Shown here piece by piece: positions 1 through 36,461 of a DNA stretch of 36,461 bases (within the stretch, counting starts at the first letter, position 1; each line of letters opens with the position of its first letter). The translations under genes and the position numbers were made by a program. Location of the stretch: positions 1-36,461 of the IMG/VR virus record IMGVR_UViG_3300045922_000405; one strand, given 5' to 3'. The notes below the pieces were generated by a model, which searched no databases, was not told the origin of the DNA, and worked only from the letters and a program-made list of their open reading frames with translations. The stretch comes from a virus.

Positions 1-1
1 C

Positions 2-85
2 GCACTGACCAACCTCGAAACCGCGTACCTGTACGCGAAAGAGGCATTGGAACGCAATCAGCCACCCGTTGAAGCGGCATCCTAG
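2..85 (+). CDS. C-terminal end of an unidentified gene (partial)
   Basis: An open frame enters from the left edge and ends at TAG 83-85, giving 27 residues. The visible tail is helical and charged (it includes AYLYAKEALERN), followed by a short polar end. No family can be named from this piece. A GC-rich hairpin follows 13 bases after the stop, which supports this being a true gene end. Confidence 0.55.
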   Translation, partial: ALTNLETAYLYAKEALERNQPPVEAAS

Positions 86-98
86 GCCGAATCAAAAC

Positions 99-122
99 GG
101 CGCAGATCCGCCGATCTGCGCC
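99..122 (+). terminator. Hairpin after the partial first gene
   Basis: GGCGCAGATC and GATCTGCGCC form a perfect 10-bp stem around a 4-base CGCC loop. An AAAA stretch precedes it but no T-run follows, so it may be a weak terminator or an RNA-stabilising 3' structure. Confidence 0.45.
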
Positions 123-182
123 GCGTGACGATGGAGCACCAACTCCCGTCCGTCATTTAGTATACACGATAGGAGCACCCCT

Positions 183-890
183 ATGCTGGTTGCGCCACCC
201 GCTAACGCGGATCACCTGCACCTGTGGGAAAAAGCGCCGGTGGTCGGCCTGTTCTTGGCGCAGGGGCTCTATGTCTGGCGCTGGTACGTCGGCGACGCGA
301 TCACGCCCCATCCCTACGTGGTGATGGCGGCCGGTGTCGCCGCCGTCGCCGCCATTGACGGCGCAATGGTCGCCACCGTCGCCGGCATGCGCCAGGGCCG
401 GCGCTCGCGGGCGAGCTACGCCGCGATCGTCGTCACTGCCGCGTTCGGCGCAGCCGTGGCGCTCGACCTCTATGGCGCCATCACGATGGTCTCAGCCTGG
501 TTGCACGCCGGGTTTGCCTTGACCATCGTGTGCTACCTGCTCCATCTGGCTGCGTCACTCCCTGGCGGCTCGCCCGCCGAACTGCGCGAGCATCTGGCGC
601 AGCGTGACGCAGAACTGACCGGGCGTGACGTGGCGCTGCGCCAGGCGCAGGCAGAGACGGCGCAGTTGCGTGAGGCGCTGCGCCAGGCGCAGGCAGAGAC
701 GGCGCAGTTGCGTGAGGCGCTGCGCCAGGCGGTAGCGCAGCGTGACGCAGCGCTGGCGCGCCCGGCCCTGGAGGATGGCGCGGCGACGGTACAGATCGGC
801 GGGAAGAGCTACAGCCTGCGTCAAGCGGCTGAAGCGCTCGACGTACCCGAAGCCACCCTGCGCCGCAAGCTGGGGAAAGTGAACACATAA
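183..890 (+). CDS. Four-helix membrane protein with coiled coil and C-terminal HTH-like segment
   Basis: This 235-residue protein starts at an ATG with AGGAG 8 bases upstream. Residues about 18-126 hold four hydrophobic segments typical of membrane helices. Residues about 130-200 form a charged coiled coil that contains an exact 14-residue duplication (ALRQAQAETAQLRE twice). The last 35 residues, beginning near SYSLRQAAEALDVPEATLRRKL, have the spacing of a helix-turn-helix of the MerR/excisionase type. The architecture suggests a membrane-anchored DNA-binding or scaffolding protein, which is inference. It is followed by a hairpin and then by a second gene with the same plan (977-2263). No family is recognised. 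It could be an element-maintenance or membrane-tethering factor, or a cargo gene unrelated to the phage. Confidence 0.85.
   Translation: MLVAPPANADHLHLWEKAPVVGLFLAQGLYVWRWYVGDAITPHPYVVMAAGVAAVAAIDGAMVATVAGMRQGRRSRASYAAIVVTAAFGAAVALDLYGAITMVSAWLHAGFALTIVCYLLHLAASLPGGSPAELREHLAQRDAELTGRDVALRQAQAETAQLREALRQAQAETAQLREALRQAVAQRDAALARPALEDGAATVQIGGKSYSLRQAAEALDVPEATLRRKLGKVNT
633..716 (+). repeat. Two tandem 42-bp units in the coiled-coil coding region
   Basis: A 42-bp unit starting GCGCTGCGCCAGGCGCAGGC occurs twice back to back (633-674 and 675-716), with a partial third copy to about 731. Each unit encodes 14 residues, exactly two heptads, so gain or loss of a unit would keep the coiled-coil register. 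Confidence 0.9.
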
Positions 891-893
891 AAA

Positions 894-917
894 CCGCCGG
901 TGATTGCGCACCGGCGG
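894..917 (+). terminator. GC-rich hairpin between two membrane-protein genes
   Basis: CCGCCGGTG pairs with CACCGGCGG around a 6-base loop, 3 bases after the stop of the preceding gene. There is no T-run. It may attenuate transcription or protect the upstream mRNA, because the next gene has its own good ribosome site. Confidence 0.45.
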
Positions 918-976
918 CGGCGCGGGACGGGCTGTGCAACGCCCCGCGCCGCTATCGTACCACACGGAGGCTGTGC

Positions 977-2263
977 ATGGAGTATGACGACTACGCCCCC
1001 CGCGCCCGCCGCGGGCAGGCGGCGCGCCGCGCCGCAACCGCAACGACCATCCTGGACATGGCCGCGATGATCGGCCTTGGCTCGGGAATCCTGTTTTGGG
1101 GCAACTTCTTCTTTACAATCATTCAGCCGGCCTGGTTGTCGATCGATATGTTCCTCACGTTCGCCATGGCGCTCGGCTACGCAATTGTGCTGCCGATGCT
1201 CCTTAGCACGCTGGTGCCATCGACACCAGCGGGCATGCTCCTCCAATCGACTCGCTGGCGCACGTGGGGATTTGCAGCCACACTTGCGGCCTCGCTGTAT
1301 ATGGCCTGGCACGCGCTGATTGTCCAGATGGCCTGGTGGGCCTCGCGCCCCGCCGTGGTTGAAACCGGGCAAGACCTGTGGATGGCGATCGGCTCGTGCA
1401 TCATCTTTATTCTGGTTCCGGCGCTCGCCTGGGTGCAGGCCGCGCCAGATCGCTGGGTCGCTGAAGTCGTGGCCGCGCAGCGGGTGAAGCAGCTCAAAAT
1501 GGCGCAGGAGGCATCTCTGATGCTCGCCAAAGCACAGCACCTGCGCGCACTCAGCATCCTGCGGCGCGGGCTAGCCAACGCCACCGTCAACGAGCGCGAA
1601 GAGGTTGCCGCCACGTTAATCATGCTCCACCGAGCGGAGAATGAAAGTTTGGCGCAAATCGCCGACGGGATGGAGGCGATCACCGGGATCGCGCTGGCGA
1701 TAGACTTGCCCGAGGATCGCGCCGAGGTCATTGAAGCCTACACCGGGATCGCCACGGATCTTCGCCGTCTGATCACCGAGCCAAACGAAGCGGAGTACAT
1801 CCAGAATCGCGAGTCCCCCCCTCAGCAACTCGCGCATCATGTCGAAGCGGAGGCATATCCACCACCGCGTTATGTTGAGCAATCGACCGCGAACGACCGC
1901 GAACGACCGCGCGAACGCGACCGCGAACGACCGCCCGCGAGCGACCCTGCGCGGTCGACCGTTGGGCATTCTGATGCGGAAACGGTCGACCGCGACCGCG
2001 ACCGCGCGCGCGCGACCACGGCCCGCAGCGGCCCGCAGCGGCCCGTCAGCGAGCGCGACCGCGAACGATTGTTCGATGCCGCCTGCACCGCCGCGCGAGC
2101 ATTAGGGCTGAATGCGTGGAAGCGCGCTCAGCTCGAAACAACGCTCAACATCGAGAAGACCACGGCGCTTGATCTCATCCGCGAATGGCGCGCCCTGGGC
2201 TTCATAGTAGACATAAGGGAGCCAGCCCACCACTACGTTTTTAGTAATAAAATCATCCCGTAA
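977..2263 (+). CDS. Membrane protein with Arg/Asp-rich linker and C-terminal winged-helix-like domain
   Basis: This is a 428-residue protein with GGAGG 6 bases before the ATG. After a basic N-terminus there are about four hydrophobic segments (roughly 27-49, 54-78, 93-115 and 127-150). A long helical cytoplasmic-type region rich in Ala/Glu/Arg follows to about 270. Residues about 300-360 are a linker of alternating Arg with Asp or Glu (RDRERPRERDRERP-like). The last 65 residues look like a compact helical, winged-helix-like domain (LFDAACTAARALG to the C-terminus). The plan of N-terminal membrane bundle, flexible linker and C-terminal putative DNA-binding domain parallels the upstream gene and faintly recalls membrane DNA-tethering proteins such as FtsK-like motors, but no ATPase motif is present. 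No family is recognised and its function is unknown. Confidence 0.85.
   Translation: MEYDDYAPRARRGQAARRAATATTILDMAAMIGLGSGILFWGNFFFTIIQPAWLSIDMFLTFAMALGYAIVLPMLLSTLVPSTPAGMLLQSTRWRTWGFAATLAASLYMAWHALIVQMAWWASRPAVVETGQDLWMAIGSCIIFILVPALAWVQAAPDRWVAEVVAAQRVKQLKMAQEASLMLAKAQHLRALSILRRGLANATVNEREEVAATLIMLHRAENESLAQIADGMEAITGIALAIDLPEDRAEVIEAYTGIATDLRRLITEPNEAEYIQNRESPPQQLAHHVEAEAYPPPRYVEQSTANDRERPRERDRERPPASDPARSTVGHSDAETVDRDRDRARATTARSGPQRPVSERDRERLFDAACTAARALGLNAWKRAQLETTLNIEKTTALDLIREWRALGFIVDIREPAHHYVFSNKIIP
1891..2070 (+). repeat. Low-complexity CGAACGACCGC-type repeat coding an Arg/Asp/Glu linker
   Basis: Degenerate short repeats of CGAACGACCGC, GACCGCGAACG and related words run through this stretch. 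Two CGGTCGACCG palindromes lie inside it, and GGCCCGCAGC is directly duplicated. It encodes the RE/RD linker of the enclosing gene. Confidence 0.75.
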
Positions 2264-2282
2264 ACCCGAAGGAGCACCACCG

Positions 2283-3098
2283 ATGAGCACCGCCGTGCCT
2301 GTCCGCGATCACCAGGGCCGTATCACCGGCCTGGTCGATCGCAAACTGTTCGACACGCTAGAGGAGATGGATCGTATGGCCGAACCCGACGACGCGCCGG
2401 ACGACGCGCCTCCTGAGCCGCCGGCGCCCCGCACCGGCGCCCCACCCCCGCCGCGCCGCCGGGCGGCAGACACGCCGACGACGTTTCAGCCGGCCACGCC
2501 CGCCCCGTCCACGCCCGGAACGCTCCCGTGGCACGCCATCGGCGCAGTGGCGGCGGTCGTGCTGATTGCGCTGTTTGTATGGACGCAGTGGCGCAGCGTC
2601 CCTCTGCCCGCCGCCGCCGATGCGCCGGCGCCGTCTGCGTCCACGGTCGCCGATGCGCCCGCCGCGCCGGCGGCAGGGATCCCGCTCCCGAACGCGGCAA
2701 TCGCGTACGACGAGCCGAACGGCAGCATTCTCGGGCCGATCGAGCCGGGCCGGGTGTGTTTGCCGGATCATTGGTCGCCCGACGGGCGTTGGTTGCGCGC
2801 CGACTGCCAGGGCAGCGGCATGGTCTGGCTGGGACAGGAGGCGTGGAGCGGAGCGACGGGTCTGCCGCCGACGCCCACGCCTGTCCCGACGCCCACGGCC
2901 CCGCCGCCCCGTCCCGCCCCCGCCGCGCCCGTGCCGGCCTGGCAGCCGACGGCCACGCCGAACTGGGCGAGCCTGCCGATTGTGGGCCGGGCCGAGTCGC
3001 CCGACGGCGTGCTGATCTGTGAGAGCCGCATCAGCCAGGCCGATGCGGAACGCTGCCTTGCCGAGCTGCTGGCGCAGACGGCCACATCCGAGGAGTGA
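2283..3098 (+). CDS. Single-pass membrane protein with extracytoplasmic SH3-like region
   Basis: This is a 271-residue protein starting 19 bases after the preceding stop, with GGAG upstream. A soluble N-terminus of about 80 residues (acidic, then Pro-rich) leads to one hydrophobic segment at about 84-101. After an Ala/Pro spacer, residues about 135-180 have the look of a bacterial SH3-type (SH3b) module: a short strand around AIAYDEPNGSILG, a Cys pair, and VWLGQEAW at its end. A Pro/Thr-rich linker (PTPTPVPTPTAP) and a C-terminal segment with two more Cys follow. The likely topology is cytoplasm, membrane, then outside, with a cell-wall-binding role inferred. It belongs to the same plus-strand run as the two membrane proteins before it, so the three may act together at the envelope. 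Confidence 0.8.
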   Translation: MSTAVPVRDHQGRITGLVDRKLFDTLEEMDRMAEPDDAPDDAPPEPPAPRTGAPPPPRRRAADTPTTFQPATPAPSTPGTLPWHAIGAVAAVVLIALFVWTQWRSVPLPAAADAPAPSASTVADAPAAPAAGIPLPNAAIAYDEPNGSILGPIEPGRVCLPDHWSPDGRWLRADCQGSGMVWLGQEAWSGATGLPPTPTPVPTPTAPPPRPAPAAPVPAWQPTATPNWASLPIVGRAESPDGVLICESRISQADAERCLAELLAQTATSEE

Positions 3099-3100
3099 CC

Positions 3101-3175
3101 ATGATCACCTATGAGGACTACGACAAGCACGACTATTTCCTGCGTCTGGAGATACCGAGAATTGAAGAGCCGTAA
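3101..3175 (+). CDS. 24-residue micro-gene
   Basis: An ATG two bases after the previous TGA opens a 24-codon frame ending at TAA 3173-3175. AGGAG (3091-3095) lies 5 bases upstream of the ATG and overlaps the previous gene's end. The peptide is acidic and aromatic (MITYEDYDKHDYF at the start). It closes the plus-strand run just before a strong terminator, as expected of a genuine last gene. Function unknown. Confidence 0.5.
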   Translation: MITYEDYDKHDYFLRLEIPRIEEP

Positions 3176-3181
3176 CGCTGC

Positions 3182-3196
3182 GGCCATTGGCCACAC
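3182..3196 (+). repeat. Copy 1 of the dispersed 15-mer GGCCATTGGCCACAC
   Basis: This is an exact 15-base match to three other places in the window (11730, 24943, 32441), all in the same orientation. The core is an imperfect palindrome, TGGCC-ATT-GGCCA. This copy sits between the last plus-strand gene and its terminator. Confidence 0.9.
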
Positions 3197-3236
3197 AAAA
3201 CGCCCCGGATCTCGTGATGAGATCCGGGGCGTTTTT
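3197..3236. terminator. Strong intrinsic terminator of the left plus-strand genes
   Basis: CGCCCCGGATCTC pairs perfectly with GAGATCCGGGGCG around a 5-base loop, with AAAA before and TTTTT after. It is a textbook rho-independent terminator for the plus strand. The A-tract on the other side gives it activity for the minus strand as well. Confidence 0.93.
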
Positions 3237-3265
3237 GGTGTCACGTCGGTACTCCACAGCACGAT

Positions 3266-3300
3266 AAAGCCCTCGGAGTATTGCATTCCGAGGGCTTTTT
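3266..3300. terminator. Terminator of the late (minus-strand) operon
   Basis: AAAGCCCTCGGA pairs with TCCGAGGGCTTT around a 9-base loop. The plus side ends in TTTTT. It lies 25 bases past the stop of the last late gene, so with the neighbouring hairpin it insulates two convergent transcription units. Confidence 0.88.
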
Positions 3301-3324
3301 GATTCTTTTCCGTGTGCTTTGCAG

Positions 3325-3852
3325 TTACAAACGCGCGATCGAACACTGAACGTATGCAGCAACAGTGAAGAGCGTCAGCGCTGCGCCGCTGTTTTGCTGC
3401 ACGCGCACGCTGATCGCGTCGCCGGTTGCGACGTTGACGATCATTGATCCGCTGAGCTGCATATGCAGATCGCTGTTCGGATAATTGTCCTTGCGGTCGA
3501 GATATCCCACCAGTGAGCTGTTCACAAACACCGTCAGCAAGCCGAACTCGCCAAGCGCCCACGTCGTCGTTTTGGCAAACAGCAGCGACGCGCTCACCAG
3601 GTACGCGCCGCGAACTGGCGCGATAAACCGCCAGTTCGCGCCGGTAATGACCGCATCGTGTGTGTCAAACACTTTGGTTCCGAAATTAATCACGGTCCAA
3701 TTCGCTATATCGCTGGGGATACTCTGACCGGCATTGCTGTTGTACCGCGCGGCAACGCTCACGCGCCGCTCCTGGCGGCGCAGGTCGTCAACCTGGCGGC
3801 GCAGATCCGTGAGTTGTTCCGCCATTTGGCGCATCAGATCTAGGTTAGGCAT
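3325..3852 (-). CDS. C1q-like tail tip / fibre protein
   Basis: This is a 175-residue protein. Its ATG overlaps the upstream stop in ATGCCTAA, an 8-base overlap that points to translational coupling and rules out the longer frame. Residues about 1-30 are a short coiled coil (LMRQMAEQLTDLRRQVDDLRR). The rest matches the C1q/TNF-like jelly-roll pattern: ARYNSNAGQSIP, FDTHDAV, NWRFIAPVRGAYLVSASL, a Tyr-Leu-Asp strand pair, GDAISVRVQQNSG and a C-terminal strand. Such domains form trimers and appear at tips of phage fibres and in host surface proteins. As the last gene of the tail module it is most likely a trimeric receptor-binding or fibre-head protein. The receptor is unknown. Confidence 0.85.
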   Translation of the reverse strand: MPNLDLMRQMAEQLTDLRRQVDDLRRQERRVSVAARYNSNAGQSIPSDIANWTVINFGTKVFDTHDAVITGANWRFIAPVRGAYLVSASLLFAKTTTWALGEFGLLTVFVNSSLVGYLDRKDNYPNSDLHMQLSGSMIVNVATGDAISVRVQQNSGAALTLFTVAAYVQCSIARL

Positions 3853-4948
3853 CGCGCAGCTCCACCCCGATCTGTTCCAGGCGTTCGCTGGCCTGGAACA
3901 CGACCGAAATCCCGGCAACCTGCTGATTGCGCACCACACCGAACGTGCGCCGGCGCACCCGGTCGCCCAGGAAATAATGCAACCCGTACAGGCAGCTCGG
4001 CACCTGCAGCACCTGATAGCTCACCGTCTCCAGCGCGCGCGCCGCCTCCAGTGCGGCGTCGCCGCGTGCATCAAGCGCCGCATTGGTCGCATCGTCGCCG
4101 AGATCACGCGCATCGACAAAAATCTCGGCGTGGCGCGTCGGGCTGCTCGTCGTCCGCACGCGCACGCGCCGGAGTTCCCCTTCGCCCGGCCCGCCCACGA
4201 CGGCCGTCGTCCGCAGGCGCGAGCGCACCCGCGTGGCACGCAGGTCGGTGAGGTTGCCGCGCTCAATCGCAAACAACACCGTCGCCGTGCGGTCGGTTCC
4301 GCGCTGGCCGGGGAAAAACTGCCACTGCCAGGACGCTGCACCGGTCTTGACGATGTCGAAGTCGCCGCCGGCGATCAGCGCCAGACGCTGGAGTTGCGAC
4401 AGGAGCGGCGCCCAGGCGCAGCCGACATCTTGCACCGGGCCGCTATCCGGGTCGCTCCCGACCGTCAAGCCGGGCACGGCGCCGTTGACCAGGCGACCGT
4501 TGCCAATCGTCGCATTGCTGGTCGCATTGTCGCGCACCAGACTCCACATGATGGTGGCGGCTTTCACGCCGGCAAAAACACTCTTGCCGGCCAGGTTGGC
4601 GCGGTAGGCCACGATTCGCTCGGCCAGGAATTGGAGCGCGCCGTAGGCTGTGCCTTCAAACGTGGCGATGGTCACTTGCCGCTGATCGTCATCGCGGAAA
4701 AAGCCCCAGGCGTCGCGGTACCACGCGATGCCAGCGCGCGGCACGCGGCGCCACACCTCAACCTGGTCGCCGTCCTCCAGCAGTGCAACCACGCGGTGAT
4801 CGCCGCGCAGCGCGAACGTAATGCGATCCGGCTCGTTGACGCGCTTGGTGTACGCCAGCCGGGTATAGTCGCCGATCTCGGCGTACTTCTCGCCGCTCGC
4901 CCGCCGCAAGACGAGCTTGTACTCGCCGCTACCGACTGTGGTGGCCAT
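3845..4948 (-). CDS. Gp37-like tail protein (Siphovirus ReqiPepy6 Gp37 family)
   Basis: This is a 367-residue protein. The ATG is fused to the previous stop as TAATG with GAGGAG just upstream, so the 10 extra N-terminal residues of the longer frame are not used. The sequence starts with a beta-rich region (YKLVLRRASGEKYAEIGDYTRLAYTKRVNEPDRITFAL) and then GDQVEVWRRV, the pattern of Gp37-like tail-tip proteins that follow the distal tail protein in many siphoviruses of Gram-positive-type hosts. No peptidase motif is visible. A structural hub or baseplate role in the tail tip is inferred. Two genes, a fibre and a secreted protein, separate it from the distal tail gene, which is not the usual order. 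Confidence 0.75.
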   Translation of the reverse strand: MATTVGSGEYKLVLRRASGEKYAEIGDYTRLAYTKRVNEPDRITFALRGDHRVVALLEDGDQVEVWRRVPRAGIAWYRDAWGFFRDDDQRQVTIATFEGTAYGALQFLAERIVAYRANLAGKSVFAGVKAATIMWSLVRDNATSNATIGNGRLVNGAVPGLTVGSDPDSGPVQDVGCAWAPLLSQLQRLALIAGGDFDIVKTGAASWQWQFFPGQRGTDRTATVLFAIERGNLTDLRATRVRSRLRTTAVVGGPGEGELRRVRVRTTSSPTRHAEIFVDARDLGDDATNAALDARGDAALEAARALETVSYQVLQVPSCLYGLHYFLGDRVRRRTFGVVRNQQVAGISVVFQASERLEQIGVELRDA

Positions 4949-5430
4949 TAGCTCCTCACATCTGGTAGGTACAGGCACGCACGATCGGCACGCTCGAGTT
5001 TCGCTCGGTCATGCCGTGCCGTGCGATCGCCTGTCGTGGCAACGACGGTCAGGCCGGCGTAATTGAGACAGTGCTTCGGCGCAGTGACCGTGACAAACAC
5101 GTCGAGCTGGAGCGGTCTGCCGAGCATGGTGCTGTAGGTGCAGTGCAGCCCGTTGCCGGCAGTGAAATTGCAGTCCGGCGCGCCATCATGCGCCCAGAAG
5201 ACACCGACGACCTTGAGACCAGCCGACGGCTGCACCGTGACTGATGCTTGCTCGATCGCGGTCGCGGTCGAGTACACATCAACGGTAAAGACGGTGAAAT
5301 CGCCCGCCGCTACGCTCCGAAACGGCTCTTGCGGGTACGCGGTGATGTGCGGTCCATACGACTCGCCGGCCTGGAGCAGTGGCGCGCTGCTGAGCACGAG
5401 CGCGGTACATACGAGAAGAAACATACGCAT
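4948..5430 (-). CDS. Secreted protein with signal peptide inside the tail operon
   Basis: This 160-residue protein begins MRMFLLVCTALVLSSAPLLQAG, a typical Sec signal peptide with cleavage expected near residue 21. A cysteine lies in the signal peptide but there is no clear lipobox. The mature part is beta-rich and has about four Cys (CNFTAGNGLHC, KHCLNYAG, ACLYLPD), suggesting disulfides. The pattern of TVDVYSTATAIEQASVTVQPSAGL resembles DUF11/CARDB-type Ig-like surface domains. Both ends are one-base overlaps with tail genes (TGATG and TAATG), so it is firmly in the late operon. A secreted product here is odd for a virion component. It could be a moron affecting the host envelope or superinfection, or a protein displayed on the virion. 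Function unknown. Confidence 0.75.
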   Translation of the reverse strand: MRMFLLVCTALVLSSAPLLQAGESYGPHITAYPQEPFRSVAAGDFTVFTVDVYSTATAIEQASVTVQPSAGLKVVGVFWAHDGAPDCNFTAGNGLHCTYSTMLGRPLQLDVFVTVTAPKHCLNYAGLTVVATTGDRTARHDRAKLERADRACLYLPDVRS

Positions 5431-6917
5431 CAGGCCACCACATCTGTTGCGCGCCAGTGGAGCGTCTGGCCGCTCGTGTCCGAAAATCCGCTGGTGTCGA
5501 ACGCGGTCGCCTGGAAGCCGCTCGTCGTCACATTAAAAATCCGCACGCTGAGGAAGCCGCTGGTCGTGACCATCTGGCCGATCACGACCGGCGCGAACGT
5601 AAATGTGCCGGGGGGGAAACTCACCGATTTTCCGATTGCATCCATCGCCACCGTTCCGATGAGATCGTTGCCGGCGGTGCGAATGGTTCGGTTGTTAATC
5701 GTTGGTGGCGTGGTGAAGTTGCTGGTGGCTCCCAGCCGGGCGTAAGCCGTGCTATTGAGGCCGTCGAGCAGATCGGCATCGAGGCCGCTGCCGGCGCCGT
5801 CGTTCCCGGCGTGCCAGATGGTTTGGTTGTTAATCGTTGGTGGCGTGGTGAAGTTGCTGGTGGCTCCCAGCCGGGCGTAAGCCGTGCTGTTGAGTCCGTC
5901 GAGCAGATCGGCATCGAGGCCGCTGCCGGCGCCGTCGTTCCCGGCGTGCCAGACGGTGTTCCCGCCACTCTTCAGTGTGTTCCCGCCCGACGGAAAATTG
6001 ACCTCGGTCACGGTCGTGCCGCTGCGGCTCACCTCAAGCCAGCGCGTCACCACAGAGAGCGCGTCGTTGGTGATAGCCCCCCAGAGCTGCCCGGCGACGA
6101 GTGAGAAGACCCAGCGGCGATTATTCGCCGCTACATCGGTCTCATTGAGTACGACGGCTGGCGCCGCCGCCTCGACAGCGAGCGCCCCGGTCATCGTGTC
6201 GCCCGCCTTTGCAACCTTTTCGCTTTCCAGTTGCGCAAGCGACTTCGCCGGCGCCGTCCACCAGTTCGCCTGGCCGGTGATCCGGCGCACCTGCGTGGCC
6301 AGCCAGCTAAGCAGCATCGTGAGGGTGCCCGTATTGCCCGACGGCGATCCGCCGTCACTGACGGTGCGATTGCCGATCACCGCGTCATTACTCACCGCGT
6401 TGGCGTCCATCATCGCCGCACTCACGCGGGTGTTGAGATGGACAAAGCCGCGCTGATCCGTAATCGTGATCACGCCGCCGGTGGTGATCGTCAGACTGGC
6501 CAGCGGAATTTCCCAGACGGTGCCGGGATTTTGTGTGAGCGCCGGGATCGCGGCGTTGCCGTTCGCCGAACTAATCAACGCCAAGCGCACCTCCTGCGTT
6601 GTCCAGTTCGCTCGCAGCACAACCCGGTGGCCGGTCGTGCCGCCTACCGGCGTCGGCACGGTAATGGTTTCACTGGCGGTGCTCTCGTACGGGAAGCCGT
6701 AGACCCAGGCCGCGCCAGGCGCGACGGCCACGGGTGAGGCCGTGCCGGTGACGGCGAGCTCTTTGCCGCCGGTTTTCGGGTAGTCCGGTATCACCCCCTC
6801 GACCACCGGGTCGTTGACGAAGCTGCGCCGCAGCCAGGCGTTGACCTGCGCCTGCGTGTAGGGGCTCGTCCCGTCGCCGGTCGCCCCGGTCGTCCACATC
6901 ATCGAAAACTGTGCCAT
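5430..6917 (-). CDS. Tail fibre / receptor-binding protein with WHAGNDG repeats
   Basis: This is a 495-residue protein. The N-terminus (MAQFSMMWTTGATGDGTSPYT) is the type seen in phage baseplate-attached proteins. Middle residues include KVAKAGDTMTGALAVEA, a classic tail-fibre shaft motif. Near residues 325-420 a 45-residue unit beginning WHAGNDGAGSGLDADLLDGL occurs twice. That motif is common in phage side-tail fibres and precedes receptor-binding tips. The C-terminus is a beta-rich tip. The gene sits between the distal tail protein and a secreted protein. Swapping or slippage of the tandem units could change fibre length. The receptor is unknown. Confidence 0.88.
   Translation of the reverse strand: MAQFSMMWTTGATGDGTSPYTQAQVNAWLRRSFVNDPVVEGVIPDYPKTGGKELAVTGTASPVAVAPGAAWVYGFPYESTASETITVPTPVGGTTGHRVVLRANWTTQEVRLALISSANGNAAIPALTQNPGTVWEIPLASLTITTGGVITITDQRGFVHLNTRVSAAMMDANAVSNDAVIGNRTVSDGGSPSGNTGTLTMLLSWLATQVRRITGQANWWTAPAKSLAQLESEKVAKAGDTMTGALAVEAAAPAVVLNETDVAANNRRWVFSLVAGQLWGAITNDALSVVTRWLEVSRSGTTVTEVNFPSGGNTLKSGGNTVWHAGNDGAGSGLDADLLDGLNSTAYARLGATSNFTTPPTINNQTIWHAGNDGAGSGLDADLLDGLNSTAYARLGATSNFTTPPTINNRTIRTAGNDLIGTVAMDAIGKSVSFPPGTFTFAPVVIGQMVTTSGFLSVRIFNVTTSGFQATAFDTSGFSDTSGQTLHWRATDVVA
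5684..5953 (-). repeat. Tandem 135-bp duplication in the fibre gene
   Basis: Two adjacent copies of about 135 bp (near 5684-5818 and 5819-5953) are almost identical. The landmark GTTGTTAATC recurs at 5691 and 5826, exactly 135 apart. The few differences include single-base changes such as ATT/GTT near 5753. The unit encodes 45 residues. Confidence 0.9.
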
Positions 6918-6925
6918 AGCTGCTC

Positions 6926-7834
6926 CTAGAGGCCTACATAGCGGGCATTGTAGGCGATGAAGATCTGGGTCGTCGAAGTGGCCGCCGTGCCGGTGGCCAG
7001 GAGATCATTTGCGCCGTCGGGGACATCCGCCCGACTGGCCAGATGGAACGTCGTGAGGTCGCTGTCGTCGCTCAGAAGCGCTGTGCGATCGACGCCGTCC
7101 TGGTCGATCACCGTTGCTACGCCGTAGCTCGTGTCGATGATGTACGACTGGCCGGCGCTAAGGCTGACCCCGGTGAAATCGAGTTTCTCGCCGGTCGTCA
7201 CGTTGCGGATTACCGGATCGGTAATCGGACCAATGATGGTGATTCTCGGCGAGGCGCGCCAGGTTCCCGGGTAGCGCACGGTCGCTGCCTGGTCGATGAT
7301 GGATGAGCCGACAGCCCAGGGGATCGCGAGCGGGATGTCGAAGGCATCATCACTCGCGGCAAGCTCAAAACTCACACTCGCGCCGGCGGGGTCGTAGAAC
7401 GTCGGGTCGTCGGCGCGCAGCGTGATGGCCGTTCGCTGGTGCCGTCCCATCCGATCGCGACTGGCGTAGTCGAAATCTCCGGTATAGTGGCAGTCGAGTT
7501 GCCGTGTTGCGCCGTTCGGGAGCGACCAGCGAAGCTGGAGCGGTGCATCGCTCGGCGCAAACAGCGCCAGCAGCGCATCGCGCCGCTCGTAGGTCTGCGC
7601 CAGCGTGCGCCCGGCGAGGCCGAACACCAGGGTGAGCGTGCGCGGACGCAGGCGATGACCGAGATCCGTCGCGCCGTTTTGCAGCGGGCCTTGCTGGCTC
7701 TCGCGCTGCACGGGCGTCATGCCCACCCCCTGCTCGGCCTCCAGCCAGGCGATCGTTGACGGCGTAATATCGGCCTCGTGGCGCGGGATTGCGGTCGCCA
7801 CGCCGTTACGGATCACGAGGAGCGGCGCTTCCAT
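6926..7834 (-). CDS. Distal tail protein (Dit, Sipho_tail-like)
   Basis: This is a 302-residue protein whose ATG overlaps the tape-measure stop as TAATG. The N-terminal half has the Dit pattern: LGHRLRPRTLTLVFGLAGRTLAQTYERRDALLALFAP, LQLRWSLPNGATRQLDCHYTG and a strand-rich end, followed by RTAITLRADDPTFYDP, which marks the join to the C-terminal domain. Position right after the tape measure is canonical for Dit, which forms the hexameric hub that carries receptor-binding parts. The C-terminal half is a beta-rich module with ITIIGPITDPVIRNVTTGEKL, typical of longer Dit variants. Confidence 0.88.
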   Translation of the reverse strand: MEAPLLVIRNGVATAIPRHEADITPSTIAWLEAEQGVGMTPVQRESQQGPLQNGATDLGHRLRPRTLTLVFGLAGRTLAQTYERRDALLALFAPSDAPLQLRWSLPNGATRQLDCHYTGDFDYASRDRMGRHQRTAITLRADDPTFYDPAGASVSFELAASDDAFDIPLAIPWAVGSSIIDQAATVRYPGTWRASPRITIIGPITDPVIRNVTTGEKLDFTGVSLSAGQSYIIDTSYGVATVIDQDGVDRTALLSDDSDLTTFHLASRADVPDGANDLLATGTAATSTTQIFIAYNARYVGL

Positions 7835-10617
7835 TAGAGTCCCTCCGCCAGAAGTTGCTGTGTGCGCTGGAGGTCGATCAGGCGCTCCTCGTCGAACGGG
7901 CCGCTGGTGGTGACCGTGGTGTAGTAGTTGTAGGTCACGCTCTGGCCTCCGCCGCCCACCATATTCCGGGTCTGATCCGCCGGCATAATCGTGCCGGCCT
8001 GCTCCGGGACGAACAGTTCTGGCCCCAACTCGCCTACCAAGTAGCGGTTGCCGGGAAACACATCGCCGCCGCGCGCTTTCGCCGCCGGGTTCCCGCCGCC
8101 GCCGCTGCCGGGACTGCCTTCCGAGCTATACCGCGTGACCACATCCGTAACGACGCGCGAGGGGATGGCGCGCAGTGTGGCCGCGTAGTCGCTGGCCTCG
8201 CCGCCTTTCTCAACGAAGTTGGCAACGGCTTCAGCGACGTACTCTTTGCTCATCTCGGTCATCGCGCGCTCGGTGGCGACGGCGGCGGCTTCCTGGTCGC
8301 GCAACGTGCCAATCAGGCTGGTGATGTTGCCGCTCGACGACGATGCAAAATCATCGATCGCTCCGGCCATTGCCAGGAACGTGCTGGCCGTGCTGCTCTG
8401 CTGCAGGCCGTATTCCTCCTCAAGTGCGCGCGTGATGGCCGCGGCGTGCTCCTTGGAGAGGTTGCCGAGTTGCGCCTGGCCGACCGTGTAGTCGATGAGC
8501 ATCTGGCCGAGATGCGCGCGCTGTGCCGCTTGCTGCGCGGCGTAGCTGGTCGCCTGCGCCATCTCCGCGTCGGCGTAGGCGGCCTGCTCCGCAGCGATCT
8601 GCGCCTCCAGCGCCCGGCGCTGCTCGTCGCTGGTCGCCTTGCGCATCTCGGCCTCAAGCGCAGCGATCTTCGCGCCGTACTCCGCCTGGCGTTTCTCGGC
8701 CTCGTTCAGGAACTGTGCTTCCGTGGCGACGTATTTCGCCAGCGCCGCCGGGCCGTCCTGTGCGAGCGTCTTCTCGATCTGCTGGCCGAGCTTTTCGATT
8801 TCGCCGGCGGTGAGCATGACCTGACCGGTCATGGCATCAAAGCCGGCGCTCATCGCTGCGGTCGCCGCCGTGGCGGTGTGGCTTGCCGCCGCTTCGGCCA
8901 GCGCGGCCTGGGTCAAGCTGTCGAGATTCGCGGTGGCAACCTGGAGCGAGTCGCGCATCTGGTTGATCCGCGCGATCTCCTGCTCCATCTGCGCGTCGCT
9001 CACCATCCCGGCAGCGGCGCGCCGACCGAGACTCTCCACCTCGCTCTCGATCATCGACCGCAACTGATCCACCGTGCCAGCAGCGGCGGCAACGGCGGTG
9101 TTTGTCTTCAGTTGACTGGCATTGTAGGCGTCGAGCGCCGCGGTGCTGGCGTTCCACCACTCGTGGCCTTCCAGCAGGCTCTGCGTCGCCGTCTGTACCT
9201 TGTCGTTGAAGTCGTTGACGACAAACGCCGCTGCTGCCACCCCGGCGGCAAGCAGTGCAAACGGAGCAACCGCGGCGGCAGCGGCAGCGGCCTTGGCGAG
9301 CAAGCCCGTCGTTGCGGTGGAAAGCGCCGCAATCATCACCGGGAGCTGCGTCGCCGCGTAGGCCAGCGTGGCTGCGCCGAGTCCGATGAGCGCCGGCACG
9401 GCGAGCGCCTGGATGGTCTCGCTGTGCGCAAGCACCAGCTGCACGCCGCTGTCGAGCGCACCGATCGCCGTCGTCGCCGCCTCCGCCAGCGCCGACAGCA
9501 CCGGCAGCACGGCAGAGCCGATCGTGATCTGCAGTCCTTCGAGAGCGGACTGCATAATCTTGACCCGGCCTTCGAAGGTGGCGAGCTGTTTCTCGGCGAC
9601 CTCTTTGGCAATGCCGCCGCTGTTGGACAGGCCGGCGCTGAAACTGGCGAGTTCTTCTTCGCCGACGTTCATCAGCGCGACAAAGCCGGCCATCGCCTCG
9701 GTGCCGATGATGGTCTGGAGCGCATTGGCCTGCTGTTGCGCAGTCATGCCCTCCATGCCGCGCTCGAACTCGCCAATGATTTGCGGCAGCGGCTTGAGCG
9801 CCCCCTCCGTGGTGAAGAGGTCGAGTCCGAGCTTCGCCATCGCCTTGGCCGCGCCCTCCGTCGGCGCCGCCAGGCGGATCATCGCGCCGCGCAGCGCCGT
9901 GCCGGCCATCGATCCTTGGATGCCGGCATCACTCATCTTGGCGACGGCAGCGGTCGCATCTTCGAGGCTGACGCCCATCGCGGCTGCGACCGGCGCGACG
10001 TATTTCATCGCCTCGCCGAGTTGGCCGAAGTCGGTGTTCGCGCGGGTCGCAGCGGCCGTCATCACGTCAGCGACCCGCCCGGCTTCGCTCGCCTGAATGT
10101 TGAAGCCACTCAGGATGTTTGAGACGATGTCTGCCGTCCGCCCGAGATCCGTGCCCGACGCGGCGGCGGCGTCGAGCAGGCCCGGCATGGCGGCGACAAT
10201 CTCATTTGTGTCGAAGCCGGCCATGCCCAGGAACTTCATGCCCTCGGCGGCCTGGCTGGCGCTGAAACTCGTCGTCGCGCCCAACTCGCGCGCCGTCGCG
10301 GTCAGCGTGGCGAGTTGCGCATCGGTGGCGCCCGAGATCGCACCAACGTTCGCCATGCCCTGCTCAAAGGCCGCGGCTGTCGTCACACTGGACACGGCAA
10401 ACGCGCCGAGCGCCTGCACGGCGGAGCCGACGGCGTTCGTCGCAATTTCGCCGACGCGCCGCAGCGCGCCAACCATCACCTGCTCGCCGGCGACGACGCC
10501 GGACGCGCTCTCCTTTGCGGCCTTCCCCAGGCCGGTGAGCGCGTCCGACGCCTTGCGGACGCTCGGTGAGGCGTCGTCCTGGCCGGCGACAACTAATTTA
10601 ATCGTATAGGTAGCCAC
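7834..10617 (-). CDS. Tail tape measure protein (TP901 family)
   Basis: This is a 927-residue protein and the longest gene of the window, as expected for a tape measure. Residues about 60-330 match the TP901 core (FEQGMANVGAISGATDAQL, ATTSFSASQAAEGMKFLGMAGF, TDLGRTADIVSNILSGF, FGQLGEAMKYVAPVAAAMG, GIQGSMAGTALRGAMIRLA). A hydrophobic stretch lies around 405-470, followed by long coiled coils (EAEKRQAEYGAKIAALEAEM) and a Gly/Pro-rich end. It starts with GTG at 10617-10615. Its GGAG ribosome site is buried in a hairpin right before the start. The length suggests a tail of roughly 130-140 nm if 1.5 angstrom per residue holds. Confidence 0.93.
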   Translation of the reverse strand: MATYTIKLVVAGQDDASPSVRKASDALTGLGKAAKESASGVVAGEQVMVGALRRVGEIATNAVGSAVQALGAFAVSSVTTAAAFEQGMANVGAISGATDAQLATLTATARELGATTSFSASQAAEGMKFLGMAGFDTNEIVAAMPGLLDAAAASGTDLGRTADIVSNILSGFNIQASEAGRVADVMTAAATRANTDFGQLGEAMKYVAPVAAAMGVSLEDATAAVAKMSDAGIQGSMAGTALRGAMIRLAAPTEGAAKAMAKLGLDLFTTEGALKPLPQIIGEFERGMEGMTAQQQANALQTIIGTEAMAGFVALMNVGEEELASFSAGLSNSGGIAKEVAEKQLATFEGRVKIMQSALEGLQITIGSAVLPVLSALAEAATTAIGALDSGVQLVLAHSETIQALAVPALIGLGAATLAYAATQLPVMIAALSTATTGLLAKAAAAAAAVAPFALLAAGVAAAAFVVNDFNDKVQTATQSLLEGHEWWNASTAALDAYNASQLKTNTAVAAAAGTVDQLRSMIESEVESLGRRAAAGMVSDAQMEQEIARINQMRDSLQVATANLDSLTQAALAEAAASHTATAATAAMSAGFDAMTGQVMLTAGEIEKLGQQIEKTLAQDGPAALAKYVATEAQFLNEAEKRQAEYGAKIAALEAEMRKATSDEQRRALEAQIAAEQAAYADAEMAQATSYAAQQAAQRAHLGQMLIDYTVGQAQLGNLSKEHAAAITRALEEEYGLQQSSTASTFLAMAGAIDDFASSSSGNITSLIGTLRDQEAAAVATERAMTEMSKEYVAEAVANFVEKGGEASDYAATLRAIPSRVVTDVVTRYSSEGSPGSGGGGNPAAKARGGDVFPGNRYLVGELGPELFVPEQAGTIMPADQTRNMVGGGGQSVTYNYYTTVTTSGPFDEERLIDLQRTQQLLAEGL

Positions 10618-10642
10618 GCGGCTCCGTCGGTGCTGGAGCCGC
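10618..10642 (-). promoter_or_regulatory. Hairpin sequestering the tape-measure ribosome site
   Basis: On the minus strand GCGGCTCC pairs with GGAGCCGC around a 9-base loop, and the GTG start follows at once. The only Shine-Dalgarno match (GGAG) lies in the 3' arm, so initiation should need the hairpin to open. A short frame starting at ATG 10654-10652 (18 codons, stop 10600-10598) runs through the hairpin and past the GTG and could open it by coupling. Confidence 0.5.
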
Positions 10643-10662
10643 GTCGGTGCGCATGAGGGGGG

Positions 10663-11153
10663 TTAGCGGCGCCGACGCGGAGGGTATTTCAGCGCACGGG
10701 CCTGGGCCTCAATGTTGAGGCAGGCCAGATGGTCGCGGACCGTCGTAATGGGAATCTGAGCTAACTCCTGCGGCGTGCAGTGATACACGTCGCGACACAG
10801 GAGCAGCTCCAAATATTCTGGTGGCTGTGGTCCGTTGGTCCACAGATGTTGCCACAGCCGCCAGGTTAGGCTTTTGGGTCAGTGTCCTCGCTGGGCTTGC
10901 CATAGGCGATGGCGAAGATCGCGGCCCAGATTTTGTGCAACTGATTGATCGGGACGCGGGCGAGTGTTTCCTCGCCGCCAACCAGGACGCGGGCAAAGAA
11001 GTCGAGCGACTCCTCGTCCGTGACCTCGCCGCGCCGGGCGCGACTGAGGAAGCGCAAGTCGCTGGCGAACATCTTCGAGTCGTCGACAGCAATCTCCAGC
11101 AACGGCTCGGCGAGCTCGTCGGGGGCGGCGCGGCCTTTTTGACGTGTAGCCAT
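10663..11153 (-). CDS. Tail assembly chaperone, frameshifted form (GT)
   Basis: A -1 frameshift at C CCA AAA (10878-10872) fuses the 95-residue G protein to a 69-residue extension ending at TAA 10665-10663. In the -1 frame a TGA (10881-10879) sits right before the slip site, so the extension opens only there and has no ordinary upstream start. The extension reads as real protein (SLTWRLWQHLWTNGP, YLELLLCRDVYHCTPQELA, DHLACLNIEAQARALKYPP, basic RRRR end) and resembles T domains of lambda-like GT proteins. A stem-loop lies 12 bases downstream of the slip site. GT binds the tape measure while G polymerises. Known family logic makes this likely, though the efficiency is not visible. Confidence 0.82.
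10823..10878 (-). promoter_or_regulatory. Programmed -1 frameshift signal
   Basis: The slippery heptamer CCCAAAA fits X XXY YYZ in the zero frame (GAC CCA AAA GCC TAA). Downstream GGCTGTGG (10859-10852) can pair with CCACAGCC (10830-10823). An internal CTGTGG offers a competing partner, so a pseudoknot or alternate stem is possible. Confidence 0.8.
10866..11153 (-). CDS. Tail assembly chaperone, short form (G)
   Basis: This is a 95-residue protein. The start at 11153 has AAGGAG 6 bases upstream. The longer open frame has no support. It is helical and acidic, with FASDLRFLSRARRGEVTDEESLDFFARVLVGG. It lies between the major tail protein and the tape measure, the fixed position of G/GT chaperones that coat the tape measure during tail assembly. 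Its last codons carry the slippery heptamer C CCA AAA two codons before the stop. Confidence 0.85.
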   Translation of the reverse strand: MATRQKGRAAPDELAEPLLEIAVDDSKMFASDLRFLSRARRGEVTDEESLDFFARVLVGGEETLARVPINQLHKIWAAIFAIAYGKPSEDTDPKA

Positions 11154-11244
11154 GAGGGGCTCCTTTCGTGCTAACGGGTCACCGTCTATATGGTGGTGCG
11201 CCAAGTGGGCGAGGCGAGCCCCCGCACTCCTCGGCACTCAGCGC

Positions 11245-11715
11245 CTACGGGGGCGGGATCACGTCTTCGGTGACGCCCGGCGTAAGCACCTTGAACATGC
11301 TCGGTACGGGCGTGGGGTCGTTCGAGATGCCGCGCGGATACTGGAACTCCGAGATCGGCGCCGGGTCACACGTGTAGCGCAAATCGCCGGGCGCGCCGCC
11401 CTGCGGCGACCAGCGTACCTGCACCTCGGTGTCGTCTTCCCAGAACCCCAGGACGGTCTGGAATGCCTCGTCGCTGGACGAGGTGAAAAGGATCTTCACC
11501 TCAATATCCATCGCTTCGAGCTTACCACTTTTAACAATGGCCTTCCGGCCATCGAGGGTGTGCATGGTACCGGTCTGCCGCGATTGCGGCTGCGGCTCGA
11601 TCGCATTCGCACTGCCGCTGATGTTGACCCATGTCATGTCTTCCGGGTCATCCAGGACGGCGGCAATTTCAATGAGGCAATCGATGCCGGAAACGGCGGT
11701 TGTGGTTTGAGCCAT
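11245..11715 (-). CDS. Major tail protein
   Basis: This is a 156-residue protein starting at ATG 11715 with AAGGAG 6 bases upstream. It begins MAQTTTAVSGIDCLIEIAA and is beta-rich (MTWVNISGSANAIEPQPQSRQTGTM, LEAMDIEVKILFTSS, FWEDDTEVQVRWSPQGG). It lies just upstream of the G/GT chaperones, which is the conserved place of the tail-tube protein in siphoviruses. Only the position and general fold character support the call. A copy of the dispersed 15-mer (11730-11744) lies directly upstream of its ribosome site. Confidence 0.78.
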   Translation of the reverse strand: MAQTTTAVSGIDCLIEIAAVLDDPEDMTWVNISGSANAIEPQPQSRQTGTMHTLDGRKAIVKSGKLEAMDIEVKILFTSSSDEAFQTVLGFWEDDTEVQVRWSPQGGAPGDLRYTCDPAPISEFQYPRGISNDPTPVPSMFKVLTPGVTEDVIPPP

Positions 11716-11729
11716 GCGAGTCTCCTTGT

Positions 11730-11744
11730 GGCCATTGGCCACAC
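11730..11744 (+). repeat. Copy 2 of GGCCATTGGCCACAC
   Basis: This is an exact copy of the dispersed 15-mer, here extended to GTGGCCATTGGCCACAC. It lies in the gap between the tail terminator gene and the major tail gene. On the transcript it can form a TGTGGCC/GGCCACA hairpin just before the AAGGAG of the major tail gene. Confidence 0.9.
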
Positions 11745-11745
11745 A

Positions 11746-12168
11746 CTAAAACAGATGGACGGCCACGGGGATCACCTCGTGGAGATAGGCAGTCCCGCCA
11801 ATCAGCGCCAGATCGCGCGCTTCTGAACGGTCGTCATAGGCGAGCATCTTCCACGCCGTGTGGCGGGTGTTCGCGAGCAGCACCGCGCCGATCTGCGCCT
11901 CCAGGTCGTCGAGCGCATTCTCGGCGTTGGCCGGTGTCCACCCGGCGGCGACATCGCGGTAGAGGACGAACGTATGCACATCGACCACCAGCGTGGCGCG
12001 ACTGCCGCTCATCGTCAGGCGCTCACGCAGCGATGATGCCGACGTGATGCAAATGACCGGACTCTGACCGTCGAAATCGTCGGCCTGGTGGTCATAGATC
12101 TGCTGTGCGGCGGGGACGCCGGCGGTAAGCAGAGCCGCAATGGCGGCGCGAACGGCTTTGCGGTTCAC
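11746..12168 (-). CDS. Tail terminator / minor tail protein
   Basis: This is a 140-residue protein. It begins with GTG 12168-12166, overlapping the upstream TGA in GTGA, with GAGGAG 6 bases before. The upstream-extended reading in this frame is not supported. Features are NRKAVRAAIAALLTAGVPAAQQIYDHQADDFDGQSPVICITSAS, then beta strands with TLVVDVHTFVLYRD and WTPANAENALDDLEAQIG. This pattern and position, between a gp10-like protein and the major tail protein, match tail terminator proteins (lambda gpU / DUF3168-like) that cap the tail and join it to the head. Confidence 0.7.
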   Translation of the reverse strand: MNRKAVRAAIAALLTAGVPAAQQIYDHQADDFDGQSPVICITSASSLRERLTMSGSRATLVVDVHTFVLYRDVAAGWTPANAENALDDLEAQIGAVLLANTRHTAWKMLAYDDRSEARDLALIGGTAYLHEVIPVAVHLF

Positions 12169-12536
12169 GGCAACTCCTCGATCAGCGCCGTGGCGGCGGC
12201 CTGGGCGATGGCGTTCTGCTGCTGGTAGGTGTTTTTGTACACCGCATATCGCCCGCCCTTCTCCGTTTCCCATCGTGCCCCGTACACGGCCGGGCGTCCG
12301 CCGCGCGGATTGCGCGCCGACGGGTCGAGGAAGAGCTCACCCCTCAACCCCGACTGCTTCACGCGGTGGCTTCCGCGCCAGGCGCCGCTTTTGACCGGCG
12401 TGTTGGCAATGGCGTAGCGGCTCGCCGCCGCCAGGCCGAACTGCACCGAGCGGCCGAGGGCGCCGTCGGGCCGCATTGCGGCGAGCGCCAGGAGGCAGGC
12501 GGCCTGAGCCTCTTGTAGTCCCTCGATCGTGCTCAT
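12165..12536 (-). CDS. HK97 gp10-like head-tail joining / tail completion protein
   Basis: This is a 123-residue protein with an ATGA overlap to the upstream gene at 12536-12533. The core pattern AASRYAIANTPVKSGAWRGSHRV, followed by YGARWETEKGGRYAVYKN, is what HK97 gp10-family proteins show (helix, then T-P-x-x-S-G-x-L/W and R/S strands). It is thought to take part in head-tail joining. The position in the connector cluster agrees. Confidence 0.72.
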   Translation of the reverse strand: MSTIEGLQEAQAACLLALAAMRPDGALGRSVQFGLAAASRYAIANTPVKSGAWRGSHRVKQSGLRGELFLDPSARNPRGGRPAVYGARWETEKGGRYAVYKNTYQQQNAIAQAAATALIEELP

Positions 12537-12880
12537 CGCTGGAGATCCTCCACAATCAGCGCGTGGAAGCGACTCCCGCGCCAGACCCACGCGCCGACGC
12601 CGCGAATCGGGTAGTCGCGTCCGTCCACCACCAGGATGTCGCCAAGACGCATATCGAGCGCGCCGTCGGCGTAGGTCTCCAGGAGTTGGACGGTACTCTC
12701 GGTAATCAGGCGCTCCAGGATTTCGCCTTTACCGCCCGGATCGGCGGGGTCGAGCGGCGTACAGCGCAGCGTGGCGCTGGTGAGGTACGGCGCAGGCACG
12801 GCGCGTTTCCCGGCAACCGAGGCCGGCGGGCGCTTCGTCGTGAATGGCACCGTGGCTATGCGGCGGAAACTGGCGCTCAT
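12533..12880 (-). CDS. Head-tail adaptor / head completion protein
   Basis: This is a 115-residue protein starting MSASFRRIATVPFTTKRP, with an ATGA overlap at its start and another at its end. It is beta-rich, with a strand pair near LGDILVVDGRDYPIRGVGAWVWRGSRFHALIVEDLQ that looks like head-tail stopper proteins (SPP1 gp16-like). The assignment rests on this resemblance and the gene order. Alternative: an unrelated minor head protein. Confidence 0.6.
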   Translation of the reverse strand: MSASFRRIATVPFTTKRPPASVAGKRAVPAPYLTSATLRCTPLDPADPGGKGEILERLITESTVQLLETYADGALDMRLGDILVVDGRDYPIRGVGAWVWRGSRFHALIVEDLQR

Positions 12881-13737
12881 CGGCGGCTCGCCTCCCGTCG
12901 AGCGGCGGCGCGGAGTGACTCGGTTGTCACGCCAACCGCCTCCATTGTTGGATGATACAGCGCGAACACCGTCCGACAGCGCCAGTGAAACGGCGGCTGC
13001 ATCATTCTGTCGGCGTAGCGCGGCGTGCCGGTCAACTCGAACGGACGATCGAGTGGTTGGATCTGGCCATGCACGCGCAGGCAACAGCGCGTGGTGCGCT
13101 GGTCGATCGCGGCAATCGCCTGCTTCTGGTAGACGATGCCGCTCCGCTCTTCCGCCGCCGCATAGATGGCGCCGCGCCCCACCCCGTCGAGGCCGAAAAC
13201 GAAGTCGCTCGTTGCGAGGCCCAGGCCGCCCAGGCCGCCCCGCCACAAACTTACCCGTCCATCGCCGAGATCTGGCGCAAAGAGCCGCGCAGCCACGAGG
13301 GCGGGCTCGGCGCCGGTGAGCTCTAACCGGGTCGCCTCGGCCAGGATTTGGCCGCCCGTACCGGTGAGCCAGGCGAGCGCGCGCTCGGTCTCGCTCTGGA
13401 GCAACCGGAGCCGGGCCGGCTCGCTGGCGGCAATGGCCGGCCCGATCGGCAGCGGCACGCCGACATCGGCCATGCGTGCGGCATCGTCGATTGCAGCGGC
13501 GACCACCGCGCGCAGCACCTGGTCACCAGCGGCGGCCAGATCACGACTGGCGGTCGCCTGCACCGCGGCCAGGCTGAGCGGCAGCGTCTCGCGGATGCTC
13601 GCCGCGCCGCCGCGTTGCGCGATGTCCTGGAGTTCGCGGCGCCAGTCGTCGTAGCTGCGCCGGAGCCGCGACTCCAGCGCCGCCTCCAGCGCGGTGAGCG
13701 CGCGGATATGGTCGAGTGCGCCGCTGATGTCAGGCAT
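12877..13737 (-). CDS. Head morphogenesis protein, MuF/SPP1 gp7-like
   Basis: This is a 286-residue protein. The ATG overlaps the previous stop in ATGCCTGA, so the 49 earlier in-frame residues are excluded. The N-terminal 180 residues are helical. The C-terminal region has the conserved phage Mu gpF-like pattern: an Asp-Gln-Arg-Thr-Thr with a nearby Cys pair (DQRTTRCCLRVHGQIQPLDRPF), then PPFHWRCRTVFAL. This minor head protein usually joins the portal and is packaged inside the capsid. In most genomes it comes between portal and scaffold. Here it follows the major capsid gene and a connector, so the module has been rearranged. Confidence 0.85.
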   Translation of the reverse strand: MPDISGALDHIRALTALEAALESRLRRSYDDWRRELQDIAQRGGAASIRETLPLSLAAVQATASRDLAAAGDQVLRAVVAAAIDDAARMADVGVPLPIGPAIAASEPARLRLLQSETERALAWLTGTGGQILAEATRLELTGAEPALVAARLFAPDLGDGRVSLWRGGLGGLGLATSDFVFGLDGVGRGAIYAAAEERSGIVYQKQAIAAIDQRTTRCCLRVHGQIQPLDRPFELTGTPRYADRMMQPPFHWRCRTVFALYHPTMEAVGVTTESLRAAARREASRR

Positions 13738-14143
13738 CGTCGCCCTCCCCCGCGGTGTAATCGACCGCCGGCCCACGGCGCAAGCGAACGCCTTTTGCCA
13801 CGCTGGTGCCGGCAAGGTGCGCCGCCTCCCGAATGCGTCCGATGGCGCTCGCGATCTGGCTGAGTTTCTCGTCGCGCTGACCAACTCTGATGTCGGTCAG
13901 CGTGGCGTAGTACAGCTCCAGACGCTCCAGGCACGTCAGCAGCGCCGCCTGACGCACACGCCGCAGGTGCGCCGGCGTCGCCTCAGCCAGGTCGTCGACA
14001 CCGATACCATCCATTGCGTCCGCGATGGCGTCGGTGTAGTGGCCCTGCGGTTGTCCGCTGGTCGCCTCGACGCTCCAGCCGGCATCGCTGGCCAGACTGC
14101 CGAGATCTCGCGCCAGGCGCGCGGCCAGATCGCTTGCGCTCAT
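13730..14143 (-). CDS. Head-tail connector-like protein
   Basis: This is a 137-residue helical protein with AGGAGG 6 bases before its ATG, starting 9 bases after the major capsid stop. The sequence around VDDLAEATPAHLRRVRQAALLTCLERLELYYATLTDI is consistent with gp6/gp15-type connector subunits, which typically follow the capsid gene. No diagnostic motif is seen, so the call rests mainly on place and helical character. Its end overlaps the MuF-like gene by 8 bases. Confidence 0.58.
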   Translation of the reverse strand: MSASDLAARLARDLGSLASDAGWSVEATSGQPQGHYTDAIADAMDGIGVDDLAEATPAHLRRVRQAALLTCLERLELYYATLTDIRVGQRDEKLSQIASAIGRIREAAHLAGTSVAKGVRLRRGPAVDYTAGEGDDA

Positions 14144-14152
14144 CGGTTCCTC

Positions 14153-15352
14153 CTACGCGCCGGCGACGAAGCCCACATCGGTGATCTTGGCGTGGGCCTG
14201 CTCTGGCCCGTGCCAGAACCCGACCTCGCCGTAAAGCTGGAATGGACGCTTCGCGCCGGTGCGCGCCAGTTCTTCGACGAAGAGGAAGCCCTTCTCGGGG
14301 ATCGGCAGGTAGGCAGGCTTGCACAGGCCGAGATGCACGAAGGCCAGACTGTTGCGCGGATTTGCGCGCTCCAGCATCAGGTTAATCCGACCGAAGTCGG
14401 TCTCGATCTGCGTGACGTTCACGCCGGCGACGTTGCGGCTCATCTCCTGATAGTTCTTATCGGTGATGAACAGCTTGGTCAGCGCGCGCTTGAGACCGGC
14501 GTTGACCATCAGCGTCGGCTCTGCGGCGCTGTTGATGCCGTGCGTTTCCCACACGAGCTGCATCAGATCGAGAACGCGCACTTCGGTCAGCGGCAGCAAC
14601 TTCTGTGTCGTGACCGTGCCGTCCGAACCGGTCAGGTCAATCGGCGCGCCCCCGCGCGTCAGGCTGAGCTGGAAGGTGTTCACTGTGTGATTGACCACCC
14701 AGTAGACGCCCGCGGTGATGCCGCCCACGGTGGCCACAGCGCTCACGCGCACCTGGTCGCCGCTGACGTAGCCGTGCCCGTTTTTGGTAAACAGGTCGGT
14801 CGCAACGGCGGCTGCCACAGCGGTCTGGGCAACGTCGAGATTGCTCAGCGCGTTCGTGGTGATGGCCGCATACAGCCCGCGGGTCTTGCGCCCGGTCGTG
14901 TTGTCGCTCGGCTTCTGGTAGACGCCGTTAATGAACGTGTGATTTATGTCGCGCGCGGCCTCGGTTAATTTTAGGTTGCTCTGGTAGCTCAGCTCGTCGG
15001 CAACCGGGTTCGTCCGACCATTGGCCAGGCCGCTCAGTTGCTGCGTAGCCGCCTGGCGGGTGTACGAGATGCCGAAGGCGTAGTGGAAAATCTGGACGAC
15101 GTTCGTCCAATTCTGGCGCGAGCGGTTTTCCAGCGCCGGCGCATCAGCGCCCTCCAGAATGCCGTCGGGCTGCCCGGGCTCGCCCAGATCCTGGGTCTGG
15201 CCTTCGAACTCAGTCGAGGCAACCACTTCGCCCTGTTCGTTGAGGCCGCCGATGGCGCTCAGGAACGGCGTGTCGCTGGGCGTGATCGTCAGGATCTCGC
15301 CGGTGTAGTTGGGGAGGTTGAACGTCAACCCCAAGCCGGTAACGGTAGGCAT
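14153..15352 (-). CDS. Major capsid protein (DUF5309 / SU10-like) with inserted beta domain
   Basis: This is a 399-residue protein. The N-terminus NLPNYTGEILTITPSDTPFLSAIGG and the following EFEGQTQDLGEPG and ENRSRQNWTNVVQIFHYAFGISYTRQA are characteristic of the DUF5309/SU10-type major capsid family (HK97 fold). The C-terminal parts ETDFGRINLMLER and GFLFVEELARTGAKRPFQLYGE agree. Residues about 190-250 form an extra module (GHGYVSGDQVRVSAVATVGG, GVYWVVNHTVNTFQLSLTRGG, LTGSDGTVT). It resembles the small beta repeat found in various phage and surface proteins and probably projects from the capsid surface. SD AAGGA lies 12 bases upstream. Confidence 0.9.
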   Translation of the reverse strand: MPTVTGLGLTFNLPNYTGEILTITPSDTPFLSAIGGLNEQGEVVASTEFEGQTQDLGEPGQPDGILEGADAPALENRSRQNWTNVVQIFHYAFGISYTRQAATQQLSGLANGRTNPVADELSYQSNLKLTEAARDINHTFINGVYQKPSDNTTGRKTRGLYAAITTNALSNLDVAQTAVAAAVATDLFTKNGHGYVSGDQVRVSAVATVGGITAGVYWVVNHTVNTFQLSLTRGGAPIDLTGSDGTVTTQKLLPLTEVRVLDLMQLVWETHGINSAAEPTLMVNAGLKRALTKLFITDKNYQEMSRNVAGVNVTQIETDFGRINLMLERANPRNSLAFVHLGLCKPAYLPIPEKGFLFVEELARTGAKRPFQLYGEVGFWHGPEQAHAKITDVGFVAGA

Positions 15353-15401
15353 GGTCAGGTGTCCTTGTCGGTAGGTTTCGGGTGGATTGCTGCGCCGGCG
15401 C

Positions 15402-16073
15402 CTAGCTGCCGGCGAGCTTCTGGGCCTTCAGCGCAATCGCGGCGCGGGCGTTGCCGCTCCGCTCCGCTTCGGCGATCTGCTGGTCCAGCGTCGGCGGCGT
15501 GCTGGCGCCTTCGGGCGGCCGGCTGGTGCCGGCGCTGGCCGGCGCGAGGAAGCCCTTGATCTTGCCGAGTGCGGCGCTCACGGCGTCGGCGTCGGTGGCC
15601 GCCTGCAGTTCGCTGAACGCGCGCAACACGGGCGCGGGTACGCCGGCCTCCGCCGCACTCTCGGCAATCAGTGCACGGCGTTCGGCGGCCTGGGCGCGGG
15701 TTTCGGCCGCCTGGGCCGGGTCGGTCGCCGGGGCGCTTTGGGCGGCGCTGAGCTGCTGCTGGAGCGTGGCGATCTGCGCCTCCGCCGTGCGCAGCTTCGT
15801 GCGGTAGTTGGCAGCCTGCTTGCGGGCGCGGCTTGCTTCGGCCTGCCACTCCTCGGCACTCAACTCCGGCTCATCCTCGTCATCCTCGGCGCTGTCGGGA
15901 GCGTCGGGAGTGTCGGCAGGCGTCTCGGCCTTTTCCGCCGGCGCCGTCTTGGCAGTCTCGCTCGTCTCGGTCGCGTCCGGCGCCGTCTCGACCTCCGGGG
16001 CCGTCCCGCCGGCCTGCGTGCCGTCGTCGGGTGTGTGGTACAGCTCCAGGCCGTACAGCCATCCTCGTTGCAT
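15402..16073 (-). CDS. Capsid scaffolding protein-like
   Basis: This is a 223-residue protein starting just after the portal stop with GAGGA upstream. An acidic, Thr/Glu/Asp-rich N-terminus leads to a coiled coil (LSAEEWQAEASRARKQAANYRTKLRTAEAQIATLQQQL). An Ala/Gln-rich helical middle and a C-terminal basic helix (DQQIAEAERSGNARAAIALKAQKLAG) follow. Acidic coiled-coil proteins of about 200 residues directly before the major capsid gene are typical scaffolds that guide procapsid assembly and are then lost. Confidence 0.8.
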   Translation of the reverse strand: MQRGWLYGLELYHTPDDGTQAGGTAPEVETAPDATETSETAKTAPAEKAETPADTPDAPDSAEDDEDEPELSAEEWQAEASRARKQAANYRTKLRTAEAQIATLQQQLSAAQSAPATDPAQAAETRAQAAERRALIAESAAEAGVPAPVLRAFSELQAATDADAVSAALGKIKGFLAPASAGTSRPPEGASTPPTLDQQIAEAERSGNARAAIALKAQKLAGS

Positions 16074-16074
16074 C

Positions 16075-17457
16075 TCAGTCCTCCGCTACGCCCGCCCGGG
16101 GCGCGTCATCGTCGTCATCGTCGTCGTCGAGCGGGGCGCGTGGCCGCTCGTCTGGAGCGGTCAACGCCCGCTGCGCGCCCGCCACGCCCACGCGCTGCGC
16201 CTCAAGCGCAAGGCGTTGCGATGGCGGCGGTTTGATGACCGGTCGATCGGGATCGAGTTGGTGCAGGGCCGGGTCGAGGGACGCGGGGAACACGCCCATC
16301 GCCTGGCCGGCCAGCAGCGCCCAGCGCTCGGCGGTCTCAATCGCCATATCCACGTGCGTGCGCGCATCCTGCACGTGGTCGATCAGCTCACTGAGGAGCG
16401 TAATCACGGTGTCGTAGGCGAGATCGTTGCGGCTTATCAACTGGTCAAAAAGCAGTTGCGGGAGGATGTTTTTGAACTCGCTCAGCACTTTGTCGATCAG
16501 CTGCAGCGCGTGGTCAATGACCAGGTTCGGCGCCACCGTGTAGGCTTTCGCGGCGGCGTCGTTCAGTACCACGGCGTTGTGCTCCGGGTTGAAGTCGACC
16601 TCGCTCACACCGCTGAACACGGTGAGTGGCTCCGCGTTGCGCTGGATCACATCGAGCGCCTGGCTGGCCGCGTCGTTCACGCGGTCAAGCAGTTCCTGCG
16701 CGCCAGCAAAAGCGTTCTCACCGACCCCGTCCTCGCCGGCGATATAGGGACTGAGCAGCAGCGGCACGAACCCAAGCAGGTTTGAGCGCTCTGCGCCGCC
16801 GCCGTCGTAATCGTGCTGTGTGCCGTTGCGGTAGGTGCTGATGGTGCGTGGTGTGATCAGCTGCGCATACTCATAGACGCCTTGCCGATCGACCAGGCCG
16901 GTCTTGATCACCAGGCCGAACGGCGTGCCGTCGCCGAACGTACCGAGCACCACCTCGTCGGGCCGGAGCGGCACGATCTGCACCGTGCGCGCACGCCAGT
17001 CATCAACCACCAGTAAGCCGAACTCGCCGGCGACCGCGCCGTGCATCACGGCGCGCGTGTAGCTCGCGCGATGCTTTGACCAGGCACGCACCTGCCTGAC
17101 GGCGTCGGCCACGGCGCGCGGCACGGCAGGACGATCTCCGTCCTCGTTGCCAGGGTCGATCGACCAGTCCCCGGGCACCTTGGCCACGTCGACGCGCACC
17201 GCCCGGCGCAGCGGGCCGAATATTTGCCGAATGCCGCTGTAGAGCTTCAGCGCTTTCACCAGTTCGGGGTGCTGGTCATAGACGCGTCCGGCGTAGTAGG
17301 CGCGCAGGATCTGATACCGCGCGCAGCGCTGGAGCCACGGCTCGCGGTACGGCTTCAGTTCGGCCACCGTGTCGAACACACTGCCGGCGCGCACCATGGC
17401 GACCGTTCCGGCGGCGTAATCGAGGCTGGTTGTGGCGATTAGCGCTTGCGTTGCCAT
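16075..17457 (-). CDS. Portal protein
   Basis: This is a 460-residue protein whose start overlaps the terminase end by 19 bases. Order after terminase large subunit, size and content fit a portal: WLQRCARYQILRAYYAGRVYDQHPELVKALKLYSGIRQ, YTRAVMHGAVAGEFGLLVVDDW, and ELLDRVNDAASQALDVIQ followed by LPQLLFDQLISRNDLAYDTVITL, an alpha-helical crown or stem pattern. The C-terminus has a run of eight Asp (DDDDDDDD) near residue 447, encoded by a CATCGTCGT-type repeat on the plus strand. This acidic tail may touch scaffold or DNA and could vary by slippage. Confidence 0.85.
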   Translation of the reverse strand: MATQALIATTSLDYAAGTVAMVRAGSVFDTVAELKPYREPWLQRCARYQILRAYYAGRVYDQHPELVKALKLYSGIRQIFGPLRRAVRVDVAKVPGDWSIDPGNEDGDRPAVPRAVADAVRQVRAWSKHRASYTRAVMHGAVAGEFGLLVVDDWRARTVQIVPLRPDEVVLGTFGDGTPFGLVIKTGLVDRQGVYEYAQLITPRTISTYRNGTQHDYDGGGAERSNLLGFVPLLLSPYIAGEDGVGENAFAGAQELLDRVNDAASQALDVIQRNAEPLTVFSGVSEVDFNPEHNAVVLNDAAAKAYTVAPNLVIDHALQLIDKVLSEFKNILPQLLFDQLISRNDLAYDTVITLLSELIDHVQDARTHVDMAIETAERWALLAGQAMGVFPASLDPALHQLDPDRPVIKPPPSQRLALEAQRVGVAGAQRALTAPDERPRAPLDDDDDDDDAPRAGVAED

Positions 17458-18920
17458 AGGCCCTGAATATCCTTGCTCTCGGCCTTCTTCTCGGGCTTGT
17501 TCAGTTCGTGGAAGGCGCCGCTGCCGGCATCGACCTGGTCGTCGTTTTTCGCCGTCGGGAAGGCGGCGAGTTCGTCAATGAAAGCTTTATTCCACGCCCC
17601 GCTGCGGAGCTTCACGTTGCCGGCTTGCCACTGGGCGGCGAACGGTTCCGCCCGTTCGACCTTGTCGCCCTTCACCGGGTTGCCGAACGCGGCGAACCCC
17701 TTGAGGACTTTGATCACCGCGTCGGTGGCCTCCTTGGCCAGGCCGGGCGGCTGCTCGACAACAATCCGTACGTGGCCGTACTGCTGCTGGTCGAGCTCGG
17801 CCGTTTGGCGAATGACCTGGTTGCGCTCATCGGCGCTCCACTGGCCGCGTACCACATCCTCAACGTACCAGGTCGTGGTTGGCGCGTGGTACGCCATCAG
17901 CACGCCCACCGTGTAGTCACCTTTCCCAGGTCGAGCGCCGGCCTTGTCCCAGTAGCGGACACGAACGACACCGCTTGGGGTGGCATGCACAATCTCCACG
18001 CCACGCTTGAACATGCCGCCATCACGCGGCCGCGGGCGCTGCTGAAACAGCGCGCCAAAGAAGTATTCGCCGATGCGCCGCTCCAGCTTCTGAAGCCGCT
18101 CCAGCGGGTAGCGCTCAGGACAGAGCGCCTCACCAGGTGCGCGCCAGTCAGGGTGGACGGTGCAGGTTTCGGGGTACGTCGGTGCATCGTCAGGCTCAGC
18201 GATCGCGGGAAGGTTGACGATGTACCAGCCTTCCGGCTCGTCGCGCTCCAGCTCCAGCACATAGCCGGTGAGATCGGCTTCGTGCCAGCGGGTCTGGAGA
18301 ATAATGATTGCGCCGCCGGGTTCTTCGCGAGTGCTGAAGACGCTCCCGAACCAGTCTTCCTGGCGAGCGCGCATAACGCCCGAAGCAGCCTGCGCGGCGT
18401 CCTTGATCGGGTCGTCGATGATGCCGAGGTGGAAGCCCTTCCCGGTCGCCGGCCCGCCCACGCCGCCGGCCCAGAGGCCGCCGCCGTGCCGCGTTTGCCA
18501 GTGCTTAACGGCGCTTGCGGCGCGGTGGAGGCCGCCGCCGCCACGGGTGTAGTTTTCGCGCGCGGCCCGGCTGAGCGTGTACGCGAGATCGGCGCCGTAG
18601 CTGGTGATAGCCACCCAACGATCAGGGTGCCGATAGAGATAGTAGGCACTGAAGAGGCGCGAGACGGTCTCGCTTTTCGAATGGCGCGGCGGAACGGCAA
18701 GCAGGACTCGACGTAATTCGTCGTCGGCCACGCGCTGGAGCACGCCAATAAGCTCATCGCAGTGGCGGTAGAACTGATAGCGCGGATTAACCAGTGCAAT
18801 GAACTCGCGGAATGAAAGAACATCGGCTTCCTCGGGAAAGTGCTCATCCAGTGCGGAGCAAAGCGAGGCCCACGGATCGGCGTTCGCGGAGGATGTTGAT
18901 GATACGGCGCTTGGTGGCAT
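17439..18920 (-). CDS. terL: Terminase large subunit
   Basis: This is a 493-residue protein. The ATG at 18920 is preferred over a TTG at 18944 because of the nearby GAGGCGG ribosome-like sequence, and it overlaps the upstream small-subunit frame. PPRHSKS at about 77-83 is the Walker A equivalent of the Terminase_6 group, followed by RWVAITSYGADLAYTLSR. HLGIIDDPIKD marks Walker B and ILQTRWHEADLTG the coupling motif. The C-terminal RNase-H-like nuclease carries RYWDKAG (first Asp), a middle acidic residue near EQPPGLAKEATD, and a late NDDQVDA. It drives ATP-dependent packaging and cuts concatemers. Confidence 0.93.
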   Translation of the reverse strand: MPPSAVSSTSSANADPWASLCSALDEHFPEEADVLSFREFIALVNPRYQFYRHCDELIGVLQRVADDELRRVLLAVPPRHSKSETVSRLFSAYYLYRHPDRWVAITSYGADLAYTLSRAARENYTRGGGGLHRAASAVKHWQTRHGGGLWAGGVGGPATGKGFHLGIIDDPIKDAAQAASGVMRARQEDWFGSVFSTREEPGGAIIILQTRWHEADLTGYVLELERDEPEGWYIVNLPAIAEPDDAPTYPETCTVHPDWRAPGEALCPERYPLERLQKLERRIGEYFFGALFQQRPRPRDGGMFKRGVEIVHATPSGVVRVRYWDKAGARPGKGDYTVGVLMAYHAPTTTWYVEDVVRGQWSADERNQVIRQTAELDQQQYGHVRIVVEQPPGLAKEATDAVIKVLKGFAAFGNPVKGDKVERAEPFAAQWQAGNVKLRSGAWNKAFIDELAAFPTAKNDDQVDAGSGAFHELNKPEKKAESKDIQGLWQRKR

Positions 18921-19698
18921 CGTCCGCCTCGCCAATGGCGTCAATCACGGCCTGTTGGAAGCGGCGCTGTTCCTCCGTGCTGACGATGAGCGACGCCAGG
19001 CGCGTCGCCGCCTCGACGTGCTCGCGGATCTCCTTGATGACGCCGGTATACGCCTGAATTTCACGTGGCGTGTTCGCGGCCTGGGCGACATCACACAGGC
19101 GCTGGAGCCGTTCGAAGTTCGCTTGCAGCGCCGCGAACGGCTCCTGGAGTGAGGCGGCAACCGTCTCGACGACGGCCGGCGTTGCGGCGATATCCGCCGG
19201 TAAGCCGTCGAAAAAGCGCCGCGCCGCCGATTCGGTGACTCCTACTTCGCGCGCAGCGCCAGCAACGCTTTTGGTGCGTGCGTACGCGGCAATGAGCGCT
19301 TGTGCCTTCTCGGCGTCGATACTGCTCGGTCGGCCCATCGTCGCCTCGCGTCGGAATCCGTCGAAACCAGAATGCGCCGTGCTCAGGCGCGGCACGGCCA
19401 GCAGAAGCAACACCAACAACGTAAAAAAGAGGATGACCGCCTGAATGCCGAGCGCGACCACGATCCATTGGAGGGCCGGCATAACGCTGCGGGTGATACT
19501 GGTCATGATCTCCTGGTGATCCGCCTTGCGTTCCGCCGCCTCCAGGCGCGCCCGCTGCGGCTCCTTGTCCAAATAGCGCGCCAGGAGGCTCATTACCTGA
19601 TCTGCCGGCACGCCTTGATAGACATCGCGGCCGGCGACGTTCTCGGCGCTCAGATCGCCGGCGCTGGTGCCGTCGCCGAAGTGCATCGCGGCACTCAT
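18844..19698 (-). CDS. Terminase small subunit-like protein, fused in frame to an N-terminal membrane segment
   Basis: This is a 284-residue frame from ATG 19698, which overlaps the previous stop as ATGA. Residues about 1-60 are polar, with a charged helix (LLARYLDKEPQRARLEAAERKADHQEI). Residues about 76-108 are strongly hydrophobic (WIVVALGIQAVILFFTLLVLLLLAV). From residue 121 on it reads as a small terminase: MGRPSSIDAEKAQALIAAYARTKSVAGAAREVGVTESAARRFFDG contains the DNA-binding helix-turn-helix, then a long helical part. No stop separates the two. An internal ATG at 19338, with only a weak GAGGCG ahead of it, would give a normal 164-residue soluble small subunit. The front part alone resembles XhlA/holin-type proteins. 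Confidence 0.68.
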   Translation of the reverse strand: MSAAMHFGDGTSAGDLSAENVAGRDVYQGVPADQVMSLLARYLDKEPQRARLEAAERKADHQEIMTSITRSVMPALQWIVVALGIQAVILFFTLLVLLLLAVPRLSTAHSGFDGFRREATMGRPSSIDAEKAQALIAAYARTKSVAGAAREVGVTESAARRFFDGLPADIAATPAVVETVAASLQEPFAALQANFERLQRLCDVAQAANTPREIQAYTGVIKEIREHVEAATRLASLIVSTEEQRRFQQAVIDAIGEADDATKRRIINILRERRSVGLALLRTG

Positions 19699-19895
19699 GT
19701 CAACCGCCAGGCGGTGATGCCGCAGACGAGGCAGCAGAGCCAGTGCTCTCCGCGCTCGCGCCACATGGCAGCGTGCTGATACCAGCCACAATTCGGGCAT
19801 CGCACAGCGCGCAGAACTGGCCCGAGCTGCACCGTCGCTGCACGTGCTCGATGGCGACTTGCATATCGGCCAGGCGCGCATCGTAGACCCGACAT
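19695..19895 (-). CDS. Small zinc-ribbon protein overlapping the coiled-coil gene
   Basis: This is a 66-residue frame with GGAGGAG 2 bases before ATG 19895 and an ATGA overlap with the next gene. Its C-terminal half has a zinc-ribbon arrangement (CPNCGWYQHAAMWRE, then LCCLVCG), two Cys pairs about 20 residues apart. The N-terminal third is low-complexity and basic. It overlaps 196 bases of the coiled-coil frame in a different register. Over the last part its sequence looks more protein-like than the other frame. It may be a true overlapping gene, or the real continuation of the coiled-coil protein through a frameshift. Confidence 0.55.
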   Translation of the reverse strand: MSGLRCAPGRYASRHRARAATVQLGPVLRAVRCPNCGWYQHAAMWRERGEHWLCCLVCGITAWRLT

Positions 19896-20062
19896 GTCTC
19901 CTCCAGTGCGCGCCGGGCGCGTTGCTCGTCGGTAATCCGATCATGCAGATCGGTTACGCGGTCGGAGAGCGTGGAGAGCGCCCCGCGTAGCGCATCGAAG
20001 CGCTGGGTTAGGGTGTCGAGGCGCACGCGATCAGGCGTGTCCACGTCGCGCATGGCGCTCAT
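19700..20062 (-). CDS. Coiled-coil protein after the endolysin
   Basis: This is a 120-residue protein with an ATGA overlap to the endolysin at 20062-20059. Residues about 15-75 are a strong coiled coil (LTQRFDALRGALSTLSDRVTDLHDRITDEQRARRALEETC). The last 40 residues turn into Cys and then Ser/Ala/Gly-rich sequence that looks like an out-of-frame reading. In that region the zinc-ribbon frame is more convincing. It may therefore be truncated by, or frameshift into, the neighbouring frame. The lysis-cassette position suggests a helper of lysis or packaging, but no transmembrane segment is present. Unrecognised. Confidence 0.6.
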   Translation of the reverse strand: MSAMRDVDTPDRVRLDTLTQRFDALRGALSTLSDRVTDLHDRITDEQRARRALEETCRVYDARLADMQVAIEHVQRRCSSGQFCALCDARIVAGISTLPCGASAESTGSAASSAASPPGG

Positions 20063-21393
20063 ACCTTCATCCTCCGCATTGCGTTGGCCATCGCCGGGAT
20101 TTTGACCGTGCCGTAGTCGGGGCCGGGATAGGCCCATCGCGCATTGAGTTCGCCGACAACGGGCGCCACGCCCCGGAAGTGGGCCGGCAGCGGCCGCAGC
20201 TGCAGCGCGTAATCCGCCAGGCGCTGTTGAATACGGCGCTGGCGGTTGATGGCCTCCGGCCAGGCCGGGCCGGGCTGCAGATCCTCGTCACGCCGGGCGT
20301 AGGCGATGAGCCGGCCCAGGTGCGCGGGGATTGCGTGCTCGACCCAACTTGCAAACACCAGACCCTCAAGCCAGAGGTTGCGATCGGTGTCATAGATCCA
20401 GGCCGAGCCGGGCGCAGGGCCGGGGCGATCCTTCGGATCTGCCGGGCCGGGCCGGGTTGCCCCCGTTACGCCCAGGCCGGCGGGGTTGCGGCGGGGCCGC
20501 GCACACCACCAGGAGGTCAGCGCGCCGGTCTCGTGCGCCATCTGCGCGAGCGCCAGAAACCAATCGACGCCGGCTTCGGTGCCGATGCTCGCGTAGGCGT
20601 TGACGATGAGCCGGACGCTTGGCGCGTCGTATTGCGTGGCGCGCGCGGTGATAAAGGCGATCGCCTGCTCGACCGTGCCGCGCGGTGGGCCGAGCAGCGG
20701 ACTGGCGGCGTCGTAGTCAGGGAGATCGAGGGCGGGGAATGGCGGCAGCGGGATCGCCTCGCCAGGCAACGGCAGGACGGCGTCACCCTGGGCGCGGTAC
20801 GCCACGAGATGTCTATGCAGCACCGGGCCAGGGCACGCTGATTGCGGCTTCACGACTCGGTAGCTCGTCTGCGGTATCGCCGCGCCACTGGTGCGCGGCC
20901 ACTCGTTGTGGCCGACGACGTTGCGCCGGGCGATGCCGGAGATCTGGCGCAGCACGTCGAAGAGACGGAAGAGGCTCGTCCGCTGCGGTTCGGTCAGATC
21001 CTGGCCGACACCGAGCGGGACGATGACCGCCCAGCTGGTGGCGTTGCCGTCCTTGTTCCCGCAGTGCCAGAGCTTCCGCCGATCCGGGCGCAAGAGCACG
21101 ATCGCGCCGTCGGAGAGGACGGCGAGGTCGTACATGATGCTGTCGCCGTAAATCGGGCGGCCGTCTTTGTCGTGGTCCCAGACGAGCTGCAGGTGATGCT
21201 TTGCGTAGCTGACGAGGCGCTCGATCTCAGTCGCACGCGAGCGGTTGGTCGTCGCATCGTGGCCGCCGTAGTGCAGCGTGATGCCGTTCTCAACGCCGCG
21301 CAACGCCGGCGTCGTGTAGCCCGGCTTGCGGGGCAGCGTGGCCAGGCGCGGCGTGAGGTCGATAGCGATGATGGCGCGCAGCAGATCGTGCAT
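20059..21393 (-). CDS. Endolysin: amidase plus glucosaminidase-like domain
   Basis: This is a 444-residue protein from ATG 21393; a GTG at 21534 would add 47 low-complexity residues. Residues about 35-200 match N-acetylmuramoyl-L-alanine amidase type 2: GITLHYGG (zinc His), WHCGNKDGNATSWAVIVPLG, NVVGHNEWP and SACPGPVLH, with the His and Cys positions for zinc binding. Residues about 230-420 (VEQAIAFITARATQY, WFLALAQMAHETGALTSWW, GRLIAYARRDED) look like a glucosaminidase/lysozyme-like domain, with a catalytic Glu candidate in QMAHETG. Such a pair would cut both peptide and glycan links in peptidoglycan at lysis. No ribosome site precedes the ATG. A hairpin and a C-rich leader do. Confidence 0.85.
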   Translation of the reverse strand: MHDLLRAIIAIDLTPRLATLPRKPGYTTPALRGVENGITLHYGGHDATTNRSRATEIERLVSYAKHHLQLVWDHDKDGRPIYGDSIMYDLAVLSDGAIVLLRPDRRKLWHCGNKDGNATSWAVIVPLGVGQDLTEPQRTSLFRLFDVLRQISGIARRNVVGHNEWPRTSGAAIPQTSYRVVKPQSACPGPVLHRHLVAYRAQGDAVLPLPGEAIPLPPFPALDLPDYDAASPLLGPPRGTVEQAIAFITARATQYDAPSVRLIVNAYASIGTEAGVDWFLALAQMAHETGALTSWWCARPRRNPAGLGVTGATRPGPADPKDRPGPAPGSAWIYDTDRNLWLEGLVFASWVEHAIPAHLGRLIAYARRDEDLQPGPAWPEAINRQRRIQQRLADYALQLRPLPAHFRGVAPVVGELNARWAYPGPDYGTVKIPAMANAMRRMKV

Positions 21394-21404
21394 AGAGGGG
21401 GTTA

Positions 21405-21440
21405 GCCCGTCGGCGCGTGGGTGGCGCGGCGCCGACGGGC
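21405..21440 (-). promoter_or_regulatory. Hairpin in the endolysin leader
   Basis: GCCCGTCGGCGC pairs with GCGCCGACGGGC (12 bp perfect) around a 12-base loop, 12 bases before the endolysin ATG on the minus strand. The leader then reads GCTAACCCCCTCT and ATG, with no Shine-Dalgarno. A nearly identical leader, GTCGGCGCCGC then GCTAACCCCCCTC and ATG, lies before the tape measure (10680-10652). Confidence 0.55.
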
Positions 21441-21549
21441 ATGGGGAGCCACCAGAGGGAAGATCAACCGCTGCCGCCGTAGCTGCGCCCTGGGCCTTCT
21501 GGCCGGTTGTGTGCGGACGGCTGCGCGGGAGCACGCTACAGCGTGGACG

Positions 21550-21792
21550 TTACGGGCGACGAATGAGCCGAGCGACGGCGGCTTTCCCGCCGTTGTTGAG
21601 CAACTCCAGGCTGTCCCCTGGCCGGCACGCGCGAGCGAGGCGATCGAGGAACGCTTCTTCGCTCTCCGTGCGCTGCCGCTCGACCGTGACCACGGTCTCC
21701 TGGTGCGCGAGCGTACCTTCCAAGCCGACGACGAACACGGCGCGACCGCTTTGGAAACGGAGCAGATCAGCGACGGCATCAGCGACAGTCAT
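21550..21792 (-). CDS. Small protein of unknown function at the head of the late operon
   Basis: This is an 80-residue protein. The second ATG (21792) is spaced 6 bases from AAGGA, while the first (21798) touches it, so 21792 is chosen. The sequence is alpha/beta, with VFVVGLEGTLAHQETVVTVERQ, then a helical EEAFLDRLARACRPGD and a terminal basic RRP. No family is recognised. As the first gene of the minus-strand late block it may be a late regulator or lysis accessory, which is inference. Confidence 0.6.
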   Translation of the reverse strand: MTVADAVADLLRFQSGRAVFVVGLEGTLAHQETVVTVERQRTESEEAFLDRLARACRPGDSLELLNNGGKAAVARLIRRP

Positions 21793-21954
21793 CAACATTC
21801 CTTGCCGGGATGGATCGAAAACGCGCGACGCAGGTGAGCGGGAAATGCTCAGCCTGGCCGCGCGGTAGCTCGCTACGGTTCAGTTATTGCAAGCATAGCA
21901 CGCCCGCGCGTTGCACGCCTATAGCCGCGCGGTACCGATAGCAGGTAGGCATGT

Positions 21955-21971
21955 TTGTGAACCGTTCACAA
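21955..21971. promoter_or_regulatory. 17-bp palindromic operator in the divergent region
   Basis: TTGTGAAC-C-GTTCACAA is a perfect odd palindrome 10 bases upstream of the -35 of the plus promoter. Related half-sites TTCACA (21988) and TTGTGA (22015) lie in the spacer and at the expected start, so a repressor or activator could bind several sites here. Confidence 0.6.
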
Positions 21972-21981
21972 CCAGAAGAAC

Positions 21982-22011
21982 ATGACATTCACACCTTCGG
22001 CGCGGTATACT
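21982..22011 (+). promoter_or_regulatory. Sigma70-like promoter for the gene at 22070
   Basis: ATGACA at 21982 and TATACT at 22006 are spaced by 18 bases and each match 5 of 6 consensus positions. Transcription would start near 22018, about 50 bases before the coding region. I see no equally good promoter toward the late operon in the same gap (21799-22069). Confidence 0.6.
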
Positions 22012-22069
22012 GCATTGTGATGCGGAATACGTAGCCGCGTCGTCAAGGTTAACGGGAAAGGGAGCGGGG

Positions 22070-22453
22070 ATGCAAGCGGGAGATGAGCAGAAGGAACGTG
22101 TGGCCGGCGGGCGCGCGGGGAGTGAGATCCGGGCCGCGCTCGCCAACATTCTCCAGGCGCAGGCCGTCGCGGTGAAGCAACAGGCTGAGATGCGCGAGCA
22201 GCGCCGACTGGAGGCTGAGCAGACGGTGAACATCCTGCGCGAGATGTCGGCCGCCCTGCGCGCAAACACCGAGGCTGTGCGCAATCTGACGCGAGCCTAC
22301 GGCGCGGTGTGCCTGCGCCTCGACCTGTTGCTCAAGGCGCAACGGGAGGTTGGTGCGGCGCTCGACCAGGAGGCAATCCTGGCCGAGCTCGACGCCCTCG
22401 CCGCGCTGCCGGAGATCACGCTCGACGAGCGCCACGAACCGAGCCTCCGCTAA
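22070..22453 (+). CDS. Coiled-coil protein of unknown function, divergent to the late operon
   Basis: This is a 127-residue protein with GGGAAAGGGAG just upstream. Nearly the whole sequence is helical. Residues about 15-95 are rich in Ala/Gln/Glu/Arg with heptads (AVAVKQQAEMREQRRLEAEQTVNILREM), and the C-terminus is acidic. No DNA-binding motif stands out. The gene has its own promoter with an operator and ends tail to tail with the minus gene, the two stop codons sharing bases CTAA at 22450-22453. It may be a regulator or anti-factor of the switch. Function unknown. Confidence 0.7.
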   Translation: MQAGDEQKERVAGGRAGSEIRAALANILQAQAVAVKQQAEMREQRRLEAEQTVNILREMSAALRANTEAVRNLTRAYGAVCLRLDLLLKAQREVGAALDQEAILAELDALAALPEITLDERHEPSLR

Positions 22454-22959
22454 GACGATCGTTTTTCCGTGTCTACCACAATCGCCCCGGCGCGGATCTC
22501 GGCTTGGTGCCGGCCTTCGATGAGCCGCAGAATCGTGGCCGACTCGTCGCCGATCGTCAGCCACGGCATGCCGCCGGTCGGCTGCGTGACGGCCCAGCCC
22601 TCGCCTGGCAAGCAGGGCCGGATGTGCAGTTCGTCGCCCAAGCGCTGCACGTTCAGGCGAGCCGGCTCGCCCAGTTCCTGCCACAGCGCTCGCCCGATGT
22701 ACAGGCGCCCGCTGCGGTCGCTGCGCGCGGGTTCCCAGCGCACGTACCGCGCACCGGTGCCCCGAGGACGCCCGCCCGTGCGCTGGGCGGCATCCAGCTG
22801 TGCCCGGCGCAGCGTCGCGCCGTGCGTCTCGTCGGCGCCGGCCAGACGCTCCTGCTCGTCCGCCAGCTGGCGCAGCGCGGCGGCCAGCGCCCGGCGTTCC
22901 GCCGGCGAGAGCCGGCGCATCAGGAGCGGGCGGAGCAGGGTGCGGAGATCGTTAATCAC
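22450..22959 (-). CDS. Possible AbrB-type fold protein
   Basis: This is a 169-residue protein from GTG 22959, whose 8-base overlap with the upstream gene (GTGATTAA) repeats an arrangement seen elsewhere here. An ATG at 22980 is the alternative start. A helical N-terminus (RLSPAERRALAAALRQLADEQERLAG) is followed by a region with the pattern of AbrB/SpoVT domains: DRSGRLYIGRALWQELGEPARLNVQRLGDELHIRP. A second strand-rich part has AEIRAGAIVVDTEKR. A regulator is suspected but not proven. It is the last gene of a three-gene minus unit driven by the palindromic promoter at 23500. Confidence 0.6.
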   Translation of the reverse strand: MINDLRTLLRPLLMRRLSPAERRALAAALRQLADEQERLAGADETHGATLRRAQLDAAQRTGGRPRGTGARYVRWEPARSDRSGRLYIGRALWQELGEPARLNVQRLGDELHIRPCLPGEGWAVTQPTGGMPWLTIGDESATILRLIEGRHQAEIRAGAIVVDTEKRSS

Positions 22960-23179
22960 ACTGCAAAATCTTCGCGTCATACGACCGCCATGCCTGCTCA
23001 ATGGCGTTGGTGAGCAGCACGGCAGCGCGCTCTTCGGATGTGGTGCCGCTGGCGTTCGCCAGCAGCTTCAGCGTGCGCATCGACTCTTTGTCGATGTGGA
23101 TACGCAACTTCGTGCGCGGCCTCCCCCCGGTGTAGCGCCGGGGGGAGGTGTTGCCGCGGGGGTTGTGCGGGCGTGCCAT
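22952..23179 (-). CDS. Small ribbon-helix-helix-like DNA-binding protein
   Basis: This is a 75-residue protein with a TGATG overlap to the previous gene. A basic, Arg/Gly-rich N-terminus (ARPHNPRGNTSPRRYTGGRPRTK) is followed by KLRIHIDKESMRTLKLLANASGTTSEERAAVLLTNAIEQAW. The latter has a short strand then two helices, as in ribbon-helix-helix (Arc/MetJ, CopG) repressors. It may autoregulate the strong palindrome-covered promoter upstream, which is inference. Confidence 0.62.
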   Translation of the reverse strand: MARPHNPRGNTSPRRYTGGRPRTKLRIHIDKESMRTLKLLANASGTTSEERAAVLLTNAIEQAWRSYDAKILQCD

Positions 23180-23454
23180 CACCAGAACGACTCCTCCACC
23201 TGCCGGCGGTAAGACCCGTCCGGATCGTATGCACCACCGTAGGCGAACTGATTGATGAACACGGTCTCAAAGTAGTCACGTGCACCGGTGATTTTGTCCA
23301 TGCCGTGAAATGCTCCATACGAGAGCAGCGCTTCACGGAACGCCTCTGACGCGGCGCGCTCAATCTTGCGCTCGTCGCCCTCGATGTCGCGGCGATAGAT
23401 CGCCGCCATACGCCGTGCGTACTTCACACACAGTTCCTTCGCCGCACGATTCAT
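23179..23454 (-). CDS. 91-residue protein, first of the regulatory unit
   Basis: The gene starts with AAGGAG 7 bases before ATG 23454 and sits directly behind a consensus promoter. The protein is helical and charged (KYARRMAAIYRRDIEGDERKIERAASEAFREALLSYGAF), followed by a Gly/Tyr/Phe-rich end (QFAYGGAYDPDGSY). No family is recognised. The one-base stop-start overlap with the RHH-like gene implies co-translation. Confidence 0.7.
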   Translation of the reverse strand: MNRAAKELCVKYARRMAAIYRRDIEGDERKIERAASEAFREALLSYGAFHGMDKITGARDYFETVFINQFAYGGAYDPDGSYRRQVEESFW

Positions 23455-23488
23455 CGTCTTGCTCCTTTCGTGTGATTACCTGTCGCTT

Positions 23489-23522
23489 ACACTGTTCATT
23501 ATACACGAATAATGAACAGTGT
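23489..23522. promoter_or_regulatory. Palindromic operator covering the promoter
   Basis: ACACTGTTCATTAT and ATAATGAACAGTGT are perfect 14-bp inverted arms around a 6-base ACACGA spacer. The palindrome spans the -10 element and the whole spacer and touches the -35, so a bound dimer or tetramer would block polymerase. The repressor is not identified. The encoded RHH-like protein or the XRE repressor are candidates. Confidence 0.75.
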
Positions 23523-23525
23523 CAA
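23498..23525 (-). promoter_or_regulatory. Consensus sigma70 promoter for the regulatory unit
   Basis: On the minus strand TTGACA (23525-23520) and TATAAT (23503-23498) match consensus in all 12 positions with a 16-base spacer. It is the strongest promoter in this half of the window, along with the one at 28006-28034. It overlaps a long palindrome. Confidence 0.88.
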
Positions 23526-23539
23526 TACCTCAATTTCGA

Positions 23540-23573
23540 GAAACCCGCCGTGCGACCAAGCACGGCGGGTTTC
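23540..23573. terminator. Perfect 14-bp hairpin after the recombinase gene
   Basis: GAAACCCGCCGTGC pairs with GCACGGCGGGTTTC around a 6-base loop. It lies 23 bases past the recombinase stop on the minus strand and would end that transcript before the strong promoter beyond it. The trailing T content is low. Confidence 0.75.
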
Positions 23574-23596
23574 TGCCGTAGTCGGCCCGGCCTCCG

Positions 23597-24526
23597 CTAG
23601 TCGATTCCCAGCAACCGCGCAAGATCGTCTGCGTGCGGGTTTTCGGCCCGCTTGAGCGCCGCCACGTACAACCCCGTCGTGGCGGCGTTGCTATGCCCGA
23701 GCCGCGCCTGGATCTCGGAGAGCGTGGCGCCGGTCGCCTCCATCGTGTGCGCAAACGTGTGGCGCAGGGCGTGAACACGGGTTGTGCCCAAATGCTTCTG
23801 GCAGATGCGCCGGATCGCCTCGGTACCCAGCGCGCCGCCGGACGCCGCGCGCCAGATGGCCGCGTCGGCCGCCAGCGTCCGCACCTGGTCGCCGTAGGCC
23901 GCACGCAGGTAGGCTGCCAGCGTCCGCGCCAGCGCCGTCGGCAGGACGTCGCGCAACTCTTTGCCGCCCTTTGTGCGCCGCCAGATCACCGTGACCCCGT
24001 CGCCGGCGATCTGCAGATCGCCCCACCGCAGCGCTGCCAGCTCGGCAACGCGCCGCCCGGTCTGGAGCGCGACGGCGAGCAGGCAGTAATCCCGCTGGCC
24101 GGCCAGCGTGCCGCGGTCGATCGCCTGCATACGCCGGCGCACCTCGTCGCGGTCGAGCGCCTTCGAAGCGGCGAAGGCTTGCACCGTGCGCCGGCGCACG
24201 CGATCAATCGGGTTGACCGTGGCTGCGCCCTGGCGCAACGTATAGCGGTAGAAGGAGCTGAGGATGGCCAAGCGCTGGTTAAACGTCGCCGGCGCCGGGT
24301 TGCCGCGCCCGGCGTGCCCCTGGGCGGCGAGCGCAACCAGGTCGGGCGGGCTGAAGAGATCGTGGCCGACGGCGAGCAGGTGCGCGCGGAACGCGCCAAG
24401 GCCGTCGCGGTAGGCGCGCTCGGTGCGAGCGCTGCCGCTCTGGCCGCGCGCTTCGTCGAGCCAGGCGTGGATAAGGAGATCAACGGGCGGCGCCGGCGGG
24501 GGTGGCGCAAGGGGGTCGGTAGACAT
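23597..24526 (-). CDS. Tyrosine recombinase 1 (Xer-like)
   Basis: This is a 309-residue protein. The SAM-like N-terminal domain covers about 15-115 and ends in the typical NPIDRVRRR hinge. The catalytic residues are visible: Arg in LQTGRRVAEL (about 158), Lys in RRTKGGKE (186), HxxR in VHALRHTF (252/255), the second His in RLGHSN (278) and the nucleophile Tyr in TTGLYV (287). The short length and lack of an arm-binding domain fit Xer-type enzymes or simple integrases. Twenty bases before its start lies an 11-6-11 inverted site. It could be the phage integrase or a dimer resolvase. Confidence 0.92.
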   Translation of the reverse strand: MSTDPLAPPPPAPPVDLLIHAWLDEARGQSGSARTERAYRDGLGAFRAHLLAVGHDLFSPPDLVALAAQGHAGRGNPAPATFNQRLAILSSFYRYTLRQGAATVNPIDRVRRRTVQAFAASKALDRDEVRRRMQAIDRGTLAGQRDYCLLAVALQTGRRVAELAALRWGDLQIAGDGVTVIWRRTKGGKELRDVLPTALARTLAAYLRAAYGDQVRTLAADAAIWRAASGGALGTEAIRRICQKHLGTTRVHALRHTFAHTMEATGATLSEIQARLGHSNAATTGLYVAALKRAENPHADDLARLLGID

Positions 24527-24545
24527 GCGGAGGTCTCGCAGGGGT

Positions 24546-24573
24546 AGGTGATCTAATGGCGGTTAGATCACCT
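24546..24573. other. dif-like recombination core candidate (11-6-11)
   Basis: AGGTGATCTAA - TGGCGG - TTAGATCACCT is a perfect inverted repeat with 11-bp arms and a 6-bp centre, the exact geometry of Xer dif sites. It also has the TAA / TTA inner edges dif arms show. It lies in the leader of the adjacent tyrosine recombinase. Alternatively it is an operator controlling that gene. Confidence 0.5.
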
Positions 24574-24666
24574 GCAGTCTACCATTCAACACCCCAGCCA
24601 TCCCCCGCGTCGGTACCGCTGCCACCGCGCCGACCGGGTCAGCAGCACGTGTACCGATCGGCCTAG

Positions 24667-24883
24667 CGATCGCCCTGATCGCCTGGTGATCGGCATGCCC
24701 CGATCGCTGGTTTCCGGCATTCTCGTGCGTGAAAGGCGCGGAGGTGATCGCCTGATCGGCATGATCGCCTGGTTTACGACCTAGTAAAGCTGCCGATCAT
24801 GGCGATCAGGCGATCAGGTTGAATGTATGCGGCGTTGCAATGCGGAAGAAGGCCGATCGCCTCAGGCGATCACCAGGCGATCA
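24667..24883. repeat. Iteron-like mirror array of TGATCGCCTG
   Basis: Six exact decamers occur. Three are forward (24676, 24745, 24762, TGATCGCCTG) and three reverse (24807, 24863, 24874, CAGGCGATCA), with near copies at 24667 and 24798. A small palindrome TTTAC-N6-GTAAA (24773-24788) sits at the centre, and distances to either side are nearly mirror images. The region 24574-24889 holds no gene and carries 15 GATC tetramers. A replication origin, centromere-like partition site or accessory site for the recombinase is likely. Confidence 0.7.
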
Positions 24884-24889
24884 CCCCGA

Positions 24890-25051
24890 TCAGAACGGAA
24901 CCTCATCGTCGTCGGGCGGCCATCGAACCTCCTGTCTGGTGTGGCCATTGGCCACACGGCTATTCGGCGAGCTTGGCATCAGCCACCCGGCACCGAAGGC
25001 GTTGACCTCGTCGCCCGCGATCGGTCGCGGCGCGCTGCCGTTCCACGTCAC
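24890..25051 (-). CDS. 53-residue protein with an SSB-like acidic tail
   Basis: The GTG start at 25051 has GGAG 6 bases upstream. The peptide has a short beta-like part (VTWNGSAPRPIAGDEVNAFGAGWLMPSS) and ends PPDDDEVPF, very close to the conserved D-D-D-I-P-F tip by which single-stranded DNA-binding proteins recruit partners. It has no OB fold. A stand-alone tail could bind host SSB partners. It is coupled (GTGA) to a 19-codon frame upstream, so it might also be the remainder of a split gene. One 15-mer copy (24943) lies inside. Confidence 0.5.
   Translation of the reverse strand: MTWNGSAPRPIAGDEVNAFGAGWLMPSSPNSRVANGHTRQEVRWPPDDDEVPF
24943..24957 (+). repeat. Copy 3 of GGCCATTGGCCACAC
   Basis: This is an exact copy, extended here to GTGTGGCCATTGGCCACAC. 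It lies inside the SSB-tailed micro-gene, read from the opposite strand. Confidence 0.9.
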
Positions 25052-25107
25052 CGTCGGCTCCGGGAGATCGTGCCGAGCACGATGCCTTCCTGCTGTTCCT
25101 GAGCCAT
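25048..25107 (-). CDS. 19-codon leader frame ahead of the SSB-tailed gene
   Basis: AGGAG lies 9 bases before ATG 25107, a good ribosome site for so short a frame. The peptide begins MAQEQQEGIVLGTISRS and stops at TGA 25050-25048, overlapping the next GTG. Either it is a leader peptide coupling translation, or the start of a once longer protein broken by a one-base shift. Confidence 0.4.
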   Translation of the reverse strand: MAQEQQEGIVLGTISRSRR

Positions 25108-25138
25108 ATTCATTCTCCTCTTGTCTGCTTGTACTGTC

Positions 25139-25220
25139 GGCCGTCAGGGCAGAGCGCGCCCGCCGCCCGGTGCGTCGCGGGCCGGAGGCACATCCACAGG
25201 CCCGCCCTGCCTTGACGGCC
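25139..25220. other. Long hairpin in an intergenic gap
   Basis: GGCCGTCAGGGCAG (25139-25152) pairs with CTGCCTTGACGGCC (25207-25220) with a single mismatch, enclosing about 54 bases that also contain GC-rich pairing. It lies between the 25231 gene and the leader frame and may be a processing signal or small RNA. Confidence 0.5.
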
Positions 25221-25230
25221 GCTGTCGTCG

Positions 25231-25674
25231 TTACATCCGCTGCCAGAAGATTCGCCCGGCGTGCACAACTCCGCGCAACTGTGGGAGTCGCTCACCGATG
25301 AACCAGATGCCGATCGTCATCGCGTGACTATCCGCGATGATCGACTCGATCGCCGGGTTCAGGTCAACAAACAGCGCGCCAGTGCTGCGGTGATCGAGCG
25401 GGCCGACCTGCCACTGATAGATCGTGATCGACCCGACGGCGATCTGCGGCCCGGTCTCGGTCACCAGCCGCTCGACCGTCACATCGGCGACGCGCGCGCC
25501 GTGGCGAATGCGCCACACGCCGCCGAACTCGTGTGAGCCGCTCAGCAGCTCTTCGTTCCAGTTCCCGCCCCGCGACCAGCGCGGATCACGTTCCAACGTT
25601 GCGCGAATCGCCGTGCGGCGTTGCAGGACGAGCGGCGTATGCCGGTTCGAGGCGGACGTGGGGGTGCGATTCAT
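25231..25674 (-). CDS. 147-residue protein of unknown function
   Basis: The gene starts with AAGGAG 7 bases before ATG 25674. The protein has a basic N-terminus and a beta-rich body (WRIRHGARVADVTVERLVTETGPQIAVGSITIYQWQVGPLDH, then DLNPAIESIIADSHAMTIGIWFIGERL). It ends with GRIFWQRM. No family is recognised. It belongs to the minus-strand early operon that starts at 27950. Confidence 0.72.
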   Translation of the reverse strand: MNRTPTSASNRHTPLVLQRRTAIRATLERDPRWSRGGNWNEELLSGSHEFGGVWRIRHGARVADVTVERLVTETGPQIAVGSITIYQWQVGPLDHRSTGALFVDLNPAIESIIADSHAMTIGIWFIGERLPQLRGVVHAGRIFWQRM

Positions 25675-25722
25675 CGAAACACTCCTTTGTACATAGGGGG
25701 TCAGTTCACCGACAGCGAACGT

Positions 25723-26115
25723 CTAGTAATACTCCGGATCGCGCACATCGCCGGCGTCCACGGCCTCGGCGATGATGACCGCATCATCGCGGTCGTCGTA
25801 GGGTCGGCACTGTGCGAGCGCGGCGGCGATCATGGCGTCCATCTCGAGAATCGCCTCGCGAATTGCGTCCGCCTCGCTCGCGCGCGTCGCCAGGACGCGC
25901 CGCGTCTCCAGTTGCCAACTGCTCCCGCTGCGCTGCGCTTCAATCCGCAGATCGATGACCGAAACGCGATGGCGCGCATCGTAGTAGGCGCTGCCAATGG
26001 CATGAATGCCGCGAATGACGCGATTAACAATGAGGTCGCTATCGAACGGGCTTCGGTGCACCTGGGTGAAATGATCGTCGCCGACGTGGCGCTCTTCGTG
26101 AAAGATTCGTCGCAT
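25723..26115 (-). CDS. 130-residue protein of unknown function
   Basis: The ATG at 26115 has GGAGC about 8 bases upstream. The N-terminus reads MRRIFHEERHVGDDHFTQVHRSP. Then come YYDARHRVSVIDLRIEAQRSGSSWQLETRRVLATRASEADAIREAILEMDAMIAAALA, beta strands followed by a long helix, and an acidic C-terminus with DDRDDAVIIAEAVDAGDVRD. No family is recognised. It is one of several single-domain early proteins, possibly DNA-metabolism accessories. Confidence 0.7.
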   Translation of the reverse strand: MRRIFHEERHVGDDHFTQVHRSPFDSDLIVNRVIRGIHAIGSAYYDARHRVSVIDLRIEAQRSGSSWQLETRRVLATRASEADAIREAILEMDAMIAAALAQCRPYDDRDDAVIIAEAVDAGDVRDPEYY

Positions 26116-26138
26116 GGGTGTTGCTCCGTGAAGGGTTA

Positions 26139-26159
26139 GGGCCGGCCCAGCGCCGGCCC
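26139..26159. other. Intergenic hairpin
   Basis: GGGCCGGC pairs with GCCGGCCC around a 5-base loop in the gap between two minus-strand genes. It has no T-run and is one of a series of such structures in this operon. Confidence 0.5.
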
Positions 26160-26176
26160 GGCTGCTGCTGTGGTCG

Positions 26177-26653
26177 TCACGCGGTCTTCTTCGCTGCGGC
26201 CAGCGCCCTGGCTGCGGCGCGCCATTCCGCCAGCGTGGCGCTTTCGCTGATCGTCAGTCCAGCCTGGCGAGCCGTCGCCAGATCCTTCACGCCGTACTTC
26301 GCCGCCCACTGAAAGAAGCGCTCGGCGGCGAACGGCGCAAGCTCCGCCTCGGTCAGCCCGTAGCGGCAATCGAACTTGCCGTCGGCGCCGGTGTGCTGAC
26401 AGAGGTACTTGCCGATCTTGTCGCGGAACTTCAGCGGGGAGCCGTGATCCGGGCAGCACGGGCCACCCTGGGCATCCCAGGCGGGCGGCGTGATGCGGCG
26501 CTGAAAGCCGCCGGGCTTGCCCTGCCAGACCTTGCGCGGCTCTGCACCGGCGGCGCGGGCCTGCTTCACGGCGGCGAGCACCTGCTCGATTGGTGTAGAG
26601 GTGTCCCACGAAACGTTGTAGCCGCCGATGGTGAGTTCAATGATGGTTGCCAT
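26177..26653 (-). CDS. Zinc-finger-like protein of the early operon
   Basis: This is a 158-residue protein from ATG 26653 (AGGAG about 12 bases upstream). The longer open frame reads low-complexity Arg/Pro/Ser ahead of it and is not used. The N-terminus IIELTIGGYNVSWDTSTPIEQVLAAVKQARAAG is alpha/beta. Residues about 65-100 contain CCPDHGSPLKFRDKIGKYLC, then HTGADGKFDC, a Cys/His arrangement typical of small zinc ribbons. A helical C-terminus follows. Its phage-plasmid relatives, if any, are not recognised. A nucleic-acid-binding role is inferred. Confidence 0.68.
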   Translation of the reverse strand: MATIIELTIGGYNVSWDTSTPIEQVLAAVKQARAAGAEPRKVWQGKPGGFQRRITPPAWDAQGGPCCPDHGSPLKFRDKIGKYLCQHTGADGKFDCRYGLTEAELAPFAAERFFQWAAKYGVKDLATARQAGLTISESATLAEWRAAARALAAAKKTA

Positions 26654-26771
26654 GATGCGTCGTACTCCTGATGCTGTGCTCGTTATGGAGGACTTGGGCG
26701 CGGCGTCCCCGCGCCCGGATCGTCTGGTTCGGTTGGGTCTGGTAGGCCTTCTGGGTCTGCTGGTGCTCCAT
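26637..26771 (-). CDS. Doubtful 44-residue frame in the gap 26654-26896
   Basis: A frame from ATG 26771 (MEHQQTQKAYQTQPNQTIRA at the start) overlaps the start of the zinc-finger-like gene. The Gln/Asn-rich beginning looks unlike a random GC-rich frame, but no ribosome site is visible and the end (HHGNHH) looks incidental. Otherwise the gap holds only the near-palindrome GGATCGC-GGCG-GCGATCC at 26787. Confidence 0.2.
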   Translation of the reverse strand: MEHQQTQKAYQTQPNQTIRARGRRAQVLHNEHSIRSTTHHGNHH

Positions 26772-26896
26772 CGGGTGTCAGGACGGGGATCGCGGCGGCG
26801 ATCCTGGCTCAGCCTATGCAGGGGCATTGTTGCCGCTTGACCGCATCGGGGCGGGGTGTGTCCTGGCCCGCGCTCCCTGGCTCGTGCCGGGACTGA

Positions 26897-27157
26897 TCAC
26901 GGCTGTGCAAGGTAGACGCTCTGCGCCCGCTCGGCGTCAATGTAGCCGAGTTGCACCCAGGCGCGCAGAATGTCAACCAGCGGGCGGCGACCGGCGGCGG
27001 CGAGCACGCTGGCCTGGGCCTTCACACCAATCAGGTCGAGCTGTGCCAGGTACGCGGCCTTGCCGGTGTAGTCGAGCGTCTCCCACTCCTGCGGCGTGGC
27101 GACAACCAGGCCCGTGAGGGCGACGGTGGACTGTGGCGTTCGGGTCGTGGTGTCCAT
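26897..27157 (-). CDS. 86-residue protein of unknown function
   Basis: The ATG at 27157 is preceded by AAGGAGAG at proper distance, so the long upstream frame is rejected. The sequence is TVALTGLVVATPQEWETLDYTGKAAYLAQLDLIGVKAQASVLAAAGRR, then PLVDILRAWVQLGYIDAERAQSVYL, mostly helical. It is preceded by two GC-rich hairpins. Function unknown. Confidence 0.7.
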   Translation of the reverse strand: MDTTTRTPQSTVALTGLVVATPQEWETLDYTGKAAYLAQLDLIGVKAQASVLAAAGRRPLVDILRAWVQLGYIDAERAQSVYLAQP

Positions 27158-27175
27158 CGGGTATACTCTCCTTGT

Positions 27176-27243
27176 CAGCCCGGCGGCGCGGCTTCCAATC
27201 GTCACCGCCGGGCTGGGTTGGGGCTCAGGACACTCCTGAGCCC
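27176..27243. other. Two consecutive intergenic hairpins
   Basis: CAGCCCGGCGG pairs with CCGCCGGGCTG (27176-27215, 18-base loop). Immediately after, GGGCTCAGGA pairs with TCCTGAGCCC (27221-27243, 3-base loop). Both lie between the SWIM-type gene and the 86-residue gene and could limit read-through. Confidence 0.55.
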
Positions 27244-27248
27244 TTCGC

Positions 27249-27950
27249 TTATGCCGTCTGCGCACACGTGTGCGCGCAAACACCCTCTTCCGCTCGTACG
27301 TACCCGCAGCGGAGTTGCATATGCCAGCAGTTCCGCCCGTGCGTCCCGGCCTCACACGGGCAGGTGATCGTGCCGACGGCGTACACGCGCCGATCGCTGG
27401 CGCTCTGCACCAGCAGGTCGTCACCGATCCAGCGGTAGACCTGCTCCCCGCCGACGGCGTAGAACGCGGCCTTGTCGGCGGCGCGGGCGGCGCTGCGAAG
27501 ATCCTTCGCGGCTTCGGTGTTGCCCTGCGCTTCCAGGGCGTCCGCCGTCTCACGGTACTCCGTCGCCATCGCCCGGCACGCGCCGGCCACCTGCTCCGGC
27601 GTGGGGGCAGCGGTCTCTGCCGCCGCCTTCGCCGCCAGCTTGCGCTCCCAGACGTCGAGGATCGCGCCCCAGCGGATCTCGCGGCCGTTGCTTTCCAGCC
27701 ATACCGCGTACTCAATCGCCATGTTCACCCGCTGCTGCTCCGTCATTGCCGCCAGTGCCGCCCAGGCCGCCGCCGGATTGCTGCCGAACAGGCCGGCGAG
27801 TTCCGCCGGCGCGATGGGGGCGATGCCGACCGCGACCCGCACGCTCAGCGCGTGCTCCCGCTCGGCGGCGGCGGCCTGCACCTGCGCGGCCCGGCTCTCG
27901 TTCTCCAGCTCGGCGGCGATGCGGTTGAGGCGGTAGCGGCGTGTGTTCAT
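27249..27950 (-). CDS. SWIM zinc-finger protein, first gene of the early minus operon
   Basis: This is a 233-residue protein from ATG 27950 with GGAGG about 7 bases before. The N-terminal part is basic and helical (RRYRLNRIAAELENESRAAQVQAAAAERE). A helical domain follows. Near the C-terminus, around residues 195-220, is CPCEAGTHGRNCWHMQLRCGY, a Cys-X-Cys...Cys-X-His SWIM-type zinc finger associated with DNA or protein binding. It follows a fully consensus promoter with an operator, so it should be strongly and conditionally expressed. Its role may be in early replication or takeover. Confidence 0.78.
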   Translation of the reverse strand: MNTRRYRLNRIAAELENESRAAQVQAAAAEREHALSVRVAVGIAPIAPAELAGLFGSNPAAAWAALAAMTEQQRVNMAIEYAVWLESNGREIRWGAILDVWERKLAAKAAAETAAPTPEQVAGACRAMATEYRETADALEAQGNTEAAKDLRSAARAADKAAFYAVGGEQVYRWIGDDLLVQSASDRRVYAVGTITCPCEAGTHGRNCWHMQLRCGYVRAEEGVCAHTCAQTA

Positions 27951-27990
27951 CGTGGGCCTCCGTTCGTGGTTACTGCTGAGCATCACTGCG

Positions 27991-28006
27991 TTACTCTCAA
28001 GAGTAA
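27991..28006. promoter_or_regulatory. Operator, left copy (TTAC-N8-GTAA)
   Basis: TTACTCT-CA-AGAGTAA is a perfect palindrome at the -10 end of the minus promoter. It shares TTAC-N8-GTAA with 28072-28087. The repressor is probably the XRE protein at 28117. Confidence 0.65.
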
Positions 28007-28034
28007 TTATAGCATGTGATAACTGTAATGTCAA
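28006..28034 (-). promoter_or_regulatory. Consensus promoter for the early minus operon
   Basis: TTGACA (28034-28029) and TATAAT (28011-28006) are fully consensus with a 17-base spacer. The transcript would begin inside or next to the operator at 27991-28006. Confidence 0.9.
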
Positions 28035-28056
28035 TAGGCAACAACCAAGCCGATGC

Positions 28057-28085
28057 TTGACAGTATTTCGGTTACGTGCTATGGT
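28057..28085 (+). promoter_or_regulatory. Promoter for the XRE repressor
   Basis: TTGACA (28057-28062), 17 bases, TATGGT (28080-28085). It overlaps an operator copy, as expected for an autoregulated repressor. Confidence 0.75.
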
Positions 28086-28087
28086 AA
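28072..28087. promoter_or_regulatory. Operator, right copy (TTAC-N8-GTAA)
   Basis: TTACGTGCTATGGTAA shares its outer bases and 16-bp length with the left operator and covers the -10 element of the repressor promoter. Confidence 0.45.
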
Positions 28088-28116
28088 TTCGCGCGAGCAG
28101 TCAGGAGGCAGGAATT

Positions 28117-28401
28117 ATGGCGAAGATTATCTCCAAGGTGCGCCAACTTCGGCTTGATTACGCCCAAAAAATCGGGCGCGATGTCGAGCAAAAGGAGGTA
28201 GCGGACGCTGTGGGCGTGACAGAGGCCACGCTTTCGCGCATTGAGCGCGGCGTGATTACGCGGATGGACTTCGACACAATGATTAAGCTCTGCGGCTTTT
28301 ATGGCCGGGTGCTCAATCGCTTTGTCGATGTGGGCGATCTGTTGGGGTACGACCCAAATAACAAGAGGGCGCTCGGTCAGGCAGCCGCATTAGCCTCCTG
28401 A
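28117..28401 (+). CDS. XRE-family repressor
   Basis: This is a 94-residue protein with AGGAGG about 9 bases before ATG 28117. The helix-turn-helix is clear: DVEQKEVADAVGVTEATLSRIERGVITRMDFDTMIKLCGFYG, the Cro/CI type. It lies opposite the early operon with two candidate operators between them, so it most likely represses the early minus promoter and its own. The short length lacks a cleavable CI-type C-terminal domain, so induction by RecA is not expected from this gene. It ends inside a terminator. Confidence 0.88.
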   Translation: MAKIISKVRQLRLDYAQKIGRDVEQKEVADAVGVTEATLSRIERGVITRMDFDTMIKLCGFYGRVLNRFVDVGDLLGYDPNNKRALGQAAALAS

Positions 28402-28415
28402 CCGAACGCCCTCTT
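28363..28415. terminator. Terminator overlapping the end of the XRE gene
   Basis: AAGAGGGCG...CGGTCAGG pairs with CCTGACCG...CGCCCTCTT, interrupted by a small CT/AA internal loop, around a 15-base loop. The last codons and the stop of the repressor lie within it. Confidence 0.8.
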
Positions 28416-28751
28416 GTCTGTGATGTGCTGGCGAGTTTTCCAGGCGAGTCAGCGCACCACAGTGTCCCCGCCGACGAATCGGCGTATTGCCAGGCCCGCC
28501 AGGTTGCCCTGATGGCACCTTAACAATCTAGGCAAATCCTCTCCCTGACTGGCCGCCCTGTCGCGTCTGCCTGTCAGTCCCGTCGACCACGAGCGCCGAC
28601 GAGCAAAACCGGGAGAGTCTATTGATCATCAATCCAGTAACTGATCAGCACGCCGCATCGCGGGTCTCGCCTGGGGCCAGTGTGCCGCTCAGTACCATAA
28701 CGCACCCGCGTTCCTCCTGGGTTAGCTGGTGGGGACGGAGGGACGTACGCC
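28402..28751. other. 350-base intergenic stretch without a recognisable gene
   Basis: I see no convincing coding frame, tRNA or promoter here. It holds a small palindrome ATTGATCATCAAT (28621-28633) followed by a second TGATCA. This gap between the repressor terminator and the 3' end of recombinase 2 is a natural place for an attachment site, but none can be shown. Confidence 0.5.
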
Positions 28752-29648
28752 TCAATCGGCGGAATGGAGATAGCTCTCCATCGTCGGTAGACGGCGAATC
28801 GCCGGCGCCTGGTCAGTGACGACCACCGCCGTGTAGATCTGCGTGGTCTCTAAGCTTTTATGCCCAAGCGCATCCTGGAGCACTCGCAAGTTGCCGCCAT
28901 TTCGCAAGAACTCCGTTGCGAACGTGTGGCGCAAGCGATGCGCTGTGATGCGCAAGCCGTGGCGCGGCAACCAGCGCTCGAAGATCTTCGCCAGATCTTC
29001 GGCGTCCATCGGTTTGCCGGTACGGCTCGGCACGACCGGGCTGGTCTGCTTGCGACCGGCCAGCCAGGAAACCAGCACGTCGAGCAGCGCCGGGTGGATC
29101 GCTACGCTGCGATCGTCACTCTTGCTGCGCCGGATCGTGATCGTCGCACTCGTAATGTCTACATCGGCCACGCGCAGCCGGGCCACTTCGCCTAGGCGCA
29201 GGCCGGCATAGTACATGAGGTAGCACGCCAGGCGGTTGCGCCGGCGCTGCCAGTCCGCTTCGTCGGTCTCCAGTTCCGTGTTGAGGATACGCGAGAGCGT
29301 TGCCAGCTCGCAGCGCGACAACGGCTTCGGCGCTGGCCGAACCCGCGTCGGCCCGCGCACTCCTACCAACGGGTTCGCGTCGATATGACCCCGCTGCTGC
29401 GCCCAGGTGTAGAACGCGGCGAGGGTGCAGCGGTCATTCAGTACCGTTGCCGTGCGGCACGTCTCCATGCGGTGGTCACGGTAGTCAGCGATGTCGAGGC
29501 TCGTCACGGCGTCCCAGGCGACGCCACGCGCGCGGAGCCACTGCCCGAAGAGCGCTAGGCGCTCCAGGTACTTGGCCAGGCCGCTGGCGCGCTGGCCCTC
29601 GCCGCGACGATGGCGAGCAAAGGCGTCAATCGCATCACTCCACTGCAT
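28752..29648 (-). CDS. Tyrosine recombinase 2 (integrase-like)
   Basis: This is a 298-residue protein with GGAG about 8 bases before ATG 29648. The N-terminal SAM-like domain spans about 1-100. The catalytic residues are Arg in GLRLGEVARL (151), Lys in RRSKSDDR (176), HxxR in AHRLRHTF (237/240), His in LGHKS (263) and Tyr in TTQIYT (272). It resembles XerC/D-type or short phage integrases. It differs clearly from recombinase 1, so the two are not a recent duplication. A hairpin touches its ribosome site. Confidence 0.92.
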   Translation of the reverse strand: MQWSDAIDAFARHRRGEGQRASGLAKYLERLALFGQWLRARGVAWDAVTSLDIADYRDHRMETCRTATVLNDRCTLAAFYTWAQQRGHIDANPLVGVRGPTRVRPAPKPLSRCELATLSRILNTELETDEADWQRRRNRLACYLMYYAGLRLGEVARLRVADVDITSATITIRRSKSDDRSVAIHPALLDVLVSWLAGRKQTSPVVPSRTGKPMDAEDLAKIFERWLPRHGLRITAHRLRHTFATEFLRNGGNLRVLQDALGHKSLETTQIYTAVVVTDQAPAIRRLPTMESYLHSAD

Positions 29649-29657
29649 ACACAGACT

Positions 29658-29692
29658 CCATCAATCGCCCTGGCCAGTCCAGGGCCTGATGG
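29658..29692 (-). promoter_or_regulatory. Hairpin at the recombinase 2 ribosome site
   Basis: CCATCA/TGATGG and inner GCCCTGG/CCAGGGC form a stem with a small internal loop, ending in the GATGG that begins the Shine-Dalgarno GATGGAG. Folding could limit translation of the recombinase. Confidence 0.45.
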
Positions 29693-29708
29693 CATAACAT
29701 GATTGAAT

Positions 29709-29741
29709 GCCCGCGCTCCGGTAACGGCCCGGAGCGCGGGC
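29709..29741. other. 13-bp GC-rich hairpin between divergent genes
   Basis: GCCCGCGCTCCGG pairs perfectly with CCGGAGCGCGGGC around a 7-base loop, in the gap between recombinase 2 and the plus-strand early block. There is no T-run on either side. Confidence 0.55.
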
Positions 29742-29791
29742 GAGGGGCGGGAAATGAGCACCTCCCCGCTCGCAGTGTAGAAGGGAATCGC

Positions 29792-30178
29792 ATGGATGTG
29801 ACCAAATTAGATGTGACCAAATTAATCGAGGAGGGCGTCGCTGTCGGCGCAGTGGCCGGCGTGGCCTGCGTGGCCGCGCACCTGCTGTGCTACGACCAGC
29901 ACGGGCGTGCCCGCGCGTCGCTTGCCGGACGGTACACCGTCGGCACGCTCGCCATCGGCGTTCCATGGGCCTGGTGGGCGTCGCGCGTCGGGCACGCAGA
30001 AGCGATTGTGGTCTGGCTTGCAGCGGCCGCCGGCGCCGGCGCCGCAACCGTGCTGTCGCATTGGATTCATCGCCGGCTGCAAGCGGCCGTGGCTTTCGGC
30101 ATGGAGAAGGTCTACGAAGATGGCACGGTACCCGTACCGTTCCGTAAGCTCGATCGAGAATGCGACAGCGCAGGCTGA
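29792..30178 (+). CDS. Three-helix membrane protein, first of the right plus-strand block
   Basis: This is a 128-residue protein from ATG 29792 with AAGGGA just before. The first residues are a duplicated DVTKLDVTKL encoded by a tandem 15-mer (29795-29824). Three hydrophobic segments follow, around AVGAVAGVACVAAHLL, TVGTLAIGVPWAWWA and EAIVVWLAAAAGAGAATVL, and a short acidic tail. It may be a holin-like or membrane-anchoring protein, but it lies far from the lysis gene. Its end overlaps the next gene by 59 bases. Function unknown. Confidence 0.72.
   Translation: MDVTKLDVTKLIEEGVAVGAVAGVACVAAHLLCYDQHGRARASLAGRYTVGTLAIGVPWAWWASRVGHAEAIVVWLAAAAGAGAATVLSHWIHRRLQAAVAFGMEKVYEDGTVPVPFRKLDRECDSAG
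29795..29824 (+). repeat. Tandem 15-bp repeat GATGTGACCAAATTA
   Basis: Two exact copies lie right after the start codon of the membrane protein, encoding DVTKL twice. Loss or gain of a unit would keep the frame. Confidence 0.85.
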
Positions 30179-30347
30179 TTACCTGGCCGACTTGGTGCGG
30201 GCGCTGCGTCGGTCGGCGAACACTCCAGAGCAAAAGGCTGCTCTCCGGCGCGCCGAGCTGGCCGCCGAGGGTGTGCAACGCTTTCTCATCGAACTGCGCC
30301 GTGAGATGCAGCACGGCTCGCCCGGCGCCGGTTCGCCGCACGAGTGA
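30120..30347 (+). CDS. 75-residue helical protein
   Basis: The gene starts at ATG 30120 inside the end of the preceding gene, with GGAGAAGG 10-15 bases upstream. The protein is MARYPYRSVSSIENATAQ, followed by helical ADYLADLVRALRRSANTPEQKAALRRAELAAEGVQRFLIELRREM. It is unrecognised and followed by a hairpin before the helicase gene. Confidence 0.65.
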   Translation: MARYPYRSVSSIENATAQADYLADLVRALRRSANTPEQKAALRRAELAAEGVQRFLIELRREMQHGSPGAGSPHE

Positions 30348-30387
30348 AAGGAGATGTCCTTCACGCCTGTGCTTTCAGGGGGAATCG

Positions 30388-30413
30388 GACGCGCGGGCGA
30401 AAACCCGCGCGTC
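30388..30413 (+). promoter_or_regulatory. Hairpin before the helicase gene
   Basis: GACGCGCGGG pairs with CCCGCGCGTC around a 6-base CGAAAA loop, 17 bases before the helicase start. It could be a weak terminator or a translation-control element. Confidence 0.45.
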
Positions 30414-30430
30414 ACATCATAAGGTGTGCT

Positions 30431-31843
30431 ATGACCAACATCGAACCTTCGCTCCCGTACGATTTCGACGCCGAACGCGCCACCCTCGGCGCGTGTCTGA
30501 TTGAGCGCGACGCCATCGCCGTCGTGCGCAAAATTGTTTCCGAACCCGACTTCGGCACTGAGCGCCACGCCCTGATCTACCAGGCGCTCCTCAACCTGTA
30601 CGACAAACAGATCCCACCCGACGTGAGCACGGTCACCAGCGAACTGCGACGCATGAGCACCCTCGCTCACGTCGGGGGGTTGGCGTATCTCGCCGAACTG
30701 GTCGAGGCGTGCCCCGTCGCTGTTCACGCGGCCAGCTACGCGGCGGCGGTCGCCGAGGCCGGCGCCAAACGCCGCGCCATCGAGACCGTGGCCGAGATCC
30801 AGGCGGCGTTGCTCGATAACCGTCTGGAGGCGGCGGAGGCGTTTCAACGGATGGCGCAGGTTGCCGACGTCGGCCGGCGCGCCAGTATCACCCGTTCCGC
30901 CTGGGAATCGCGGGTACTCCCCGCGCCGCTCCTCTATCGCCAACAATTCGAGCCGATCCCCTGGGTGATCGAGCAGATCTTGCCGCCGGGCACCTTTATC
31001 CTCGTCGGCAAGCCCAAGACCAAGAAGAGCTTCACGGCGCTCAACTGGGCGATGGCCGTCGCCAACGGCGGGAAGGCGTTCGGGCACTTTCAGGCCGCAC
31101 AGGGTGATGTGCTCTATATCGACCTCGAAATGGGCGACCGGCGCATTCACAAGCGGATGCACGCAGTCAGCCCCAACGAGCCGCCGCCAAAGGGGTTGCA
31201 CTTTGCCACCGAATGGCCGCGCGTCGGCGAAGGAGGGCTTGAGATGCTCCAGGATTACCTGGAGCATCATCCATGGACGCGCCTGATCATCATCGACACC
31301 CTCGTCGGCATTCGCGGCCCCCGCCCGCGCGACCTGGAGCCCTACGAGGCGGACAAGAAGTTCGCCCAGGAGATCACCGACTTCTGCCACCGCTGGCCGA
31401 AACTGAGCATGGTGCTGGTGCATCACGCCCGCAAGCTCTCCGCCGGCGATCCGGTCGACGACGCCAGCGGCACGTTGGGCCTCGCCGGCGGCGTCGACAA
31501 CCTGGCCGGCATGGAGAAAAGCAGCCAGGAGAAAGACGTTGCGATCCTGCGCCTGTCGGGGCGCGACATCGAGGTCGACGATCCGCTCACGCTCCGCTGG
31601 GAAGGCGCGTTCTGCCAGTGGACCCTGGTCGGACGCGACGCCGTGCTCACCCCCGAACGCCGCCAGGTGCTTGACTTATTGCGGGCCAACCCCGGCCTGC
31701 AAGCAAAACAGATTGCGACCCTGCTTGACCGCCCCGAAGGCTCTACGCGGCGGCTCCTCTCCGATATGCGTGAAGCGGAGCAACTCCAGAATGTGCAGGG
31801 GCTCTGGTTCGCCAATGACCCAGAGCGCCCATCGATGGCATAA
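30431..31843 (+). CDS. Replicative helicase: DnaB N-domain, RecA-like ATPase, winged helix
   Basis: This is a 470-residue protein. Residues 1-130 match a DnaB N-terminal domain (LPYDFDAERATLGACLIERDAI, RHALIYQALLNLYDK, GGLAYLAELVEACP). Residues about 180-390 are a RecA-like ATPase: Walker A is GKPKTKKS (193-200) as in RepA/AAA_25 proteins, Walker B is LIIIDTLVGI, and SMVLVHHARK is a sensor. The C-terminus has a winged helix (LLRANPGLQAKQIATLLDRPEGSTRRLLSDM). The fusion suits an initiator-helicase that could act at the iteron-like region. The chosen ATG 30431 has AAGGTG 5 bases upstream. The longer frame reads through the hairpin and is less likely. Confidence 0.88.
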   Translation: MTNIEPSLPYDFDAERATLGACLIERDAIAVVRKIVSEPDFGTERHALIYQALLNLYDKQIPPDVSTVTSELRRMSTLAHVGGLAYLAELVEACPVAVHAASYAAAVAEAGAKRRAIETVAEIQAALLDNRLEAAEAFQRMAQVADVGRRASITRSAWESRVLPAPLLYRQQFEPIPWVIEQILPPGTFILVGKPKTKKSFTALNWAMAVANGGKAFGHFQAAQGDVLYIDLEMGDRRIHKRMHAVSPNEPPPKGLHFATEWPRVGEGGLEMLQDYLEHHPWTRLIIIDTLVGIRGPRPRDLEPYEADKKFAQEITDFCHRWPKLSMVLVHHARKLSAGDPVDDASGTLGLAGGVDNLAGMEKSSQEKDVAILRLSGRDIEVDDPLTLRWEGAFCQWTLVGRDAVLTPERRQVLDLLRANPGLQAKQIATLLDRPEGSTRRLLSDMREAEQLQNVQGLWFANDPERPSMA

Positions 31844-31847
31844 CAAA

Positions 31848-31875
31848 GCCCCCGGTCGGTGTGTGACCGAGGGCG
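31848..31875 (+). terminator. Possible hairpin after the helicase
   Basis: GCCCCCGGTC and GACCGAGGGC pair with one mismatch around a 7-base loop, directly downstream of the helicase stop. There is no T-run. Confidence 0.35.
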
Positions 31876-31929
31876 GCGGGCAAGGGCTACCAACCCGCTG
31901 TCTCCTATCCTACCAGAAAGGGCTACTCC

Positions 31930-32175
31930 GTGAACGACTACGACCTGAACCAAACCATCCAGCACACCGCCGAACGGTTGCGCGCCTACGCCCGCGACGC
32001 AGCCCGTCCGCTCGAAGCGAACGAAGATCCTGAAGACGTTCTCGCCGGCGTCAGCAACAAGCTCAATGCGCTGGCCAGCGAGCTGGAGCACGCTCTCGCG
32101 GCCCGTGCCCGCGCGTGGAACCGGCGGCCCGTGCGTGAAGGCGCGGATCGCCTGTGGAAGGAGCGAGTTAAATGA
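31930..32175 (+). CDS. 81-residue helical protein
   Basis: The gene starts with GTG 31930 and AAAGGG about 10 bases upstream, and ends in an ATGA overlap with the large gene. The sequence MNDYDLNQTIQHTAERLRAYARDAARPLE leads to an acidic middle and a long helix (NKLNALASELEHALAARARAW). It may be a partner of the large protein that follows. No family is recognised. Confidence 0.68.
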   Translation: MNDYDLNQTIQHTAERLRAYARDAARPLEANEDPEDVLAGVSNKLNALASELEHALAARARAWNRRPVREGADRLWKERVK

Positions 32176-34172
32176 GCACTGCACTGATACCCGCCGGCGA
32201 TTCCGCGGTCGAAGGCGTCGTGATGATGACTCGCGCCGAGGCCGAGGAGGCAGAGCAAAAGATCCTCGCCGGCATCGACAGCTTGCGCGAGCAGATCGCC
32301 GCTTTCGACGATGCGCAAGGATGGGCGGCGCTGGGCTGGGAGAGCTTTCGCGCCTGGGCATCGGCGCGCATACCTGACACCAACTTGCGGTACTTGTACC
32401 GCCTGCGCGACGCCAACCAGGTGGACAAACTTCTCGGCGCGGCCATTGGCCACACGCCCGAGAGTCACGCACGCCAAGTGAAGGGTGTTGCGCCGGAGCG
32501 GGTGCCTGAGGTTTTTCAGCGGGCGGATCAGATCGCCGCTGAGCAGGGCCGCGATCGCCAGGCGCGCGACGTGGCTACGGCAAGGCAGGAGGTGCTGGGC
32601 GCTCGTCCCGTTGGACGCACCGGTGATCCGCACAACCCCGATCCGACGATGGCCGCGTACGGATGGATCGCCGAAGCGCTGGCGGCGCACGACCGCATCC
32701 TGCAACGCCACGCCGGCGTAGACACCGTGACGTACAGCATCGGCACGCGAGGCGCGCCCGAACCGGCGCGCCTCACCTGGGCCGGCGTGTTGCGCGCGCT
32801 GAGCGAGATGGAGACGGGCAATCCGCGCGCGCTGCGCGCCGTGCTCGCCAATCCGCACAGCGACAAGCTGCGGCGCGAGATGATCTGGAACCTGCGCACG
32901 GATGAACAACGGGCGCAGTGGGGTTCCATCCGCGCGGCCTGTATCCGCATCCACGCCCTGGCGTCCGACGCCAATCCGCACAGCGACGAGCTACGGCGCC
33001 TCATTGCCGACATCCCTGACGCGCCGCTGCGCGAAATGCTCATGGAGCGCTACGCGCCGGAGCCAGCGATGAACCCGGCCCCCTCCGCCGCATACGAAGC
33101 GCTGCGCCTAGAGATGTATCAGGCGGGTATGGCGTTTGACTGGCATGAGGAACGCCAGGCGTTTGTCGTCTGGAGCGGCAAGAGCAACCTCCCGCACGCA
33201 TATAGCTATGAGCCAGACTGGCACGCGGCGCTATCGATGGCCCGGCGGCTTCTGGAGGAGTCCTACAACGCGCCGAAACACGCGCCCGCGCAATTCGACA
33301 TCGACAAAGAAGAGTTGCGCGCCGCCGCCTACCACGCGGCGGAAGAACTGTTCGACCGGCTTGACCCGGCGCAGCGCCGAGCACTGTCAGCGGTGCTCTG
33401 GCAGATGACCGGGAATAATCAGACCTGGCGCGAGTGCGAGACTGGCAGTTTGTTAGAGGCCGGAGTGCAGACCCTGGCTGACAACCTGGTCTCCCTGGTC
33501 GAGCATGACGACAATGATCTCCTGGCCTTTTTGATGCCGCCGTTTGAGGAGCCGCGCGCGGACGCCAGCGCAGCGCCCGCAACGGAAGCCGCACCCGGCT
33601 CGCTCTTCGCGCTCAACGACGCGGCGCTGCGCGAGGTCGAGGAGTCGGTCGAGCTTTGGTCGGAGCCGGAGAAGCTTGAGTTCGACGCACTCCGCGCTTA
33701 CGCCGCGTCGATGCTGATGCTGGCTCGTCGGCCGACGGCCATCATCGAGGCGTACGACCATGAGATTGTGTGCCGGCTCCGCACACGCCTGAGCGACCTG
33801 ATGGACGCCACGCTTGACCAAAACACGCCCGCCGATGTCGTGCAGCCCTGGACGCAACTCGCCGACGACCTGACGCGGATCGCCGCGCTGCTGGCGCCTG
33901 CGGCAGACGATGCACCGGCGACCGAACCGCCTGCCGCAGATCCCGCCACCGTTTGCGCGCAAACGCTCCGGCGGATCGCACTGAGCCTCGACGCCATCGA
34001 GGCGAAGATCGGCGCCGGCGGCGCGACGGAGGCCGATGAGCAAGCGCTGTACGTCCTGCTGGACGACCTGGAGGAGATCGCTGAGGACTGTACCGACGCG
34101 GAGTACGAAGGCATTTCGACGCGCATCGGCAATGCACTGGAGCGACTAGTGGAGGTTGCTGATGGACGGTAA
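32172..34172 (+). CDS. 666-residue multi-domain protein of unknown function
   Basis: The ATG overlaps the previous stop as ATGA. The N-terminal part (AEQKILAGIDSLREQIAAFDDAQGWAALGWESFRAWASARI, LRYLYRLRDANQVDKLLGA, SHARQVKGVAPERVPEVFQRADQIA) reads like the DNA-binding or protein-binding helical region of phage and plasmid replication/partition proteins. A ParB-like similarity is only an impression. Around 200-300 lies a repeated NPHSD-K/E-LRR motif pair. The C-terminal half is acidic and helical (DAALREVEESVELWSEPEKLEFDALRAYA, AADDAPATEPPAADPATV). It has no ATP motif. A structural or scaffolding role in replication is inferred. A copy of the 15-mer lies at 32441 within it. Confidence 0.72.
   Translation: MSTALIPAGDSAVEGVVMMTRAEAEEAEQKILAGIDSLREQIAAFDDAQGWAALGWESFRAWASARIPDTNLRYLYRLRDANQVDKLLGAAIGHTPESHARQVKGVAPERVPEVFQRADQIAAEQGRDRQARDVATARQEVLGARPVGRTGDPHNPDPTMAAYGWIAEALAAHDRILQRHAGVDTVTYSIGTRGAPEPARLTWAGVLRALSEMETGNPRALRAVLANPHSDKLRREMIWNLRTDEQRAQWGSIRAACIRIHALASDANPHSDELRRLIADIPDAPLREMLMERYAPEPAMNPAPSAAYEALRLEMYQAGMAFDWHEERQAFVVWSGKSNLPHAYSYEPDWHAALSMARRLLEESYNAPKHAPAQFDIDKEELRAAAYHAAEELFDRLDPAQRRALSAVLWQMTGNNQTWRECETGSLLEAGVQTLADNLVSLVEHDDNDLLAFLMPPFEEPRADASAAPATEAAPGSLFALNDAALREVEESVELWSEPEKLEFDALRAYAASMLMLARRPTAIIEAYDHEIVCRLRTRLSDLMDATLDQNTPADVVQPWTQLADDLTRIAALLAPAADDAPATEPPAADPATVCAQTLRRIALSLDAIEAKIGAGGATEADEQALYVLLDDLEEIAEDCTDAEYEGISTRIGNALERLVEVADGR
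32441..32455 (+). repeat. Copy 4 of GGCCATTGGCCACAC
   Basis: This is an exact copy inside the coding region, reading AIGHT in that frame. Confidence 0.9.
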
Positions 34173-34293
34173 GACGGCCACGAGGTTTTACCGCCTCTAC
34201 CGCCACTGGCTAGCCGGGCGTCTCTCGACGCATCTCTATGTGGCGCTCTGGGGATCGCTGCGGGCGCAGCAGAAGACGTGGAGGAACAATTAA
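34162..34293 (+). CDS. 43-residue micro-gene
   Basis: ATG 34162 lies inside the end of the large gene. GGAGG is at 34151-34155, 6 bases before it. The peptide (MDGKTATRFYRLYRHWLAG at the start, TWRNN at the end) is basic and aromatic. Its TAA overlaps the next ATG as TAATG, and the next gene's GGAGG lies in its last codons. Real gene likely, function unknown. Confidence 0.6.
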   Translation: MDGKTATRFYRLYRHWLAGRLSTHLYVALWGSLRAQQKTWRNN

Positions 34294-34601
34294 TGACAAC
34301 GTGGAGAGACCAGGCGCGGGCGATCATCGCCCGCGCCATCGATGAAGGCCGGGCCGCCGGCCTGACTGATGAGCAGATCCGGCGGAACGTCGATGCGGCG
34401 TATCCGTTCGGGCCGCGCAAATACTGGCCCTATCAGGCGTGGCTCAAGGCGCGGCGCGAACTGCTCGGACTATCGAAGAGCATCAGCGCCGGCGATCGGG
34501 CGAAGCTGTCGGCCTGGGAGAACGATGTGCCGATTGTGGATCCGGGCGAGCCGGGCGCGCTACTCACGCCGCTTGAGCGCTGCACGCAGGGGGGCAGATG
34601 A
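34293..34601 (+). CDS. 102-residue protein with repeated-helix pattern
   Basis: The start at 34293 has GGAGG 8 bases upstream. TWRDQARAIIARAIDEGRAAGLTDEQIRRNVDAAYPFGPRKYWPYQAWLKARRELLG is a recognisable helical pattern, close to short phage and plasmid proteins of unknown role (DEGRAAGLT...FGPRKYWPY). It ends with GEPGALLTPLERCTQGG. Its stop overlaps the next ATG as ATGA. Confidence 0.7.
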   Translation: MTTWRDQARAIIARAIDEGRAAGLTDEQIRRNVDAAYPFGPRKYWPYQAWLKARRELLGLSKSISAGDRAKLSAWENDVPIVDPGEPGALLTPLERCTQGGR

Positions 34602-34819
34602 GTGAGTACGCCTTTCCGATCACCAGCGAGGAGGCCGATCGCCTTCCTGTTGACTATTCACTCCCGCTGTTGCGCGGCCTCCTCGCTCGCGGCGAGGTGA
34701 CGATCCGCGCAATCGCCGTGCGGTACTTCGCCGGCGACGTGGAGGCGGCAAAGGCGGGAATGTATCCGCCGATGCACCTGCCGCGTCGCCGGCCACACGA
34801 AAGTGCAGCGACCACATGA
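34598..34819 (+). CDS. 73-residue protein
   Basis: ATGA overlaps occur at both ends. Visible features are MSEYAFPITSEEADRLPVDYS, then SLPLLRGLLARGEVTIRAIAVRYFAGDVEAAKAG, a helical pattern, and a Pro/Arg-rich end. Unrecognised. Confidence 0.62.
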   Translation: MSEYAFPITSEEADRLPVDYSLPLLRGLLARGEVTIRAIAVRYFAGDVEAAKAGMYPPMHLPRRRPHESAATT

Positions 34820-35070
34820 TCCACTTCTGCCTGACCTACACGAGCGCGAACCGCGACGAGTGCGCCGCGCTCGACGAGGCGATCCGCGCCGTCTGTTCCG
34901 CGAACGTCACCACGCAGCGCTCGATCGGCGGGCCGATGGGCGCATCGTTCAGTGCCGACCTGGCAGCGCTGATCAACGCCGTCTTCCCGCTCATTCACGA
35001 GTTCGACCCCGACGGCCACTGGGAACTTTCACGCGCGCCGGGGAAGGAGATCTCACACCGTGACGCCTGA
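34816..35070 (+). CDS. 84-residue protein
   Basis: The ATG overlaps the previous TGA. The fold looks alpha/beta (MIHFCLTYTSANRDECAALDEAIRAVCSANVTTQRSIGGPMGASFSADLAALINAVFP). The N-terminal strand-then-helix and the Gly-rich GGPMGASFS could bind a ligand. Unrecognised. Confidence 0.62.
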   Translation: MIHFCLTYTSANRDECAALDEAIRAVCSANVTTQRSIGGPMGASFSADLAALINAVFPLIHEFDPDGHWELSRAPGKEISHRDA

Positions 35071-35389
35071 TGACATCAAACGGCTCTACGACCGCGAGAC
35101 GCCGGCCACGGCAGCGGAGGCCGAGGCGACGCGCAACGAACTGCGCAATGATCCAGACACGGCCCGTGTCGCCTTCGAGGTGTCGCTCACACTCGCGAGC
35201 GACGACCCGGCCTTCCGTGTGCTGGTGATCGCCGCGCTCAATGCCGGCCTGGTCGCCTTCATTCGCGAGCGGATGCAGACCGACGACGACTTCGCCCGAC
35301 TTATCGGCGAACACCTGGCACGCGCACTCACCCCGATCCCGCGCACGCCGCGGGGGCGACCGCGTGGGTCGCCGAACAAGATGGCATGA
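35060..35389 (+). CDS. 109-residue protein with AT-hook-like tail
   Basis: The gene starts with GTG 35060 (GGAAGGAG is 11 bases ahead), overlapping the previous gene by 11 bases. It is helical (DDIKRLYDRETPATAAEAEATRNELRNDPDTARVAFEVSLTLASDDPAF), and its C-terminus RTPRGRPRGSPNKMA contains GRPRG, the AT-hook type of minor-groove binding motif. It may bind DNA. The overlaps suggest one transcript with its neighbours. Confidence 0.62.
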   Translation: MTPDDIKRLYDRETPATAAEAEATRNELRNDPDTARVAFEVSLTLASDDPAFRVLVIAALNAGLVAFIRERMQTDDDFARLIGEHLARALTPIPRTPRGRPRGSPNKMA

Positions 35390-35415
35390 CAACCCCTCAA
35401 AAGAAGGAGTCCTGA

Positions 35416-35604
35416 ATGCCCAAACACACCTACACCATCCAAATCAGCACGCCCCGCTCACTCACCGAGGCCGAAGTCGAGCGCGTCGTCTCATCTGCCC
35501 TCGACCAACTCGCCACGTTGCTCGCCGTACCGGACGAGACACCCCGCCACATCGAGCGCATCGTCATCCGCCCCCGCCCCGAACACCCCGTCGAGGCGGC
35601 ATGA
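35416..35604 (+). CDS. 62-residue protein
   Basis: AAGGAG lies 7 bases before ATG 35416. The order strand, helix, strand (MPKHTYTIQISTPRSLTEAEVERVVSSALDQLATLLAVPDETPRHIERIVIRPRP) resembles a small ferredoxin-like half. It overlaps the next gene as ATGA. Confidence 0.66.
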   Translation: MPKHTYTIQISTPRSLTEAEVERVVSSALDQLATLLAVPDETPRHIERIVIRPRPEHPVEAA

Positions 35605-36215
35605 GCTACCGCTACCGCATCAATCGCGCCATCAACGTGTTGGCCGATCACTGGCAGCGCGCCCGCGATCCGCCTGTTCAGGCCGCCCTTCACGCCGTGC
35701 TCGTTGCGGCCCTGCCCGACGCCCTGCGCATCCTCTACGAGCGCATCGCCGCGCACGCCGACGGCGTGCCGTATGCGCGCATCTGCAGCGACCCGCGTGT
35801 GCACGCGCCGTCGCTCTCCATCCAGCTGGCCACGCTGCGCGAGCTTCGTCTGGTGACACTGCGCGCCCGGCGCTACTGTGCCACCCCCGTCACAGGAGAT
35901 GCCACCATGGCTCACACCGATCGCCTGGTCGAAGAGGCCCGGCGCAAGGGATGGACGAAGGTTGCCGCCATCCCCGATCGTCACCGGCGCTACGGCGGCG
36001 GGATCGAAATCGAGGCAACCAGTCCCGACGCGGAGTTTGAAATCTATATCGACGCCGGTGCGGACGGCTATGTCGAGGGCTTTGAAATCAGCCGTATCGA
36101 CGCCAACGCCGACGGCCCGCTCACCAGTGGCCGCATGCCCACGCGCACCGTGCCCACGCCCGAAGAGGCCGTGGGTCAGTGGGAAGACGCTCGCGCCCGC
36201 GCCGTCGGCTCGTAA
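35601..36215 (+). CDS. 204-residue protein, possibly two parts with an internal start
   Basis: The ATG overlaps the previous TGA. Residues 1-95 include a winged-helix-like pattern (LVAALPDALRILYERIAAHADGVPYARICSDPRVHAPSLSIQLATLRELRLV). An internal ATG at 35907 has AGGAG 7 bases ahead. From it 102 residues (MAHTDRLVEEARRKGWTKVAAIPDRHRRYGGGIEIE and a GTYR-like region) could be made alone. One frame, no stop: either a fusion of two older genes or a dual product. Confidence 0.62.
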   Translation: MSYRYRINRAINVLADHWQRARDPPVQAALHAVLVAALPDALRILYERIAAHADGVPYARICSDPRVHAPSLSIQLATLRELRLVTLRARRYCATPVTGDATMAHTDRLVEEARRKGWTKVAAIPDRHRRYGGGIEIEATSPDAEFEIYIDAGADGYVEGFEISRIDANADGPLTSGRMPTRTVPTPEEAVGQWEDARARAVGS

Positions 36216-36328
36216 CCCCCCCTACACTCCTCAGCAATCCCCGCCCGCCCCCAGACCCTTCCCCTGCGCCGCCGTGTTGCCCCGCGCACGGCAGCGCCTG
36301 TAGTCGTTGCATCACCGAGGAGAAAGAC

Positions 36329-36461
36329 ATGCCTGAAAAGACACCGCTCAGCGTACGCGACCAGGAACACCTAGTGCGTGTCTTTGGACACGGCGGCATT
36401 GCGCCGCCGCATCGTTGGCGCGAAAGCATAATCTGTAATGAATTCCGGTCGCTGATGGAAA
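36329..36461 (+). CDS. Start of an unidentified gene (partial)
   Basis: GAGGAG lies 6 bases before ATG 36329. The frame runs open to the window edge (44 codons and one base). It begins MPEKTPLSVRDQEHLVRVFG. No function can be assigned. The preceding 113 bases (36216-36328) are Pro/C-rich with no gene seen. Confidence 0.6.
   Translation, partial: MPEKTPLSVRDQEHLVRVFGHGGIAPPHRWRESIICNEFRSLME

Follow-up and report, generated by a model that had tools for sequence, protein, structure and literature searches.

What is the function of a gene-free stretch of phage DNA in which a short repeat runs several times in one direction and then, past a small palindrome, several times in the other? The stretch lies in the virus record IMGVR_UViG_3300045922_000405, whose 36461 bases we analysed as a whole (hereafter, the window). 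The window encodes the gene set of a temperate tailed phage, i.e. a large terminase (TerL), major head, tape measure and minor tail proteins, together with two XerC/D-like tyrosine recombinases, an XRE regulator (27943-28401) and a DnaB-like helicase. Because the homologues of the first recombinase, integrase 1, derive from Chloroflexota (at no more than about 50% identity), the host is probably a bacterium of this phylum. Rfam and tRNA searches of the window found nothing.

A first-pass annotation, made from the sequence alone, had described six exact TGATCGCCTG decamers in this stretch. All six are present (forward strand at 24676, 24745 and 24762; reverse strand at 24807, 24863 and 24874), the window holds no further exact copy, and the TTTAC-GACCTA-GTAAA palindrome is indeed centred at 24780.5. 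The mirror symmetry ascribed to the decamers holds for the pair at +/-35.5 from the centre, which is exactly symmetric, but not for the other exact copies. Counting the TGATCGGC variants, i.e. units with one mismatch, makes the symmetry of the array near perfect. The array is genuine and lies far outside what chance would produce; the earlier reading had parsed it too narrowly. Fourteen of the 15 GATC sites reported for 24574-24889 lie wholly inside that interval and the 15th crosses its edge, while the next densest 316-bp window holds 8 and the mean is 2.5. No convincing gene was found in 24527-24889; the first-pass annotation had described 24574-24889 as free of genes. The array is flanked by integrase 1 and by a short reverse-strand frame (24890-25106), which has an apparent frameshift near its start, gave no match in a Pfam search and ends in WPPDDDEVPF, which resembles the acidic tail of SSB proteins. 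The features of the locus, and the helicase discussed below, are as follows.

23597-24526, reverse strand: integrase 1, XerC/D-like tyrosine recombinase, neighbour of the array and thought to lie outside the origin
24667-24694, forward strand: outer left units, CGATCGCC at 24667, TGATCGCC at 24676 and TGATCGGC at 24687
24745-24816, no strand: proposed origin core, a 72-bp near-palindrome with 33-nt arms and with 8-bp iterons, three on each strand
24745-24752, forward strand: iteron TGATCGCC, core unit 1
24753-24760, forward strand: iteron TGATCGGC variant, core unit 2, overlooked in the first-pass annotation
24762-24769, forward strand: iteron TGATCGCC, core unit 3
24770-24791, no strand: central spacer containing TTTAC-GACCTA-GTAAA (24773-24788), candidate melting site by its presumed function
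24792-24799, reverse strand: iteron TGATCGGC variant, core unit 4
24801-24808, reverse strand: iteron TGATCGCC, core unit 5
24809-24816, reverse strand: iteron TGATCGCC, core unit 6
24833-24842, reverse strand: second shared motif CATTGCAACG, pattern CRTYRCAACG, candidate accessory motif
24854-24892, reverse strand: outer right units, TGATCGCC at 24865 and 24876 (reverse), CGATCGCC at 24854 (forward) and CGATCAG at the edge
30431-31843, forward strand: helicase with DnaB-N, AAA_25 and C-terminal winged helix (from Pfam and a structural model), proposed initiator

The two 33-nt arms of the core are inverted repeats of each other at 88% complementarity, with 6 nt between them, and the units are spaced 8 and 9 in the forward triplet and 9 and 8 in the reverse triplet. 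The array contains 67 inverted 8-mer pairs per 250 bp, whereas no other place in the window exceeds 25 and first-order shuffles give at most 26 (mean 11.9). When 20 copies of the window were generated with a second-order Markov model, none contained the strict layout of three forward and three reversed units (3+3). As a single strand, the core is calculated to fold at -32.5 kcal/mol, whereas shuffled sequences average -10.2 (z -10.4). The A+T fraction rises to 0.52 over 24771-24793 from 0.34 in the whole element. The GC-skew switch that the first-pass annotation had suggested looking for was absent at the array in the window and in two elements tested, which is uninformative. No DnaA box (TTWTNCACA, at most one mismatch) was found in 24527-24900, a region in which a DnaA-dependent iteron plasmid origin would carry one, and this candidate was rejected. 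Iteron origins may do without a DnaA box.

Is the array tied to a particular gene in other elements? The exact core DNA was not found in viral contigs, searches of viral contigs with integrase 1, the helicase alone and TerL gave no close relative or none with an array, and TerL had no match in the order of genome G247. Comparison by blastn of the array with 82 genomes of one order returned short, weak, chance-like matches with the exception of one contig (G354:C84, locus L122), in which a TGATCGCC array follows immediately after the gene of a helicase 48% identical to that of the window. This contig was reached by the array search alone, without a helicase query. A helicase search added G354:C3, G268:C33, G223:C3 and G401:C330, and a search with a five-member helicase alignment added the IMG/VR loci L148, L149 and L150. 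A mirrored array adjoins the helicase gene in all eight related loci, which supports the earlier suggestion of a replication origin perhaps used by the helicase at 30431, and in each of the eight no other stretch of the examined sequence is denser in inverted repeats (in L149 one other is equally dense). The window itself is the only helicase-bearing case found in which the array sits far from this gene, 5.5 kb away and beside the integrase, and this distance weighs against the suggestion. The second motif, CRTYRCAACG, a pattern derived from these same arrays, occurs in six of nine (window, G354:C84, G354:C3, L210, L211 and L212) and is rare elsewhere in the same elements. The A+T enrichment is modest in the spacer of the window and absent in G354:C84. 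The related elements G354:C3 and G354:C84 come from one genome bin and have common downstream sequence past the array.

These arrangements bear on two readings in which the partner of the array would be a neighbouring gene other than the helicase. As an operator, the array would hold repressor sites (e.g. for the XRE protein) controlling integrase 1 or the neighbouring operon; it does occupy the intergenic space ahead of integrase 1, and palindromic multi-site operators are common. The arrays of the compared elements, however, adjoin the helicase mostly 3' of the gene, a placement that fits no common type of promoter, and at least nine sites over 220 bp are large for an operator, which makes this reading very improbable. 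We consider it very improbable that the array is an attachment site, with the mirrored repeats as arm sites and TTTAC-N6-GTAAA as the crossover core for integrase 1, even though the start of this gene lies only 219 bp from the core of the array, downstream of it, and the 6-bp spacing of the centre looks Xer-like. In Pfam, the matches of integrase 1 are confined to SAM-like and catalytic domains, with none to an arm-binding domain; two neighbouring inverted repeats (24546-24573, 11-6-11; 23489-23522, 14-6-14) make better core candidates, and the array of the relatives adjoins the helicase whatever the recombinase, which is a serine recombinase in L148, L149 and L150. Moreover, an 8-mer repeat scan of the loci of Chloroflexota integrase-1 homologues revealed no comparable TGATCGCC array, and we conclude from these scanned loci that the integrase is not the partner of the array. 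A tyrosine-integrase attP with arm sites was rejected as a known class for the missing arm-binding domain.

Several of the relatives appear to be circular. Exact terminal overlaps were found in L210 (G268:C33; 77 nt, 18.3 kb), L211 (G223:C3; 77 nt, 17.1 kb), L148 (127 nt, 12.6 kb), L149 (127 nt, 9.8 kb) and L150 (89 nt, 11.3 kb); because of these identical ends, as in circular assemblies, the five contigs are probably circular replicons, with circularity read from assembly overlaps. In L149 and L150, the replication-related Pfam matches are AAA_25 proteins only, beside serine recombinases, and no other replication initiator was seen in the Pfam search of their larger proteins. The circular ends, combined with this lack of a second initiator among the proteins searched, are the strongest reason to read helicase and array as a replication unit. 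The contigs L210 and L211 are about 88% identical and belong to two different Chloroflexota genome bins; L210 encodes an FtsK-like ATPase, and both contain, as read from sequence, an ORF with a ParB-like N-domain near the array.

The same plasmid-like relatives might suggest a partition or centromere-like site, or a recombination or resolution site of an extrachromosomal prophage, given that iteron arrays also mark parS-type sites and that a ParB-like ORF lies near the arrays of L210 and L211. The first-pass annotation had left this alternative beside that of an origin. A ParA or ParB family match is nevertheless absent among the searched proteins of the window, L149 and L150, and the gene that recurs with the array in the compared loci is that of the helicase, so that only a very slight probability attaches to a partition or resolution site.

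Here, we found that the sequence of the units changes from element to element. Across the related arrays the units read TGATCGCC, GAGATCGC, GGGATCGC, AGTGATCGG, AGATCGGC, CGACTCGC and GAGATCGGG, the iteron cores differ accordingly among elements (TGATCGCC, AGATCGGC, GAGATCG, GGGATCG and GACTCG), and distant relatives have GTAACTC, GTGACG and GTGAAAGT. Measured from one innermost GATC or GACTC to the other, on the other hand, the central distance is 32 in the window, 33 in L145, 34 in L150 and 31 in L138, and 44 in L148, L149 and L137; at 10.5 bp per turn, 31-34 and 44 bp correspond to about three and four helical turns. Judged from these sequences, the geometry of the array is kept while the iteron sequence changes. 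The Dam/SeqA-type origin hinted at in the first-pass annotation did not survive this comparison: high GATC density is common to the array and to oriC-type clusters, but GATC is not the conserved part, since several relatives lack it in their arrays. Indeed, the units of L149 (CGACTCGC), L151-L163, L233, L237, L238 and L240 (GTAACTC and others in distant relatives) contain no GATC and keep the layout, unlike oriC-type clusters. That the array has a purely structural nature, as a long hairpin resembling a terminator or as a GATC-rich repeat dispersed in the host, is scarcely credible: the hairpin is very stable and genomes of the host lineage are rich in GATCG, but there is no poly-T tail, relatives preserve unit spacing rather than unit sequence, and the array has only short weak genome matches save G354:C84.

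Can the layout be recognised without regard to sequence? We scanned 2.17 Mb for three 7-mers (at most one mismatch, spacing 8-11) followed by three reversed ones. The rule matched the window, L122/L136/L145 (one site), L148, L149 and L150, as well as ten distant helicase phages (L151, L154, L155 and L157-L163), with the array just 3' of the helicase match and a single off-target match (L159:3434). Further matches came from L233, L240, L237 (a Subdoligranulum plasmid) and L238 (a Tsukamurella plasmid, with Prim-Pol, AAA_25 and MarR-like domains), and L152 and L156 matched with a wider gap; in all of these the array lies 0-270 nt from the helicase match. The helicase loci of the named records L234, L235, L236 and L239 gave no 3+3 array by the scan, and L210, L211, L232 and L212 fail the strict rule although their arrays are mirrored. 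Part of the scanned sequence had been collected through helicase searches, which makes the scan a biased survey; its result is that, within these loci, the layout occurs at the helicase rather than in other places. In four L151-L163 loci that were translated, the array is in frame and part of the helicase product, so that protein-level repetition could contribute there. A DNA-only search for mirrored GATCG returned 78 stretches, mostly chance, and recovered the pair of array and helicase again only in L148 and L150. One 3+3 GATCGG mirrored array (L317:3062-3147) is flanked by virion genes in a record of 46 kb in which no AAA_25 gene was found; layout alone is thus no proof.

Since the same layout, built from other repeats, adjoins related helicases in apparently circular elements as well as in phages and plasmids from several groups of bacteria, we consider it likely that the array is the replication origin of this temperate phage and that it is bound by the phage's helicase-initiator. 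The helicase matches DnaB (7.6e-26), AAA_25 (3.8e-22) and HTH_IclR (7e-4, below Pfam's cut-off) in Pfam. Its C-terminal 73 residues were modelled as a winged helix (mean pLDDT 82), for which Foldseek returned MarR, ArsR, IclR and Z-alpha type domains (best E 2e-3); the full-length model was poor (pLDDT 46) and left unused. The putative recognition stretch of this domain reads STRRLLSDM in the window and in L145, whose iterons are identical, GTKRLLSDM in L148, SIRRLLQSM in L137, SVRRLLNEM in L138/L139 and GTTRLLGEM in L149, where RR is replaced by TR and the GATC core by GACTC. It is suggestive that the iteron sequence tracks the putative recognition helix, in a correlation of few independent points that follows phylogeny.

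We propose that the C-terminal winged helix of the helicase would bind the 8-bp iterons, and that the mirrored triplets, being about three helical turns apart, would allow symmetric protein loading on both sides of the A+T-richer spacer. The spacer could then melt, or the 72-bp palindrome extrude, whereupon the helicase would assemble and replication start, possibly in both directions. The outer iterons and the CATTGCAACG motif may serve as accessory elements.

How does such an origin compare with known systems? The first-pass annotation knew of no named system with this layout; P4 crr/ori and PICI origins are in fact comparable, and the array nonetheless belongs to neither family. The P4 alpha helicase protein binds short iterons through a winged helix (PMC4234260), for which the counterpart in the window is a predicted winged helix only. 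In P4, crr lies just 3' of alpha, like most relatives' arrays by the helicase, and one cis site lies kilobases from alpha, as the array of the window is distant from its helicase; mirrored short iterons beside or linked to a helicase gene are found in both, with the window linked at 5.5 kb only. The annotated type I units of P4, TGTTCACC, face each other 43 bp apart (4323+/4366- in crr, 9353+/9396- in ori), which is close to the four-turn class here, an agreement noticed after the fact. Conversely, both ori and crr serve P4 as cis sites where the window has one array, the two forward units of P4 stand against scattered reverse units with no 3+3 by scan, and alpha is a fused primase-helicase-winged helix protein of another family than the DnaB-N, AAA_25 and winged-helix protein of the window. 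Two iteron sets flanking an AT-rich region, as in PICI/SaPI elements, are present in the window, where the AT enrichment is modest. An origin immediately 3' of rep, as in the same elements, is seen in most relatives but not in the window, and PICI/SaPI elements are satellites without structural genes of their own, whereas the window phage has terminase, capsid and tail genes.

In the Sulfolobus plasmid pRN1, a replication gene whose product has a C-terminal winged helix is followed on its 3' side by a large stem-loop; the structure of this stem-loop is conserved and its sequence is not, it is active when moved, and the authors report no iterons (PMC4234260). The helicase and primase families differ. 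Iteron origins in general support autonomous replication together with their initiator, for which the support here is indirect, from the apparently circular relatives. The lambda origin has short repeats that are bound by the initiator and overlap O, and in the translated L151-L163 loci the array likewise overlaps the helicase gene; the lambda iterons are four direct repeats with no mirrored array, unlike the 3+3 here. The array is most likely a variant of the iteron origin with clear functional analogues in P4, PICI and pRN1; by the features tested it lies outside those families.

Quite possibly, though we advance it as a tentative generalization, the array represents a class of origins defined by geometry, with three iterons facing three reversed ones, often three or four turns apart, and placed next to winged-helix AAA_25 helicases in Chloroflexota, Actinomycetota and Bacillota. 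Such a class would converge on the P4 crr layout with different helicase families, its iteron co-varying with the recognition helix. If this were true, origins and, through that co-variation, their specificity could be predicted from sequence. It is seldom possible to recognise the origins of environmental phages and plasmids by sequence, and a sequence-blind geometric rule located candidate origins next to one helicase family in several phyla, in elements whose bacteria offer few genetic tools. The elements found here provide candidate replicons for Chloroflexota vector building and a natural variant set for testing iteron choice by winged-helix initiators.

Two minor observations concern the neighbourhoods of these genes. 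In L150, the helicase gene is immediately preceded by one for a second AAA_25 protein (391-1494), as though by duplication. Around integrase 1 of the window lie perfect inverted repeats: AGGTGATCTAA-TGGCGG-TTAGATCACCT (24546-24573, 11-6-11), about 20 bp upstream of the gene start, is a candidate core site or autoregulatory operator; ACACTGTTCATTAT-ACACGA-ATAATGAACAGTGT (23489-23522, 14-6-14), just downstream of the gene, is dif/loxP-like and a candidate attP core or operator; and a GC-rich 14-6-14 repeat (23540-23573), between integrase 1 and the next gene, is probably the integrase terminator.
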